A stretch of DNA of 64,000 nucleotides, taken from NCBI RefSeq assembly GCF_004022705.2, contig NZ_RZOY02000001.1, positions 254,956 to 318,955 on the forward strand, written 5' to 3'. Source of the DNA: Mesorhizobium sp. M2D.F.Ca.ET.226.01.1.1 (GTDB taxonomy: Bacteria > Pseudomonadota > Alphaproteobacteria > Rhizobiales > Rhizobiaceae). Below, one piece after another: positions 1 through 64,000 of this stretch. Position numbers and translations under genes: made by a program. The notes beneath the pieces are model-generated. The model was not told where the DNA came from. It ran no database searches and worked only from the letters and a program-made list of their open reading frames with translations. Every line of letters starts with the position of its first letter. The stretch's first letter is position 1.

Positions 1-678
1 ACCGACGTGGCATATGAGCCTGTGAGCGAGGCAGCTCGCGCAGCCGAAAAAGCTATTCGCGGGATCATAGCCGCCGACTATCCAATGGATGCAATGCTGG
101 GCGACCAATTTGGGCCGTCAGGATCAGGGCCGATCCAGTGGGTCATCGACCCGATCAATGGTGCAAAAGCGTTCCGGTGTGGGCTTCCGGTCTGGGGCAC
201 CCTGATAGGCCTCACGATAAATGGCCGCGCCACGATGGGCATGATGAGCCAGCCCGATACCGGGGAATGCTTCTGGTCCGACGGCACGAGATCGGTGTGT
301 TGCTCTGACCAGGGCGAGACGGTTTTGAAAACAAGTGGCGTCCAGCTGCTCTCGGAGTCGATTTGCCACACGAATTCTCCTGAACCCTTCGCACGCCGTC
401 CGGGCAGGGGGTTTGCTCGGCTCGCCTCGTCGGTCAAATTCACGAGGTACGGCGGCGACTGTTACGCATTCGCCATGCTCGCGGCCGGCCAGATCGACCT
501 TTGCGTGGAACTTTCCTTGCAAGCCTGCAACATCGCAGCGCTGATCCCGGTCATCGAGGCCGCCGGCGGTGTGGTCACCCGCTTCGACGGGGGCCGCGCG
601 GAGCGAGGTGGAAACATCCTGGCATCGGCAAACGCCATCCTGCATGAGGCAGCGCTGCGGGTGCTCAATGACATCTGA
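1..678 (+). CDS. Degenerate inositol-monophosphatase/HisN-like protein (5' partial)
   Basis: The open frame is already running at the left edge (Thr-Asp-Val-Ala-Tyr in frame before the GTG at 7), so the start lies outside the window. It belongs to the Mg-dependent inositol monophosphatase/histidinol-phosphatase fold and aligns along its whole length with the intact copy at 50930-51721. The metal-binding residues are largely gone: GEE has become GDQ (residues 32-34 counted from position 7), DPVDGT has become DPINGA (48-53), and the C-terminal ligand Asp (PYDI) has become Asn (ACNI, Asn175). In the family the ligands are Glu, Asp, Asp and Asp; only one Asp survives. The frame is nevertheless open to a normal length. 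I infer a catalytically dead paralogue or a gene in early decay. No function is assigned. Confidence 0.75.
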   Translation, partial: TDVAYEPVSEAARAAEKAIRGIIAADYPMDAMLGDQFGPSGSGPIQWVIDPINGAKAFRCGLPVWGTLIGLTINGRATMGMMSQPDTGECFWSDGTRSVCCSDQGETVLKTSGVQLLSESICHTNSPEPFARRPGRGFARLASSVKFTRYGGDCYAFAMLAAGQIDLCVELSLQACNIAALIPVIEAAGGVVTRFDGGRAERGGNILASANAILHEAALRVLNDI

Positions 679-832
679 ACGACGGCCACCAGGTTTGGGA
701 ATGTGTGGCAACGACGAGGTGCCAAAAAAAAGCAACGGCAGCCGAACCGAGGGGGGATCCCGCCTATGGGGCTGGTTCTGGGTGGTTGTCGCGACAGCGG
801 CCATGTATCTGCTTGTCTGGGTGACCCGGTAA
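668..832 (+). CDS. Small single-pass membrane protein, coupled to the preceding gene
   Basis: A 54-residue frame begins with ATG overlapping the end of the upstream phosphatase-like gene (ATG at 668, upstream stop TGA at 676-678), which suggests translational coupling. The first 30 residues are polar (Ser, Arg, Lys, Gly). Residues about 33-52 are an unbroken hydrophobic, Trp-rich stretch (motif WGWFWVVVATAAMYLLV) ending in a short WVTR tail, as expected for one transmembrane helix. I do not recognise a family. It could also be a chance frame, as no separate Shine-Dalgarno sequence is needed or obvious. Confidence 0.4.
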   Translation: MTSERRPPGLGMCGNDEVPKKSNGSRTEGGSRLWGWFWVVVATAAMYLLVWVTR

Positions 833-858
833 CCGCAACGACTATCGTTCGATTGGCC

Positions 859-1893
859 TCACGCTCTCAGGGCCATCAGCTGCTTCCACATCGCGGGCGC
901 AATGACGATTCCGCGCTCGGCTGCCAACTTGCGGGCGGCAAGCCGGCGTTCGCCTGGAAGGCGCGTCTGTCCGGCGTCGGCCATCGCTGCGACCAGATCC
1001 TCGATCCGCTGCGTGAACATCCCAAGTGAGCCGGTTCCCCTGGTCGGATCGATCAGGATAACGGTTTCGCCCGTGTGAGCCGATTCCGCGCCGGGATGGG
1101 CCGACCAGTCGACCTGATGGGAAAAGTTGCTGCCGGTCAACGCCCCGGCAAGAATGTCGATCATCATGGCGATGGACGAACCCTTGTGCCCGCCGAAGGG
1201 CAGCAGCGCTCCGCCCTCCAGTATCGCCTTTGGGCTGCGGGTCGGCAGCCCTGCGGCGTCGAGGCCAATCCCCTCCGGAAGAAGCTTGTTCTCGCGCGCC
1301 GCGACCGCCACCTCGCCATGAGCCATCGCTGCTGTCGCCTGATCGAACAGCAGCACTTGCCCATCCATCCGCGGCACGGCAAAGGCCATCGGATTTGTGC
1401 CATAGAGCCGCTTGCGACCGCCATGAGGGACGACATAAGTGACGCTGTTGACGACGCCGAGCGCGACCAGGCCGACTTCGGCGAATGGCTCGACATCCAG
1501 CCAAAGTGGCCCGTTGTGGTGGGCATTGCCGATCGCTAACACGCACGCGCCGGCCGATCGGGCCTTGTTGATGGCTCGCGGCATGGCCGACTCCAGCGCC
1601 GGTCTGGCATAGCCGTTGCCGGCGTCGATGTAGAGAAAGGCACTCCCCGCGTCGCGGATGTGCGGGACGGCCCGGCCGTCGACAAAGCCGCTCCTGAGAT
1701 TCTTCACATAACCGGTCATCCTGAACAGGCCATGGCTTTGCGAGCCATCGCGTTCGGCGCTCGCACAGTTCGTGGCCAGCACGCGAGCGACGTCATCCGA
1801 CGTTCCGTTGCGCAGCAGAATGGATTCGAGCGTAGCGACAAGATCGGGGAATCTGCGGTAGATAGGGGGTTCGTTTGAGGGCGGGTCTCTCAT
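859..1893 (-). CDS. dpkA: Delta1-piperideine-2-carboxylate / delta1-pyrroline-2-carboxylate reductase (Ldh2 family)
   Basis: A 344-residue cytoplasmic NAD(P)H-dependent reductase of the malate/L-lactate dehydrogenase-2 (Ldh_2) family. Enzymes of the DpkA branch reduce the cyclic imines made from D-lysine or D-proline/ornithine to L-pipecolate or L-proline. Visible features are the family SHG motif with His54, the block DVEPFAE followed by VVNS and VPHGGR, the FGTNP-like GTNPMAF segment, and LPFGGHKGS near residue 240, all typical of DpkA rather than of malate dehydrogenases. The ATG at 1893 is chosen because it is the only methionine near the conserved N-terminus. It lies 144 bp downstream of alr on the same strand, so a racemase plus imine-reductase unit is likely. 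The exact imine substrate cannot be told from sequence. Confidence 0.8.
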   Translation of the reverse strand: MRDPPSNEPPIYRRFPDLVATLESILLRNGTSDDVARVLATNCASAERDGSQSHGLFRMTGYVKNLRSGFVDGRAVPHIRDAGSAFLYIDAGNGYARPALESAMPRAINKARSAGACVLAIGNAHHNGPLWLDVEPFAEVGLVALGVVNSVTYVVPHGGRKRLYGTNPMAFAVPRMDGQVLLFDQATAAMAHGEVAVAARENKLLPEGIGLDAAGLPTRSPKAILEGGALLPFGGHKGSSIAMMIDILAGALTGSNFSHQVDWSAHPGAESAHTGETVILIDPTRGTGSLGMFTQRIEDLVAAMADAGQTRLPGERRLAARKLAAERGIVIAPAMWKQLMALRA

Positions 1894-2037
1894 GATGATC
1901 GCGAGTTGCCAGCAACCCGTCCCGCAGCCTGCGATTTCGGGGCCGCCAACGAGCACGCCAGGTGCCCATTGGCGGCCGAGTGCCTGGCACGGCCTGGGAG
2001 CGGGTCCATGCTAGGGCACCCAACACCATGGCGCGAG

Positions 2038-3171
2038 CTATTCATTGACGTAACGGCGTGCGCAACCATGGCCAAGTGAGATCAAGACCTCGTGCTCAAT
2101 CGTCCCGCAGGCCTTCGCGAGGTCGTGGTCGCGAACATTGGGCCCAAGAATTTCAACTGGGCTCCCCGGCACCAGCGCCCAGTCTGGAACGGCCGAGACA
2201 TCCACGGTCAGAAGATCCATCGAGACGCGCCCGACAACCTGGGCTGCGAAACCTTGAACAAAGACCGTGGCGCGGCTTGAACCGGCTCGGGAGTAGCCGT
2301 TGGCATAGCCGATCGCGACAGTTGCGATCTTAGCCTGCTCGACCAGCCGATATGTCGAGCTGTACCCGACCGGCGAACCACGCTTCATCGTATTGACCTG
2401 GATGATCGGGGCTATCACGCTGGCCGGTTGCAACATTGGGTTTTTGCGGCCGGTCAGGGGATTGATCCCGAACGTCGCCTTTCCGGGGCGCACCATGTCG
2501 AACAGATAGTTCTCTCCCAGATAGACCCCAGCCGAATTGGCCAGCGACAGCTTCGCGGCAGGCAGCCCACTGACTGCTTTCAGGAAAGCCTTTCGCTGGA
2601 ATTCGCACCGCTCGAAATCGAGATCGTCGGCAGCCGAGAGGTGCGACATATAGAGGAGGGGAGGGATTCTGGACAGGAGCGACAAGTTCTCGCGAAGCCA
2701 TGCGGTATCGTCCGCAAGCAGCCCAAGCCGGTTCATGCCGGTGTCGAAATGGATGATTGAGTCGAGGGGACGCCCAATCCTATTTGCCGCCTTGTGCCAT
2801 TCCTCGATCTGGTTGCGGCTGTTGAGGACGGGAAGCAGGTTCGAACCGGCAAATGCCTCCGTTTCCTCAGGCAGAAAACCGCCCAGCACGGAGATCGTTG
2901 CCTCCTGGAGCACGGTGCGAAGCGCCACGCCGTCATTGGCGGTTGCGACAAAAAAGGTCCTGGCTCCCGCTTGCCAAAGCGCGAGCGCGCAAGCGACCAT
3001 GCCATGCCCATAGGCGTCGCCCTTCACGACGGCCGCGCAATCGGCATCTCCAGCAATGGCGCTCAAGCGCCTGTAGTTCTCTCGCACCGCTTCCAGATCG
3101 ACGACCATCTCGGCCTGGTTGATCAGGCTGTGAAGGCCTTGCCCGGAGGGTGAGGATTGACTTCCATTCAT
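2038..3171 (-). CDS. alr: Alanine racemase family (PLP, fold type III)
   Basis: A 377-residue PLP-dependent amino-acid racemase. The PLP lysine is Lys50 in VVKGDAYGHG (most members have KADAYGHG, so Gly replaces Ala after the lysine). The second catalytic base is Tyr270 in VGYSSTY, and the Tyr289 of AIGYANGY sits 19 residues later as in characterised enzymes. MNRLG (146-150) and GRVSMD complete the signature. Family members interconvert L- and D-alanine for peptidoglycan, but its pairing with dpkA and a sugar-type operator just upstream suggest a catabolic racemase rather than the housekeeping copy. Start at ATG 3171; a TATACT -10-like box lies at 3190-3195 on the same strand. Confidence 0.88.
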   Translation of the reverse strand: MNGSQSSPSGQGLHSLINQAEMVVDLEAVRENYRRLSAIAGDADCAAVVKGDAYGHGMVACALALWQAGARTFFVATANDGVALRTVLQEATISVLGGFLPEETEAFAGSNLLPVLNSRNQIEEWHKAANRIGRPLDSIIHFDTGMNRLGLLADDTAWLRENLSLLSRIPPLLYMSHLSAADDLDFERCEFQRKAFLKAVSGLPAAKLSLANSAGVYLGENYLFDMVRPGKATFGINPLTGRKNPMLQPASVIAPIIQVNTMKRGSPVGYSSTYRLVEQAKIATVAIGYANGYSRAGSSRATVFVQGFAAQVVGRVSMDLLTVDVSAVPDWALVPGSPVEILGPNVRDHDLAKACGTIEHEVLISLGHGCARRYVNE

Positions 3172-3203
3172 GATCGGCGAGCCCGTTCTAGTATAGGAGT
3201 CTT

Positions 3204-3215
3204 GTAAACGTTTAC
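3204..3215. promoter_or_regulatory. LacI-family operator upstream of alr-dpkA
   Basis: A perfect 12-bp palindrome GTAAACGTTTAC, the classic centre of LacI/PurR/CcpA-type operators, lies 33 bp upstream of the alr start and directly upstream of a minus-strand TATACT (3190-3195) that could be the -10. The same 12-mer occurs at 5079-5090. No LacI-family gene is in the window, so the regulator must be encoded elsewhere. Confidence 0.7.
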
Positions 3216-3376
3216 ATGCCTCGGCTCAATGGGAATCATGATTTTGAGCTGCTGAAAATCCTCTTAGTCCTTTTAGGCCCTGCTACGGGCACGGCCGTTG
3301 CTATCGCTTTGACCGACACCCCATTGGGTTCTGGCGCAGGGTTCGCTAGTCATTGTGGATGTCGCAGTCAGCCGGC

Positions 3377-4615
3377 CTAGGTCTCGACGAAGCCCAACAC
3401 GCTCAAGCCTTCACGCACCTCAGGCGCGCTCATGAAGAGTTCCCAGATCAGCCCGCTGCGGTGGTTCTCGATCATCGCTATGATCGGCCCCTGATTAATC
3501 GCCAGATAGGTTCGAGCGAACCAACTCAGGTTCTCGCTGAAGCTGTCGACAAATCCAAAATTTCCCCAGATGCGATGAAGCGGCTTTGTGAGGAAGTATC
3601 TCAACGCCCGCATGGATTCCACCGGCGCGTAGGGAAGGCTGGACAAGGCTGCGCTTGGGGTAATAACGCCCCTGTCATGGTCTGGCGCGTGCGCAACGTA
3701 GCCGTAGGGGCCATGGCCCGACGTTAGTCCCCAGCAATCGGCGCCATAGCCGGAATGCCCATGCGGGTTGCGAGCGCAATGTTCGTAATTGATGCGCGTG
3801 TGGGCCACATTCTGTTGCCAGTAACACGCATATCGATCCCTCAGGCGCCGAGGGTCCAGCCCGCAGAACGAATACTGGGCCAAAAACAGGGGCCCACCAT
3901 AGTCCGGGCCAAGTGGAAGCACTGTGCCGTAGAAACTCTTCCCGTTGGACATCTGGCCCTCGCGGGCGAACCCCCTGTGATAGGCGCCGGCCCTGATCGG
4001 ATGGGTGGCAGAGCCGGCTGCCAGCACATAAGGCAGCAGTCCTTCGTTCCATCCCGACACGGGGCAATTCATCGCCCATCCGCAGTTGGGGCTCCAGTGC
4101 CAGTAGAGCATTTCTTCGTCGCGGCAGTACCAATTCCATTCGATTGATAGCCATAATCGATCGATCCGCTCACGCAGGCGCACTTCAGCAAAGGATCTTC
4201 GGCTAAAGTACTGGCGCGCGCAAAGAAGGCCCTGGAACAACAAGGCGGTCTCCACGCAATCGCCGCCGTCGTCGTTGCGAGCGAATCGAATAGTTCTCCC
4301 GCTCCGACCATCGACGAAGTGCGGAAACATCCCGTGATGTCGGCTGACCTTCTCCAGGAAAGAGGTTATGCGGCTGAGATGCTCCACCGCGTCATCGCGA
4401 GCGATCCAACTGCGTTCGACAGCAACGATGATCGCCATCACCCCGAAACCTGTGCCGCCTATTGCCACGAGATCATTGTCGGACCGGGGAGCAAGCCGCT
4501 GTCGGTCGCGAGCCATGCCGCTTGAGGGGTGGGCGCCGTCCCAGAAATATCTGAACGTCTGGCGCTGGACGGCTTCTATCAGCGCTTCGTCTGCCAGGTC
4601 CCTGAGGTACTTCAT
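3377..4615 (-). CDS. Glucoamylase-domain (PF10091, GH144-like) protein
   Basis: A 412-residue protein resembling the bacterial 'glucoamylase family' domain, an (alpha/alpha)6 barrel. GH144 members of this family are endo-beta-1,2-glucanases, which would suit a rhizobium that makes cyclic beta-1,2-glucans, but that is inference. Supporting segments are TFRYFWDGAHP near residue 20, the NDDGGDCVETALL region near 115, NWYCR and HWSPNCGWAMN near 165-185, CWGLTSGHGPYGY near 290, and the C-terminal GPIIAMIENHRSGLIW with the conserved glutamate. No signal peptide is visible, so it would act in the cytoplasm unless the start is further upstream. The minus-strand promoter/operator at 5076-5103 may drive it together with the small gene at 4814-5020. 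Confidence 0.7.
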   Translation of the reverse strand: MKYLRDLADEALIEAVQRQTFRYFWDGAHPSSGMARDRQRLAPRSDNDLVAIGGTGFGVMAIIVAVERSWIARDDAVEHLSRITSFLEKVSRHHGMFPHFVDGRSGRTIRFARNDDGGDCVETALLFQGLLCARQYFSRRSFAEVRLRERIDRLWLSIEWNWYCRDEEMLYWHWSPNCGWAMNCPVSGWNEGLLPYVLAAGSATHPIRAGAYHRGFAREGQMSNGKSFYGTVLPLGPDYGGPLFLAQYSFCGLDPRRLRDRYACYWQQNVAHTRINYEHCARNPHGHSGYGADCWGLTSGHGPYGYVAHAPDHDRGVITPSAALSSLPYAPVESMRALRYFLTKPLHRIWGNFGFVDSFSENLSWFARTYLAINQGPIIAMIENHRSGLIWELFMSAPEVREGLSVLGFVET

Positions 4616-4813
4616 CTGTTACGGCTGCGGGGAAGAACGTTAACACGGCGACGTGCCGGTAGAAGCGGCCTCGTCAAGGATGCGAGTCTGGTTGATGATT
4701 GATGCGAAGCGACCTGACTAAAGCTGGGCGTCTTTATCGCGGGGTGCCAGTCGGCGGAAGGCCCGGCCTGGAAAACCTGCCGTCTTAAGCGAAAAATCGG
4801 GATCGTCGGTCCG

Positions 4814-5020
4814 CTATTTATTGTTGTCGAGCAGGACCGAGAGATAGTGCTCAGCCGCTGAGGACTGCGCCTGAGCAATCATGCCGCGTTCAGCGCTTTG
4901 TTCGGCAAGCATCGACATCGTGGTTGGAAACAGTTTTGCAAAGATGAGAAGGGCGAGGAAAGGCCAGGAAAATTTTGCAACGCGCAAGAATACAGTGAGC
5001 GTACGATTGTGTGCGTTCAT
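4814..5020 (-). CDS. Small membrane protein, 68 residues
   Basis: The frame starts at ATG 5020 with an AAGG Shine-Dalgarno 8-9 bases upstream. Residues about 17-37 (WPFLALLIFAKLFPTTMSML) form one probable transmembrane helix, followed by a polar, Ala/Gln/Ser-rich tail of about 30 residues (SAERGMIAQAQSSAAEHY). I do not recognise the family. Its reality is supported by position: a near-consensus sigma-70 promoter with a LacI-type operator inside it lies 56-83 bp upstream on the same strand, and there is no better candidate for the first gene of that transcript. Confidence 0.5.
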   Translation of the reverse strand: MNAHNRTLTVFLRVAKFSWPFLALLIFAKLFPTTMSMLAEQSAERGMIAQAQSSAAEHYLSVLLDNNK

Positions 5021-5075
5021 GGCGCGCCTTTTAAGAAACTGGAAAGCGGTCGTATTCGCGATCGTCGACGTATGA

Positions 5076-5103
5076 ATAGTAAACGTTTACACGTGTCTGT
5101 CAA
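5076..5103 (-). promoter_or_regulatory. Sigma-70 promoter with embedded LacI-type operator
   Basis: On the minus strand TTGACA (5103-5098) is followed after 16 bp by TACTAT (5081-5076). The palindrome GTAAACGTTTAC (5079-5090) fills the spacer and touches the -10, a geometry that would block RNA polymerase when repressor is bound. It reads toward the small membrane gene and the glucoamylase-domain gene. Confidence 0.7.
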
Positions 5104-5416
5104 CGACTCTCGGATGATGCCGGGTTGCGGCCGCAAGCGGCCAAACGTGAGTTGTCCGCCAAAGAGGGCTGCCGCATCCGATCTCTTGCATTAGAAATCG
5201 ACCGGCGCGCACTCCCGACAGGCTTGGAGGAAGCCGTAGGCAGGGAAATATATCCGACATTGGTGGCCGAAATTATCGGCGGTCGCGCTAGCTTTTGATT
5301 TTTGCACTTTGCTCGGCAGCCGTCTCGACTTCGCCGCGGCCTCCAACTTTGACCGAAGGCTCAACCTGCAAGGGGCTCACCCTACGACCCGCTTCAGCAA
5401 ATGCCAGAACTGAACA
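5104..5416. other. Intergenic stretch, nothing recognised
   Basis: Between the promoter at 5076-5103 and the end of the XRE-cupin gene there is no convincing coding frame, hairpin or repeat. Confidence 0.5.
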
Positions 5417-6073
5417 CTAGCGTCCTCCGTCCCTGCCGACGACTTCATCGTTGAATTGCAGACGTTCGGTGAGGCACACTGATAGCATCACTGCATCCTC
5501 ATCGCTCCTGGACACGAATGCGTGTCCCATCGTGCTATCGATGTAAGCGCTGTCTCCAGCTTTGAGCACGAGGGGAGAGTAGAGGCTGGTGTGGAGTTCT
5601 AGTTCCCCGCTCACGACGAAGATGAATTCTTCGCCGTCGTGTACCGACCAATCAGCCCGCGGTGGAACCTCACGCGTGCGAATTGTCATGACCAACGGGA
5701 TCATGCCTTTGTGAAGAAGTTCGGACGAATGGACTTCATAATCATAGTAGTCCGACGCAAACGGCTGCCCTTCACCGCGGCGGGTGGAGACCCTCCTCGC
5801 AGTATAGTGTTTCGGCGCTTCCACACCTGGAGCTGAATTATGCTCTGTACTCTCAAAAAGCTCCGCAACAGGCATTCCAAGTCCGTGAGCGATCTTCACC
5901 ACGGTGTCGAATGATGTCGACACCTGCGCGTTTTCGATCTTCGAAAGAGCGGATATAGACAGCCCCGAAGCTTCACCCAATGTCTCAAGTGTCCAGCGCT
6001 TCTTCCGGCGCAGGTGTTTGATATGGGCCCCGAGATTGAACTCGCTACCGTCCTGTTGCATAGGTTTTTTCAT
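5417..6073 (-). CDS. XRE-family regulator with C-terminal cupin sensor domain
   Basis: A 218-residue transcription factor. Residues about 12-70 are a helix-turn-helix of the XRE/Cro type (LGAHIKHLRRKKRWTLETL, then SISALSKIENAQ). Residues about 105-205 are a small cupin barrel, with HDGEEFIFVVSGELEL (145-160) and GDSAYIDSTMGHAF (173-186) as the two cupin motifs. Such proteins (PuuR is the best-known example) bind a small ligand in the cupin and repress or activate adjacent catabolic operons. It is divergent from the solute-binding-protein gene at 6508, and two copies of the 16-bp motif found at all promoters of this cluster lie between them, so I infer that it is the local regulator and probably autoregulated. 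Confidence 0.88.
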   Translation of the reverse strand: MKKPMQQDGSEFNLGAHIKHLRRKKRWTLETLGEASGLSISALSKIENAQVSTSFDTVVKIAHGLGMPVAELFESTEHNSAPGVEAPKHYTARRVSTRRGEGQPFASDYYDYEVHSSELLHKGMIPLVMTIRTREVPPRADWSVHDGEEFIFVVSGELELHTSLYSPLVLKAGDSAYIDSTMGHAFVSRSDEDAVMLSVCLTERLQFNDEVVGRDGGR

Positions 6074-6384
6074 TACTTGCTCCGCTTTGCCTTGCGGCCG
6101 AAAAGATAGTTCTCACACGAAAAATCGTTTTACTATAATCAAATTTGGTTCGCTAGGGGCGGACGACACTGCGGGATGCGTCTGGGCCACCTTCCCTTGC
6201 CGCTGGGCGGCAACAAGCTACCGCGAGAAGGGCTCTTCGGTGCGCAGAATCCTTGGGAATCGGCGTTGGCGAACCGCAAATGAGGGACCTAATGCACTCG
6301 ACGCAAATGCCGGTGCGCACGTTACCCAGTTTTGCTCCTTTCGTTCCACCGCAACCGGGATGAAGGAAAAATTTCCCCTCTCCG

Positions 6385-6400
6385 TTTTCCGATAGGAGAA
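6385..6400. promoter_or_regulatory. Cluster operator motif, site A
   Basis: TTTTCCGATAGGAGAA, an imperfect palindrome (ideal TTTTCCYATAGGAAAA), centred 27 bp upstream of site B in the divergent region between the XRE-cupin gene and the binding-protein gene. Confidence 0.55.
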
Positions 6401-6404
6401 ATCC

Positions 6405-6433
6405 TTGACATTTTTCCCATAGGAATGTTCAGT
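6405..6433 (+). promoter_or_regulatory. Promoter with operator site B in the spacer
   Basis: A perfect -35 TTGACA (6405-6410) is followed by a 17-bp spacer that contains the motif TTTTCCCATAGGAATG (6412-6427), then a weak -10 TTCAGT (6428-6433). It reads toward the binding-protein gene at 6508. The same motif recurs at 11466-11481 and 17649-17664. Confidence 0.6.
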
Positions 6434-6507
6434 CTGAGAACCATGGGTGCGAGGCGGTGGCATGCGTGGGTAGGAAACGAGAGCTAACTCAACCAAAGGG
6501 GACTGCG

Positions 6508-7572
6508 ATGATCATGCAAAAAAGTGGACTGAAAATTAGCCGACGCGAGATTCTCAAGGCTGGTGCGGGCCTAGCGGCCGCTGCGACCCTCGGCGCCCCC
6601 AGCATTGTTCGCGCGCAATCCAAAACGATCACCGTTGCAAACAGCGGTGGCGCGCTCGAAGCTGCGTTCAAGGCTGCATATTTCGATACGTTCGAGCAGA
6701 AGACCGGGATCAAAGTCATCAGCGCGCCCTACCTGGACTCGGCAAAGCTCAAAGCAATGGTCGACGCGAAGTCAGTCGATATCGACGTTTCGGATCTCGA
6801 TGCCGCGGAGGCTGCCCCCGCTGCCGGGTTGGGACTTCTTGAAGAAATTGACTATAAGATCGTTCCGACCAAAGGTCTTCAGGATGGTTCTGCAAACCCA
6901 TACTGGACCAACATCTACATTGCTGCTTCGGTGATCGCTTGGAACGTCGACGCCGCGAAGAGTATGGCAATACCAAAGAATTGGAGGGAGTTCTTCGATC
7001 CGAAAATGAAAGGTCAGCGCACGCTCTGGAAGAGCGCGAACCAGACTCTAGAGCTTGCGGCGTTGGGATCCGGTGTCGACCCCAAGAAGCTCTATCCGAT
7101 CGACCTCGATGCGGCTTTCAAGGCTTTAGACGGAATTCGTTCGAACATTTCGTGGTTCGAGTCCGGCGCGCAGGCAGCGCAACTCGTAAGTGACAACCAA
7201 GTCGATTTTGGCATGGTCTGGAACGGCCGTATCCAGCCGCTGAAGGCCAAGGGTGCGCCCGTCGATTACACTTTCAACAATGCACTGTTCACCTACGGAG
7301 ACCTTTGCGTCCCTAAAGGCGTCCGAGATAAGGCGCTCTCGATGGAATTTGTCGCCCACTGCGTCGATCCCAAGAATCAGGCGATCTTTGCCGAAAACAT
7401 CGCCTACGGCCCGACAAACCAGGAAGCGTTCGCCCAGCTGTCCCCTGCTCGACTGGCGGAAATCCCTAACTCGCCGGAGAATTTCCCCAAGGGAACGATG
7501 ATCGACATCGACTATTGGGTCAAAAACGGCAAGGAGGTCTTCGACCGGTTCAACAACTGGGTGGTCGGCTAG
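6508..7572 (+). CDS. ABC transporter solute-binding protein, PotD/spermidine-putrescine type
   Basis: A 354-residue periplasmic binding protein of the family that binds polyamines and related small organic solutes (SBP_bac_8/PotD type). A twin-arginine signal is visible (SRREILK at 11-17, hydrophobic AGLAAAATLGAP, cleavage probably after IVRA near residue 36). The ATG at 6508 is preferred over earlier starts because AAAGGGG lies about 10 bases upstream and the Tat motif then has the usual N-terminal distance. It stands alone, 5.6 kb from the matching permease and ATPase genes (13169-15932), but shares their operator motif. A hairpin follows the stop by 19 bp. The ligand is unknown; the family binds amines, amino-alcohols and phosphonates. 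Confidence 0.85.
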   Translation: MIMQKSGLKISRREILKAGAGLAAAATLGAPSIVRAQSKTITVANSGGALEAAFKAAYFDTFEQKTGIKVISAPYLDSAKLKAMVDAKSVDIDVSDLDAAEAAPAAGLGLLEEIDYKIVPTKGLQDGSANPYWTNIYIAASVIAWNVDAAKSMAIPKNWREFFDPKMKGQRTLWKSANQTLELAALGSGVDPKKLYPIDLDAAFKALDGIRSNISWFESGAQAAQLVSDNQVDFGMVWNGRIQPLKAKGAPVDYTFNNALFTYGDLCVPKGVRDKALSMEFVAHCVDPKNQAIFAENIAYGPTNQEAFAQLSPARLAEIPNSPENFPKGTMIDIDYWVKNGKEVFDRFNNWVVG

Positions 7573-7591
7573 AGATTGCTAACTGAACGTA

Positions 7592-7619
7592 TCCCGCCGC
7601 AGTGGAAACCGCGGCGGGA
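7592..7619 (+). terminator. GC-rich hairpin after the binding-protein gene
   Basis: TCCCGCCGC and GCGGCGGGA form a perfect 9-bp stem around a 10-nt loop. No U-run follows, so it may act as a weak terminator or as an mRNA 3'-end stabiliser, as is common after binding-protein genes. Confidence 0.5.
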
Positions 7620-7792
7620 AGAAGTAGCTATCAATCGAACTGAATGCCGGTAGCTGGGTACTGCGATGGTGAATTGATTTGATCCCGGCGGCTCGTCTCG
7701 AACCATGGCGCCGATCGTATTTCACAGAGCCCAACTGGCGGCACTTTCGAACAGGGAGCTATCGGCGCGCGCCTTCGATCGTTCATAGACGA

Positions 7793-8941
7793 CTAGGCCT
7801 CTGCTGACACTGTGCGTAGCGTCCTGACCGGCGTTTCGCTCGCCGCGCGCTTTAGCAGCTCGTCTTCTTTCAGCGCGATCCCAATGCCCGGCCGTTCGGG
7901 CAAGTCGATGAAGCCTCTCACGGGAACGAGTGGCACATCGCAGATCTCGGAACCTACCTCGTCGAAGCTTAGGAAATACTCCGTCAGCAGAAAATTCGGC
8001 ATTCCGGCGCTCGCCTGCATGGTCGCGGCAAGCGATACCGTGGTCGAATTGTAGTTATGTGGACTGACGCCGATATGGTGAGCTTCTGCGTTGGCTGCGA
8101 TCTCCTTTAACTCCAGAAGGCCTCCGCAGGCCGAGATGTCGGGATTAATTATGTCCACTGCGCGGGCTGCGAAAAGTGAGCGAAAGTCGTCCTTGGTGTA
8201 TAGGGTCTCGCCTGCCACGATCGGAGCGTCCGACACCTGTCGCACTTCATGCAGTCCCTCCAGATCGAACGCGGGCACAGGCTCTTCGATCCAATAAGGC
8301 CGCAGTTCTGCGATTGCCTTGGCGAAACGGGAAGCGATATTGGGGCTGAAACGTCGGCTGCATTCAATAAGCATTTCGACATCGTCCCCGACGGCGTCGC
8401 GCACCGCCGACACCATCGAGACCGCATGCCGCTCGACATCCCTGTCGACGTAGGTACGCACGGGCAGGGGAAATGGATCGAACTTTAGAGCCGTGAAGCC
8501 ACGGCTGACGACGGCCTCGGCCGCCTTCGCTATGGCAGAGGGCGTTTTTGCTTCGTAGGCCCAGCCATTCGCATAGACCCTGATCCTGTCGCGATAACGC
8601 CCTCCCAGAAGATTGTGAACCGGCTGATTGCAGGCCTGCCCGACGATGTCCCATAGAGCAATCTCAAGCCCGGAGAGTGCACTGTAGAACTCCATCGATC
8701 CGCGGCGATGCACGTAGTCGTCGCGGAGCATGGTCACTGCGTACTTGATCTGAAATGGATCGCGGCCGACCAGGTATCGGCCGAATTGGGCAAGGTGGCT
8801 AACAATGGCATTTTCCCTGTCCGACTGCGAATATGCTTCGCCCCAACCAACAATGCCGGCGTCCGTCTCAATCCTAACAAATATCCAGTGTTTTTTCGTT
8901 CCGTTATTTACAATGTAGGACCTGATATTGTTTATCTTCAC
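7793..8941 (-). CDS. Mandelate racemase/muconate lactonizing enzyme family (enolase superfamily) protein
   Basis: A 382-residue enolase-superfamily enzyme: an N-terminal capping domain (1-120, with EFYSALSGLEIALWDIVG) and a TIM barrel. Metal ligands are Glu193 (LIECS), Glu219 (YWIEEP) and Glu245 (AGETLY); His295 in SPHNYNS is the likely catalytic base. This combination resembles acid-sugar dehydratases of the galactonate/gluconate type. It is the last gene of a leftward operon (enoyl-CoA hydratase, aldehyde dehydrogenase, this gene). In a non-sugar pathway it might instead do a racemisation or cycloisomerisation; the substrate is not deducible. Confidence 0.85.
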   Translation of the reverse strand: MKINNIRSYIVNNGTKKHWIFVRIETDAGIVGWGEAYSQSDRENAIVSHLAQFGRYLVGRDPFQIKYAVTMLRDDYVHRRGSMEFYSALSGLEIALWDIVGQACNQPVHNLLGGRYRDRIRVYANGWAYEAKTPSAIAKAAEAVVSRGFTALKFDPFPLPVRTYVDRDVERHAVSMVSAVRDAVGDDVEMLIECSRRFSPNIASRFAKAIAELRPYWIEEPVPAFDLEGLHEVRQVSDAPIVAGETLYTKDDFRSLFAARAVDIINPDISACGGLLELKEIAANAEAHHIGVSPHNYNSTTVSLAATMQASAGMPNFLLTEYFLSFDEVGSEICDVPLVPVRGFIDLPERPGIGIALKEDELLKRAASETPVRTLRTVSAEA

Positions 8942-9001
8942 CTTGATCTCCGAGTTTGCCGTTGCAGGAGCATGGACGGTTTAGCTTGTGGTGCGGCAAA
9001 C

Positions 9002-10504
9002 TCAGTCTGACGGCGAAATCCAGACCGATTTCACGTTTGTGTACTCTTCAACGTGTTGATGACCCGACTCCCGTCCGAAGCCACTCATTTTATATCCCCC
9101 AAAAGGAACCCCTGGATCGGCAAGCTGGTATGAGTTTGCCCAGACAACTCCGGACTTGATACGTCTTGCCAATGCATGCACGGTATCAAGCCGGCTTGAC
9201 CAGACGCCCGCGCCAAGGCCAAAAACGGTGTTGTTCGCCAAAGCGACGACCTCTTCGGGAGTATCGAAAGGAAAGACGGTCAGCACGGGACCGAATATTT
9301 CGTCCCGCCCAATGGCTGCGTCGGGGCTGACATCCGCGAATACCGTTGGCGCGACAAAGTTTCCCCTAGATAGTTCGCCGTCCATAAGGCGGCATCCTCC
9401 CGAGACAAGTCGCGCTCCTTCTCTGATTCCACTTTCAAAGAAGCCACAGACACGATCCAGCTGCTTCATCGAAACGAGCGGACCGATTTGCGTGGACGGA
9501 TGGAGGCCGTTCCCGATCGTGAGATTCTTGCCGTATTCGGCGACGCCATCGACCACCTGGTCGTAAACTGACCTCTCGACAAAGAGGCGCGAACCGGCAC
9601 TGCAAATCTGTCCACTATTGTTGAAGATCGCCTGCGCAGCCCCTGGTATTGCTTTATGCAGATTCGCGTCTGCGAAAACGATGTTAGGCGACTTGCCGCC
9701 GAGTTCCATGGTCAGTCGCTTCATCGTTGGCGCGGAAGCCTTCATTATCCATTGACCAGTCACATGGCTTCCGGTGAATGCGATCTTGTCGACTGCGGGA
9801 TGTTCGACGAGCCTTGCGCCCGCAACTATTCCGGACCCAGTGACAATATTGAAGACGCCCTTCGGTATTCCTGCCTCGAGGGTCAGTTCGCCCAACCGCA
9901 ATGGAACAAGGGGGGCCTCTTCCGCAGGCTTCAGCACCATAGTGCAGCCGGTTGCCAGGACGGGGCCTAGCTTCCAGATCGTGGAGGGGATCGGACCATT
10001 CCAAGGCGTTATCGCTCCGACGACGCCGATGGGTTCACGAAGCGTATAGGAAAATATGTCGCCGCCATGGGAATTCTGGATTGTTTCGCCATGGATGGAT
10101 ACCGCCATCGACGCGTAGTACCGAAGCAGACCGACCGCACGTCTACGAAAACCCATCTGACGTGAGATCGGCGCGCCCATGTCGATCGTTGCAAGTGTAG
10201 CGAGTTCTTCAAAGTTCGCGTCCACCAGATCGGCGAGCCTCAAGAGGAGGTTCTGACGATCGTATGGTGTCATCGTGCTCCACGGACCTGTCTCAAACGC
10301 GCGACGCGCCGCCGCGACAGCGCGATTGATGTCCTCCCCGTCGCCCATGGCAACATCGACGATGGTTGTCCGCGTCGCAGGATTGATGGAGGGATATGTG
10401 CCGCCAGATGCTGACTCGACCCACTCTCCTTCTATGAGGAGTTTTTTGGTCTTCCGTAAGAACGAGTAATCGGTTCGGATTGAAGGTTCTTGACGCACTT
10501 GCAT
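9002..10504 (-). CDS. NAD(P)-dependent aldehyde dehydrogenase
   Basis: A 500-residue ALDH-superfamily enzyme that oxidises an aldehyde to the acid. Catalytic residues are all present: Asn169 (TPWNG), Lys192 (LKPAEE), Glu267 (MELGGK), Cys301 (GQICSAG). EIFGPVLTV and the C-terminal PFGGYKMSGFGRE are typical of the betaine/gamma-aminobutyraldehyde-like branch. ATG 10504 is chosen because AAGGAG sits 6 bases upstream. It is the middle gene of the leftward operon and would act after the GMC oxidoreductase if that enzyme makes an aldehyde. Confidence 0.9.
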   Translation of the reverse strand: MQVRQEPSIRTDYSFLRKTKKLLIEGEWVESASGGTYPSINPATRTTIVDVAMGDGEDINRAVAAARRAFETGPWSTMTPYDRQNLLLRLADLVDANFEELATLATIDMGAPISRQMGFRRRAVGLLRYYASMAVSIHGETIQNSHGGDIFSYTLREPIGVVGAITPWNGPIPSTIWKLGPVLATGCTMVLKPAEEAPLVPLRLGELTLEAGIPKGVFNIVTGSGIVAGARLVEHPAVDKIAFTGSHVTGQWIMKASAPTMKRLTMELGGKSPNIVFADANLHKAIPGAAQAIFNNSGQICSAGSRLFVERSVYDQVVDGVAEYGKNLTIGNGLHPSTQIGPLVSMKQLDRVCGFFESGIREGARLVSGGCRLMDGELSRGNFVAPTVFADVSPDAAIGRDEIFGPVLTVFPFDTPEEVVALANNTVFGLGAGVWSSRLDTVHALARRIKSGVVWANSYQLADPGVPFGGYKMSGFGRESGHQHVEEYTNVKSVWISPSD

Positions 10505-10567
10505 TTCTCCTTCCCATCTCGCAATTCTTCCCGACGCCGACCCCACGCGCAGTGCGCGTCTTCAGTT

Positions 10568-11407
10568 TCACTCTTCGTCGGAGGATTCGGTCTTGCGCTT
10601 TTCGAATGGAGCGAACTGCTGCTTGCGCCATTCCAGCGCGGCTTGAAGACTTACATTCGTCCGAAGCTCGTCGAAGGCGTCGCGTTCGGGCGACCCGGCG
10701 GTCCGCATCATGGCGGCCATATCAGCGCCGTGGCGCAAGGCCGTGAACAGGCCCATAGTCTCAAAGCTTTGATTGATCGAGCGCTTGTTCCACCGTTGGC
10801 AATTCGCGGCGACACGTGACATCCGCTTTGCAATAAGCAAAGTCTCTTCAAAGAGTGAGGCTGCTGGAAAAACGCGCTCGACCAGGCCCACTTCCAAAGC
10901 TTCGCGCGCATCCAGAACGTCGCCGGTATAGATAAGCTCGCGGCATTTGCTCCCGAGTATCCAGGGAGCCATCATCGTGCCGATCGCGCCTGCGAACCGA
11001 GCCTCCAAGACACCGATTCGGGATCGGTCCGAGCAATATCTAATGTCGCAACACAGCGCCAACTCAAGGCCGCCCGCCAAACAAAACCCGTCGATCATGG
11101 CGATCACAGGCTTAGTGCAGCGCCAGTTCGACAGAAGGAATTGCTGCTGATCCAGATACCGATCATTGATCTGTTCGATGTTCCGTTTGGCCCCGGGATA
11201 CTCCTTTAAGTCGTATCCGGCTGAGAATGCCCGGCCTCCGGCGCCCCTCAAAATGATCACCCGGACATCCTCGTTGCGATCGAGGTCAGCGATCAGCTGC
11301 CGATATTCGACCGTCAACTGATCATTGATCGCGTTCATTCGGTCCGAGCGGTTGATGGTGATCACGGCGACACGATCATCGACTTCGACAAGAAGCGTCT
11401 CGTACAT
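10568..11407 (-). CDS. Enoyl-CoA hydratase/isomerase family protein
   Basis: A 279-residue crotonase-fold enzyme. The two oxyanion-hole segments are GGRAFSAGYDL (57-67) and DGFCLAGGLELALCCD (106-121); the two family glutamates are Glu115 and Glu135 (IGVLEARF), so hydratase chemistry is plausible. The ATG at 11407 begins at the usual position for the family; a GTG at 11434 would add nine residues. First gene of the leftward operon, with the cluster operator motif (11466-11481) about 60 bp upstream. With the acyl-CoA ligase and thioesterase in the rightward operons it implies a CoA-thioester stage in the pathway. Confidence 0.88.
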   Translation of the reverse strand: MYETLLVEVDDRVAVITINRSDRMNAINDQLTVEYRQLIADLDRNEDVRVIILRGAGGRAFSAGYDLKEYPGAKRNIEQINDRYLDQQQFLLSNWRCTKPVIAMIDGFCLAGGLELALCCDIRYCSDRSRIGVLEARFAGAIGTMMAPWILGSKCRELIYTGDVLDAREALEVGLVERVFPAASLFEETLLIAKRMSRVAANCQRWNKRSINQSFETMGLFTALRHGADMAAMMRTAGSPERDAFDELRTNVSLQAALEWRKQQFAPFEKRKTESSDEE

Positions 11408-11465
11408 TTGGGGGCCCCCTTTTTCGGATCGCACTTTTATCGAATTTGTTCTGGGCGTCTAGTTT

Positions 11466-11481
11466 TTTTCTTATGGGAAAG
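11466..11481. promoter_or_regulatory. Cluster operator motif, site D
   Basis: On the minus strand CTTTCCCATAAGAAAA, matching the TTTTCCYATAGGAAAA pattern with one change in the core. It lies between two divergent operons. A plus-strand TTGACA occurs at 11489-11494, so both directions could be controlled from here. Confidence 0.5.
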
Positions 11482-11550
11482 ATATTTCTTGACACGCAAT
11501 GTTCTGAAAGCTTTGAATGCCCTTCATCAAGGACGCTAAAAGCTCCGAAA

Positions 11551-11892
11551 ATGAAAACGGGGAGGGTCTGTGTGATCGTTAGTCTGGGCAGGGACCTGAC
11601 AGCTGCGCTGTTAGCTCCAGACGATTTCAAGGCACTTTCCCTAAGGCTGGATGCGAGCTGGCCAGCGGGCTTATCGGATGAGGATATCCGATCCGGCCTG
11701 TCTGAGTGGGGTAGCCTCGAAGACCTCAGTCACGTCTGGGTGCCAGTCCAGCAGTTGCGACGACTCGGCCCACAAGATGCCAACTGGCTCAGCCGTTTCG
11801 ACGCGATGATCGAAAGGGCCGCCCAATACGGCTGGACCCGCAAGCAGGCGGCCGAGGTCCGCATGCATATTGACCCGTTCTCAAGAAAATAA
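11551..11892 (+). CDS. Hypothetical protein, 113 residues
   Basis: The start is taken at ATG 11551 (an upstream extension to 11446 is open but would place the operator motif inside the gene). The protein has a hydrophobic start (VCVIVSLGRDLTAALL), then LSLRLDASWPAGLSDEDIRSGL, SLEDLSHVWVPVQQLRRLG and a basic, helical C-terminus ending in VRMHIDPF. I do not recognise the family. It is the first gene of the rightward operon, 19 bp before the luciferase-like monooxygenase, which suggests a small accessory role for that enzyme or the transporter, but nothing more can be said. Confidence 0.6.
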   Translation: MKTGRVCVIVSLGRDLTAALLAPDDFKALSLRLDASWPAGLSDEDIRSGLSEWGSLEDLSHVWVPVQQLRRLGPQDANWLSRFDAMIERAAQYGWTRKQAAEVRMHIDPFSRK

Positions 11893-11911
11893 AGTGACGA
11901 AGGAAAAACGC

Positions 11912-13063
11912 ATGTCCCACCTGCCTTTAAAGCACGGGCTCTTCCTACCGCCGTTCCACAAGGTAACCGAAAGCCCGACAATCTCGCTGCACCGAGACAT
12001 GGAGATCATTCGCTGGGCGGATGAGCTTGGCTTTGACGAAGCTTGGGTCGGAGAGCACCATTCGGGAGGATTCGAGATCATCTCGTCACCCGAAATTCTG
12101 CTGGCCGCCGTCGCGGAGCGGACTCGCAGGATCCGGCTCGGAACGGGCGTAGTGTCGCTCCCCTACCATAACCCCTTGATGGTCGCGAACCGGATCGTCC
12201 AACTCGACCACATGACGCAGGGACGGGTCATCTTTGGCGTTGGCCCTGGGCTGCTTGTCACGGATGCGAGGATGCTCGGCATCGACCCTCAGCACACTCG
12301 TGACCGGATGGCGGAAGCGCTCGAAGTAATCGTGCGTCTTTTTCGGGGCGAGACCGTTAGCCACACCTCCGACTGGTTCGTCCTGAAGGACGCACGGCTG
12401 CATTTTGCACCATTCCAGCTCCCGCACCCTGAAATTGCCCTCGCCAGTTCGATTTCGCCGTCTGGTGCGAAGGCTGCTGGGAAATTCGGGTTTTCCATGC
12501 TTTGCGTCGCCGCGGCTGACCGCGCCGGTTTTGACGCCCTCAAGACGAATTGGGAAATCGCCACCCAGGTCGCGGAAGCCAATGGCAAGAAAATGGACCC
12601 GCGAGGGCTTCGTCTCGTCGCACCCATTCACATCGCCGAGACCCGCGAGCAGGCGGCCAAGAACGTTCAGTTCGGCCTTCGCGACTACATGGACTACTCG
12701 AACAGCGTAGCGCCGGGCCGTTTCCCCGTCGACGGCGATCCCGTCGCCTACATGAACGGAATCGGCGGCGCCGCAATCGGCACGCCCGACGATGCGATTG
12801 CTTTGATCGAACGCCTGATCGGCCGCCAGGGAGATTTCGGCGTCTTCCTTCAGATGGCACACAATTGGGCGGATTGGGATCAGACGCGTCGATCCTACGA
12901 ACTCTACGCGCGCTATGTCATTCCACACTTCACGAAGGTGAACGCCAATCGCAATGCCTCGCTGAGCGAGATGGCGCGTAATGCCTCGAACAACGAAGCC
13001 GAACGTAGGCGAGCGGTCGACGCCCAGATCACTAAGTACGCGACAGAGTCGAAGAAAGGCTAA
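11912..13063 (+). CDS. LLM-class flavin-dependent monooxygenase (bacterial luciferase-like)
   Basis: A 383-residue TIM-barrel monooxygenase of the luciferase superfamily, which uses FMNH2 delivered by a separate reductase and O2 to hydroxylate or cleave its substrate. The N-terminal block GLFLPPFHK, the WADELGFDEAWVGEHHSGGFE segment (about 33-55), TRRIRLGTGVVSLPYHNPLMVANR (about 72-95) and GRVIFGVGPG are characteristic. ATG 11912 has AAGGAA upstream. The likely partner is the flavin reductase at 21158-21697 in the next operon. RutA (uracil) and PyrA (pyridine) are precedents for LLM/reductase pairs that open N-heterocycles; whether this one does so is inference. Confidence 0.9.
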   Translation: MSHLPLKHGLFLPPFHKVTESPTISLHRDMEIIRWADELGFDEAWVGEHHSGGFEIISSPEILLAAVAERTRRIRLGTGVVSLPYHNPLMVANRIVQLDHMTQGRVIFGVGPGLLVTDARMLGIDPQHTRDRMAEALEVIVRLFRGETVSHTSDWFVLKDARLHFAPFQLPHPEIALASSISPSGAKAAGKFGFSMLCVAAADRAGFDALKTNWEIATQVAEANGKKMDPRGLRLVAPIHIAETREQAAKNVQFGLRDYMDYSNSVAPGRFPVDGDPVAYMNGIGGAAIGTPDDAIALIERLIGRQGDFGVFLQMAHNWADWDQTRRSYELYARYVIPHFTKVNANRNASLSEMARNASNNEAERRRAVDAQITKYATESKKG

Positions 13064-13168
13064 CCCCTATTGAGGCCGTCATGAGTGAAGCTCCCCGCGG
13101 CCCAAGTTTGCTGGGGCGATCGACAAGGAGCCGTTCAGGCAAATGGCAAGGATTTTGGGAATTAGCTA

Positions 13169-14026
13169 ATGGGTGGACATCTGGAAAAGCGTCGTTCACG
13201 CGGTTTGAACGGCCATCTATGGCTACTGTTGCCCGCCGCGCTTCTAATCCTGCCGTTCTTTGTTTGGCCCTCGGTGCTAATCATCGGCAAGAGTTTTTCC
13301 GGCGATACTGGGCCGTTCGAGCAGTACAGGATCGTGTTCGCGAACCCCGGCATCAGAACCGTGCTGGCCTACACGTTCTATGTTTCCGCCGTAGTCACGG
13401 GGATCACTCTAGTTATCGGGTATCCGGTTGCCTTTGTCGTGACCCATCTGCCCAAGAAGATCGCTGCTATCTGTGTTGCTTTGATATTCCTTCCATTCTG
13501 GGTCAGCACAGTCATCCGGACTTTTGCCTGGATGATCATTCTGGCGCGTAAAGGTCCGCTCAATGAAAGTCTGCTGGCGATTGGGATCCTCAGTCAGCCA
13601 CTGCGCCTGCTCGATAACGGAGTGGGGATGATCCTCGCGATGGTCTATATCCAGATACCATTCATGGTGATCCCCCTCATCAACACGATGAGGACTATCG
13701 ACCCGAGTTACATGCGAGCGGCAGCCATATTGGGAGCCAACCCATTCTCGCAAATCGTCCGGGTCTATTTTCCGCTGTCTCTGCCCGGCGCAATGGTAGG
13801 ATCGATACTGGTCTTTATCTCCTCCCTGGGCTTCTTTGTCACTCCCTCGCTTCTCGGGGGGTCTCGAACGATGTTGTCCATCCTCATCAACCAGCAGGCA
13901 TCTCGACTTCTGAACTGGCCTCTTGCGTCCGCCCTGGCGACGGTCGCGCTCGTTCTAACCGCGGCATTGTTCCTTATTTACAAAATGGTGCGCCGCGCCG
14001 CCGCAACGAGCGGAGGAATAGCATGA
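13169..14026 (+). CDS. ABC transporter permease, PotB type
   Basis: A 285-residue inner-membrane permease with about six transmembrane helices (first at 18-40, LLLPAALLILPFFVWPSVL). The cytoplasmic EAA-like loop is YMRAAAILGANPFSQIVRVYFPLSLPG (about residues 183-209), which contacts the ATPase. It is followed by the second permease with a 4-bp ATGA overlap. With the binding protein at 6508 it would form a polyamine-type importer. Confidence 0.88.
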   Translation: MGGHLEKRRSRGLNGHLWLLLPAALLILPFFVWPSVLIIGKSFSGDTGPFEQYRIVFANPGIRTVLAYTFYVSAVVTGITLVIGYPVAFVVTHLPKKIAAICVALIFLPFWVSTVIRTFAWMIILARKGPLNESLLAIGILSQPLRLLDNGVGMILAMVYIQIPFMVIPLINTMRTIDPSYMRAAAILGANPFSQIVRVYFPLSLPGAMVGSILVFISSLGFFVTPSLLGGSRTMLSILINQQASRLLNWPLASALATVALVLTAALFLIYKMVRRAAATSGGIA

Positions 14027-14844
14027 AGAACGAAGGCGTCCTGTGGAAGATCTTGCGGCTATCCGTTCGCGGCATGACGATGCTGCTGTTGCTTGCGATG
14101 CTCGTGCCTCTGGCGATCATCGTCATACTGTCGCTGTCGGATCAGTCGTACCTTTCGTTTCCACCAACCGCCTATTCATTCCGTTGGTATCGGTCGTTCC
14201 TCGCGAATTCGGACTACCAGAGCGCGATCATAAACAGCCTGACCATCGGCGTGTCGGCGGCATTTTTAGCTACCGTCGCCGGAACACTGGTGGCGATAGC
14301 CGTTATTCGTGGAGCAATCCCAGGCAAGAACCTTCTGTCGACCTTGATGATGGCTCCGGCGATCTTGCCACAGATCATCCTGGCGATCGGTCTTTATCCC
14401 ATCAGCGTGCTGCTGTCGTTGAACGGAACGTACTGGGCGGTAATCCTGGCGCATGCCGCGGTATCGATACCCTTTCCATTCATCGCCGTATGCGGTGCGT
14501 TGCAGGGATATTCCGATCGCATTGAGTACGCGGCGATGAGCCTCGGGGCTTCCCCTCGCCAGACTTTCCGGCACATCACCCTGCCTATGATCGGCGCCAG
14601 CGTTTTCTCGGGCTTCGTCTTCGCGTTGGCTTTCTCGATCGACGAACTCGTCCTTGCAATTTTCCTGACAAGTCCGTCGACCAGAACGCTACCACTGCTC
14701 CTGTGGCAGCAGTTGAATTATCAAGTGACGCCGGAAATCGCAGCCGCGGCCACTGCCCTTCTCACGTTTACGCTGTTGCTGATCCTAAGCGCCACGATTG
14801 TGCGACGGTTCAGCCAGCAGAAATACAAGGTCTCAGGCGCATGA
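14023..14844 (+). CDS. ABC transporter permease, PotC type
   Basis: A 273-residue second permease of the importer, with an N-terminal membrane anchor (GMTMLLLLAMLVPLAIIVIL) and the EAA-type loop EYAAMSLGASPRQTFRHITLP near residues 168-187. Start ATG 14023 overlaps the previous stop by 4 bp and has GGAGGAA upstream; its own stop overlaps the ATPase start, so the three genes are translationally coupled. Confidence 0.88.
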   Translation: MKNEGVLWKILRLSVRGMTMLLLLAMLVPLAIIVILSLSDQSYLSFPPTAYSFRWYRSFLANSDYQSAIINSLTIGVSAAFLATVAGTLVAIAVIRGAIPGKNLLSTLMMAPAILPQIILAIGLYPISVLLSLNGTYWAVILAHAAVSIPFPFIAVCGALQGYSDRIEYAAMSLGASPRQTFRHITLPMIGASVFSGFVFALAFSIDELVLAIFLTSPSTRTLPLLLWQQLNYQVTPEIAAAATALLTFTLLLILSATIVRRFSQQKYKVSGA

Positions 14845-15932
14845 TGATGGGTATTGGAAAAATCAAGGCTGGTTGCGCTGTTGCCATCAGGGAACTCACC
14901 AAAGAATATTATCCCATTGTCGCCGTGGCTCCGACCAGTGTCGATGTCGCGTCAGGCGGGTTCTTTGCGATCATCGGTCCGAGCGGCTCCGGGAAATCCA
15001 CGTTGTTGGGCATTTTGGCGGGATACGTTCAGCCCACAGCCGGCAGGGTCGAGGTCAACGGGAAGGACATCCTTTCCGAGCCAATGTATCGACGCAACAT
15101 CGGCATGGTCTTCCAGAACTACGCGCTCTTCCCCCACATGACTGTTGCGGAGAACATTGCGTTTCCCTTGAAGATGCGCGGCCTGCAAAAGGCACAGGTC
15201 ACCGAACGAGTTAGACAGTCGCTGGCGATGGTGCGGTTAGAACAGTACCGTGATCGCAAACCTGGGATGCTATCGGGTGGACAACAGCAGCGCGTCGCGC
15301 TCGCGAGAGCGGCAATCTATCAGCCCTCGCTACTGTTGATGGATGAGCCGCTCGGCGCCTTAGACAAGAACCTGCGAGACGAAATGCAGGAAGAAATCAA
15401 ACGCTTCCAGCAGGAACTCGGCATAACGGTGATCTACGTCACGCATGATCAGCAGGAAGCTGCGTTTCTGGCGGACCGTATCGGCATCATGAAGGATGGC
15501 GCCATGGTGCAGATCGGCACTCCGCGAGAGCTCTACGAGCGTCCGACAAGCCGATTTGTCGCGGGCTTTCTCGGTGAAGCCTCTGTGTTTGCGATTACCG
15601 GCTTGTCGGCGGGCTCCGAGGCTTCAGCTACCATCGAAGGAGGCCTTTCGATGAGGATCAATCCGGCCAACGCCGCCCGCGGCGGAAAATATGTCTGTAT
15701 TCGCCCGGAAAATGTGATGATCGGCCAGGAAGCGGCCCGGTTGCCCAACGTCTACGAGGGCGTCATTACCGAATCCTTGTACACCGCCGGGAGCGTTAGG
15801 TATCGCATCACTGCACCGGCGGGACAGAGCCTCGTTTCGCGCGCCCTGCCCCACACTGGGTTTCAGCTTTACGAGACGGGCCGGACGGTCAAGTTTGGCT
15901 GGTCGCCCGACGACGTCTGCGTCATCAACTAA
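14841..15932 (+). CDS. ABC transporter ATPase, PotA type
   Basis: A 363-residue ATPase energising the importer. Walker A GPSGSGKST at about residues 50-58, Q-loop VFQNYALFPHMTV, signature LSGGQQQRVALARA, Walker B LLLMDEPLGALD, and the switch VIYVTHDQQEA. Residues after about 250 form the TOBE regulatory domain typical of PotA/MalK-like proteins. The ATG at 14841 (first of three consecutive candidate codons ATGATGATG) overlaps the permease stop as ATGA. Confidence 0.9.
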   Translation: MMMGIGKIKAGCAVAIRELTKEYYPIVAVAPTSVDVASGGFFAIIGPSGSGKSTLLGILAGYVQPTAGRVEVNGKDILSEPMYRRNIGMVFQNYALFPHMTVAENIAFPLKMRGLQKAQVTERVRQSLAMVRLEQYRDRKPGMLSGGQQQRVALARAAIYQPSLLLMDEPLGALDKNLRDEMQEEIKRFQQELGITVIYVTHDQQEAAFLADRIGIMKDGAMVQIGTPRELYERPTSRFVAGFLGEASVFAITGLSAGSEASATIEGGLSMRINPANAARGGKYVCIRPENVMIGQEAARLPNVYEGVITESLYTAGSVRYRITAPAGQSLVSRALPHTGFQLYETGRTVKFGWSPDDVCVIN

Positions 15933-15970
15933 CAAGCCGCGTGCTTGCCCTTTTCCCCGGAGAAAATGCG

Positions 15971-17581
15971 GTGTCGCATTCAAAGACTTTTGATTTCATC
16001 GTGGTGGGCGCCGGTTCGGGCGGCGCGGTCGTGGCGGCCAGACTCAGCGAGTCGGGTAAATACAGCGTACTTCTGCTCGAAGCCGGGCCCGAAGATAGGA
16101 GCCCACTGATCAAGATACCTCTCGGCCACCCGCTCCTTTACAACAATCCGAAGTATAACTGGAACCTGGAGAGCGAGCCGGAGCCCGAGCTCAACAACCG
16201 GACCTCCTTCCAGCCTCGGGGCCGTGTACTTGGTGGCACCAGCAGCATCAACGGCATGATCTATGTCCGTGGTAATCGCCTTGACTATGATGACTGGCGC
16301 CAGATGGGATGCACCGGCTGGTCGTACGAGGACGTCCTTCCATTCTTCAGGAAGGCAGAATCCAACATGAGGATATGCGACGAATATCACGGGAACGACG
16401 GTCCGCTGACGGTGTCCGATCAGTCGCCGCCGAACCCGCTGGTCAGGGCGGCACTTAAGGCGTACGGGGAATCCGGCATCCCACATAATCCGGATTTCAA
16501 CGGAGCCGTGCAGGATGGGTATGGTCTCTATCAATTCGCGATCAACAACGGGCGCCGCGCAAATACCTCGGCAGCTTACCTGCGCCCGGCTCGGTCGAGG
16601 AAGAACCTCGTTGTCCAGACCAATTCCAACGTGAAGCGGATCTTGTTTAAAAATCACCGCGCCGTAGCGGTGGAAGTGTTTCGGGAGGGCGGGACTGAGA
16701 CGGTATTCGCACGCCGTGAAATCGTCGTTTCGGGTGGCGCGTTTCACAGCCCACATATCCTCCAGCTCTCGGGCATCGGCCCCGGCGACGTCCTTCGACG
16801 CCACGGGCTGGCGATCGAGGTGGACCTGCCCGGCGTTGGCGAGAACCTGCAGGATCACTTCTGGACGTCGATCATCTACAGGTCTTCCGCAGCGATGACC
16901 CTGAACGACATCGCAAACAGCTATCTCAGGCGCGGTGCAGCCGCGCTCCAGTACCTATTTGGCAGGGGGCCGATGCGGGGTACCGGAATGCACATCGGCG
17001 GCTTTGTGCGAAGCGATGAGCGATTGGACCGTCCAGATCTCCAAATCCACATGGGGACCTGGGGGGCGAAATCACGAACAGCCGCCGGAGTCGTCCCGCA
17101 TCCGTTTTCGGCGTTCTCATTGAGCCCTGTGCATCTGGCACCCCAAAGCCGCGGCACGGTGCGGATCAGAAGTTCAAACTTCCAGGACAAGCCGGAAATA
17201 CGCTTTAATTTCCTCAAGCACGACGAAGATATGGAGACGCTGAAGCGTGGCATAAAACTGTCCCGCAAAATCGCGCGTCAGGCTGCCTTGAAGGAATTCA
17301 TCATCGAAGAGGTGTTGCCCGGTCCGACGGTGAACACCGATGACGAGATTGAGGCCGATATCCGCAATCGAGGTATGTCGAACCTCCATCCTACCAGCTC
17401 ATGCAAGATGGGCGTCGATAACGCTGCCGTAGTCGATCCTCGCCTCAAGGTGAAGGGAGTCGAGGGACTTCGGGTGGCCGACGCGTCCATCATGCCGCGG
17501 ATTATCGTTGGGAACACAAATGCACCTACGATCATGATCGGTGAGAAAGCCGCCGCAATGATCCTGGAAGACGCGCGTTGA
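15971..17581 (+). CDS. GMC-family FAD oxidoreductase (choline dehydrogenase-like)
   Basis: A 536-residue flavoprotein that oxidises an alcohol. FAD-binding [15 protein letters not shown] lies near the N-terminus, GMC signature [18 protein letters not shown] around residues 80-97, the second signature [18 protein letters not shown] around 257-274, and the catalytic-histidine region [11 protein letters not shown] near 480. GTG 15971 is chosen because GGAGA lies 7 bases upstream, 38 bp after the ATPase stop. Last gene of the rightward transporter operon. Its aldehyde product could feed the aldehyde dehydrogenase at 9002-10504. Confidence 0.9.
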
Positions 17582-17648
17582 CATGAAGGCCTAGCCTCGC
17601 ATGGCCACAGACGGCGGACGCTTCGCAAGTATTTCCTGTGGCTCTAAA

Positions 17649-17664
17649 TTTTCCTATAGGCAAC
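17649..17664. promoter_or_regulatory. Cluster operator motif, site C
   Basis: TTTTCCTATAGGCAAC, matching the core of sites A, B and D, 101 bp before the dsdA-like gene. A weaker second copy, TTTGGCTTTAGGAAAA with one good half-site, lies at 17699-17714; paired sites also occur at 6385/6412. Confidence 0.55.
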
Positions 17665-17749
17665 ATTTTTGTAGATAAGTCAGTCAGTGTCGGCTATGTT
17701 TGGCTTTAGGAAAACAACCCGCTGTCTCGCCAAAAACGAGGAATGACGC

Positions 17750-19066
17750 ATGCAGGAAATGTTGCCGCAGTTCGCGGGAGCAGGGTCGTCTTCGACGGTC
17801 GCGCAGGACGAACTGAGCTCGCTTAAGGCGGGTTACCCGATGGTTTGGCAGAATATTCGGTGGCGGCCCTTTGTAGAGGCGGTCGTGCACGCGTCCATTA
17901 CAGAGTCGGACGTGGAGGCTGCCGCCGCCTCGTGGATAAGCTATCGGGCGGTGCTTGCGGATCTCTTCCCGGGAGAAGTGCCGGAGTCGGGCGTAATCGA
18001 CTCCAAGCTTGCGGACATCAGCTCGATTGCGGGACGGAAGAACGTCTTTCTTAAAGCGGACCACGACCTGGCTATAGGTTCGTCTATTAAGGCGCGCGGA
18101 GGTGTCTTCGAAGTATTGCAGCATGCAGACGATCGTGCAGCGTTAGATGGCATATCGTTTGACCCGGCAACGTCCGACTGGGCGCGGCTGCGTTCAAATC
18201 TCAAGGCGAGAAGAATTGTCGTCGGAAGCACGGGCAACCTTGCTTACAGTGTGGCCCGCACGGCGCGAGCGTTGGGTTTTCAGGCAGAAGTCCACATTTC
18301 GGCCGACGCTACACCTTTCAAGAAGGCTAGGCTCGTTGAGTTGGATGTCCAAGTGGTCGAACATAGCGGCGACTACAAGGAGGCGGTAGCCGCTGCCCGG
18401 AAGTCGGCGGCGCGAGACGACGCGGCCTATCTGATTGACGACGAGAGCTCCTCCCGCCTTTTTCTAGGCTACTCTTATGGAGCGCGGCTCCTCGCCGACC
18501 AATTGGCGTCACGCGGGATCAGCATCGACGAAAACCACCCATTGGTCGTTTATCTGCCGTGCGGCGTAGGCGGCGCGCCAAGCGGGTTGACGTTCGGGCT
18601 CAAGGCTATTTTCGGGGACGACTGTGCTTGCGTGTTCGTGGAGCCCACTCAGTCCCCATGTTTTCTTGTCCAGTTGATATCGGGTAAAAATAAGCCGACC
18701 TCAGTCTACGATATCGGGCTCAACAACAAGACGATTGCGGACGGCTTGGCGGTCCCTTCGGCGTCTATCTTCGCAGTTGCTCAGGTCGGTGAGATGGTCG
18801 ATGCCTGCGTCACCGTCGCCGACGCCGAGATGCTGAAACTCTCGGCCAAGCTCGGCGAGCATGGATTCCCGGTCGAGCCATCGGCAGCGTCGGCGCTCGG
18901 GGCGCTAGAGCCCTTTGTCAAATCCTGCGGCTACCATTTCGATGAACGGAAAAGGCGCTTCGCCACCGCGAATTCCACTCACGTCGTCTGGAGCACGGGG
19001 AAGAGTACTCCGGATACCCTCAAGCTTCTGTTGGAGTTCGCAACTCAGAACAGAGTTGGAGTGTAG
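17750..19066 (+). CDS. dsdA: D-serine ammonia-lyase family (PLP)
   Basis: A 438-residue PLP enzyme matching D-serine dehydratase over its length (E. coli DsdA is about 442). The PLP lysine is Lys114 in GSSIKARGGVFEVL; other matches are VFLKADHDL, the VGSTGNLAYSVA loop, VHISADATPFKKARL, LIDDESSSRLFLGYS and the glycine-rich phosphate loop LPCGVGGAPSG. The known reaction is D-serine to pyruvate and ammonia; related fold-type II lyases act on other beta-hydroxy-alpha-amino acids. It heads a six-gene operon without other D-serine genes (no dsdC or dsdX), so here it may remove ammonia from a pathway-specific hydroxy-amino acid. Confidence 0.85.
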   Translation: MQEMLPQFAGAGSSSTVAQDELSSLKAGYPMVWQNIRWRPFVEAVVHASITESDVEAAAASWISYRAVLADLFPGEVPESGVIDSKLADISSIAGRKNVFLKADHDLAIGSSIKARGGVFEVLQHADDRAALDGISFDPATSDWARLRSNLKARRIVVGSTGNLAYSVARTARALGFQAEVHISADATPFKKARLVELDVQVVEHSGDYKEAVAAARKSAARDDAAYLIDDESSSRLFLGYSYGARLLADQLASRGISIDENHPLVVYLPCGVGGAPSGLTFGLKAIFGDDCACVFVEPTQSPCFLVQLISGKNKPTSVYDIGLNNKTIADGLAVPSASIFAVAQVGEMVDACVTVADAEMLKLSAKLGEHGFPVEPSAASALGALEPFVKSCGYHFDERKRRFATANSTHVVWSTGKSTPDTLKLLLEFATQNRVGV

Positions 19067-19071
19067 AAGTA

Positions 19072-20700
19072 ATGACCCCGCGCGAGGAAATCGAGCTTAT
19101 CGAGGCTGATCGGAGAGTCATCGAGGCTGGAAGCCTCTCGCCCAGCCTGAGCGGATTGCTCAGACTTGGTGCCGACAGGTATCCTCAGCAGATCGCTTTA
19201 AGGGAGATCGACGGGCAAGGGAGGGCCCTTACCTATCGCAATCTCAACGGCTTCGTCTGGAAAATCGTGGCGCTGCTCTCCTCGCACGGAGTCGAGAGAG
19301 GCACGCATGTTGCCATCGCGTTGCCTAACTGCGTCGAAATCATCGCAATTTGGATCGCCCTCTCTCGTATGGGTGCGGTTGCAGTCGGTGTCAATCCAAG
19401 CCTGACCGAAAAAGAGCTTGAGTACATCCTGGAGACATCCGACTCGGAATTCCTCGTCCTTGACGCCGGACGGCAGGATTGGGTGTCCGACTGGGCGGGC
19501 TTTCGACTCCCTTCGGAGCGGATCATAGTGGTCGGGTCCAAGGCCGGGCAGCACATTGGCCAGTCCTTCGATGCCGCCCTTGCTGAGCAGGGGTACCGAG
19601 AGCCTCCGGTCGCAACTCCCGATATCGATATGCCGGCGAGCATTCTCTACACCTCAGGTTCAAGCGGCCGCCCCAAACCCGCGCTCCTGCCGCATCGTTG
19701 GCACACCATGATGGGTCATGTGCGTTCCTTGCAAGGCCCTCGAATTGCAAACCTTCTGATCGAAAATCCCATCTATTACATGGGTGGGCAATGGCGATTG
19801 GCGATGGCTTTGACACAAGGCGCCACTGTGCTGATGGCCAGCAAGCCTACGCTCAATCACTTTGCAGAACGACTTACTGGGTATGAGGTCCAATTTTCCT
19901 CCCTGCCAAATCTGATCGCCAAACGACCGGACTTCTCCCTCGATATCCGATCTCGCCTGAAATGGATGGCGTGCTGCGCTTTGCCCAAAGAGTTGCATGT
20001 GGAAGCCGAGAGAAGACTCAGAGCCCCAATTCGCGAAATCTACGGCTCGACGGAGATGGGTTCGACGATCGTGATGCCGACGCGGGCGACAAGCATGGTT
20101 GGATCGGGCTCAGTTGGCCTTCCGGCCGCCTTTCGGTCCTGCCGTATCGTGGACACGCTTGGCAACGAGGTTTCACGAGGCAGTGTCGGCGAGCTACAGG
20201 TTCGAGGGCCGGGAATGCTGTCGGGCTATTACAAGTCGCCTGGCGCCTCCGCCGATGCCTTCGACGACGCGGGATGGTTCAAGACCGGAGATCTCTTCCG
20301 TCAAGACAGCGACGGCTACTACTTCTGGGTCGCCCGGGCCAAAGACGTCATCAGGCGGAGCAATGAAAACATCTCGGCGACAGAGCTGGAGGAGGAAGTC
20401 GCCAGGCTCGCTGGGATACTGGAGGTCGCGGCAGTTCCGGTGCCCGACGATTATCGCGGCGAAGAGGTTAAACTTTACATCCGCCTGCAGCCCGGTTTTT
20501 CGACCAGTGAGGTTCCGCCAAAAGCGATCCTAGAGCACTGCCGCGGCAGACTGGCTACTTATAAGCTGCCAAGATACATCGAGTATGTCGACGAATTTCC
20601 GCTCACCGTCTCCCTTAAGATTTCGAAGCCCGACCTGAAAAAGGCAAAACCCGATCTGCGGGTGGGCAGTTTCGATCTGGCTGAGAACCTGTGGCGATGA
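19072..20700 (+). CDS. AMP-forming acyl-CoA synthetase/ligase
   Basis: A 542-residue member of the ANL adenylate-forming superfamily, activating a carboxylate to its CoA thioester. The nucleotide loop is YTSGSSGRPKPAL (193-205; the usual sequence is TSGTTGxPKG, so Pro replaces the Gly after Lys). REIYGSTEMG near 320 is the A5 motif, WFKTGDLF the A7 motif, and the C-terminal catalytic lysine is in SLKISKPDL. It starts 5 bp after dsdA and overlaps the thioesterase start. Closest in style to crotonobetaine/carnitine-type or fatty-acyl CoA ligases; substrate unknown. Confidence 0.88.
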   Translation: MTPREEIELIEADRRVIEAGSLSPSLSGLLRLGADRYPQQIALREIDGQGRALTYRNLNGFVWKIVALLSSHGVERGTHVAIALPNCVEIIAIWIALSRMGAVAVGVNPSLTEKELEYILETSDSEFLVLDAGRQDWVSDWAGFRLPSERIIVVGSKAGQHIGQSFDAALAEQGYREPPVATPDIDMPASILYTSGSSGRPKPALLPHRWHTMMGHVRSLQGPRIANLLIENPIYYMGGQWRLAMALTQGATVLMASKPTLNHFAERLTGYEVQFSSLPNLIAKRPDFSLDIRSRLKWMACCALPKELHVEAERRLRAPIREIYGSTEMGSTIVMPTRATSMVGSGSVGLPAAFRSCRIVDTLGNEVSRGSVGELQVRGPGMLSGYYKSPGASADAFDDAGWFKTGDLFRQDSDGYYFWVARAKDVIRRSNENISATELEEEVARLAGILEVAAVPVPDDYRGEEVKLYIRLQPGFSTSEVPPKAILEHCRGRLATYKLPRYIEYVDEFPLTVSLKISKPDLKKAKPDLRVGSFDLAENLWR

Positions 20701-21161
20701 CAATGAGCCCGAGGCCAGACACACGAGGGGTGATCGAACGAATAGGTGCGAGCGATCGCCATGAATTCGGGGACTTCTTCATTTCCAGGCTTCTCGGCCT
20801 AAGGATCGAATATCCTAACAAGGGGTGTGACGTAACGTTCGAGGTAACGCCGGAGTTCACCAATCCCGTGGGCACTCTCCACGGAGGGATTTTGGCAACG
20901 GCGATCGACATATCCATGGGCCATCTTCTCTTCAAAACCCACGCGTCTCCGGCGGCCACTCTCGAGATGAAGATCCAGTATCTCGCCCCAGCACTTGTAG
21001 GCGAACTCGTCGTATGTCGCGCGTCGTTTCTCAGGGCAGGCAAGTCGATAAATTTCGTCAGATCCGAAGCGCGTAACGCCTCCACGGAGGCGCTCTACGC
21101 ATTTGCTACTGCGACATGGAAGGCAACAAAGCCGTCAGGCAATGAGGGAGAACAGTCATGA
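20697..21161 (+). CDS. PaaI-type hotdog thioesterase
   Basis: A 154-residue single hotdog domain. NPVGTLHGGILATAIDISMG (about 55-75) is the catalytic-helix signature of PaaI/YbgC-like acyl-CoA thioesterases. ATG 20697 overlaps the ligase stop (ATGA) and its own stop overlaps the next start, so it sits in the middle of a coupled string. In PaaI systems the thioesterase removes stalled CoA intermediates; that role, or release of the final acid, is plausible here. Confidence 0.85.
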   Translation: MTMSPRPDTRGVIERIGASDRHEFGDFFISRLLGLRIEYPNKGCDVTFEVTPEFTNPVGTLHGGILATAIDISMGHLLFKTHASPAATLEMKIQYLAPALVGELVVCRASFLRAGKSINFVRSEARNASTEALYAFATATWKATKPSGNEGEQS

Positions 21162-21697
21162 ATGCATGCCCTTCTAACGGCCGTTCGCTAACAGGATCGT
21201 CAAATTTCATGAACAACCCGGAAGTTGCGCGTGACGTCTTCCGTTCGATCGCCGGGCATTGGCCGAGTGGCGTTGCGGTCATCACAAGTGTCAGTGAATC
21301 GGATGAGCCGGTGGGGCTGACGATGAGTGCCGTTATGTCGCTTTCGGTCGAGCCTCTTCAGTTTCTTATTAGCGTCGACAACAAATCAAACACGTTGCCC
21401 GCGATCATTTCCAGCGGCCGCTTTTGCATCAATTTCATGGCGCAGGGTCAGGAAGCCATCGCGATGCGTTTTGCGAGCAAAAAAGGCGAGAAGTTCGAGG
21501 GGCTTGCCTCAAGGCGGCTCGATAGCGGATCGATCCTAATCGAGGGCGTCCTCGCCTATGCCGATTGCGAGGTGGGAGCGGTCTACGACGGGGGTGATCA
21601 TCGCATTCTGGTTGGGAGGGTGAAAGACATGGCGCTGCTTGGAAGTGTGCCGCTCGCATATTTCGCGGGAAGGTTCCGAAAGGTAACCGATGCCTGA
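21158..21697 (+). CDS. Flavin reductase domain protein (HpaC/RutF-like)
   Basis: A 179-residue FMN-binding split-barrel protein. FRSIAGHWPSGVAVITS (about 30-46), GLTMSAVMSLSVEPLQFLISVD and FCINFMAQ are characteristic of NAD(P)H:flavin reductases that serve two-component monooxygenases. It is most likely the FMNH2 supplier for the LLM monooxygenase at 11912-13063. ATGA overlap with the thioesterase; 8-bp overlap with the following gene. Confidence 0.88.
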   Translation: MNACPSNGRSLTGSSNFMNNPEVARDVFRSIAGHWPSGVAVITSVSESDEPVGLTMSAVMSLSVEPLQFLISVDNKSNTLPAIISSGRFCINFMAQGQEAIAMRFASKKGEKFEGLASRRLDSGSILIEGVLAYADCEVGAVYDGGDHRILVGRVKDMALLGSVPLAYFAGRFRKVTDA

Positions 21698-22529
21698 AGG
21701 GCAGGAACTCACCTGGGATTGCCATGTCCATGTCTTTGGCGACCCGCGGCAATTTCCCTTCGACCCGTCAAGGACATATACGCCGGGCTCCGCGGACGCA
21801 GAGGCTCTCAAAGGCTTCAGGCTACGCCACGGCATTGACCGCACAGTGATTGTCCAGCCGAGCGTGTACGGCAGCGACAACAGCTGCCTGATAGATGCGC
21901 TCCAGCGTTTCGGAGGAAGCGCGCGGGGAATTGTGTCGCTTAATCCGGAAACGAACATCTCCACCCTTCGCGACTACCACTCCGCAGGCGTTCGAGGTGT
22001 GCGTCTCAACCTTGAAACGACCGCACTCAAGGACGATCCCGCGTTGGCGCGTCAAGGGCTACAGGATGCTGCCAAGCAGATCGGTGAGTTGGGGTGGCAC
22101 ATACAGATATACACTAACCTCGCAGTGATAGCCGCTGTTCGCGAAGTGATCGCCACTCTGTCGGTGCCTGTCGTGGTCGATCACTTTGGACTTGCCCGAG
22201 CCGAATATGGTCTCGATCAACCGGGCTTCGGCGAGCTTACCGACCTGGTCAGCCGCGGAACCTATGTGAAGCTGTCGCTCGCGGATCGGCTGGCCAAGTC
22301 TCCAGATGAGATGATCCCTTTTGCAAAGCAACTGATCGACGCCAACCCAGAAAGGGTGCTTTGGGGATCGGACTGGCCGCACTCCAGGCGGGGAGCCCGC
22401 GTAGACGAACCAGCACCGTTCGGAGCCGTTGACGATGCGCTTTCAATGCGCCTCGTCCGCGAGTCGTGTGAGACCGAAAAGCGACTCAGGCTGACGATGA
22501 GTACCAACCCGGCCCGTCTTTTTGCGTAA
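21690..22529 (+). CDS. Amidohydrolase-superfamily lactonase/hydrolase (LigI-like)
   Basis: A 279-residue TIM-barrel metal-dependent or metal-free hydrolase of the amidohydrolase-2 family. The N-terminal DCHVHVFGDP (10-19) and C-terminal VLWGSDWPHSRRG (about 225-237) match 2-pyrone-4,6-dicarboxylate lactonase and related lactonases. The start overlaps the flavin reductase by 8 bp. It could hydrolyse a lactone or imide produced by the monooxygenase (a Baeyer-Villiger-like step), which would fit the order of genes; that is inference. Confidence 0.85.
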   Translation: MPEGQELTWDCHVHVFGDPRQFPFDPSRTYTPGSADAEALKGFRLRHGIDRTVIVQPSVYGSDNSCLIDALQRFGGSARGIVSLNPETNISTLRDYHSAGVRGVRLNLETTALKDDPALARQGLQDAAKQIGELGWHIQIYTNLAVIAAVREVIATLSVPVVVDHFGLARAEYGLDQPGFGELTDLVSRGTYVKLSLADRLAKSPDEMIPFAKQLIDANPERVLWGSDWPHSRRGARVDEPAPFGAVDDALSMRLVRESCETEKRLRLTMSTNPARLFA

Positions 22530-22570
22530 AAGCGAAGCCATGCCTGCTTTCGAAAAGATCCAGTGTCTCC

Positions 22571-23536
22571 ATGATCAACTTCGTTTTCGTTCCACCTCAG
22601 TCAGATGTCTCGCGGGCTTTCGCAGCGCAGTTGCGGCATGATGTCGAGGGTATGGTCGTTCATGTCCCCGAGACAGAAGCGGAAGCGATCGCGTACCTGG
22701 CGGATGCTGACGCGGCTTTTGGAGCGCTCCCTCCGGAACTGCTTCAACATGCCCGGAAACTGCGTTGGCTTCACTCCCGGCAGATCGCTCCGCCGCCTGG
22801 CTATTTCCACGAGGCGCTCATAGAGCACCCAGTGATCGTAACCAACACCCGGGAAGTCTATAATGACCATATTGGCGCGCACATCCTGGCGTTCGTTCTC
22901 TCGCTTTCGCGGGATCTGCCTTACTATCACACTGAGCAACTGAAGGGTCGATGGGCTCCCAAGCCTTTGAATAGCGGGGTCGTGTTTCTGCCTGAAGCGA
23001 CCGCCCTCATAGTGGGCGTGGGTGGCATCGGGGCAGAAGCTGGACGCATGCTTTCGGCTTTCGGCACGCGAATTGTCGGGATCGATGCACGACGCACCTC
23101 GGCGCCGCCTGGCTTTGCCGAAATCCACGGCGTCGAAGTTTTGGATGATTTGCTTCCGTCTGCGGATTTCGTGATCCTTACCGTACCTCATACTCCGCAT
23201 ACCGAAGGTATGATGAACCTCGATCGCTTTCGACGAATGAAAACGTCGAGCTTTTTCATCAATATCGGCAGGGGGTTGACCACCCGACTTGACGATCTGG
23301 TGGTCGCGCTCAAGGAGGGGAGCCTGGCAGGAGCAGCGCTTGACGTGTTCGATCAGGAGCCACTTCCGGAAGGCCATGCGCTTTGGGGCATACCAAACGT
23401 GTTGATCACGCCTCACATGGCAGGGTTCGGCCCGTATCTTGAGAAGCGTCGGTACACAATACTGCGTGACAACTGCTTGGCCTTTGTCCAGGGCGGGCCC
23501 CTCGCAAACATCGTTCAGAAGCAGTCCTGGTTCTGA
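22571..23536 (+). CDS. D-isomer-specific 2-hydroxyacid dehydrogenase
   Basis: A 321-residue NAD(P)-dependent dehydrogenase interconverting a 2-oxo acid and a 2-hydroxy acid. Rossmann motif GVGGIG at 149-154; catalytic triad Arg234 (NIGRG), Glu263 (FDQEPLP), His282 (TPHMAG). The N-terminal half is divergent, as in glyoxylate/hydroxypyruvate reductase-like members. It lies 41 bp after the lactonase and closes the operon. Convergent with the MFS gene downstream. Confidence 0.88.
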   Translation: MINFVFVPPQSDVSRAFAAQLRHDVEGMVVHVPETEAEAIAYLADADAAFGALPPELLQHARKLRWLHSRQIAPPPGYFHEALIEHPVIVTNTREVYNDHIGAHILAFVLSLSRDLPYYHTEQLKGRWAPKPLNSGVVFLPEATALIVGVGGIGAEAGRMLSAFGTRIVGIDARRTSAPPGFAEIHGVEVLDDLLPSADFVILTVPHTPHTEGMMNLDRFRRMKTSSFFINIGRGLTTRLDDLVVALKEGSLAGAALDVFDQEPLPEGHALWGIPNVLITPHMAGFGPYLEKRRYTILRDNCLAFVQGGPLANIVQKQSWF

Positions 23537-23579
23537 TTGAACAAATCCCATGCCGGGTGGCGGCTGAACAAATCCGCAT

Positions 23580-24845
23580 TCAGAATCGGTTGGCGACACG
23601 AATTGAAGCGGTTCCAGCCAACAGAAACATGGCTGCCAGCAGCAGGTAGATGTTGGCCAGGGAAGTTGCCTCGGCCAGGGTCCCGAAGCTGGGCGCGGCG
23701 GCCAGCGCAATTATGTACCCGGTCGCGAACACGACCACGATGCCGGATGCGTCGCCGCGCCTTCCTGCCATGCTCAACAATGTGGGGAAGATATTGGCTA
23801 CCCCGACGCCGAGCAAGGCAAAACCGGATAGCGCCATTACCGCCAGATCGGCGAATGCCACGATCGCAAGGCCGATGATTGCGAGGCATGCCGAGGTCGC
23901 AAGAAGTTGCTTTTCACCCATGAAGGTCCTCACACGATCGCCAGCCAGCCGACAGATCGCCATTGCACTTGCAAATGCGCCATATCCCAGCCCCGAGTAA
24001 CCGAGATCCAGCGCAAGATTGCCAGTGAGGTAGAGAGGACTCCAGTCACGGACCGCTGCGTCTGTCGACATACACACCCCAGCAAGCACACCCGCAACAA
24101 TGAGCAACCACTTGGCGCTGAGTGGCCGGGCTGCCGCTGTCCCGTGACGTGGCCCTCCGGCAAGGAGCTTGCCTTGGTTCGCTTCAAAAAGCATCGACAG
24201 CAACACAACGGCAATCAATGCGCCGAAGGAGCTTCCGGCATTTTTGACAAGCAGACCTCCCAGAATCGCTCCGGTAAGGCCGCCGAGGCTCCACATGGCG
24301 TGGAATGAAGACATAAGGGCTCTTTCGGAGGAGCGCTCAGCCTCAACGGCCTGCGCATTCATGGCGACGTCCATGGTATTGCCCGCTAGTCCGAGAACCA
24401 GCAGGACGAGGGCGAATACGAAAGGGACATGTGTGAATGTGGCCAGGACGACCGTCGTCAGGAGTATCGGGGCTGCGACGCGAACCACCTGTCTACTGCC
24501 AAAACGCGCAATCAGAGACCGACTTGCCAGCATGGCCAAAAGCGAGCCGACGACAATCATGAACAGTGACCAGCCGAATTGGCTTTCAGATATGGACAGG
24601 CGGGCCTTGACCGTCGGTACGAGCGAAGACCACGTGCCGAAGGCACTGCCGTGTACGAAGAATGTGGAAAAGATCGCCGTGCGGCTCCTGCTGGCATTCG
24701 GAGACGCGATGGTAGCCTGTTCCGGGGAGCATATCGGACTTTCCAACAGGTCTGGTCTCCGGTGACGTGTCGCGCCTCCAGCGACACTATCGATCGTTCG
24801 AAAGGCTCGATCGACTGTTCTCGCAACGGCACTTCCTAATCGCAC
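23580..24845 (-). CDS. MFS transporter, YbjJ/FucP-like
   Basis: A membrane transporter with about 12 helices; the conserved part begins near SRTAIFSTFFVHGSAFG (about residue 53), so the true start is probably a non-ATG codon inside the first 50 residues (TTG near 24746 is possible) rather than the GTG at 24845. MDVAMNAQA and SSFHAMWSLGGLTGA are shared with the MFS protein at 30554-31765 and are typical of the YbjJ branch. Substrate unknown. It lies between the catabolic cluster and the thi operon and carries no cluster operator motif. Confidence 0.8.
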   Translation of the reverse strand: MRLGSAVARTVDRAFRTIDSVAGGATRHRRPDLLESPICSPEQATIASPNASRSRTAIFSTFFVHGSAFGTWSSLVPTVKARLSISESQFGWSLFMIVVGSLLAMLASRSLIARFGSRQVVRVAAPILLTTVVLATFTHVPFVFALVLLVLGLAGNTMDVAMNAQAVEAERSSERALMSSFHAMWSLGGLTGAILGGLLVKNAGSSFGALIAVVLLSMLFEANQGKLLAGGPRHGTAAARPLSAKWLLIVAGVLAGVCMSTDAAVRDWSPLYLTGNLALDLGYSGLGYGAFASAMAICRLAGDRVRTFMGEKQLLATSACLAIIGLAIVAFADLAVMALSGFALLGVGVANIFPTLLSMAGRRGDASGIVVVFATGYIIALAAAPSFGTLAEATSLANIYLLLAAMFLLAGTASIRVANRF

Positions 24846-25142
24846 CTACAGCGGATAAATCTGATTTGTAAAGGTTTTCATTAAGGCGAAGCACGCTACT
24901 CGAAGGCCCTTGGCGATCCTTCTCGACGAATAGCTCAGCCGTCGCGCCGCGGGCAGGGCTGTTGGCCGTGCTGATACAAGTGCGCCCGAACTTTGGGCAA
25001 GTGATCAGCGCCGCCGGTCTTTGCATGCTGGCTGCGGTAGATCCGGGCCGTTGGCTCGGTGGTGCGCTTTGCCTCCGCGCACAGCAGGTTGAATTGTCGT
25101 CAATGCAGCGGTCGGCGGATCGCTGGGACAGATCGACGGCGT
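24846..25142. other. Intergenic stretch between MFS gene and thiD
   Basis: About 300 bp with no convincing coding frame, strong hairpin or operator motif. It holds the 3' end of the thi transcript and the promoter of the MFS gene. Confidence 0.45.
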
Positions 25143-25892
25143 CTACTGAGCTCCCTCTCGAACAAACCGTTCGAAAACATACTGCTTGGCACCACGAACG
25201 CTCTCTTCCAGTGAAGCGCCGAGGGCAAGAAAGGTCGCGACAGCGGTGGAGAGCATGCAACCGGTGCCCCGCATCCTGTGCTTCAGGCGCGCTGCTTCGA
25301 AGCGAACGGCCGGGCCATCCGGTGGAAGAAGCAGGTCAACCGCTTGCGGTCCCCGCGCGTGTCCGCCCTTGACCAGCACCGTGGTTCCAACGGTGCTCGA
25401 TAGTTGCTTGCCCTGCCGGCAAGCGGCTTCTTCGTCTAACGCCAGCACCGAACGAGTCAGGGCAGCCAATTCGACGAGATTAGGCGTGACCAACCGGCAA
25501 GCCGGCATCAGATCCCGACAAAGCGCGTCGATTGCGTCCACCGCTAACAACAGTCGTCCCGAGGTCGAGGCCAGCACCGGGTCGAGGACGACCGGCATTT
25601 GGCGATCGTCCGCCAAAACAGAGCCGACCGCTTGGATTGCCGCCGCTGTCCCCAGCATGCCGATCTTGACCGCCGCAACCGGGTTGGCCGCAAAGGCGGC
25701 GCGCATCTGCGCGGCGATAAGCTGCGGCGGCATCTGCTCAATGTGCTCGACAGTTGCGTGCGTTTGGGCGGTAACGGCCGTGACAGCGAGGCAGCTGCGC
25801 AGCCCAAACGCCGAAACGGTCTCGATGTCGCGGGCTATTCCGGCACCGCCGCTCGAATCCGACCCGGCCACGATGAGCACATGCGGAGTCAT
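25143..25892 (-). CDS. thiD: Hydroxymethylpyrimidine/phosphomethylpyrimidine kinase
   Basis: A 249-residue ribokinase-fold kinase making HMP-pyrophosphate for thiamine synthesis. VAGSDSSGGAGIARDI at the N-terminus, VKIGML, VLDPVLAS, TPNLVE and the C-terminal RGTGCMLSTAVA (anion hole and catalytic Asp region, here Cys replaces the usual Asp/His neighbour) are visible. The ATG at 25892 overlaps the thiE stop as ATGA. Last gene of thiCOSGED. The GTGC(M) form of the usual GTGCTxS motif is normal for ThiD. Confidence 0.9.
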   Translation of the reverse strand: MTPHVLIVAGSDSSGGAGIARDIETVSAFGLRSCLAVTAVTAQTHATVEHIEQMPPQLIAAQMRAAFAANPVAAVKIGMLGTAAAIQAVGSVLADDRQMPVVLDPVLASTSGRLLLAVDAIDALCRDLMPACRLVTPNLVELAALTRSVLALDEEAACRQGKQLSSTVGTTVLVKGGHARGPQAVDLLLPPDGPAVRFEAARLKHRMRGTGCMLSTAVATFLALGASLEESVRGAKQYVFERFVREGAQ

Positions 25893-26494
25893 CGCCATGG
25901 CGCCGTAGCCGCCAGCCATTCCAGCATACGTGCCTCGGGATGTACGTTGCGGGTGATGTCGGTTACGACAGCAGCGCTGTCGGCGCCCTGCGCGAAGACA
26001 CCGGCAATGCGCTCGACGGTCAGCCCACCGATCGCCACGACCGGAATGTTGCCGACCCGCTGTTTCCATATAGCGATGCTATCCAGCCCCTGCGGAGCCC
26101 ATTTCATCGCCTTGAGGATGGTCGGGTAGATCGGGCCAAGTGCGACATAGTCGGGTTCGGCTTCAAGCGCGGTTTCCAGTTCGGCGTCGTCGTGGGTGCT
26201 CAGGCCGAGTTTCAGCCCCGCTCTGCGGATCGCCTTCACGTCGGCCTCCGCAAGATCCTCCTGGCCGAGATGGACGAAATCGCAATTCTCCTCGATCGCG
26301 AGGCGCCAGTAATCGTTGACGATGAGCTGACAGCCGTGGCGGTCGCATACCGCCTTCGAAGTGCGGACCTCGCGGCGCAGCGAAGCTTCGTCCAGGTCCT
26401 TGATGCGCAGTTGCACCAGCTTCACGCCAACCGGCACGAGACGTTGGACCCACGCGGCGGAATCGACGATCAGGTAGAACGGATCGAGCTTCAT
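25889..26494 (-). CDS. thiE: Thiamine phosphate synthase
   Basis: A 201-residue TIM barrel that joins HMP-pyrophosphate and thiazole phosphate. [10 protein letters not shown] (pyrophosphate-side loop), [13 protein letters not shown] (substrate loop, usually NDRxxxA), [17 protein letters not shown] and [11 protein letters not shown] are the family landmarks. Start ATG 26494 overlaps thiG stop (ATGA). The DYW variant of the NDR motif is seen in alphaproteobacterial ThiE proteins encoded in thiCOSGE operons. Confidence 0.88.
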
Positions 26495-27264
26495 GAGAAC
26501 GCCGCCATGCCGATGACGGGGGTTGAGGGGACGGCCATGTCGCGCGACTCGAGCAGACCGGCGCAATAGGCCTCGCGGCCCGCCTCCACCGCCTTACCGA
26601 AGGCCGCGGCCATGGCGACGGGGTCGCATGCTTTGGCCACGGCCGTGTTGAGCAGTACCGCATCGTAGCCGAGCTCCATAACGGTGGCGGCGTGGGACGG
26701 GCGGCCGATGCCGGCATCGACGATCAGCGGCACGTCCGGGAAATGGCCGCGCAGGCTCCTAAGCGCATCGGGGTTTTGCGGCCCGCGCGCGGAGCCGATC
26801 GGCGCGCACCAGGGCATCAGCACCCGGCAGCCGGCCTCAAGCAGGCGCTCGGCGACGACGAGGTCGTCGGTCGTATAGGGAAAGACCTCGAAGCCTTCCG
26901 CGACGAGGATCCGTGCCGCCTCAACCAGCCCGAACACATCGGGCTGCAGTGTATCGTGGTTGCCGATCACCTCAAGCTTGATCCAGTCCGTGCCGAACAC
27001 CTCGCGCGCCATCCGCGCCGTCGTCACCGCCTCGTTCACCGAATGGCAGCCTGCGGTGTTGGGCAGAACGCGAACGCCGAGCGACTGGACCAGCGACCAG
27101 AACTGGCCGCCGGACTTGCCGCCGGAGGTCTCTCGGCGCAGCGATACGGTGACGATCTCTGCACCGGACGCCTTGACCGCCTCAGCCATGATGGCAGGCG
27201 AGGGGTAGAGCGCGGTACCGAGCAGCAGGCGGGACGAGAGCTTTTGTCCGTAGAGCTCGACCAT
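26491..27264 (-). CDS. thiG: Thiazole synthase
   Basis: A 257-residue TIM barrel forming the thiazole ring from dehydroglycine, deoxyxylulose phosphate and ThiS thiocarboxylate. [10 protein letters not shown] near the N-terminus, the Schiff-base lysine in [36 protein letters not shown] and [10 protein letters not shown] are diagnostic. It begins 3 bp after thiS. Confidence 0.95.
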
Positions 27265-27267
27265 GGA

Positions 27268-27448
27268 TTAGCCCCCCTTCATCGGCGAAAGGATTTCGAT
27301 GCGGTCACCCTCGGTGAGCTGGCAGCGGTCGCGCTCCCTGGCCGGCACGACGTCGCCGTTCAGTGCGGTGGCGAGCCAGCCGCCCTGGAAATCGAGTTCG
27401 GCGAGCAAAGCGGCAAGCGTCTCGGCCGCGACCTCGTGGCTCTGGCCG

Positions 27449-27465
<17 letters not shown>
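27268..27465 (-). CDS. thiS: ThiS sulfur-carrier protein
   Basis: A 65-residue ubiquitin-like beta-grasp protein with the essential C-terminal Gly-Gly (SPMKGG). It carries the sulfur for ThiG as a thiocarboxylate. The start overlaps the end of thiO by 17 bp, so translation is coupled. No ThiF gene is in the window, so activation depends on a protein encoded elsewhere. Confidence 0.95.
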
Positions 27466-30472
<3,007 letters not shown>

Positions 30473-30553
30473 ACGAGGATGGACGATGGGAGGTGGCACT
30501 GTCAACTCTTTAGGCGTACGCCGACTCGACCGAACCCTCAAAGTGGCCGTTGT

Positions 30554-31765
30554 TCAGCTTGAACCGTCTTTTCTGTGCATCAGAGATGGCGCCGAAAAAG
30601 AAATTGCGACAAAGGCCAGCGCGGTGACGCTGAAGCTGCCCGCGAGCGAGGAGATTTGAGCGATCAGCCCCAGCAATCCTGGCCCTAACAGCAGTCCGGC
30701 ATATCCGATCGTCGTTACGGTTGACATGGCACGAGCAGCAGACCTGCCGCCCACACGGCCAGCAGCCGCAAAAAGGGTAGGCACAATGTTGGCAAGGCCA
30801 AGACCACAAACCGTGAGCGCCGCGAAAACAATGATAAGATTGCCGCCCATGAGGATCATTGCGAGCACTGAACCTGCGCAAACCATCGCGCAGTAGCGCA
30901 GTGTTCGCACCTGACCGATTGAGTTGGCGATAGCGTCACCGAACAGGCGCCCCATTGCCATCATCGTCGAGAACGCAGCGAAGCCGTAAGCTCCTGCACT
31001 TTCTGATCCACCCGATCGCGTCACGATGTAGATCGCGCTCCAATCGATCATTCCGCCCTCGGCCAGCATTCCTAGAAATGCTAGACCGCCCAGGAGGTAG
31101 AGGTGCCTATTGAAGGCACTCTGGGATCGAGCATCCCCGATCTCGACAGCGGCGGCAGGGGCGTGGATCCAGCTCAACTGGTTCCATCCAGCCCAGGCGA
31201 CGAGCGCAACCGTCGCAACACCAATTCCAGTCACCCCAAGGCAAAGGCTTAAAGCGCCGCCCCCTGACAGTATCCGTCCCACGACCAAAGCGCCCGCCAA
31301 GCTTCCGAAACTAAACACGGCGTGGAATGACGACATCACCTGCCGACGCATAAGACGCTCCAACGCCGAGGCGTCTGTGTTCATCGACACGTCCAGCGTT
31401 CCAAACCCGGCGCCGGCAAGGAACACAATCATTGCTAGCGAAAGGGCTCCTCCGGCCCAAGGAAGGGCCAACAGCGCGAAGCCGAATGTGAGCGAGCCCA
31501 AAAGGCTGAGCAGACTACTCGGAACAATCGCCACCAAGCGGCCGACATTGACCATCATCGCGATCGCGCCCAGCGCGAAGCAAATCAGGACGAGTCCAAG
31601 TTGCCCCTTGGCGAGGCTCATCTGAATGCTGAGAACTGGGAGGGAGGATGCCCAGGCACCAATGCCGACGCCGCCGCCTAAGAAGAAGAGGCTGCAGAAC
31701 AAACGGCTGTTTTGGATGGCTGAAGCGATCGTCGGGCTTTCCTTCACTGCCGTCGACCTCCGCAT
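30554..31765 (-). CDS. MFS transporter, YbjJ-like (paralogue of 23580-24845)
   Basis: A 403-residue, roughly 12-helix major-facilitator protein. LDVSMNTDASALERL, SSFHAVFSFGSLAGALV and LGLANIVPTLFAAAGR match the MFS gene at the other end of the thi operon. ATG 31765 (MRRSTAV) is preferred to earlier methionines because the first helix starts about 15 residues later. It ends just upstream of the riboswitch on the same strand. Substrate unknown. Confidence 0.82.
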   Translation of the reverse strand: MRRSTAVKESPTIASAIQNSRLFCSLFFLGGGVGIGAWASSLPVLSIQMSLAKGQLGLVLICFALGAIAMMVNVGRLVAIVPSSLLSLLGSLTFGFALLALPWAGGALSLAMIVFLAGAGFGTLDVSMNTDASALERLMRRQVMSSFHAVFSFGSLAGALVVGRILSGGGALSLCLGVTGIGVATVALVAWAGWNQLSWIHAPAAAVEIGDARSQSAFNRHLYLLGGLAFLGMLAEGGMIDWSAIYIVTRSGGSESAGAYGFAAFSTMMAMGRLFGDAIANSIGQVRTLRYCAMVCAGSVLAMILMGGNLIIVFAALTVCGLGLANIVPTLFAAAGRVGGRSAARAMSTVTTIGYAGLLLGPGLLGLIAQISSLAGSFSVTALAFVAISFSAPSLMHRKDGSS

Positions 31766-31825
31766 GGCTTCGTCGTTTTTGTCTAGGTGCCACTGGCCAT
31801 GCGATGCAAACGCTTTGCCTCTCAT

Positions 31826-32367
31826 AACAAACACCAACGAGCGAGGTGGTTTTTTCGCTCGAATCTCATCAGTAATTGGCGAGAGCCGACACTCGGGCAA
31901 TTTCGCAAGTCACCGATAGCCGACGCATAACGACGCGGTGAGGATCCATGGCTTGCCGATAGGCGATCCAGTTTCGTAGCCCGCTGGCGATTGGAACTTA
32001 AAGCTCGTTCACCTAAATGTGATAAAGTAGGAAAGCCCAAGCTCGGCGCAAAATCCCCGAATCGACCCGTTTCTTTAGCAGGGTGACGCACTCCCCGCGT
32101 CTTGCTGCAACAACATTCGCCCCCCTGCGAAATTGCTGTTCGAGCGGAAACGGCGGCAAATACCGGGCAAGTCGGGTCGCTCCGGTGTTACGAAAACAAC
32201 AACATGGTTCCTGCCTCACGCAGGCCAGACACCAAAGCATGCGATCGACAAGGGAGGTTTTGACGACATACGGTCGGCCGTCTCGCCTTGGCCTGGAGTG
32301 CCTTGGGCTCGCGCCGTCTAGTGCGTGTTAGATCGCAGTAAAAGAACGTTGCCTGCACCTGTCGAAT
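31826..32367. other. Intergenic stretch, nothing recognised
   Basis: About 540 bp between the MFS gene and the leader ORF. Short open frames exist (for example a cysteine-rich one on the minus strand) but none has a ribosome binding site or recognisable motif. Confidence 0.45.
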
Positions 32368-32383
32368 AAAGGAGTGCGCCCTC

Positions 32384-32437
32384 ATGCCTTGCGTGTGGAC
32401 GAACGATTTCTCTTGGCCTTCGGAATCGCAGCCATGA
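32384..32437 (+). CDS. 17-residue leader ORF coupled to the ABC ATPase gene
   Basis: ATG at 32384 is preceded by AAAGGAG with a 9-nt spacer, the best Shine-Dalgarno in the region. The peptide MPCVWTNDFSWPSESQP ends at TGA 32435-32437, which overlaps the ATPase start ATG 32434-32436 (ATGA). The ATPase start itself has no good Shine-Dalgarno, so its translation probably depends on ribosomes terminating this leader. The peptide contains two Trp and one Cys but no codon run suggesting attenuation. Confidence 0.5.
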   Translation: MPCVWTNDFSWPSESQP

Positions 32438-33576
32438 TCCGCTTCGAGAACGTCTGGAAGGTCTACGGCAACTATGCCGCCATATATGACCTTCAGCTTG
32501 AAGTCAGGGACGGCGAGTTCATGGTCTTCGTCGGGCCTTCTGGTTGTGGCAAAACCACGACGCTGAAGATGCTCGCCGGGCTTGAGTTGCCCTCATTCGG
32601 CCGAATCTGGTCCGACGACAAGGACATCACGCTCCTGCCATCTGGCCAACGCGACGTCGCGATGGTTTTCCAAAGCTACGCGCTTTATCCTCATATGACT
32701 GTTGAGCGGAACCTCGCTTTCGGACCGACGGTTCGGGGCGAGCCCAAGGCAGAGATAGCCGACCGCGTCAAGCACGTAGCCTCTCTCGTAGGACTGGAAA
32801 CTCTTCTTCGGCGACGTCCGGATGAACTATCTGGTGGCCAACGTCAGCGAGTGGCGCTTGGGCGGGCGATGATCCGTCAGCCGCGAATTTTTCTCCTCGA
32901 CGAACCGCTCTCGAATCTGGATGCGGGATTGCGCACGCGGATGAGGGCAGAGATCGCTGAGCTGCAGCGCCGTGTTGGCGTGACGACGGTCTATGTGACC
33001 CACGACCAAGTGGAAGCGATGACCATGGGCCATCGCATCGCCGTGTTCAATCAGGGACGCATTTTGCAGGTTGATACGCCCGCCAACCTCTACAGAGCAC
33101 CCGCCAACAAATTTGTCGGAACGTTCATCGGGTCACCCAAGATGAATATCCTCCCGGCCGCGCTTTCGGCGACCGGCGGTGCGGTGGACGTCAAATGCCT
33201 TGGAACGGAGTTTTCCGTATCCGGGCAATATCTCGCCGACAACGATCTCCCCTCGTCCGTCGAGCTTGGAATTCGCCCAGACGACATACACTGGACGAAG
33301 GACGCTCCGTCGAGATGCACTCAGAAAATGCAGGGCATCGTCAGCGGAGTTGAAACGACCGGCTCGGAGACCTTCGTCCTCGTGAACGTCCGAGGAACCG
33401 AAGTAAACTCCAAGTTCCCGAGCTTCGCACCTATCCGGATCGGCCAGACTGTCGACCTCGTATTCGATCCCGTGGACTTGCATTTCTTCGATGCCGTAAC
33501 CGGAAATACGCTCCGAAAAGACCTACCGGGACAATCGGAAAGATCCGAACTTCGCCCTACCCAGCCAATCAACTGA
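32434..33576 (+). CDS. Sugar ABC transporter ATPase (MalK/UgpC type)
   Basis: A 380-residue ATPase of the CUT1 carbohydrate family. Walker A GPSGCGKTT (about 36-44), Q-loop VFQSYALYPHMTV, signature LSGGQRQRVALGRA, Walker B IFLLDEPLSNLD, and switch VYVTHDQVEA. The C-terminal 120 residues are a TOBE/MOP domain with the ELGIRPDDI motif. Coupled to the leader ORF; followed 21 bp later by the binding-protein gene. Confidence 0.92.
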   Translation: MIRFENVWKVYGNYAAIYDLQLEVRDGEFMVFVGPSGCGKTTTLKMLAGLELPSFGRIWSDDKDITLLPSGQRDVAMVFQSYALYPHMTVERNLAFGPTVRGEPKAEIADRVKHVASLVGLETLLRRRPDELSGGQRQRVALGRAMIRQPRIFLLDEPLSNLDAGLRTRMRAEIAELQRRVGVTTVYVTHDQVEAMTMGHRIAVFNQGRILQVDTPANLYRAPANKFVGTFIGSPKMNILPAALSATGGAVDVKCLGTEFSVSGQYLADNDLPSSVELGIRPDDIHWTKDAPSRCTQKMQGIVSGVETTGSETFVLVNVRGTEVNSKFPSFAPIRIGQTVDLVFDPVDLHFFDAVTGNTLRKDLPGQSERSELRPTQPIN

Positions 33577-33597
33577 AGAATGGAAGGAACGTTTGCG

Positions 33598-34971
33598 ATG
33601 AACACCAGAGTACTTTCTCGGTTTCGATCTGCGCTGCTTGGCGCGACGGTCATGCTCGGCGCAACGATTGCTGCCGGCAGTTCGGCAATTGCCGGTGACA
33701 CTTTGAAGGTCGCCTACAGCCTGGACTACTTCATGAGCTCTCCGGATCTGGCCAAGAAATGGTTCGGCGAAATGAAAACCCAGTTCGAGGCCGCCAACCC
33801 CGGTGCCACCCTGGAACCAATCCCGATTCCTGGCAGCTTCGATGATTTCAACACCAAGCTCAGTCTTCTTATGAACTCACCCGCGACCGCTCCCGACGTG
33901 ATCCAGATTGCGGCGCAAAGCGCCGGTCAATGGTCCGGCAGCGGGCTCCTGGCACCGTTGGATGATGAGCTGAAGTCTCGCGACTGGTGGCAGTCCTATC
34001 CCGAACCCATCAAGCAGGAAGGGACCATTGACGGCAAAGTCTATGCCGTGAGCGAAGGCGTCAACACCTTCGGCCTGCTCTACGATCGTGAGAATTTCGC
34101 AAAGGCCGGCCTGCCAAAGGACTGGAGCCCGAAATCGTGGAAAGACATCCTCGACGCCGCCAGAGCCATCAAGAAGGGCGCTCCTTCCGTATGGCCCATA
34201 TGGCTCATGACCGGAACGGCGCAGGGTTCGGAAGGCACGCTCATGGGCGCCGGCCTGCTCCTTTCGGCTTCGAGCGACCCTACCATCCTCGATGAAAAGA
34301 CAAAAAAATGGGTGGTGGACAGCAAGGGCTTGCGCGAGATGCTGAGCTTCTACCGCGATGCCGCTGCCGAGGGGTTGCTGGCGCCCGCCTCCCAAATCTT
34401 GGATGCCAACGCTCCAAACAACGGCGCCCAGCATATGCCAAAGCACGAGCTCGGCATCGGATTTGCTGGCAACTATTGGCCGACCATGTGGAACAAGACG
34501 ATCTGCACGCCCTGTTGGGATGATCCCGACAACTCGATCGCACTCGCTCCATTGCCAACATCGCTTGGCCAGGCGCCGGGCTTTGCCGCGTCCTTCGGTG
34601 GGTGGAGCCTGTCAGTTAACGCCAAGGCCTCGAACATGAAGTTGGCCTGGTCCCTGATCGACATCATGCAGAAGAAGGCCAATCTGGTTGAGCTCGACCA
34701 ATATGGCGGCCTTGTGCCTCCAGTGCCGGCGTATGCCGAAGACCCTGGCTATGTGGCCTTTGCCAAGAAGCCGTTCCAGGTGGAGTATTCAAAGCTGATC
34801 GCGAACGCGCACAGCATGCCGGCCAGCACTGAATACAGCGTTTGGAGCTTTGCTGTAGCGCAGGCGACGGAAACTCTGGTTCTCAAGCCTGAGACGCCTA
34901 TCGATGACGTCGTGAAGACGATGCGGGAATATGTCGTCAACCAACTCGGCGACGATCGCGTCGAGCCGTAG
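33598..34971 (+). CDS. Sugar ABC transporter substrate-binding protein
   Basis: A 457-residue extracellular solute-binding protein, family 1 (UgpB/MalE-like). The signal peptide is ALLGATVMLGATIAAGSSAIAG (about 12-33), Sec type. ATG 33598 has GGAAGGAA upstream. The sequence is rich in Trp (e.g. WFGEM, DWWQSYP, WPTMWNK), as usual for carbohydrate binding. Ligand unknown. Confidence 0.9.
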   Translation: MNTRVLSRFRSALLGATVMLGATIAAGSSAIAGDTLKVAYSLDYFMSSPDLAKKWFGEMKTQFEAANPGATLEPIPIPGSFDDFNTKLSLLMNSPATAPDVIQIAAQSAGQWSGSGLLAPLDDELKSRDWWQSYPEPIKQEGTIDGKVYAVSEGVNTFGLLYDRENFAKAGLPKDWSPKSWKDILDAARAIKKGAPSVWPIWLMTGTAQGSEGTLMGAGLLLSASSDPTILDEKTKKWVVDSKGLREMLSFYRDAAAEGLLAPASQILDANAPNNGAQHMPKHELGIGFAGNYWPTMWNKTICTPCWDDPDNSIALAPLPTSLGQAPGFAASFGGWSLSVNAKASNMKLAWSLIDIMQKKANLVELDQYGGLVPPVPAYAEDPGYVAFAKKPFQVEYSKLIANAHSMPASTEYSVWSFAVAQATETLVLKPETPIDDVVKTMREYVVNQLGDDRVEP

Positions 34972-34984
34972 AGGATATGCGCAG

Positions 34985-35920
34985 ATGTCGGTGCTAACCC
35001 AAAACTCGGACGCACGCACCTTAGGGTTGCCCGAAAAATTGCGCCTTGAAGCGCGCCTTGACAAGGCGCGCTTCAACCCGGCGAGCCTCGTGCTGCTCGC
35101 GCCGGCCACCGTGCTGCTGCTTGGCTTGTTTCTGGTACCTGTGGCGTATGCGATTTATCTGGGCTTTACCAACCTTCAGCTCATAGGGCTGCATGCCGTC
35201 AACTACCGCTTCACGGGATGGGCAAATGTAAATACCCTGATCCACGACGCGACTTTTTATCAATCGATCTGGCTAACGGTCTTGTTTGTGGTCGGGTCGG
35301 GAGCAGTGGGCGCGACCCTGCTCGGTCTTGTCATGGCAATCGCCATGCAGGACTGTTTGCGGTTGATCCGCCAGATTGCAGGCGCCCTGGCAATTGTCGC
35401 ATGGACATTGCCACCCACGACAATTGCCATCGTTTGGAAAGCAAGCAGCACCGAGTCCGGAATTATTCCGACCCTGCTGGGAAACCCGAACTATGATTTG
35501 CTGTACGATCAGGCCATGCTGATTGTCTGCCTGGCAAATTCGTGGTCGCTCGCTGGGCTCGCGATGATCATGTTCTCGGCCGCGCTTCGCAACGTACCCG
35601 AGGAGATACTCGCTGCCGCCAGATTGGAAGGAGCCTCTCGCGCTCAGACGTTGTTCAAGGTGACCTTGCCGATGCTTCGATCCACGATCGTCACATCCTC
35701 ACTTCTCATGACACTTCTCACCTTTGGCAATTTTACGCTTGTCTACCTGATGACCGCCGGCGGCCCTGGAAATCAGACAAACATCTTGCCGGTCTACTCT
35801 TATCTGCAAGGCTTCAAGTTCTTCAACCTGGGTTATTCAGCCTTGCTTGGCAACGTGATTGTCCTGATCTCGGCAGCGCTGGGAGGGCTATTCGTCCTTC
35901 TCGGAAAACAGCGCCGATGA
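34985..35920 (+). CDS. Sugar ABC transporter permease (MalF/UgpA type)
   Basis: A 311-residue permease with about six helices, the first at about 34-54. The EAA loop is EEILAAARLEGASRAQTLFKVTLPML (about 210-235). ATG 34985 has GAGGAT upstream and follows the binding-protein stop by 13 bp. Confidence 0.9.
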   Translation: MSVLTQNSDARTLGLPEKLRLEARLDKARFNPASLVLLAPATVLLLGLFLVPVAYAIYLGFTNLQLIGLHAVNYRFTGWANVNTLIHDATFYQSIWLTVLFVVGSGAVGATLLGLVMAIAMQDCLRLIRQIAGALAIVAWTLPPTTIAIVWKASSTESGIIPTLLGNPNYDLLYDQAMLIVCLANSWSLAGLAMIMFSAALRNVPEEILAAARLEGASRAQTLFKVTLPMLRSTIVTSSLLMTLLTFGNFTLVYLMTAGGPGNQTNILPVYSYLQGFKFFNLGYSALLGNVIVLISAALGGLFVLLGKQRR

Positions 35921-36103
35921 GGTACCTTTGTTCCACCGTGGTAAGCGTTACCAGAGCGGAGCGAGGACGCGTATGCGTGATATGGCACACGCAAACGCAA
36001 TGCTGGCCGGCGCGCGCTTCAGGTGAAGCTCTCCGGACGGCTCGCGGACGACAATAGCGCGCCGCTGGTGAGCCGAATACAACTCGCGCACTCTGCAAGT
36101 GGG

Positions 36104-36991
36104 ATGACTGAGATGACTCAAGATGTTCAGCCTAGCAAGTCGACAGAGTTGCCGCCCTGGTCGCATCTCACTCCCAATAAAGTGCCTCGCTGGAGCTTTT
36201 CCAAGGTTTTCAGCAACATCGTAATTTCTGTGCTCGCACTATTCTTTGCGATACCTATGTTATGGCTTGCGCTGGCTTCCGTTGATAAAAACGCAACTTT
36301 TCAGACGAAGATTCCGGTACTTACCGCTGAGCATTACATCGTTTCTCTCGAGTCGGGAAACCTCGCTGCGCTGCGCAACAGCCTGGTCATATCTCTTGTC
36401 GCGTCAGCCATCGGCACGGTTGCGGGCTTCTTTGCGGCTTATTCCTTTTCGCGTCATCATATTGTTTGGAAAGGTCCGATCCTGCTGGGCATCCTGTTTC
36501 TATCCGGTGTTCCAATCACGATCCTCATCGTCCCAATGTATGAGATGTTCACCTCAGCCGGGCTTCTGACAATGTTCCCGACCGCAGTCCTGCTCGGGGT
36601 TACCGCTCTTCCGTTCCAGATCTATCTTATAAAGAACTTCATTGATGCCATACCGCGCGATCTCGAAGAGGCCGCCTATATCGAACGGGCAAAAACATGG
36701 CGCGTGTTGTGGTCGGTGATACTTCCGCTGACGATGCCCGGTCTCGCGTCGGCGGCTCTGTTCGGCTTCGTCAACGCCTGGGGCAGTTTCCTGATACCGC
36801 TTGTGCTGATCAGTTCCGACGATCAGCAAGCTGCTCCGGTTAGGCTCTTTGGTTTCGTGAATGCCACGTCTATCGACTACGGGGCGATCGCGGCTTACTC
36901 CATCATCTATTCGTTGCCTGTCGTGGTCCTCTATCTGGCACTATCGCGGCAGTTCAAAACCGGCTTCGTTCTGGGCGGCGCAGTGCGCTAG
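36104..36991 (+). CDS. Sugar ABC transporter permease (MalG/UgpE type)
   Basis: A 295-residue permease; first helix at about 31-51, EAA loop DLEEAAYIERAKTWRVLWSVILPL near 186-209, C-terminal VLGGAVR resembling the conserved GLTAGAVK end of MalG-type proteins. The start may be ATG 36104 or 36113. The 183-bp gap after the previous permease is unusual for such operons and contains no recognisable gene. Confidence 0.87.
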   Translation: MTEMTQDVQPSKSTELPPWSHLTPNKVPRWSFSKVFSNIVISVLALFFAIPMLWLALASVDKNATFQTKIPVLTAEHYIVSLESGNLAALRNSLVISLVASAIGTVAGFFAAYSFSRHHIVWKGPILLGILFLSGVPITILIVPMYEMFTSAGLLTMFPTAVLLGVTALPFQIYLIKNFIDAIPRDLEEAAYIERAKTWRVLWSVILPLTMPGLASAALFGFVNAWGSFLIPLVLISSDDQQAAPVRLFGFVNATSIDYGAIAAYSIIYSLPVVVLYLALSRQFKTGFVLGGAVR

Positions 36992-37338
36992 CAAAACCGC
37001 GATCGTGCCTCGCAAGGTGCGGCATGGCTCGAGCGCTCCATCAAATAATGTGACGGGCGAACTCGTTGATAATCCGCGGTGTCGGTGTTGCCGATTGCAG
37101 GCTGTTGGTTGGCTTCTGCGGTCGCGCCAGGGTGGCTGGACCAGCGGAATCTGGTGCCGATCCTCCGATAGCACATGAGACTTCTCGACTGCTTTGAAGA
37201 GCTTCCCAGGTGCTACGCACCGGAACAGGATGTGGCTTCTGAGTGGGGCGAGTGCCGGCGAGCTAACGCGCAGGTCGCTGTGGATATGACCGACGAGCGT
37301 CGGCCTTTGTCTTCGCGGCTGGAACGATCAAGGTGATC
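36992..37338. other. Intergenic stretch, nothing recognised
   Basis: About 350 bp between convergent genes; no coding frame, strong hairpin or repeat seen. Confidence 0.45.
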
Positions 37339-38934
37339 CTACTTTCCTCGCTTGATGAAATCCGCGGTTCGTTCGCCGATCATGATGCAAACGGCGTTGG
37401 GATTGCCTGAAATAAGGGTTGGCATGACCGAGGCGTCGGCTACGCGAAGACCCTCAAGACCGTGGACGCGGAGCCTGGGATCGACGACCGCCATATCGTC
37501 ATGGCCTATACGGCAGGTGCCGGCGGGATGAAGCGCGGCATGCGCGGCCTCTTGGCAGAACCTTCTTACTTGGATCGGCGTCATCGTCGCGGCGGAGGGG
37601 ATTTGTCTCGACGCAATATAGCGCCGGATGGCCGGTTGCTCCATGATATCGAAGGCGCCCATGGTTCCTTCAACCACCGCATCGAGATCATAGGGGTCAG
37701 AAAAATATCGCGGCGCCACCCGTGGATTGGCATAAGGATCGGCGCTTTTGAGCGTCACTTCCCCTCGGGACCGGGGCCGGATCTGTCCCAGGTTTATCGT
37801 GCAGCCATTTCCGCCGGGGACGGCGTCAACCCCTTCCTCAATGCCCGCACCCACAACCATGAAATATTGCACATCCGGGATCGGTTCGCTTGCGTTGCCC
37901 CACCAGAACGCGCCCCCCTCGATCAGGTTCGAAGAAGCCGGGCCATCCCTGAACAGCAGATAGTTCAGGCCAGCGGCGGCTTTCCAGTGCAGCTTCTTAT
38001 ATTTGTCGTAGCTATGGGGCCCGTTCAGCTGATAGACGAGTGATATCTCGATATGGTCCTGCAGGTTCTGTCCGACTCCCGGCAGATCGGCAACGACAGG
38101 AATGCCATGGCCGCGCAAAGCGTCGGCCGGGCCGATCCCCGACAACATCAGCAATTTCGGCGAGGCAATCGCACCTGCCGACACAATCACTTCGCGACTG
38201 GCCATAAGCACCCATTTGCGCCCCTTCGCTACATATTCCACGCCGACGGCCCGCCCATTTTCGACGATTATGCGCGTGACCGTAGAACCGGTTCGAACCT
38301 GTAGATTAGGTCGGTGGCGAGCGGGTTTGATGAAAGCCGTTGCGGCGCTGCTGCGCCGCTTGTTCTTGGCAGTGATCTGGTAAAGACCGCAGCCGGCCTG
38401 GTCGCCCGAATTGAAATCAGGATTATAAGGCAGCCCAGCCTGCTGGCACGCCTGCAGCCAGGCGCGTGAGAGGGGGTGGATGTGGTCGATGTCGGAAACG
38501 CCGAGCGGTCCCCCTATGGCGTGAGCCTGGTTGCAGAACCGGTTGTTGTCTTCCGACCGCAGAAAATAAGGCAACACATCATCATAATTCCAGCCGTCGG
38601 CGCCGAGCGCCTCCCACCGCGCATAGTCGGATGGCGCGCCGCGTATATAGATCATGGCGTTGACTGAACTGCCACCGCCGAGCACGCGGGCCTGGACCAT
38701 GGTCGGCTGCTCGATGCGTGACTGGGCTGCGGTCGGCTCCCATGCGATCCGTTTCAAGAGCGACCCTTGAGCGGTCTTGTAATAGGCACCGGGTATGTGG
38801 ATGTAGGGATTGAAGTCGCGCGGACCTTCCTCCAACAGGAATACCGAGGCATCAGGATCTTCCGAAAGCCGCGAGGCAATCACGCATCCAGTCGAGCCAC
38901 CGCCAACGACGATATAGTCACAGGTAGTCTGCAT
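37339..38934 (-). CDS. GMC-family FAD oxidoreductase
   Basis: A 531-residue choline-dehydrogenase-like flavoprotein. FAD loop [17 protein letters not shown] (8-24), GMC signature [18 protein letters not shown] (about 81-98), second signature [18 protein letters not shown], and catalytic region [15 protein letters not shown] with the conserved His. ATG 38934 fits the family N-terminus and has GAGA upstream. It is closely related along its full length to the GMC gene at 51793-53409, more than to the one at 15971-17581. Oxidises an unknown alcohol or sugar/polyol; adjacency to a sugar importer suggests the substrate. Confidence 0.9.
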
Positions 38935-39397
38935 GATTTCATCTCGCGGTCGAATCCCCAGGAGCGCCGATCCGTACCTTGTCATGGGGGTCGATATCCT
39001 CTGATCGAATTCCAACCTGCGCTTCGCTGCAAGGTTACGCCGGATTTGGCGTAACAGCTCTCGTCCTGTCCGAACGTCTGTAGGACGCGTGTCAAAGCTG
39101 GCCCTGCCAATCTTCCACAGTAGGCAAACATCGCGAGCGCATGACAAGTTCGCAATCCATGGAACGTCGAAGCAAGGTGACGCGCTGGGAGAGAATGTTT
39201 GCTGGGGTTTCGGCGTTCGATGCAGGTCCGGACCGCGACATAAGGCACTGGCCCACCGGGGTCGGCCGTGCCGCATCCGGATGGGGCGCACTTCGCGAAA
39301 TGACGCAGAGGCGGCGTCAAGTTACGACAAGAATCGTCCAGACGCGCACTTCTTTTGGCTCCCGCATTGTGGTGTGGTCTGGCGCAGGTAGACCTTG
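38935..39397. other. Divergent intergenic region with one inverted repeat
   Basis: About 460 bp between divergent genes. The only structure noticed is the 8-bp inverted repeat GTTACGCC-6-GGCGTAAC at 39034-39055; no gene is evident. Confidence 0.45.
39034..39055. promoter_or_regulatory. Inverted repeat upstream of the GMC gene
   Basis: GTTACGCC and GGCGTAAC are perfect 8-bp arms separated by 6 bp, 100 bp upstream of the GMC start. The spacing is right for a dimeric repressor; the regulator is unknown. Confidence 0.35.
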
Positions 39398-40105
39398 ATG
39401 ATGGACGACAAAGCCGTGCCGAACCAGACGAGAGACCTTTCGTTTGCCGACGACTTCATCTTCGCCAAGCTCGTCGAAGATGTCCGCGACTATCCGGTTG
39501 AAGATGCCGTCGTTGTGAACATCAGTCCCAGCGCGATGGTCACCGGCGACGAGCATCCGGCGATCGTGCCAGCTTGGAAGTCGACATGGCTGAAGGGCGG
39601 GCTGATCAAGTCCGCGGAGCGGGCAGCGCTTCTGAAGGTGCGAAAAGCGACCAATCTTGGCGGTTGCATGTTCCGCGGCTGGGACTGGCTCGGCAATCGA
39701 ATCAAAAGTTTCCCGCGCGACACGCCGCTGTTCATTTCCCCGCAGGATGAGATTGGCACGGTCAGCACTGATCCTTTGGTATTCACCAACGAGCGCGCAG
39801 CGCCCGGCTCCCCACAGACGTTCACGCTCAAGCTGAACCTTTGGTGGTCCCCGGGAGACACTGACTGCTTCATCCACAATGAGCACCGCTTCCTGGAAAC
39901 ACACACACAAATTCATGGCTCGGGACGGATGCAGAAATTTCGACTGCGCGACGAAACCACAATTTATGAAGACGTGGTGATGCCAGTCGGCTATTCGCAC
40001 GACCCGTTTTGCAGGGTCACCGGCAAGAATGAGTGGACCTACCCCTGGCATCGCTATTACGCGGATACCGATTCGGTGTGGCTGGCCATAGAACTCCACC
40101 CCTGA
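39398..40105 (+). CDS. Unrecognised 235-residue protein, possibly cupin-like
   Basis: The frame is long, starts at ATG 39398 with AGGTAG upstream, and has even composition, so it is very probably real, but I do not recognise the family. Aromatic and histidine residues are concentrated in the second half: LNLWWSPGD, IHNEHRFLETHTQIHG, MPVGYSHDPF and YPWHRYYAD. The pattern of His/Glu in beta-strand-like segments recalls a metal-binding cupin barrel, which is inference. It is divergent from the GMC oxidoreductase and followed by the DUF1349 gene, so it may belong to the same sugar-related pathway. Confidence 0.7.
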   Translation: MMDDKAVPNQTRDLSFADDFIFAKLVEDVRDYPVEDAVVVNISPSAMVTGDEHPAIVPAWKSTWLKGGLIKSAERAALLKVRKATNLGGCMFRGWDWLGNRIKSFPRDTPLFISPQDEIGTVSTDPLVFTNERAAPGSPQTFTLKLNLWWSPGDTDCFIHNEHRFLETHTQIHGSGRMQKFRLRDETTIYEDVVMPVGYSHDPFCRVTGKNEWTYPWHRYYADTDSVWLAIELHP

Positions 40106-40243
40106 CTTTCGGACCAGTCTCTGCCGACCGTCGATGCGTCGCGTCAGTCGAAGATCAAGCGTTGACGCCAAGCGCTCTGGTCCGAGCATTGTTCGAACTG
40201 GTTAAGCGGGCGAGACAAAGTTGCTGGAGTGAAAGGAAAGAAC

Positions 40244-40834
40244 ATGAAGCTCGACAGCATGCGCGTTGAAGGAGCCGACAACGGCATCGCGGCAATCGAG
40301 GACGATTTGATTCGGCTGCAGGCCAATGCTCGCACGGACTGGTTCTTCGCCCCAAGCGGCAAAAGCCGTGTCGCGAATGTCACTCGAGTGGTGCGCGAGA
40401 TCGGCGAGCAGCATTTTGCATTGTCTGCCAAGGTCTCTGTGGAATTCGCGTCTCCATACGACGCCGGCGCGATCTTCATCGAATGCGATGACGACAATTG
40501 GGCAAAGATCGCCTTCGAATTTTCCGCCGCGCGCAAGCCGACCATTGTGAGCGTGGTGACTCGCGGCACATCCGATGACTCGGACGGCCCCGGTCACTCC
40601 GGCGATCACGTGTGGCTGCGCGCCTATTGCGATGGAGAAACGATCGCGTTCCATTTTTCGGAAGACGGCAAATACTGGAATTTCCTGCGCTGGTTCACCC
40701 TGCCCGGCATCGCAAGGCGGCCGGTGCGTATAGGACTGGGCGTTCAATCGCCAACCGGCGAGGGGACGACCGCTGTCTTCTCGCACGTCCAGCTTTCTGT
40801 GGCCAAGATCAGCGATCTGCGCAACGGACAATAG
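40244..40834 (+). CDS. DUF1349-domain (concanavalin-like) protein
   Basis: A 196-residue protein built almost wholly of a DUF1349 beta-sandwich: ARTDWFFAPSG near the start, SPYDAGAIFIECDDDNWAKIAFEFS in the centre, TIVSVVTRGTSDDSDG, VWLRAYCDG, then HFSEDGKYWNFLRWF. The domain is lectin/laminarinase-like and related to yeast Ree1; its biochemical role is not established. GGAAAG precedes ATG 40244. No signal peptide, so cytoplasmic. Probably co-transcribed with the unknown gene upstream (138-bp gap). Confidence 0.82.
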   Translation: MKLDSMRVEGADNGIAAIEDDLIRLQANARTDWFFAPSGKSRVANVTRVVREIGEQHFALSAKVSVEFASPYDAGAIFIECDDDNWAKIAFEFSAARKPTIVSVVTRGTSDDSDGPGHSGDHVWLRAYCDGETIAFHFSEDGKYWNFLRWFTLPGIARRPVRIGLGVQSPTGEGTTAVFSHVQLSVAKISDLRNGQ

Positions 40835-41320
40835 CTGACTGCAGTTGGCTGTAGACGACAGCGGCCAGCCCGCTTGGTCCCACCTCATCGATTTCGATTG
40901 GGGCCATCAGGCCGACTTTAGAGCCTCCGCGATCCCTGCCAGGCGCCAGCGATGCGACGTGGCAGGACACCGGATTTCGTGATCCGGCGACGCATATAAC
41001 GCATCGCGTCCTCGGGATGGTCCGTTCCAGTTCGCAAGAACAGCGATCTTAACGGATCGGTTGGGGTGCCTTTGCGAACAAGCGCGGTCGCCCCAAAATT
41101 CAAGGTCTTGGCGCTTGGCTGTGCACGTGGTTGATGCAACTCGCGCCGGGAGTTGCGAGCTTTCGACAACGTCGGCATGCGACCGCGCTTGTCGCCCGCA
41201 TATGCGGCTTTTGAGCCCTACACATAGAGATGCGTTCTCTGCGAACGGGTCCGGCCGACTGAAAACCAGGAGGCGGCAGGGCCGATCTCGTTCATTCGAA
41301 TCCAAGGCTGCGAAACGCTC
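40835..41320. other. Intergenic stretch, no confident gene
   Basis: Overlapping short open frames exist on both strands (for example 40907-41305 minus) but none shows a ribosome binding site together with a recognisable fold; nothing supports a gene. Confidence 0.45.
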
Positions 41321-41380
41321 TTGACAACCTCAGCACTTCGCGGGATGTTCATTCAGTAATAGTGACTTTCACTGAGTGAA
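41321..41380 (+). promoter_or_regulatory. Promoter and TCACT-repeat operator of the DapA/Dpp operon
   Basis: TTGACA lies at 41321-41326; a weak -10 (GATGTT) follows at 17-bp spacing. Downstream, three alternating half-sites form AGTGA-ctt-TCACT-g-AGTGA (41361-41379), including the perfect palindrome TTCACTGAGTGAA at 41368-41380, which ends 13 bp before the start codon. The position suits a repressor, and the IclR-family gene at 47441 that ends the operon is the natural candidate. Confidence 0.55.
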
Positions 41381-41393
41381 ATAAGGATTGGCA

Positions 41394-42272
41394 ATGGCAA
41401 CTGTGCTTCAAAAAGACGAGATCAAGGGGATCATCCCGCCACTCGTCTCGACCTTCAGGCCCGATGGCGACCTCGACCTGGAGCTGTTCAAGGGTGAGCT
41501 TCGGTTCATGGAAGGCGCCGGCATTCACCTTGCCGTGGTGGGGGGAAGCACCGGTTCGGGGGATGAGCTTTCCGCGGAAGAACTCGGACTCTTGGTTGAA
41601 ACAGCCACGGCCAACAGCAAGCTGCGCTTGATCGCCGGGATCATCACGACCACCACGCGCGACGCCATAAAGCGTGGTCTGCTCGCCAAGCAGGCCGGCG
41701 CCTGCGCGCTGATGCTTGGCCCACCAATCTACAATACCCCCTCGGGGGACGGGCTGGACAAGTTCATCCAGGACGTCGGGAGGGCGACCTCTCTGCCCAT
41801 CATCTACTACAACCATTTCTTCAACCCGCCGTCCGTCATGCAGCGCATTGCTCAGCTGCCGGAGGTCATCTGCGTGAAGGAAGTGGCGCTGGAACCTGTG
41901 ACGGAACTGGTCCAGACGGTGGGCGACCGCGTCGCCATCGCTGCCGGCGCGGATAGCGTGAACATTGCGAGCTTTCTGTTCGGGGCGCAGGCGTCGATCT
42001 CCGGCATCAACACGGTCATTCCAAAGCAATACGGGGAAATCTTTGCCGCGCACGCAGCCGGCGATTACGTCCTTGGCCGCAAGCTGACGGACAAGATCGC
42101 GCCGCTGGCACGGGAGATGACCAAGAGCGTCAATTTCCCCGCCCGTATCAAGTTCGCCATCAACGCTCAGGGCCGCAAGGTGGGTGAACCGCGCAAGCCA
42201 AATGGCGACTTGGCCAAGGAGGATCAGGAAAACATCCTGAAGGCCCTCGAGCATGCCGGACTGCTTGCCTAA
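41394..42272 (+). CDS. DapA/DHDPS-family lyase or aldolase
   Basis: A 292-residue class I aldolase-fold enzyme. The Schiff-base lysine is Lys162 (VICVKEV), the assisting tyrosine is Tyr139 (IIYYNHF), and GGSTGSGDEL (50-59) replaces the GTTGE of true dihydrodipicolinate synthase. In catabolic operons such proteins are 2-keto-3-deoxy-sugar-acid aldolases, deaminating dehydratases or hydroxyproline-pathway enzymes. ATG 41394 has AAGGA upstream. It leads an operon with a Dpp-type importer, implying a catabolic rather than lysine-synthetic role. Confidence 0.88.
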   Translation: MATVLQKDEIKGIIPPLVSTFRPDGDLDLELFKGELRFMEGAGIHLAVVGGSTGSGDELSAEELGLLVETATANSKLRLIAGIITTTTRDAIKRGLLAKQAGACALMLGPPIYNTPSGDGLDKFIQDVGRATSLPIIYYNHFFNPPSVMQRIAQLPEVICVKEVALEPVTELVQTVGDRVAIAAGADSVNIASFLFGAQASISGINTVIPKQYGEIFAAHAAGDYVLGRKLTDKIAPLAREMTKSVNFPARIKFAINAQGRKVGEPRKPNGDLAKEDQENILKALEHAGLLA

Positions 42273-42347
42273 GCCGTGACCGGCCCGGCCATCCGTCCGT
42301 CGAGTGAATAAGCCAAAGCAAACCATCAAAACAGAGGGAATGAGGAA

Positions 42348-43928
42348 ATGAGTAAGGACGTCTATCCCCCCAAGGTAGGTTCGACGCTTATCGGGCGGCG
42401 CGATGTGCTGAAGACAGGCTTGTTATTGGGCACCGGCATAATGCTTGCCGGGGCGGGGCTTCGCCCGGCCCTGGCCGACGAACCGAAGCGGGGAGGGACG
42501 CTCCGCGTCGGCCTAGGCGCAGCCGGGGCGAAATCGTCGCTCAACCCCTTTATCTCGACAGGCGATATGGATTTCGCCGTCGCCCAGTCGATCTTCGACC
42601 GGCTCACAGACTTCGATAAGGATGGCAAGCTCTATAACAAGCTGGCGGATGATTTCACTCACAACGCCGAGGGCAACGTCTGGAAAATCAAGCTCAAGAA
42701 AGGTGTGGTCTGGCATGATGGCGCACCTTTCACGGCAAAGGACGTGGTCTACACCATCCAGTACATTCTCAATTCCGACAACAAGGCGGATGCCTATCCC
42801 AATCTGGCGCCGCTCCTAGAGCCGAAAGGGGTGCGTGCGCTCGACCCCAATACGGTCGAAGTTGCCTTGAAACAGCCTTATGCGCTGCTGCCGCAAGTGC
42901 TGGGCAGCAAGGTCATGTTCCTTATGAAAGACGGCACGACCGATTTCGACAAGCCGATAGGGACCGGACCCTTCAAGTTTGTGTCATGGTCCCGCGGCCA
43001 GCGGGTGACGCTTGCCCGCAGCGATAACTATCGCAAGCCCGGCCAGCCATATCTCGATGGGGTCGAATTCATCGCGATCAACGACCCGACCGCGCGCATG
43101 AATGCGCTGGTGGCTGGCCAGGTCGATGCCGTGGCCCAGCTCGACGGAAGTCTTGCGCGCTTGATTGAAGCAAATCCCGCACTCACCCTGCTGCGCTCCA
43201 AGAGTGGTGCGACGACCGACCAATTCATGATGACAACCCTGAAGCCCTTTACGGACGTGCGCGTTCGCCAGGCGTTCAGGCTCATGATCGATCGCCAGCA
43301 ACTGCTCGACAACGCATTGTCGGGATATGGCAGGATTGGCAACGACCTGCATTGCATCACCGATCCAGACTACGCCTCCGAACTGCCGCAACGGGCTTAT
43401 GACCCTGACCGGGCGAAAGCGCTGCTGAAACAGGCGGGCTTTGACAACAGCCAAGCGATCACCCTCTACACCTCGGATGCCGCTCCAGGCATGCAGGCGT
43501 CGGCAACCCTCATCGCCAACCAGGCGAAGAAGATCGGCGTCGACATCGAGCTCCTGGTCGTGCCGCCCGACAGCTACTATTCCGGCCCGAACTTCAAGAA
43601 GACCCAGATGGGCAGTTCGGATTGGGGACAGCACACTCTCGAATCCCAATTCGGCCAAGGCTATGCGCGAGGGGCCTACTGGAACGAACCGGATTGGACG
43701 AGCGACGAGTTCGACAAGTGGGTAAGCAAGGCAAGAACCACATTCGACGGCCCCAAGCGCCGCGAGTATTACGTAGAGGCCCAGAAGGTCCTCTGGAACG
43801 AGGGAGCCTACATCATCTGGGGTTTCCGTGATCTTCTCGATGCCTCCAGTGCCAAGGTGAAGAACATCGTTCCCTCCACCCAGAGGAATCTTGGCTACTA
43901 TCAATTCGAAAACGTCTATCTAGCATAG
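42348..43928 (+). CDS. ABC transporter substrate-binding protein, family 5 (Dpp/Opp type)
   Basis: A 526-residue periplasmic binding protein. A twin-arginine signal is seen (GRRDVLK with Arg17-Arg18, then LLLGTGIMLAGAGL, cleavage near RPALA-D). The family motif KRGGTLRVGL follows the signal, and WHDGAPFTAKDVVYTI near residue 121 is the family 5 signature. ATG 42348 has GAGG upstream. Followed by a strong hairpin. Confidence 0.92.
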   Translation: MSKDVYPPKVGSTLIGRRDVLKTGLLLGTGIMLAGAGLRPALADEPKRGGTLRVGLGAAGAKSSLNPFISTGDMDFAVAQSIFDRLTDFDKDGKLYNKLADDFTHNAEGNVWKIKLKKGVVWHDGAPFTAKDVVYTIQYILNSDNKADAYPNLAPLLEPKGVRALDPNTVEVALKQPYALLPQVLGSKVMFLMKDGTTDFDKPIGTGPFKFVSWSRGQRVTLARSDNYRKPGQPYLDGVEFIAINDPTARMNALVAGQVDAVAQLDGSLARLIEANPALTLLRSKSGATTDQFMMTTLKPFTDVRVRQAFRLMIDRQQLLDNALSGYGRIGNDLHCITDPDYASELPQRAYDPDRAKALLKQAGFDNSQAITLYTSDAAPGMQASATLIANQAKKIGVDIELLVVPPDSYYSGPNFKKTQMGSSDWGQHTLESQFGQGYARGAYWNEPDWTSDEFDKWVSKARTTFDGPKRREYYVEAQKVLWNEGAYIIWGFRDLLDASSAKVKNIVPSTQRNLGYYQFENVYLA

Positions 43929-43937
43929 GCTGCAAGC

Positions 43938-43963
43938 CGCCGCGGCCGGCTAAGGCCGCGGCG
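43938..43963 (+). terminator. Intergenic hairpin after the Dpp-type binding-protein gene
   Basis: CGCCGCGGCC and GGCCGCGGCG form a perfect 10-bp stem with a 6-nt loop, 9 bp after the stop. It is not followed by a U-run, so partial termination or mRNA stabilisation favouring the binding protein over the permeases is likely. Confidence 0.6.
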
Positions 43964-43980
43964 CCCCCTGTTTGTGAAGA

Positions 43981-44958
43981 GTGAGCTCCTTGAATAAGCC
44001 TTTGCTCCAGCTTCTTTTGACAAGAATAGCCTTGGCTGCCGTCACGCTTTTTGCCGTCTCCATCGTCGTCTTTGCCGCGACCCTATATCTGCCAGGAGAT
44101 CCGGCCCGGGCTGCGCTCGGTGCCAAGGCTGATCCTTCGGCGGTTGAGGCGCTCAGGCGCGAGTTCGGCATGGACCGGCCTGCAGTCGTGCAATATGCCA
44201 GCTGGATCGGAGGTGCGCTAACCGGCGACTTCGGCCGGTCGATACCTTCCGGGCGGCCAGTCTGGGAGGCAATCGGGCCAAGGGCCATCAATACCCTGAT
44301 ACTGACGGTCACATCGCTGCTTTTCCTGATACCGCTCTCCTTCGTGCTCGGCATTGCCGCGGCAATCTACAAAGACAGATTGGCTGACCACCTGATATCA
44401 GTTCCGACAATCGTCACCGTTGCCCTGCCTGAGTTCGTCATCGGCACGATATTGATCGTACTTTTCGCGGTGTATCTTCGTTGGTTGCCGCCGGTTTCGC
44501 TGATCAACGACAGCCTTCCGCTTTCATCTCAATCGAGCCTTTTTATTTTGCCGGTCCTGACCCTGCTCGGCACAACGCTGGCCCAGGTCGTACGCATGGT
44601 GCGGGCGGTGGCACTCGAAGTGTTGAACGCCGAATACATCTATATGGTACGTCTGAGGGGCATAAGCCCCGCGCGGGTATTGATCCGCCATGTTCTTCCC
44701 AACACCATCACGCCAACCATCCAGACGATCGCGTTGAACGCGGCCTGGTTGGCTGGCGGAGTAGTGGTCACCGAGTCCGTCTTTCAACTGCCGGGCATCG
44801 GCAGCGCGCTTTCCGAAGCGGTCATCAACCGAGACATCCCGACAGTGCTCGCCATCACGCTGATCATCACGGCGACTTATGTACTTATCAACCTGGTGTC
44901 CGAAGCGCTGATCCTTCTTCTCAATCCAAGGCTGCGCGTGGCGCGCGGTACGACCTAG
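43981..44958 (+). CDS. Dpp/Opp-type ABC permease (DppB)
   Basis: A 325-residue permease with six helices. An N-terminal helix (RIALAAVTLFAVSIVVFAAT) precedes the periplasmic segment LPGDPARAALG typical of DppB/GsiC. The EAA loop is EYIYMVRLRGISPARVLIRHVLPN near 220-243. The annotated GTG start is uncertain; TTG at 43990 is an alternative. Confidence 0.9.
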   Translation: MSSLNKPLLQLLLTRIALAAVTLFAVSIVVFAATLYLPGDPARAALGAKADPSAVEALRREFGMDRPAVVQYASWIGGALTGDFGRSIPSGRPVWEAIGPRAINTLILTVTSLLFLIPLSFVLGIAAAIYKDRLADHLISVPTIVTVALPEFVIGTILIVLFAVYLRWLPPVSLINDSLPLSSQSSLFILPVLTLLGTTLAQVVRMVRAVALEVLNAEYIYMVRLRGISPARVLIRHVLPNTITPTIQTIALNAAWLAGGVVVTESVFQLPGIGSALSEAVINRDIPTVLAITLIITATYVLINLVSEALILLLNPRLRVARGTT

Positions 44959-44975
44959 CCGGAGAGATAGACCGT

Positions 44976-45806
44976 ATGCGCCGCTCCGTCCTGCGCCTGA
45001 CCCTGGCGAAGCCAGCAGCTCGCATCGCGCTGGTCCTGGTCGTCATAATCGTTGCACTTGCCTCGCTCGGACCATTTTTCAGTCCGTACGCATTCGATGA
45101 AATCGTCGGCGCTCCCTTCGCGCCCATAAACCACGAGCATTGGCTTGGAACCGACTTTCTGGGGCGCGACACTTTCAGTCGCTTCCTCTATGGCGGAAGG
45201 ACTGTGCTCGTCGTCGCGCTTTGCTCGACAGTGGCGGCCTATGTCGTGGCGGTGCCGCTTGGCATCTACTCGGGGCTCCGGCGAGGCTCGCTCGATATTT
45301 TTTTGATTGCCATTTCCGACGTGATCTATGCGCTCCCGCCGGCCATCTTTCTCCTCGTCCTTCTCGCCTCGACGGGGCCAAGCCTGCCCACGGTCATCAT
45401 AGGGATCGTGATCCTGCATTCACCCCGGATCTTCCGTATCGTGCGACTGATCACCATGGACATCTCAAAGAACGAGTATGTCGAGGCTGCCTTCGCGCGC
45501 GGGGAAAGCTGGGCCGCAATCTGCTTCCTTGACATCCTGCCCAACGTGCTGACCCCGGTCCTGGCCGACTTCGGTGTGCGACTTTGCGGGTCGATCATTC
45601 TCTACGCCTCGCTAAGCTACCTGGGCCTGGGCCTGCCGCCTCCGGCGGCCGACTGGGGTCTGATGATCAGCGAAAACCGCATTGGCATCACGATCTCGCC
45701 ATGGATCGCAATCGCGCCAGCTCTGGCAATTGCCGCCTTCTCCGTTGCCGTCAACGTGCTTGCCGACAGCTTTGCGCGCTCGGTCGGTCGGTCGAAAGAG
45801 ATTTGA
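44976..45806 (+). CDS. Dpp/Opp-type ABC permease (DppC)
   Basis: A 276-residue permease with first helix LVLVVIIVALASLGPFF, the conserved HWLGTDFLGRDTFSRFLYGGR (about 49-69) and EAA loop EYVEAAFARGESWAAICFLDILPN. ATG 44976 has GGAGAGA upstream. It ends 1 bp before the ATPase gene. Confidence 0.92.
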   Translation: MRRSVLRLTLAKPAARIALVLVVIIVALASLGPFFSPYAFDEIVGAPFAPINHEHWLGTDFLGRDTFSRFLYGGRTVLVVALCSTVAAYVVAVPLGIYSGLRRGSLDIFLIAISDVIYALPPAIFLLVLLASTGPSLPTVIIGIVILHSPRIFRIVRLITMDISKNEYVEAAFARGESWAAICFLDILPNVLTPVLADFGVRLCGSIILYASLSYLGLGLPPPAADWGLMISENRIGITISPWIAIAPALAIAAFSVAVNVLADSFARSVGRSKEI

Positions 45807-45807
45807 T

Positions 45808-47382
45808 ATGACCGAAGCAATCCCGCTCGTTGTTCATTCCCTTTTCATGCATGATCTGAACGGCCGCGAAATCGTCAGCGACGTCTCCCTCCATGTGAAG
45901 CGGGGTGAAGTCCTGGCCATCATCGGTGAATCGGGATCTGGAAAGACGTCGGTCGCCCTGAGTTTGCTAGGCTTTGCGCGGCCGGGAATGCGTATTTCGT
46001 CCGGCAAGATTTTGATTGGGGGTACCGACATCCTATCGCTCTCGGGGCGGCAGAAACGTGCCTTCCAGGGCGGCAAGGTATCGCTGGTTCCACAAAATCC
46101 GACCACGAGCTTCAGCCCCCGCATGTCAGTTGGCAAGCAAATGGCCGAGCTTCTTGCGGCGCATGGCCATTCGGGCACCGGCATGAAGCAGCTGATGCGT
46201 GACGCGTTGCGGAGTGTTGATCTACCAGACGATGAAAAGTTTTTGAGACGCTATCCCTTCGAACTGAGCGGCGGTCAACTGCAACGCATCGCAATTGCCA
46301 TGGCCTTCATCACGTCTCCGCAGGTCATCGTGATGGATGAGCCCACCACAGGCCTGGACGTATCCACCCAGCAGACGATCCTTGAGCTGATAGCGAGGCT
46401 GGTCAAGTCCAGCAGCGCCAGCGTGGTCTACGTCACCCATGACCTTGCGGTCGTGAACGTCGTGGCCGACAGGGTGGCCGTCATGCTTTCTGGAAGAATC
46501 GTCGAGCAAGGGAGCCGCAAGCAGGTCTTCGTGGCACCGAACGACGACTATACGCGCATGCTGCTCGACGCTATTCCACGACTGGTAACCGACGGTCCTG
46601 CGGCGGTGCCGGAGGCCGACGGTGCAAAGGTCCAGAGCGTCCTGGAGGTGAAGAACCTGCGAGCAGCTCACGGCCACGTCGAGGTCGTGCACGGAGTGTC
46701 ATTCTCGGTCGGCAAAGGCGAGTGCGTGGGCCTGGTCGGCGGCAGCGGCAGCGGCAAAACCACTACGGGCCGTTGCGTGACAGGTTTGCACAGCAACGCT
46801 TCAGGCAGCTTGTTATTCCAGGGGCATTTGATGCCGTTCGCTGTCTCAAGTCGCTCAAAGACAGATTTGAGCGCCATGCAGATCGTCTTCCAAAATCCCG
46901 ACCGCTCTCTCAACCCCAAAGAATCCGTCGCCCAAAGCATCGCTCGTGCTGTTCGCCTGACGGGACTCGCCGACAGGGCAAAGGTCGGCGCAGAAGTACG
47001 GTCGCTTCTTGACCGCGTTCGATTACCGCAACGGGTTGCCGATCTTTACCCGGCCGATCTATCCGGAGGTGAGCGTCAACGCGTCGCCGTGGCCCGCGCG
47101 CTCGCGGTCAAACCGAAGCTGCTGGTGTGTGACGAGATCACTTCGGCTCTCGATGTGTCTGTGCAGGCGGCCGTGGTCGAGCTTCTGCTCGATCTGAAGA
47201 AGGACGGCCTTGCGATGCTGTTCATAACGCACAACCTGCCGCTGGTCTCCGAAATTGCACAATCCATCATCATCATGAAGGATGGGAGCATCGTTGAGGC
47301 GGGACGAACGAATGAGGTCCTGCGTTCGCCAAAGCACTCTTACACAAGAATGCTGTTAGAGGCCGCGCCGCGACTTGATTGA
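45808..47382 (+). CDS. Fused Dpp/Opp-type ABC ATPase (DppD-DppF in one chain)
   Basis: A 524-residue protein with two complete ATPase domains. Domain 1: Walker A GESGSGKTS (about 40-48), signature LSGGQLQRIAIAMA, Walker B VIVMDEPTTGLD. Domain 2 from about residue 275: Walker A GGSGSGKTT, signature LSGGERQRVAVARA, Walker B LLVCDEITSALD (Ile replaces the usual Pro after Glu). Both halves have the C-terminal YTRMLLDA/YTRMLLEA motif of the oligopeptide family. The fusion replaces two separate subunits, as in GsiA-like importers. Confidence 0.93.
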   Translation: MTEAIPLVVHSLFMHDLNGREIVSDVSLHVKRGEVLAIIGESGSGKTSVALSLLGFARPGMRISSGKILIGGTDILSLSGRQKRAFQGGKVSLVPQNPTTSFSPRMSVGKQMAELLAAHGHSGTGMKQLMRDALRSVDLPDDEKFLRRYPFELSGGQLQRIAIAMAFITSPQVIVMDEPTTGLDVSTQQTILELIARLVKSSSASVVYVTHDLAVVNVVADRVAVMLSGRIVEQGSRKQVFVAPNDDYTRMLLDAIPRLVTDGPAAVPEADGAKVQSVLEVKNLRAAHGHVEVVHGVSFSVGKGECVGLVGGSGSGKTTTGRCVTGLHSNASGSLLFQGHLMPFAVSSRSKTDLSAMQIVFQNPDRSLNPKESVAQSIARAVRLTGLADRAKVGAEVRSLLDRVRLPQRVADLYPADLSGGERQRVAVARALAVKPKLLVCDEITSALDVSVQAAVVELLLDLKKDGLAMLFITHNLPLVSEIAQSIIIMKDGSIVEAGRTNEVLRSPKHSYTRMLLEAAPRLD

Positions 47383-47440
47383 CGGCCGGCTCGACTAGGA
47401 GCACCAAGGGGCGATTGCTAAGGGATTCGCTGGAACGATC

Positions 47441-48256
47441 TTGCCAAACGACCTGTTCACCGATGAGGAAAAAAGTGCCCGCTTCGACGCAGTCGATCGG
47501 GCGGTTGCAGTCTTGCGCGTTCTTGAGCGGTCTGACCAGCCCATGTCGTTGTCGATGATCGCACGAGAGGTCGGGCTGGGACAGCCAACCACCTCGCGCT
47601 ATGTCGCCAGTCTTGTCGGGCATGGGCTGATCGAAAAGGTGAATGGAAATCGCTACGTCCTGGGCATTGGGCTTTATATTCTTGGGCAGAAATCACTCCA
47701 CCGCAGGGACGTTCGGACGGTCGCCCACCCCTATCTGGAAACCTTGCATGAACAGTTCAACGAGACGGTCAGCTTCGCCCTTTGGCTGCGCCACGAGGTT
47801 GTTGTCGTGGACTGTATCGAGGCCATGCAGACGCTGCGTCAGGGAGCATCCGTCGGAGTAGTCAACCCATGGCACGCCACTTCTCTTGGAAAGTCGATTC
47901 TCGCCTGGCTTGATGCGCATGAAGTTGACGTGCTGCTGAAAGAGCCGGGGCTGCCCCGTTACACGTACAACACCCTCACCACCGTCGACCAACTGCGTGC
48001 GGAATTTCCGCTGATCCGGGAGCGGGGCTATTCGGTCGACAACGAGGAGTCCGCCATTGGAGGGCGCTGCATCGGTGCGCCCGTCTTCGATCAATCGGGG
48101 CGCCCGCTCGGCGCAATCAGCATCAGCGGACCAGTCGCGCGCGTTACTGACGAGGATGTCCCCTCAACCGGAGGGCGAATCGCCGAGATCGCGGGTCAGA
48201 TATCCCGCGCAATGGGGTATTCGGGAAGGCCATCCCGTGAGACCAGGCAATCCTGA
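47441..48256 (+). CDS. IclR-family transcriptional regulator
   Basis: A 271-residue regulator. Winged helix at about 14-75 (AVAVLRVLERSDQPMSLSMIAREVGL, PTTSRYVASLVGHGLIEK), effector-binding domain after residue 90, with the C-terminal IGGRCIGAPVFDQSGRPLGAISISGP signature. The start is given as TTG 47441, the earliest codon that leaves the usual N-terminal arm; this is uncertain. It lies 58 bp after the ATPase gene, probably in the same operon, and may bind the TCACT repeats at 41361-41380. Confidence 0.9.
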   Translation: MPNDLFTDEEKSARFDAVDRAVAVLRVLERSDQPMSLSMIAREVGLGQPTTSRYVASLVGHGLIEKVNGNRYVLGIGLYILGQKSLHRRDVRTVAHPYLETLHEQFNETVSFALWLRHEVVVVDCIEAMQTLRQGASVGVVNPWHATSLGKSILAWLDAHEVDVLLKEPGLPRYTYNTLTTVDQLRAEFPLIRERGYSVDNEESAIGGRCIGAPVFDQSGRPLGAISISGPVARVTDEDVPSTGGRIAEIAGQISRAMGYSGRPSRETRQS

Positions 48257-48343
48257 TCTGGTCCTGCTCATTGCCTTCTGAAGCCAACGTCTCCCGCGAT
48301 AGAACGTCCGCTGGGAAACACGACGGTCCCAAGCTGGCGCATG

Positions 48344-49399
48344 TTACTGGCCCGCAGCTTCCTGGACAGATTGATCTCGCTTCAGGAGGCCCCTCGTTTG
48401 CTGCCCTCCTTGAACTGTGGCGGTGCGGCGCCTCAAGGCGGCCTTAGCCACAGCCTCCGCGGCGCGAAGGGCAGCTACGCTATCTGACCCCCGTGCCAGC
48501 CAGGTCAGCCTTCGCTCTCCGGCGCTGACAAAATCCTCGACTGCAGCAACGTGCGAATCCCCGTCGCGAACCGGCACGAGCTCGTTCTTGGCTGCATGCC
48601 GACGCATGAGCGTACCCGAAGCCTTGCCGTTCAGCGTACCGTGGGCGATCAGCGTGCCGCGATCTCCAGCCACCACGACCGTGCTTTCCAGGTCGGCGAT
48701 CGCAAAACTCTCGAATGCATGAAACAGGCTGCCATCGTTCAGTTGAAACGAATAGGAGATCTGGTTGGGTCTGCCATCGGCAATAGTGCAAGTGGCCGAA
48801 ACTTCACGCGGTTCTCCGCCCGTCAGGAACCTTGCAAGGTCAATGTCGTCGACTGACATGTCGAGATAGATGTCGCCTTCGCTGTCGAGATCGTCCTTTC
48901 TGCGCTTGGCCGCGGGCTTGTACGGTCCCTCGCGGGTAAGAAGGATCGATTGCACCTTCCCGATGTCACCATCCAGGATCAGTCTGCGCATGGTCTGGTG
49001 GATGGCCGACGCACGGAACGGATGATGTACCGCAAGCACTATCCCGGCGCTGTCGCACAGACGCACAAGCTCAGCGGCTACTTTGCTGTTTTCGGAGATC
49101 GGGCCGTCGCAAAGGACGTTCTTGCGAGCTTTGGCCGCAGCGGTGATGTAATGGGCTCGCCGCCTCAGACGTGCGCTGACATAGGTGAACTCGACGTTAG
49201 GATCGCCCAGGGCATCCGACAGGTTGGTCGTCCATTGCGGAATGTCGAGATCCTGAGCGAAATGAGCTGCATCCATCTTTCGGCGGCTGACCACCCACAA
49301 CGGAGTGTGCCCCTGCGCTCTGATGCCCGCGACCATCTGCTCCGTGGCAATGGTCCCGGTCCCCATAACTGACCACCCCGTCTTGCCGTGAGTTGCCAT
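48344..49399 (-). CDS. Gfo/Idh/MocA-family NAD(P) oxidoreductase
   Basis: A 351-residue two-domain dehydrogenase: Rossmann half with WSVMGTGTIA (9-18), and the family EKP motif replaced by DGP (CDGPISEN near 98), so the usual catalytic lysine is missing. The C-terminal half contains DMSVDDIDLARFLTGGEP. ATG 49399 has AGGAG upstream. Substrates in the family are sugars, inositols or biliverdin-like molecules. The lost lysine suggests altered chemistry. Divergent from the XRE regulator at 49532. Confidence 0.85.
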   Translation of the reverse strand: MATHGKTGWSVMGTGTIATEQMVAGIRAQGHTPLWVVSRRKMDAAHFAQDLDIPQWTTNLSDALGDPNVEFTYVSARLRRRAHYITAAAKARKNVLCDGPISENSKVAAELVRLCDSAGIVLAVHHPFRASAIHQTMRRLILDGDIGKVQSILLTREGPYKPAAKRRKDDLDSEGDIYLDMSVDDIDLARFLTGGEPREVSATCTIADGRPNQISYSFQLNDGSLFHAFESFAIADLESTVVVAGDRGTLIAHGTLNGKASGTLMRRHAAKNELVPVRDGDSHVAAVEDFVSAGERRLTWLARGSDSVAALRAAEAVAKAALRRRTATVQGGQQTRGLLKRDQSVQEAAGQ

Positions 49400-49531
49400 G
49401 CCAGGCGCTCCTGATCTGGCCCCGAGTATGGGCGCATTCGCCTCTTGCAGCCAACTTCGCACCTCGTTGAAGTCTGCATTAAAGTGACGTACAGATAGCG
49501 TCTGTTCGCGTCATAGGGGAGGCGATCAAAG

Positions 49532-50353
49532 ATGAACCACATCGCGGGGGATACCGCCGCGCTCGCGGCAAATTTGAGGACCTTGTGCGATCGCCACGGG
49601 TCTGTCGCCGCTGTTTGTCGCAAATTAAACGTCAACCGGCAACAATTTAACAAATATCTGTCAGGCGCGCACGTGCCGTCCAGCGCCAATCTGCGCACGA
49701 TCGCGAATTTCTTCGGGCTGAGCGTACCGATCCTTTTCTCCAACCCTGAGGAGTTCAGGACGCTAATTGACGGCAATTTTTTTCATGCGATGTCAACCGC
49801 GCGTCATCTGCCGGAGTTTGTCAACTTCCTGTCGAATATTGTCTTCGACGGAAGCGTGCAGGATTCGGAGATCCTGGGTGTCTACGACCGGTATCAGTTT
49901 TCGTCGATCTATAAAGGTTTCATTCTAAAATCGGCATTCTGCCTTTATCGGAATAACAATTTTCTCCAGCATTACTATATCGAGCGGTTCCCGAGCTTCG
50001 ATAGGCCGGGAAGAACGGAGTACGTCTTCAAGTACTACGGGTTCAGCTTCCCAGTTGCTGATCGGCTGTTTACGGCTGATTTCGAAGGCATCCAGAGCAA
50101 TGAGCTCACCTTCGGCGTTTATGCCCAGGTCAAACGAAATGCGAAGCGTTTCATGTTCGGCATCGCCAGCGGCATCGCCGCCAATGCCTTCCGACAGCCC
50201 TATTCGACGAAGGTCGCCTTGCACTACAAGGGGCCAGGCCTGCTCCAACGCAGTCACCTGAAGGAGCTTACCGTGATTGACAGGAGCGACCCCGGCATCC
50301 CCAGGGAAGTGCTGCAATATCTGGGCGACGGTTCGGACATGATCCAGATGTGA
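49532..50353 (+). CDS. XRE-type regulator with an unrecognised C-terminal domain
   Basis: A 273-residue protein. Residues about 8-65 form a helix-turn-helix (LRTLCDRHGSVAAVCRKLNVNRQQFNKYLSG). The remaining 200 residues are an aromatic-rich, probably beta-rich domain (FPSFDRPGRTEYVFKYYGFSFPVADRLF) that I do not recognise; its position suggests effector binding. GGGGAGG lies 9 bases before ATG 49532. It is divergent from the Gfo/Idh/MocA gene with about 130 bp between, so it likely controls that gene. Confidence 0.85.
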   Translation: MNHIAGDTAALAANLRTLCDRHGSVAAVCRKLNVNRQQFNKYLSGAHVPSSANLRTIANFFGLSVPILFSNPEEFRTLIDGNFFHAMSTARHLPEFVNFLSNIVFDGSVQDSEILGVYDRYQFSSIYKGFILKSAFCLYRNNNFLQHYYIERFPSFDRPGRTEYVFKYYGFSFPVADRLFTADFEGIQSNELTFGVYAQVKRNAKRFMFGIASGIAANAFRQPYSTKVALHYKGPGLLQRSHLKELTVIDRSDPGIPREVLQYLGDGSDMIQM

Positions 50354-50547
50354 CATGCGCAGCACCAAGTGCATTGCTCGTCAGCGTTATGCTCGGCTGG
50401 TGGGCAAACCCGGCTTTTACCCTACCGGTTCAACAGCTTTGCCGATCTGTCCAGTTCCCGGATTGCCGACAAGCCGATCACCGCACCTTGCGCCGGTCCG
50501 TGTCACGATCTGATGGCGCCCAAGACGTGCTAGGATCACAGCAAGAA

Positions 50548-50574
50548 AAGGCGGGCAACATGGTTGCCCGCCTT
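50548..50574 (-). terminator. Rho-independent terminator-like hairpin
   Basis: AAGGCGGGCAAC and GTTGCCCGCCTT are perfect 12-bp arms around a 3-nt loop. On the minus strand the stem is followed by TTTTCTTG, a terminator-like U tract. It could end the leftward GMC/phosphatase transcript, although 350 bp separate it from that gene, or insulate the convergent XRE gene. Confidence 0.7.
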
Positions 50575-50929
50575 CAATGTGACGAGAAGTCCTGGGAGGA
50601 CGTCAGACAAGCCTCAGATTCGACTGGCCGATAGAGACCGAAGCCCAATTCGCTGCTGTTCTGTTATATGCGTGAGTTAACCCTTGAGCCTGTGGGGGCG
50701 CAACTTCGCACGGAAAAGGTTTGTGAAGCGACATTATGCATGACAGGCGCCTCCTAACGTCAGCTGGAATCAGACTTCCGTGTTCGAGGTTATTGACGTC
50801 ATCGCAACTGAGGGCCGGCAGGTGAGAAGCTGATCGCCAGATCGCCCCAAAACCTGCATGATCAATCAGAGGCTATTGTATGTGCAACTGGCCGGTAAGC
50901 TGTCGGTTCCTGACGTGAGTTTCTTGAGG
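50575..50929. other. Intergenic stretch, nothing recognised
   Basis: No coding frame with a ribosome binding site and no further repeat was seen between the hairpin and the phosphatase gene. Confidence 0.4.
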
Positions 50930-51721
50930 TTAGGCGTTCAGGACAAGTTCATTCAGAGCCAACCGATGCAGCGACGGCGTGGCCGCGGCAAGAACGGGGC
51001 CCCCTTCCTCAGCTCGCCCGCCGTCGAGACGTGTGATCACGCCCCCGGCCTTCTCGATGATCGGGATAAGGGCCACGATGTCATAGGGCTGCAGAGAAGG
51101 CTCGAGTGCTAGGTCGATCCGGCCCGCCGCCAGCATGGCGAAGGCATAACATTCGCCCCCGTAGCGGGTCATCTTGACGGCGCTGTTCAGCCGCTCGAAG
51201 CCAGCTTTGAGATCGCCGTGAAAATGCTCGGGCGAGTTGGTGTGGAGAATGGCGTCGGACAGCGTGTCGATGCCGCGCGTCCTGAGCGGCTGTGGCTCGC
51301 CGCCGCGCTGACGCCATGCGCCAGTCGCGTCCGCCCAGAACCGCTCCCCGATATACGGCTGGCTGAGCATCCCCATCTCGGCGCGCCCGCGATTGGTCAG
51401 ACCGATGAGCGTTCCCCAGACGGGAATGCCGCAGATAAAAGGTCGGGTTCCGTCCACGGGATCGAGCACCCAACGCCAGTCGCTGCCGCCGCCCGTTTCA
51501 CCGAATTCCTCGCCAAGCACCGAATGGTCCGGAAATTCTGCCGTTATGGCTGCACGCAAGGCGATCTCGGCTTCGCGATCCGCCTCGGTCACCGGATCGA
51601 ATCTATACCCGGGCTTCGGCTTGGTCTCGACGGCAAGCTCGACTAGATAGCGCGGCAGGGTTTCGGCATCCGCCAGATCAGCGAGGCGGTGCAAGAATGT
51701 TGAGTCCGGTAGCTTCGACAT
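50930..51721 (-). CDS. Inositol-monophosphatase-family protein, HisN-like (intact)
   Basis: A 263-residue Mg-dependent phosphatase. Metal ligands are all present: Glu71 (LGEEFG), Asp87 and Asp90 (LDPVDGT) and Asp214 (PYDIVAL); Thr92 positions the nucleophilic water. GIPVWGTLIGL and TRYGGECYAFAMLAAGRIDL are typical of the histidinol-phosphatase (HisN) branch. GGAAGGA precedes ATG 51721. It lies 71 bp after the GMC oxidoreductase, away from other histidine genes, so a sugar-phosphate or polyol-phosphate substrate is as likely as histidinol phosphate. The degenerate copy at 1-678 is its paralogue. Confidence 0.88.
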   Translation of the reverse strand: MSKLPDSTFLHRLADLADAETLPRYLVELAVETKPKPGYRFDPVTEADREAEIALRAAITAEFPDHSVLGEEFGETGGGSDWRWVLDPVDGTRPFICGIPVWGTLIGLTNRGRAEMGMLSQPYIGERFWADATGAWRQRGGEPQPLRTRGIDTLSDAILHTNSPEHFHGDLKAGFERLNSAVKMTRYGGECYAFAMLAAGRIDLALEPSLQPYDIVALIPIIEKAGGVITRLDGGRAEEGGPVLAAATPSLHRLALNELVLNA

Positions 51722-51792
51722 GATTTCCTTCCGATTTATGCGATGCGGCAGCGTTTAGGGCGGGCGCTCGGTCCAATTCTATTTATTTTCCA

Positions 51793-53409
51793 TCATCTGC
51801 GTTGGACGGAAGCAAATCCGTGCTTGGCCGCGATGAAGTCGGCTGCCCGCTCCGCGATCATAATGGCGACGCCGTTGGTGTTGCCGGAAACAAGATTTGG
51901 ACCGGCTGAATTGTCGCAGACACGCAGCCCATCGATCCCGTGAACGCGCAGTTCGGGATCGACGACGGCCATATCGTCGCTGCCCATCTTGCAAGTACCC
52001 ATCGGATGGAGCGCCGCGTGCGCCTGACTTTTGACGTAGGCTAGGATTTCCGCCCGACTCCGGACAGGCCCTGGCGCATATTCCTTCGAAAGGTGTTTTG
52101 CGATGATTGGCTGTGACATGATCTCTCGCCCGAACTCGACACCCTCGCACATGACGTCGAGATCGTATTGCTCCTGCAGATAGTTCGGCCGGATGATCGG
52201 CGCCTCAAGAGGATCTGCGCTCCTCAATTCGACCCAGCCGCTTGAGCGTGGCCGGGTTTGGCAAATATTCAGGGTCGTTCCGTTGCCGCCGGGAACAGTG
52301 TCAAGGCCCGCTTCGACGCCGGCGCCCGGCATGAAACAGCACTGCAGGTCGGGCCGGTCGTCATTGAGCGAGGATCGGAAGAAGGCGCCGCCCTCGACGA
52401 CGTTCGCCGTGCACGGGCCCCGACGGAAAAAAAGGTACTCAAGCCCGGCCAGGAATTGCCAATGCGGCTTCTTGTACCTGTCGTAGCTGAACGGCCCGTT
52501 CACCTCGTGGATCAGCGAAACCTCGATGTGATCCTGCAGGTTCCGTCCCACTCCTGGCAAATGCTGGGTGACAGGAAGGCCAAGCCGCATGAGGTGGCCG
52601 GCATTGCCGAGCCCTGAGAGCAAAAGCAGCCTCGGCGTGTTGATGGCGCCGGCGGTCACGATCACCTCGCTGCCTGCGTGCAACAGAGTGCGCCTGCCGT
52701 TGACCAGCGCTTCGACCCCTATGGCGCGCTGTCCCGCGAAGATGATCCGCAGCACGCGAACGCCGGTTTTGACCACAAGGTTCCGGCGATTGCGAGCAGG
52801 TCCAAGGTAGCTGACCGCAGTGCTCCCGCGGCGGCCGCCGCGTGCATTGATCTGGTAGAAGCCGCAGCCTTCCTGGTCGCCCGAGTTGAAATCTGGATTG
52901 TATCTCAAGCCCGCCTGCTGGCATGCCTGAACCCATCTGCGGCTCATGGGATGAGTAAACTGCTGGTCCGAAACGGGGAGGGGGCCGTCGGTGCCATGCA
53001 GGTCATTGGCGAAGCGGTCGTTGGATTCGCAGCGCTTGTAGTAGGGAAGGACGTCATTCCAGCCCCAACCCTTGGCGCCAGCGTCGCGCCATTCGTCGTA
53101 GTCGCGCGGCTGTCCCCTTAGATATACCATGGCGTTGACGGAACTGCCGCCACCCAGCACCCGCGCCTGCACCATGGTTGGCTCGGGATCGCCCAGGTGC
53201 TCCGCATTGGGAGTCCATGGATAAGGTTTGACGAGATTGCCCTTGCTGGTCTTGTAAAACGTGACCGGAATATGAATCCAGGGACTGCTGTCCTTGGGTC
53301 CTTCCTCAAGCAGCAGCACCGAGGCATCCGGATCCTCGCTCAGGCGCGACGCCAGCACGCAGCCCGACGATCCCCCGCCGACGATTATGAATTCAGCCGC
53401 GCTTCGCAT
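51793..53409 (-). CDS. GMC-family FAD oxidoreductase
   Basis: A 538-residue flavoprotein: FAD loop VGGGSSGCVLASRLSED (10-26), [35 protein letters not shown], and AALHPMGTCKMGSDD with the catalytic His. It is a close paralogue of the GMC gene at 37339-38934. ATG 53409 matches the paralogue's start; the frame is open to 53442. Operonic with the HisN-like phosphatase downstream, suggesting dephosphorylation and oxidation of the same polyol or sugar. Alcohol substrate unknown. Confidence 0.9.
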   Translation of the reverse strand: MRSAAEFIIVGGGSSGCVLASRLSEDPDASVLLLEEGPKDSSPWIHIPVTFYKTSKGNLVKPYPWTPNAEHLGDPEPTMVQARVLGGGSSVNAMVYLRGQPRDYDEWRDAGAKGWGWNDVLPYYKRCESNDRFANDLHGTDGPLPVSDQQFTHPMSRRWVQACQQAGLRYNPDFNSGDQEGCGFYQINARGGRRGSTAVSYLGPARNRRNLVVKTGVRVLRIIFAGQRAIGVEALVNGRRTLLHAGSEVIVTAGAINTPRLLLLSGLGNAGHLMRLGLPVTQHLPGVGRNLQDHIEVSLIHEVNGPFSYDRYKKPHWQFLAGLEYLFFRRGPCTANVVEGGAFFRSSLNDDRPDLQCCFMPGAGVEAGLDTVPGGNGTTLNICQTRPRSSGWVELRSADPLEAPIIRPNYLQEQYDLDVMCEGVEFGREIMSQPIIAKHLSKEYAPGPVRSRAEILAYVKSQAHAALHPMGTCKMGSDDMAVVDPELRVHGIDGLRVCDNSAGPNLVSGNTNGVAIMIAERAADFIAAKHGFASVQRR

Positions 53410-53528
53410 GCCAAATCCAGTCTCCAAAATGGGAGTGGCCATAAAGCCCAGTCACCAGGACGGCTTCTGCGCTGTGTTCGCTTCATGACACGTTCATTTG
53501 CAATCGTTGGTGCCTGGTCGCGAACCGT

Positions 53529-54554
53529 TCAGGCGGCCTGAAGACGGCGTCCCGCGTCCGAAGCCAACCGACGAACTGCGCTCGCTGCACGCGCGACGAC
53601 CTCTCGTCGGAGATTGCCAGTCTGGACACTCGCGATGATGTAACTCGCCACCTCGTCGACCTGGGGACCGGACGCCAACAAAAGAAGGTCGACGCCAGCT
53701 TTCAGCGACGCCACCGCGGTTTCTGCGACGGTCCGGCCGCGCAACGTCCCGGGCAGATCGAGATCGTCCGAAACGATCAGGCCCTGAAACCGGTGGGTCT
53801 CGCGAAGCAACGCCACAACCTTCGCTGAGGTCGAGGAAGGCTCGCCCGGATCGATCGCATCCACGGGTATTGGTCCGGTCATTATGGCCCGCACACCCGC
53901 CGCAATGGCCGCGTCGAAGCATCGAAGATTGGGTTTGAGATCATCCAGCGCGGCGGTCACCGTCGCACTGGCGCTGTCATGGGGATCCTCGGGAACATGG
54001 GGGTGACCGGGAAAGTGCTTCGCCGTTGCCGCGACACCCCGGCTCTGTACTCCGCGAATGAACGCAGAGGTGGCGCGACCGACGAGATCGGCGTCCGCGG
54101 AGAAGGTGCGGTCACGCAGCCATGGGTTGCTCCCGGTCACTAGGTCGAGCACCGGTGCCAGGAAGAAGTTGATGCCGCATGCCCTTGCTGCGCGAGCAGC
54201 CTCGACCCCAAAATGCTCTATTTCGGCCTCCTTCATTTCCAGGACCTCGCGCGGGTGAGGAAGCTGGGGGGCAAGCTTGTGGAGGCGGTGGACCCCTCCC
54301 AGCTCGTAATCGATCGCGATCAGCACGTCGCCAGCAAGCGACCGGGCGCGGTTGTGATAGTCAAAAAGAAGCTCGCGCGTCTCCGTTTGCTGCCTGTCTC
54401 TAGACATGCGACGCGCAACGTATTCCTCTCGCGTCGAGCCGAGCAGCGAAGCGACGCCGCCGGCATCGAAGAAAGACCTCGAGGCGTCCGTAAAATCAGC
54501 CCTTTCAAAGGCGGGCAGAAGTACTGCATAAGCGTCGCGCGCGATCTCATCCAC
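53529..54554 (-). CDS. Glycoside hydrolase family 3, NagZ-like beta-N-acetylhexosaminidase
   Basis: A 341-residue single-domain GH3 enzyme. AKHFPGH at 178-184 is the family hallmark; in NagZ enzymes a following Asp-x-His dyad replaces the acid/base glutamate, and here EDPHDS (189-194) supplies it with changed spacing. VSDDLDLPG (261-269) holds the nucleophile Asp. IDYELGGVHRL is the substrate-side loop. No signal peptide, so cytoplasmic, as for muropeptide recycling or use of imported disaccharides. GTG 54554 is the start, with AAGGAA upstream. Just downstream of a Gfo/Idh/MocA gene. Confidence 0.85.
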   Translation of the reverse strand: MDEIARDAYAVLLPAFERADFTDASRSFFDAGGVASLLGSTREEYVARRMSRDRQQTETRELLFDYHNRARSLAGDVLIAIDYELGGVHRLHKLAPQLPHPREVLEMKEAEIEHFGVEAARAARACGINFFLAPVLDLVTGSNPWLRDRTFSADADLVGRATSAFIRGVQSRGVAATAKHFPGHPHVPEDPHDSASATVTAALDDLKPNLRCFDAAIAAGVRAIMTGPIPVDAIDPGEPSSTSAKVVALLRETHRFQGLIVSDDLDLPGTLRGRTVAETAVASLKAGVDLLLLASGPQVDEVASYIIASVQTGNLRREVVARAASAVRRLASDAGRRLQAA

Positions 54555-54654
54555 CGTTGTGCATTCCTTGTTGTTTCCGCCCTCAAGGCTTCGTCCGAAC
54601 GAGATAGCTCAAACGACATCGGACATTCATTCACAGTGTTGACGGCTAGCCTGC

Positions 54655-55824
54655 TCAGGAGCGGGGGAACGAAACCCATGACTTCGAAGCTGAAGATCTG
54701 ACGCTGATCTCGGACAGCAGAACGCCCCGCAGCCCTTCGTACACATCCGGGATCGGCACGGGGAGCACTTCTCGCCAGTTTCGGCCGGCCTCCAGCGCCG
54801 TCGCATAGTCGCTGTACAGGACCGCAAGGGCCTCGAGGTAGCCTTCAGGAGACCCCGCCGGCAGACTGGTCGCAAGTTTCGCGTCCGAGGAGATGTCGGC
54901 GTGGCCTCGACGATAGGTAAGGTCGCTTTCGCCGAGCCGGGACATTGTTAGCGTCTCCGGTGCCTCCTGACGCCACTCGAGAGTGGCCTTGGAGCCGACG
55001 ATCTTGAAACGCAGGCCGTTGCGGTGGCCTGGAGCGGCAAAAGAGGACCACAACACACCGTTGGCGCCGCCCTCGAATTCGAGCTGAACGACATCGGTGT
55101 CGTCCAGGCCGAAGGAGTCGACGGTTTGCAGCAAATTGGCGTTGAGTGCGGTGCACCGGAGACCAGAAACAAATTCGAGGATGTTAAAGGCGTGTGTTCC
55201 GATGTCCCCCAGCGCGCCCGTCGGCCCCGCCCTTTCGGGGTCGCCGCGCCATATCCCGCCTTTGCCCAGTTTCGAGGGGTCGTTGACCAGCCATTCCAGG
55301 AGATACTCCACATGCATGAAGCGAACCTGCCCGATCTCGCCCGCGCGAATGCGAGCGCGAGCATCTCGAACCATCGGATAGCCTGTGTAGGTGTATGTCA
55401 CGGCAAAGAACGTCTCGTTTGCGGCCGCGATCCGTTGGAGCTCGCGCGCCTGCTCCGATGAGTGGACCAGCGGCTTTTCGCAGATGACAGGGATACCCGC
55501 CTCGAGAAAGGATTTGCATGGCTCGAAATGAAGATGGTTGGGCGTTACGATGATCGCGACTTCGATGCCGTCATCTCGTGCCGCTTCAGCGGCTGCCATG
55601 TCAGTGAAGCTGGGGTAGGTGCGGTCCCGAGCCACCCCAAGCGCCTCGCCGGCTTCAATGCTGGTTTGTCGGTCGGACGAGAACGAGCCTGCGACCAATT
55701 CGAACCGATTGGTTAGCCGCATGGCAGTTCTATGCCGGCTTGCAAAAAAGGAACCTCGCCCTCCTCCCACCATGCCCGCGCGAAGGCGACGTCTGCCGGG
55801 GATGTCGTCTGTGAGAAGGTTCAT
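54655..55824 (-). CDS. Gfo/Idh/MocA-family NAD(P) oxidoreductase
   Basis: A 389-residue sugar dehydrogenase-like protein. Rossmann loop VGGGRGSF (19-26), catalytic EKPLVHS with the family lysine near residue 115, and GALGDIGTHAFNI carrying the second conserved His. ATG 55824 is chosen because it follows AGGG and precedes the Rossmann fold by about 15 residues. Followed by GH3 on the same strand (100-bp gap), so the pair may process an imported glycoside. Divergent from the DeoR gene, with TTCGAT repeats between. Confidence 0.9.
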   Translation of the reverse strand: MNLLTDDIPGRRRLRAGMVGGGRGSFFASRHRTAMRLTNRFELVAGSFSSDRQTSIEAGEALGVARDRTYPSFTDMAAAEAARDDGIEVAIIVTPNHLHFEPCKSFLEAGIPVICEKPLVHSSEQARELQRIAAANETFFAVTYTYTGYPMVRDARARIRAGEIGQVRFMHVEYLLEWLVNDPSKLGKGGIWRGDPERAGPTGALGDIGTHAFNILEFVSGLRCTALNANLLQTVDSFGLDDTDVVQLEFEGGANGVLWSSFAAPGHRNGLRFKIVGSKATLEWRQEAPETLTMSRLGESDLTYRRGHADISSDAKLATSLPAGSPEGYLEALAVLYSDYATALEAGRNWREVLPVPIPDVYEGLRGVLLSEISVRSSASKSWVSFPRS

Positions 55825-56319
55825 GGATACCCTTGCGCGTTCCGGCCCGGTTCTGGGCTGACCGGGAGAACCGGTAGACCGGCACCGAATCCGTTCAATT
55901 GGCGGCGGCTGCACCGAGACGATTGAAGGCATCCTTCCACTCCGTGAAAAGAGCGACAAGTTCGCACGTCGCCAATCAGTGACGCACAGTGATGCGATCG
56001 AATACGCAGTTCGATCAATCGAATGAGAGCCGAGCGCTCCTTTGCGATCGCCGCAACGGCATCATGCTGGCTCGACAACACACCAAACGCGCAGGCATCT
56101 CCTGCAGGCAGCAGCGGCGACCGACACGATGAGCTGAGAATCAGTCCTGCCGATCCTGAAGTTCATTCGGCTCGTCGGCAGCATCGAGCGTCGTCCCGCG
56201 CGCGCTCATGTCATAGGTCGGTTCACGACGACATTGCGGCGTGGGGCGCTTGGGATCTATATCCGATTTGCATTCCCCGAACAGAAAGTCGCCCAGGTTC
56301 GTCCTAAGGATTTCTGGAT
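55825..56319. promoter_or_regulatory. Divergent region with a TTCGAT operator-like array
   Basis: Three TTCGAT half-sites occur at 55996-56002 (inverted), 56010-56016 and 56017-56023 (inverted), giving two overlapping inverted repeats with spacers of 7 and 2 bp. DeoR/GlpR-type repressors often recognise TTCG-rich inverted repeats, and a DeoR-family gene begins at 56320. No gene is seen elsewhere in the region. Confidence 0.5.
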
Positions 56320-57075
56320 ATGCTTACAGAAGAACGCCAGGCCGTCATTCGCGACAGGTTGGCCGAGCATGGCAGGGTCCTGGCCAAAGCGCTTGCGCTC
56401 GAGTTCCGTGTCTCTGAAGACACTGTGCGCCGCGACCTGCGCGATCTTGCCAGAGCCGGACTTTGCCGCAGGGTCTATGGCGGAGCGTTGGCGAAGGCAT
56501 CGGAGGCCAAAGCCGGGCCTGAGCGGTTGAGGACCTCGACCACGGATCTCTCGCGGCTGGCTGCCGCCGCAGCGAAGCTCGTTCAACCGAACGCGACGAT
56601 TATGATGGACCACGCAGCCCTCAGCGTTGCTTTCGCCGCCGCTTTACCCCGCCACCTGTCTTTGACGATTGTAACAAATTCCCCAAATGTCGCGGCTGCA
56701 CTGGAAGGGCATCGTCAAGCCGGCGTCGTTCTTGTGGGCGGCCTGTACGACCACGGCAAAAGATGCTGTCTTGGAGCTGCCGCCCTTTCGCAATTGGAGC
56801 AGTTTAACGCCGACGTCTTCCTTGTCAGTGATTGCGCGGTGCATGCTGCGGTCGGATTGACCGCATTCGATCTTGCCGACGCTGAAATCAAACGCGTGAT
56901 GTGCCGGCGAAGTGCCGCTCGGGTGGTTTTGGCTACCGTCGACAGCATGTCGAGGGTCGCGCCCTTTCAAGTTTCGGGACCTGGAGAGATCGACCATTTG
57001 GTCGTAGGGGGCCAGCTAAATGCCGACACCCTCGAATTGTTTAGCGAGCAGGGCACGATGATTCACTGCGCATAG
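56320..57075 (+). CDS. DeoR/GlpR-family transcriptional regulator
   Basis: A 251-residue sugar-phosphate-responsive repressor. Winged helix at about 3-56 (RQAVIRDRLAEHGRVLAKALALEF, SEDTVRRDLRDLARAGLCRRVYGGA) and a DeoR C-terminal sensor domain (TIVTNSPNVAAAL, FNADVFLVSDCAVHAAVGLTAFD). AAGGA lies 9 bases before ATG 56320. It probably controls the divergent Gfo/Idh/MocA-GH3 pair and perhaps the convergent isomerase gene. Confidence 0.9.
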   Translation: MLTEERQAVIRDRLAEHGRVLAKALALEFRVSEDTVRRDLRDLARAGLCRRVYGGALAKASEAKAGPERLRTSTTDLSRLAAAAAKLVQPNATIMMDHAALSVAFAAALPRHLSLTIVTNSPNVAAALEGHRQAGVVLVGGLYDHGKRCCLGAAALSQLEQFNADVFLVSDCAVHAAVGLTAFDLADAEIKRVMCRRSAARVVLATVDSMSRVAPFQVSGPGEIDHLVVGGQLNADTLELFSEQGTMIHCA

Positions 57076-57108
57076 GACGGTCTAATCGAAGCCTCGACGA
57101 TCGACGAC

Positions 57109-57993
57109 CTAAGAACCTACAACAAGATCCTGCATGAGCGTTTTGAGATCACGAGCGACATCGTAGCTGTTCATCTGATGCTGCCTGTTGCAAAACAGCT
57201 CGCAACTCCACCAGCCATCGTAGCCGGTCGATTTCACTGCAGCCACCCACTCTCTCAGGTTCAACACGCCCTTGCCAGTTTCGACATCACGGAGAACAGG
57301 CTCGTTGGGAACTCCGCCCGCAAACGGCCGTGAGTCGCAGATGTGCACGCCGTAAATCAAATCCTTGTCCAATAGCGAGATTTGTTCGGGGCCATCGCCT
57401 GAGGTGTAACAATGCCAGAAGTCGACGACGAGACGTATGTTGTCGCGCGCTGCTTTCCTGATCGTACGAAGCTGCCTGTCAAGCGTGTTGAGCGGCGTCC
57501 AGGACAGCGCTTCGTGGTAGATGACCAGGTTGCGCTGGGCGGCAATGTCGGCGACCGCGGCCAATCCAGACGCCGTGATGTCGATCTGCTCTTCTATCGG
57601 CAGGCCGACAACGCCTCGGTAGAGATCGGGTCGCCGAGTAACGCTGCTGGGATCGAGAGCGTCGAGGCTGATTGGACCCGTAATGACCTGAATGCCCTTT
57701 GATCCAACCGCCGAGGCAAGGTTCGTCAACGCTTCGGCGTCTTTCAGCAAGTCCTTTCGGGCGTCGCCGTAGCGTTCCACATCGAGAAGAAATCCAACGC
57801 CCGGAATGAAGGTCTCACCGACTAAGTGGCGCAGGTCCTGCGGGCTGAAACCAGCGTCCAGGAAAGCCCGAATCTTGGCGCCGGAGGCTTCCAGCCCGTC
57901 GAAACCGATCTCATGTGCGATATCGAGGTCAAGCGCAAGCGTGCCATATCGCGCCACGAGTGCATGCAGGACAATCTGATTGCTCTTCGACAT
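57109..57993 (-). CDS. Sugar phosphate isomerase/epimerase-like TIM-barrel protein
   Basis: A 294-residue AP-endonuclease-2 fold protein. Conserved metal-binding positions are suggested by IYHEALSW (Glu/His near 155), VVDFWHCY (Asp/His near 190), YGVHICDS and WWSCELFC (C-terminal Glu). Members include IolE/IolI-type dehydratases and ketose epimerases. ATG 57993 has AGGTGG upstream. Divergent from the TPP enzyme with a 370-bp regulatory region between them, so it likely belongs to the right-hand pathway. Confidence 0.85.
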   Translation of the reverse strand: MSKSNQIVLHALVARYGTLALDLDIAHEIGFDGLEASGAKIRAFLDAGFSPQDLRHLVGETFIPGVGFLLDVERYGDARKDLLKDAEALTNLASAVGSKGIQVITGPISLDALDPSSVTRRPDLYRGVVGLPIEEQIDITASGLAAVADIAAQRNLVIYHEALSWTPLNTLDRQLRTIRKAARDNIRLVVDFWHCYTSGDGPEQISLLDKDLIYGVHICDSRPFAGGVPNEPVLRDVETGKGVLNLREWVAAVKSTGYDGWWSCELFCNRQHQMNSYDVARDLKTLMQDLVVGS

Positions 57994-58059
57994 GAGGTCC
58001 ACCTTTGCAAAGTGGTTGACACTACCAGCAAGCAAGCCATACGCCATGTTGAGGCGGAA

Positions 58060-58115
58060 TTGCGCGATAGTGCGAATTCTTGCGCGATTTGCAGCACTTA
58101 TCGCGCTACATCGCG
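58060..58115. promoter_or_regulatory. GCGCGAT repeat array in the divergent region
   Basis: TTGCGCGAT occurs as a direct repeat at 58060-58068 and 58080-58088, exactly 20 bp apart, and the inverse ATCGCGC/ATCGCG follows at 58100-58106 and 58110-58115. Spacing near two helical turns suggests a cooperative regulator site between the isomerase and TPP-enzyme promoters. The rest of 57994-58364 shows nothing else. Confidence 0.45.
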
Positions 58116-58364
58116 TCGAAAATCTTCTGGAAACCGGATGCGTCTTTGCGCTTGACTGGAGCCCGCCTCGGCATATTTCGCCCATCGGCGGCCGGAAATG
58201 GACAACCTCTACTGTCGCAACTCTTCTCGGATAGCGCGCCACATTGCTTCGAATAATCCTACCCTGCGAACTTGTCGCGGGCGATCCATAGCTGCTTACT
58301 AAGAGCATGGACGAGGGCATATCTCGCAACCGCCTCGTCAGCCAAAAGATAAGAGGGTCGAACA

Positions 58365-60167
58365 ATGAAACTGACCGGTGGGCAGATCGTCGCAAGAGCG
58401 CTCAAGGAATATGGCGTCGAATATGTGGCTGGCGTACCTGGACATGGCATCTGGGCCCTGTTCGATGCTTTTCTCGAGGAAGGCTCGCAGCTGCCCTTTA
58501 TCCAGGTCATGCATGAACAGAGCGCTGTCCACATGGCGGACGGCTATTTCCGCGCCAGCGGCAAGCCCATGGCATGTTCGACGTCGGTCGGACCCGGCGC
58601 TACCAACACGATCATTGGTCTTGCGACAGCCTACTGTGACTCAACTTCACTGTTCTATGTGTCGGGCTCGCCGCAGACCTACATGCATGGCCATGGCACC
58701 ATGCAGGAGATCGAGCGCCAGCAGGACAACGCCTTTGCGCGCATCACCGAGCAGGTGACCAAACGCGCCTGGCAGGCGCAATCCGTGCAGGTTCTGCCGA
58801 CCATCATGCATCGCGCCTTCAACGAGATGCTTACCGGCCGTCCGGGCCCCGTGCATGTCGAGGTGCCGATGGACGTGCAGGTCGAAGCGGCGGAAGTCAG
58901 CATTCATCCGCTGGACAAGCGCCTGCCGATCGGTGTGACCTACCCGGACCCGAGCGCGATCGAGGCCGCGGTAAAGCTTCTGTTGAACGCCGAACGGCCG
59001 GTCATCGTCGCCGGTGGCGGCGCCATCACAGCCAACGCTTCAAACGAATTGACCCGTTTGGCCGAGCGGCTCGGCGCGGCAGTTTCGATCACCTGGAACG
59101 GCAAGGGCGCCATCTCGGAAGATCATGAGCTCTTCATCGGCGCGGTCGGCCAGACCGGCACAACATGTGGCAACAAGATCACCGCATCCGCTGACGTCGT
59201 GATCTCTGTCGGCTGCCGCTTCACAGATTGGTCGGCGTCCTCCTACGCCAAGGGCGTCTCGTTCTCGATCCCCCCGGGCAAGCTGATCCACATCGATCTT
59301 GACCCGCGCGAGATCGGCAAAACCTATCCGACCGAGGTCGGCATCGTTTCCGACGCAAAGGTGGCGTTGGAGGCAATCCTGGCGTTGATCTCGGAGGCGG
59401 ATGCCAAGAAGGCCCTGGCCAAACGCGAAACGTTTCTGGCCGACGTCCAGAAGGCGAAGGCCGACTGGATCGCCCAGGTGTCGCCGCGCGAAAACAGCCG
59501 CGAAACGCCCTTCACATCACAGCGTCCGCTGGTCGCTTTGCGCAAGGTCCTCGACCGCAATGGTATCGTGGTTGTGGGTTCGGGCAACACCCAGGGTTCG
59601 GTGAAGCAAAGCTTCCCGGTCTACGAGCCTCGCACCCATCTGACTTCCGGCTCCTATTCGCCGATGGGCTGGGCGGTCCCGGCAGCGTTGGGCGCCAAGC
59701 TCGCATGCCCGGATCGTCAGGTCGTGGCGATCGTTGGCGACGGCGACTTCATGATGTCGCTGCCCGAAATGGGCACTGCCGTTATGAACGGCATCAATGT
59801 GGTGTTCCTTGTGTTGAACAACTCCGGCTACATGTCGATCCGTGGTGGCCAGCGCAAGTTCATGGGACGCCACATCGCTTCTGAATTTACCCATCACTCC
59901 GGCAACGGCCAGCCTTACTCTGCCGATATCACGGCTTCCGCCCGCGCCTTCGGGCTCGAGGCCTGGAAAGTCGAGAAGGATGAAGACCTTGAAAGCAGCT
60001 TGAAGGCAGCCTTGGAATGCGGCGGCCCGGCTCTTGTCGAGGTCATTGTCTCACGCGACGCGGCGGGACCGTTCGCGACCGGCTGGTGGGATTTCCCGTC
60101 GCCTGCTTACTACGAAAAAGAACAGGCCGGATACGCCGAGATGCGCGCACGCGAGCAGCACCTCTAG
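58365..60167 (+). CDS. Thiamine-pyrophosphate-dependent enzyme (acetolactate synthase/decarboxylase family)
   Basis: A 600-residue three-domain TPP enzyme. The activating glutamate is Glu51 in [16 protein letters not shown]; the central domain includes [13 protein letters not shown]; the TPP motif is GDGDFMM followed by about 25 residues and NNSG. The family covers acetolactate synthase, glyoxylate carboligase and 2-oxoacid decarboxylases; no regulatory subunit is nearby, so branched-chain amino-acid synthesis is unlikely. AGAGGG precedes ATG 58365. Followed by a HisD-like dehydrogenase and sugar importer. I infer a decarboxylase or carboligase in a sugar/polyol-acid pathway. Confidence 0.87.
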
Positions 60168-60173
60168 CAAGCA

Positions 60174-60194
60174 GGAGGGCGGCGAGCGCCCTCC
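60174..60194 (+). terminator. Hairpin between the TPP-enzyme and HisD-like genes
   Basis: GGAGGGCG and CGCCCTCC form an 8-bp perfect stem around a 5-nt loop, 6 bp after the stop. There is no U-run, so it may be a processing or stabilising element within the operon. Confidence 0.5.
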
Positions 60195-60261
60195 CACATC
60201 GCCAACCATCACGTTCGGTAGTGCGGCGCGCACGCGCGTACGCAAAGCAAGAGATATTGCC

Positions 60262-61572
60262 ATGATACGCACCTTCAAGCCCGCCAAAGGCAATGTCGCT
60301 GACGATGGCCAGCCGGCCGTCACCGCGACGGTTCAGGCCTTGCTGGCCCAGATTGAGAAGGGCGGCGACAAGGCGGTGCGCGAATTGGCCGTTCGCTTCG
60401 ACAAGTTCGACAGGGATGACTATCGCCTGACCAAGGCCGAGATCGACGGATGTATCAACGCGTTGACCAAGCGCGAACGCGAGGATCTCGATTTCGCGCA
60501 GGACCAGGTGCGCAGGTTCGCCGAAGCCCAGCGCGAGACCATTCTAGATCTGGAGATCGAAACGCTGCCGGGAGTTGTCCTGGGCCACAAGAACGTACCG
60601 ATCCAGAATGTCGGATGCTACGTGCCGGGCGGGAAGTATCCGCTGCTTGCATCCGCCCATATGACCGTCTTGACCGCCCGAGTGGCTGGCTGCGAGCGCG
60701 TCATCACCTGCGCCCCGCCGTTTCAGGGCAAGATCGCCGAGAAGATCGTCGCCGCCCAGGCGCTCGCTGGTGCCGACGAGATCTACTGTCTCGGCGGCGT
60801 CCAGGCGATCGCCGCCATGGCCTACGGCACGGAGACGATCGCTCCCGTCGATATCCTGGCCGGCCCCGGCAATGCCTATGTCGCAGAAGCCAAACGGCTG
60901 CTGTTCGGCAAGGTCGGCATCGACCTTTTCGCCGGCCCGACCGAGACCCTTGTAATTGCCGACGACAGCGTGGACGGCGAGATCGTGGCGACCGACCTGC
61001 TTGGCCAGGCCGAGCATGGCGTAAATTCTCCCGCTTTGCTGATCACCAATTCCGAGAAGCTAGCCCGCGACACGCTGGATGAAATCGAGCGGCTGCTCAA
61101 AATCCTGCCGACTGCGGCTGTCGCGGCCAAAGCGTGGGAGGATTTCGGCGAGATCATCCTGTGCGATACGGTCGACGAGATGGTGGCCGAGGCCGATCGC
61201 ATCGCCTCCGAGCATGTCCAGGTCATGACACGTGATCCGGACTACTTCCTTGAGAAGATGAAGAACTATGGCGCGCTGTTTCTCGGTGCCCGCACGAATG
61301 TGTCGTTTGGCGACAAGGTCATCGGCACCAACCATACGCTACCGACCAACAAGGCCGCGCGTTACACGGGCGGGCTCTGGGTCGGCAAGTTCCTCAAGAC
61401 CTGCACCTACCAGCGCATTCTGACCGACGAGGCCTCGGCCCTGATCGGAGAGTACGGCTCGCGTCTCTGCCTGATGGAAGGGTTCGCCGGGCACGCCGAA
61501 CAAGCCAACATCCGGGTCCGCCGCTACGGCAGAAAGAACGTCGGCTATGCCATGCCGGCTGATCCGAGCTGA
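60262..61572 (+). CDS. HisD-family dehydrogenase, HpsN-like
   Basis: A 436-residue zinc- and NAD-dependent alcohol dehydrogenase of the histidinol dehydrogenase family. Zn-ligand regions are present: LLGQAEHG (Gln and His), [13 protein letters not shown] (Asp, with the substrate-side His), and [10 protein letters not shown] (His). ASEHVQV holds the catalytic Glu-His pair. [13 protein letters not shown] resembles HpsN (sulfopropanediol dehydrogenase)-type paralogues more than biosynthetic HisD, and no other his gene is near. ATG 60262 gives the usual length. The substrate is a polyol or hydroxyalkyl compound taken up by the downstream importer, by inference. Confidence 0.82.
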
Positions 61573-61635
61573 CTCCAACCCGCCCGATAACAGCGAAATG
61601 CGACCGGGCATTTCAACCTCAACAGGGGAATGACG

Positions 61636-62889
61636 ATGACCAAATTCAAAAGAATCCTGCTCGCCGCCGCGCTGGGACTGCCCTTCGCGGGCCAGGCAAT
61701 GGCACAAACCAAAATCGAAGGCCTGCATGTCTGGACGTCGGCGAGTGAAGTCGGTGCCCTGAAAGTGATTACCGACAAGCTCAAGACCATGGGCTTCGAG
61801 TGGCAGGATAGCGCGGTTGGCGGTGCCAATGGCGCCAATGCCCAGCAGGCACTGCGCACCCGCGTTGCCGCCGGCAATCCGCCTGCCGTCATGCAGTTCC
61901 TCGGCTTCGAGGGACTGGGCTGGGCCAAGGAAGGCGTGCTTCGTTCATTGAATGACCTCTACGCCAAGAACGGCTGGAAAGACGCCCTCCCGCCGGTCAT
62001 GCTGCAATTCCTGCAGCAGGATGACACCTTTTTCTCGACCCCGATCAACATGCATCGCCAGAACTGGGTTTGGGCGAACAAGGCTGTCTTCGACAAGGCC
62101 GGGATCGCCATTCCCACAAGCTGGGACGAGCTGATTGCCAGTGCCGAAAAGCTGAAGGCGATTGGTGTCACGCCGATCGCGATGAGCGATGAGAGCTGGC
62201 AGATCGAAGAGCTGTTCGAGTCCATGCTCATCGACGTGAACGGCCCGGATTTCTACAAGAAAGCTGCCATCGATCTCGATGAAACGGCGCTGTCCAGCCC
62301 TGAGATGATCAAGACGTTTGAACTTCTGGGCAAGGTGCGTGGATTGCATGACGCCGGTTTCACCGGCCGTGACTGGGCGGCTGCGACCAATCTGGTCGCC
62401 AACGGCCAGGCCGGCATGCAGATCATGGGCGATTGGGCGAAGGGTGAATTCCTTGCCAAGGGGATGAAGCCGGGCGCCGATTTCCTCTGCTTTCCGACGC
62501 CGACCGCCACGCCGAACTACAAGTTCGTGTTCGATACATTCGGCGGCTTCAAGATCAAAAATGCCGATATCGAAAAAGGGCAGGACGCGGTTGCGGAAGC
62601 GATCATGGACCCCGAGGTTCAGAAGAAGTTCAATCTGATCAAAGGCTCGATCCCGGCTCGTCTCGATGTGCCGATGGACGACTTTGACGACTGCGCCAAG
62701 CGCAGCTTTTCGGATCGCGTCGCTGCCATCAAGAACAACGCAATCTACGGATCGCTCACCGACGGCTTTGCTGTCGAGCCGCGCTTCTCGGGCGTGTTCC
62801 AGGACGTCGTCGGCAAGTTTTTCGTCACCGATATGAGTGCGGAAGACGCGGTCAAATCCCTGGTCGACGGGATCAACAACGCACGCTGA
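61636..62889 (+). CDS. Carbohydrate ABC transporter substrate-binding protein
   Basis: A 417-residue periplasmic binding protein, family 1, of the glucose/mannose-type CUT1 group. Sec signal ILLAAALGLPFAGQAMAQ (about 6-23). LHVWTSASEVGALKVI and VNGPDFYKKA are family-like. ATG 61636 (or 61630) follows AGGGGA. A strong hairpin follows the stop. Ligand unknown; the preceding HisD-like and TPP enzymes suggest a polyol or acidic sugar. Confidence 0.9.
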   Translation: MTKFKRILLAAALGLPFAGQAMAQTKIEGLHVWTSASEVGALKVITDKLKTMGFEWQDSAVGGANGANAQQALRTRVAAGNPPAVMQFLGFEGLGWAKEGVLRSLNDLYAKNGWKDALPPVMLQFLQQDDTFFSTPINMHRQNWVWANKAVFDKAGIAIPTSWDELIASAEKLKAIGVTPIAMSDESWQIEELFESMLIDVNGPDFYKKAAIDLDETALSSPEMIKTFELLGKVRGLHDAGFTGRDWAAATNLVANGQAGMQIMGDWAKGEFLAKGMKPGADFLCFPTPTATPNYKFVFDTFGGFKIKNADIEKGQDAVAEAIMDPEVQKKFNLIKGSIPARLDVPMDDFDDCAKRSFSDRVAAIKNNAIYGSLTDGFAVEPRFSGVFQDVVGKFFVTDMSAEDAVKSLVDGINNAR

Positions 62890-62900
62890 GGCGTGCGTTC

Positions 62901-62937
62901 GCTGCCGGGGCGATGCCTCCCATGAGGTCCCGGCAGC
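62901..62937 (+). terminator. Intergenic hairpin after the binding-protein gene
   Basis: GCTGCCGGG (62901-62909) pairs with CCCGGCAGC (62929-62937), with an inner CCTC/GAGG stem. There is no U-run. It sits in the same place, just after a binding-protein stop, as the hairpins at 7592-7619 and 43938-43963. Confidence 0.6.
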
Positions 62938-62979
62938 GCCTTGCTAGCAGCTCCATTGACCCAATCCGAGGGCAAGCCG

Positions 62980-63876
62980 ATGAGCAGATCCACCCCTTTA
63001 TCGAACCGTATCGAGAATTGGCTGCCACGGCTGGTGCTGGCGCCCAGCCTCTTGGTTGTCCTGGTTGCGGTCTACCTGTTCATCTGCTGGACGGGTTGGA
63101 TCTCGCTCTCATCTTCCATGATCGTGCCGAAATACGATTTCGTCGGCCTCAACCAGTATGTCCGCCTGTGGTCGACGCCGCGCTGGCACACAGCCGTGTT
63201 CAATCTCTTCGTCTTTTCAACACTCTTCCTGGCTCTGACCACGGGGCTCGGACTGCTGATGGCAATCCTTCTCGATCAGAAGATCCGGGTGGAAGGCACA
63301 TTGCGGGCGATTTTTCTTTACCCGATGGCGCTGTCGTTCATCGTCACCGGCACAGCCTGGAAATGGATTCTCAATCCCGCCCTGGGCGTGCAGAAAGTGG
63401 TCAATGACCTTGGCTGGACCAGCTTTGTGTTTGACTGGATCGCACAGCCGACTTTCGCGATCTATTGCGTGGTGATTGCCGCAGTATGGCAATCGACCGG
63501 CTTCGCCATGGCGATCTTCCTGGCCGGACTGCGCGGCATCGACAATTCGGTCATCAAGGCCGCCCAGATCGAAGGTGCAAGCCTGCCGCTGATCTATCGG
63601 ACAATCGTCGTGCCGATGCTGCGCCCGGCCTTCCTGAGCGTGATCGTTCTGCTCAGCTACATTGCGATCAAGAGCTTCGATCTCATTCTGGCGCTAACCA
63701 ACACCGGCCCCGGCTCCGCCACCGAGATGCCTTCCACCTTCATGTACTCCGCCACCTTCCGGCGTGACCAGATGGGCGTTGGCGCAGCCAGCGCGATGAT
63801 GATGCTGATGACCGTCGCCGCGATCATCGTTCCGTATCTCTATTCAGAGCTGAAGGAGTCCCGCGATGGCCAGTAA
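62980..63876 (+). CDS. Carbohydrate ABC transporter permease (MalF type)
   Basis: A 298-residue permease: first helix LVVLVAVYLFICWTGWISL (about 20-38), EAA loop DNSVIKAAQIEGASLPLIYRTIVVPML near 200-227, and FDLILALTNTGPG as in CUT1 permeases. ATG 62980 is chosen to follow GAGGG. Its stop lies 11 bp into the next gene. Confidence 0.9.
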   Translation: MSRSTPLSNRIENWLPRLVLAPSLLVVLVAVYLFICWTGWISLSSSMIVPKYDFVGLNQYVRLWSTPRWHTAVFNLFVFSTLFLALTTGLGLLMAILLDQKIRVEGTLRAIFLYPMALSFIVTGTAWKWILNPALGVQKVVNDLGWTSFVFDWIAQPTFAIYCVVIAAVWQSTGFAMAIFLAGLRGIDNSVIKAAQIEGASLPLIYRTIVVPMLRPAFLSVIVLLSYIAIKSFDLILALTNTGPGSATEMPSTFMYSATFRRDQMGVGAASAMMMLMTVAAIIVPYLYSELKESRDGQ

Positions 63877-64000
63877 TGCCGCGTCCTTGGCTAGCAATTC
63901 CACGCCCTTGGCCACGAAAGCCGCGTCCTTCCGTCGGCAGCATCGGATCGGTCGCGCCGTCATCTACGGCAGTCTGTTTTTCATGGCTGCGTTCTACCTG
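63866..64000 (+). CDS. Second carbohydrate ABC permease (MalG type), 3' partial
   Basis: The frame starts at ATG 63866 with AAGGAG upstream, overlaps the previous permease by 11 bp, and runs open for 45 codons to the right edge. After a polar Ser/Ala-rich leader, the basic RRQHRIGRAVIYG and hydrophobic SLFFMAAFYL begin the first transmembrane helix. The partner permease is expected here in CUT1 importers; the rest lies outside the window. Confidence 0.8.
   Translation, partial: MASNAASLASNSTPLATKAASFRRQHRIGRAVIYGSLFFMAAFYL

Follow-up and report, generated by a model that had tools for sequence, protein, structure and literature searches.

Why does an inositol-monophosphatase (IMPase)-family gene stay open after most of its metal ligands have been replaced, and what might its product still do? 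The gene lies at the start of a 64,000-nucleotide stretch of Mesorhizobium DNA, referred to here as the window. The original prediction, made from the letters of that stretch, described an IMPase paralogue with three changed metal ligands and a lost threonine and offered two explanations, a pseudoenzyme that keeps some role or a gene in very recent decay; a dead active site conserved among orthologues, together with purifying selection, was to speak for the former. The window contains the 3' 225 codons of a 275-codon gene, with the frame open throughout, as had been claimed; the ATG is at L009:6807, 150 nt ahead of the window start, and the stop ends at 7634. The degenerate gene belongs to the family by its Pfam PF00459 (Inositol_P) score of 112.4 bits (gathering cutoff, 27). 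Its best NCBIfam profile was the HisN histidinol-phosphatase TIGR02067, at 234.6 bits, under the equivalog cutoff of 275.15, against which a paralogue in the window scored 286.7 bits. The source genome (G000) has eight IMPase-family matches, among which the degenerate gene scored lowest. Five of the seven other members were aligned (L001, L002, L003, L006, and L007, with L004 and L005 left out), and D-P-x-D-G-T was intact in all five.

The three-metal site of the family is built from Glu70, Asp90, Asp93, and Asp220 (human IMPase numbers) and a main-chain carbonyl, with Thr95 located at the phosphate, as described in the excerpted text of PMC2080633. Alignment with intact relatives bore out the earlier description of the site: three of the four side-chain ligands are altered (E70D, D93N, and D220N), and the threonine of DPVDGT is Ala (A105, human T95). 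Compared with the residues of an active member (E70, D90, D93, D220, and DPxDGT), the degenerate protein has Asp, Asp, Asn, and Asn, with DPINGA as its motif. The residue numbers first given for the fragment (33, 51, and 175) each fall short by two and should read 35, 53, and 177; those of the intact copy (E71, D90, and D214) agreed with our renumbering, in which its D90 is human D93. Two points are added to the earlier description: the intact copy at 50930-51721 is on the minus strand, and a further position, which we take to be Asp47 of human IMPase, is changed to Ala62. In our reading of the alignment, Ala62 falls at the position of Asp46 of Corynebacterium glutamicum HisN, which is strictly conserved across all IMPase-like proteins analyzed in the excerpted account of PMC5516325. 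The same account describes the motif-5 aspartate of HisN as important for activity; at the RYGG[DE] position, matched to motif 5 by eye, Asp is found in G000, G036, and G113 and Glu in G025 and G103 (genomes introduced below). Overall, 73 alignment columns were invariant in 12 intact relatives, and 27 of these, active-site positions included, were altered in at least one of five orthologues. Judged from these residues, phosphatase activity has probably been lost. The features are collected in Table 1.

Table 1. Coordinates of the degenerate gene, its site positions, and the comparison copy in the window
Feature	Position	Strand	Remark
Degenerate IMPase-family gene, codons 51-275 and stop	1..678	+	First 50 codons at L009:6807-6956
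Codon 62, Ala, presumed human D47 position	34..36	+	Asp in 12/12 intact relatives
Codon 85 (window-ORF residue 35), Asp replacing ligand Glu, human E70	103..105	+	By alignment
Codon 100 (window-ORF residue 50), Asp, sole side-chain metal ligand kept, human D90	148..150	+	By alignment
Codon 103 (window-ORF residue 53), Asn replacing ligand Asp, human D93	157..159	+	Common to five orthologues
Codon 105 (window-ORF residue 55), Ala replacing Thr, human T95	163..165	+	Ala in G036 too; Met in other three orthologues
Constrained C-terminal segment, codons 171-275	361..675	+	G000 vs G036: 0 amino-acid, 7 codon differences
Codon 227 (window-ORF residue 177), Asn replacing ligand Asp, human D220	529..531	+	By alignment
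Intact paralogue, 263 aa, DPVDGT, full ligand set	50930..51721	-	Comparison copy, 53% identity over degenerate-protein residues 17-271

Next, the distribution of the gene was examined. A protein search of 146 Mesorhizobium genomes (E ≤ 1e-75) matched 10 genomes. Orthologues in the same neighborhood were present in five: G000 itself, G036 (93% identity), G025 (73%), G103 (72%), and G113 (71%). These five split from the rest with 100% support in protein and nucleotide trees, and none has an internal stop or frameshift. G208, G070, and G222 (63 to 64% identity) have all ligands and lie in other gene neighborhoods, with an MFS-type transporter gene adjoining the copies of G208 and G070; the remaining two matches were in G012 and G099 (54%). 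Wider sampling of 394 family and 397 order genomes, overlapping draws that include part of the 146-genome genus set, returned at E ≤ 1e-84 only G000 itself and the 54% copy of G012. Among plasmid records, 76 had a match at E ≤ 1e-30, none of which reached 60% identity.

All five orthologues have DPING with Ala or Met as the next residue, and in all of them the GAC of codon 103 has become AAC or AAT (Asp to Asn). Since D93N recurs in five of five, the ligand changes are more than chance. Asp90 is kept throughout, and Glu70 and Asp220 are kept with it in G025, G103, and G113 (in G113, Gln replaces the second Glu). Among the orthologues, Glu70 and Asp220 were lost in G000 and G036 only, and the full set of losses is found in those two. 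Thr95 was most simply lost twice, it appears, changing to Met in one branch and to Ala in the other. An orthologue with full ligands, with disruption confined to the source strain, was not found among the 146 genus genomes; the intact copies of G208, G070, and G222 do not serve as such a case because they form a sister group in other gene neighborhoods.

To measure selection, codon models were fitted with our own scripts rather than a published package, on the protein-tree topology (the nucleotide tree pairs G208 with G222 at 40% support), and any column with a gap was dropped, which left 260 to 263 codons. In the 10-taxon, 260-codon model, omega was 0.058 in the background, 0.024 on the stem, and 0.183 in the crown of the orthologue clade; a crown omega of 1 was rejected (p = 6e-43), and stem and crown as a single class differed from the background (p = 4e-8). 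On the tips of G000 and G036, which follow their shared losses, omega was 0.179 (versus 1, p = 3e-8), and each of the five tips taken alone had an omega below 1 (p from 3e-5 to 0.02). Because the background omega of the 10-taxon model leans partly on long, near-saturated branches, an 8-taxon run with the two long outgroups removed was added, and it gave 0.076 for the intact trio versus 0.189 for the crown (p = 2e-5). The crown omega is thus 2.5 to 3 times that of the intact relatives, and selection is clearly weaker.

Pairwise omega (NG86) of the degenerate gene was 0.19 to 0.24, higher than that of its operon neighbors in most comparisons. The corresponding ranges were 0.08 to 0.15 for a SerC-SerA fusion, 0.04 to 0.07 for a second aldehyde dehydrogenase, 0.02 to 0.06 for a GMC oxidoreductase, 0 to 0.07 for a DapA-family protein, 0.04 to 0.11 for a proline-racemase-family protein, 0.11 to 0.14 for Ldh_2, and 0.10 to 0.19 for alanine racemase. 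The synonymous distance between the two halves of the orthologue clade was 0.8 to 1.0. The orthologue and dN/dS check proposed at the outset found what was to speak for a pseudoenzyme, a degenerate site shared under purifying selection: all five orthologues are open, carry D93N, and are without Thr95, and omega remained 0.18 after full ligand loss.

The relaxation was not uniform along the protein. With segment borders picked after inspection of the alignment, crown omega was 0.272 versus a background of 0.055 in residues 1 to 100 (p = 3e-12 with 10 taxa; p = 5e-6 with 8) and 0.176 versus 0.061 in residues 101 to 170 (p = 9e-5 and p = 0.03). No relaxation was detectable in residues 171 to 275 (0.083 versus 0.056; p = 0.2 with 10 taxa and 0.26 with 8). 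Four of the five altered site positions fall in residues 1 to 170, and Asn227 falls in the constrained segment. In Mycobacterium tuberculosis SuhB, the dimer interface consists of helix 6, strand 10, and neighboring loops, with helix 4 (excerpted text of PMC2080633). By homology, mapped by the order of the elements, residues 171 to 275 would hold most of these interface elements, helix 4 excepted. An overlapping antisense gene was considered as a source of the C-terminal constraint and was rejected, as stops occur in all three reverse frames in 10 of 10 sequences; the longest reverse-strand open run varies between species.

The fold is predicted to be retained. A model of the 93% identical orthologue (L040) had a mean pLDDT of 81 and a pTM of 0.83 (87.6 and 0.88 for the intact window copy), and among its best 50 matches the top folds were plant and mycobacterial histidinol-phosphate phosphatases, with target-normalized TM-scores of up to 0.91. 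A disordered former metal loop, suggested by low pLDDT at residues 104 to 112, was dismissed, as the intact copy is weak there too (mean of 55 in block 91 to 100).

The gene stands at the end of a catabolic-looking operon. Upstream on the same strand are genes for a solute-binding protein, two permeases, a MalK-type ABC ATPase, an aldehyde dehydrogenase (assigned by similarity to the second one), the GMC oxidoreductase, and the DapA-family protein, and further genes for the proline-racemase-family protein (best profile, trans-3-hydroxy-L-proline dehydratase, under cutoff), the second aldehyde dehydrogenase, and the 982-residue SerC-SerA fusion (L009:3859-6807). The Ldh_2-family and alanine racemase genes lie downstream on the opposite strand. 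In G000, G036, G025, and G113, the fusion stop shares a base with the ATG of the degenerate gene (TGATG), an arrangement through which the two may in practice be translationally coupled. Between G000 and G036, the synonymous difference was only 0.012 to 0.014 in the DapA-family and proline-racemase-family genes (L066 4179-6226 versus L053 2396-4442) and was 0.12 in the flanking aldehyde dehydrogenase and 0.27 in the GMC oxidoreductase; the low divergence of that stretch suggests recent recombination there.

The fusion is full length in 15 of 199 genomes, the source genome included, and relatives of its SerA-like half alone occur in many other genus genomes. In G103 (L082, minus strand), a large internal deletion cuts the fusion to an 83-codon in-frame remnant, with TGATG kept, and a genome search did not find a second fusion copy. 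The degenerate gene beside the deleted fusion is open, with a tip omega of 0.19. At 11 of the 15 complete-fusion loci, an IMPase-family gene was not found alongside (for one of the 11, in G136, the downstream sequence spans ∼1.4 kb; contig-end fusion pieces in G154 are outside the 15). A role tied solely to the SerC-SerA fusion is weakened by these fusions and by G103, where the gene is kept without the fusion, which argues against a role bound only to that enzyme.

Intact HisN-like copies (L043-L046, L083-L086) were seen beside DeoR-type regulators and MFS-type transporters or near HisD-like and ThDP-type genes, names that here and for the MFS-type neighbors above come from by-eye reading of the sequences rather than from family-library assignments. 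Such neighborhoods suggest that many genes labeled histidinol-phosphatase may be catabolic phosphatases.

Since the ligands are mostly lost and yet the gene is intact in five related species, its product probably has some job other than phosphate removal. The reading that we favor, with a probability of roughly 0.6, is that the gene encodes a stepwise-disabled but retained pseudoenzyme of the HisN-like branch of the IMPase family, one whose translation is tied to that of a catabolic operon and which works by binding a protein or a ligand. In this scenario, a HisN-like phosphatase gene that was still active would have come to the operon end, and the change of Asp93 to Asn would predate the divergence of the five species; Thr95 would have been lost as well, and Glu70, Asp220, and the position-62 Asp would have gone in the lineage of G000 and G036. 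A working three-metal center would no longer be built. The protein would be made in step with the operon via the TGATG stop-start overlap. It would work by means of the conserved C-terminal part, most probably in pairing with or scaffolding another protein; sensing of a pathway metabolite is a less likely mode. Against this reading we count the weaker selection, seen in an omega above that of intact relatives and, in most comparisons, of the operon neighbors, and the rarity of the gene (5 of 146 genus genomes). The more specific form of this proposal, in which the metal-site part has been let go, the C-terminal dimer-face part is held for a suggested role as a noncatalytic partner in a Mesorhizobium catabolic operon, and intermediate stages of loss survive in living relatives, we would give an even chance.

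The main rival is a weakly active or respecialized phosphatase that uses one or two metals, or an easier substrate, and in which selection still acts on catalysis; residual activity could persist above all in the less altered G025, G103, and G113. Purifying selection, the retention of Asp90 in all five orthologues and of Glu70 and Asp220 in three, and the conservation of residues 171 to 275, to which the inositol-contacting loops of SuhB map by our own mapping (from the excerpted text of PMC2080633), are all consistent with it. We nevertheless find it doubtful: G000 and G036 retain one of the four side-chain ligands and are without Thr95, and relaxation is strongest in the two segments that house most of the altered positions. 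In addition, mutations at the same metal sites dramatically lowered the activity of M. tuberculosis SuhB (PMC2080633, in the excerpt of which the exact substitutions are not given).

A variant of the partner reading, in which the degenerate protein forms a heterodimer with the intact paralogue of the window, is unlikely. All five genomes with the degenerate gene carry such a paralogue 32 to 57 kb away on the same contig, and among the other 141 genomes only G099 and G012 have comparable 54% matches (E ≤ 1e-75), the sister copies of G208, G070, and G222 aside; the G012 and G099 copies sit among genes like those beside the window paralogue, and the constrained segment includes interface elements in our mapping. 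Both genes, however, belong to one shared region, so their co-occurrence may be plain linkage. Moreover, the E threshold was chosen with the degenerate protein as query, and paralogues elsewhere that match it more weakly may have escaped the search.

Slow decay, with the gene unneeded, on its way out, and open by chance, is also unlikely, and less probable than either alternative above. It would fit the omega above that of intact relatives and of the neighbors in most comparisons, the progressive loss of ligands, and the fusion already broken upstream in G103. It fits poorly with an omega below 1 at five of five tips, with the lack of any stop or frameshift in the five orthologues despite synonymous distances of 0.8 to 1.0, and with the undetectable relaxation in residues 171 to 275; in G103 the gene is open under its tip omega of 0.19 despite the upstream deletion, which may be recent. 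Recent decay in one strain, the second explanation of the original prediction, is excluded by the five open orthologues and by the purifying selection found in the codon models.

The pseudoenzyme that we favor resembles several known systems in part. HisN-type histidinol-phosphate phosphatases (PDB 5eq9, 5zon, and 5yht) provide its best NCBIfam profile (TIGR02067) and its nearest solved relatives, both by sequence (5eq7, 4n81, and 5yht) and by fold; it differs from them in scoring under the 275.15-bit cutoff and in its three altered metal ligands and threonine. Escherichia coli SuhB, an IMPase that also takes part in rRNA transcription, is a precedent within the superfamily for a phosphatase-independent role (excerpted texts of PMC4807359 and PMC2834668). 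Unlike the degenerate protein as we read it, E. coli SuhB has demonstrated IMPase activity (excerpt of PMC4807359); its structures share 25 to 26% identity with the model, and the degenerate gene sits in an operon of catabolic appearance. With pseudophosphatases in general, as defined in the excerpted text of PMC10211241, it shares a fold that is predicted to be kept, lost catalytic residues, and a retained gene. In the papers surveyed, the pseudophosphatases named (STYX, MK-STYX, PTPRU, and PHLPP) are protein phosphatases and the word IMPase does not occur. Literature searches for a pseudoenzyme among inositol monophosphatases found no such case in titles, the beginnings of abstracts, and excerpts of PMC2834668.

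Pseudoenzymes are known in many families; here, a single genus spans graded ligand loss, from copies with all ligands (G208, G070, and G222), through one with D93N and T95M and the rest kept (G103), to those in which nearly all are lost (G000 and G036). With this series, one can ask what purpose a fold serves after its chemistry has been lost. A further lesson is that the automatic label "histidinol-phosphatase" on HisN-like genes should not be taken as a tested function.
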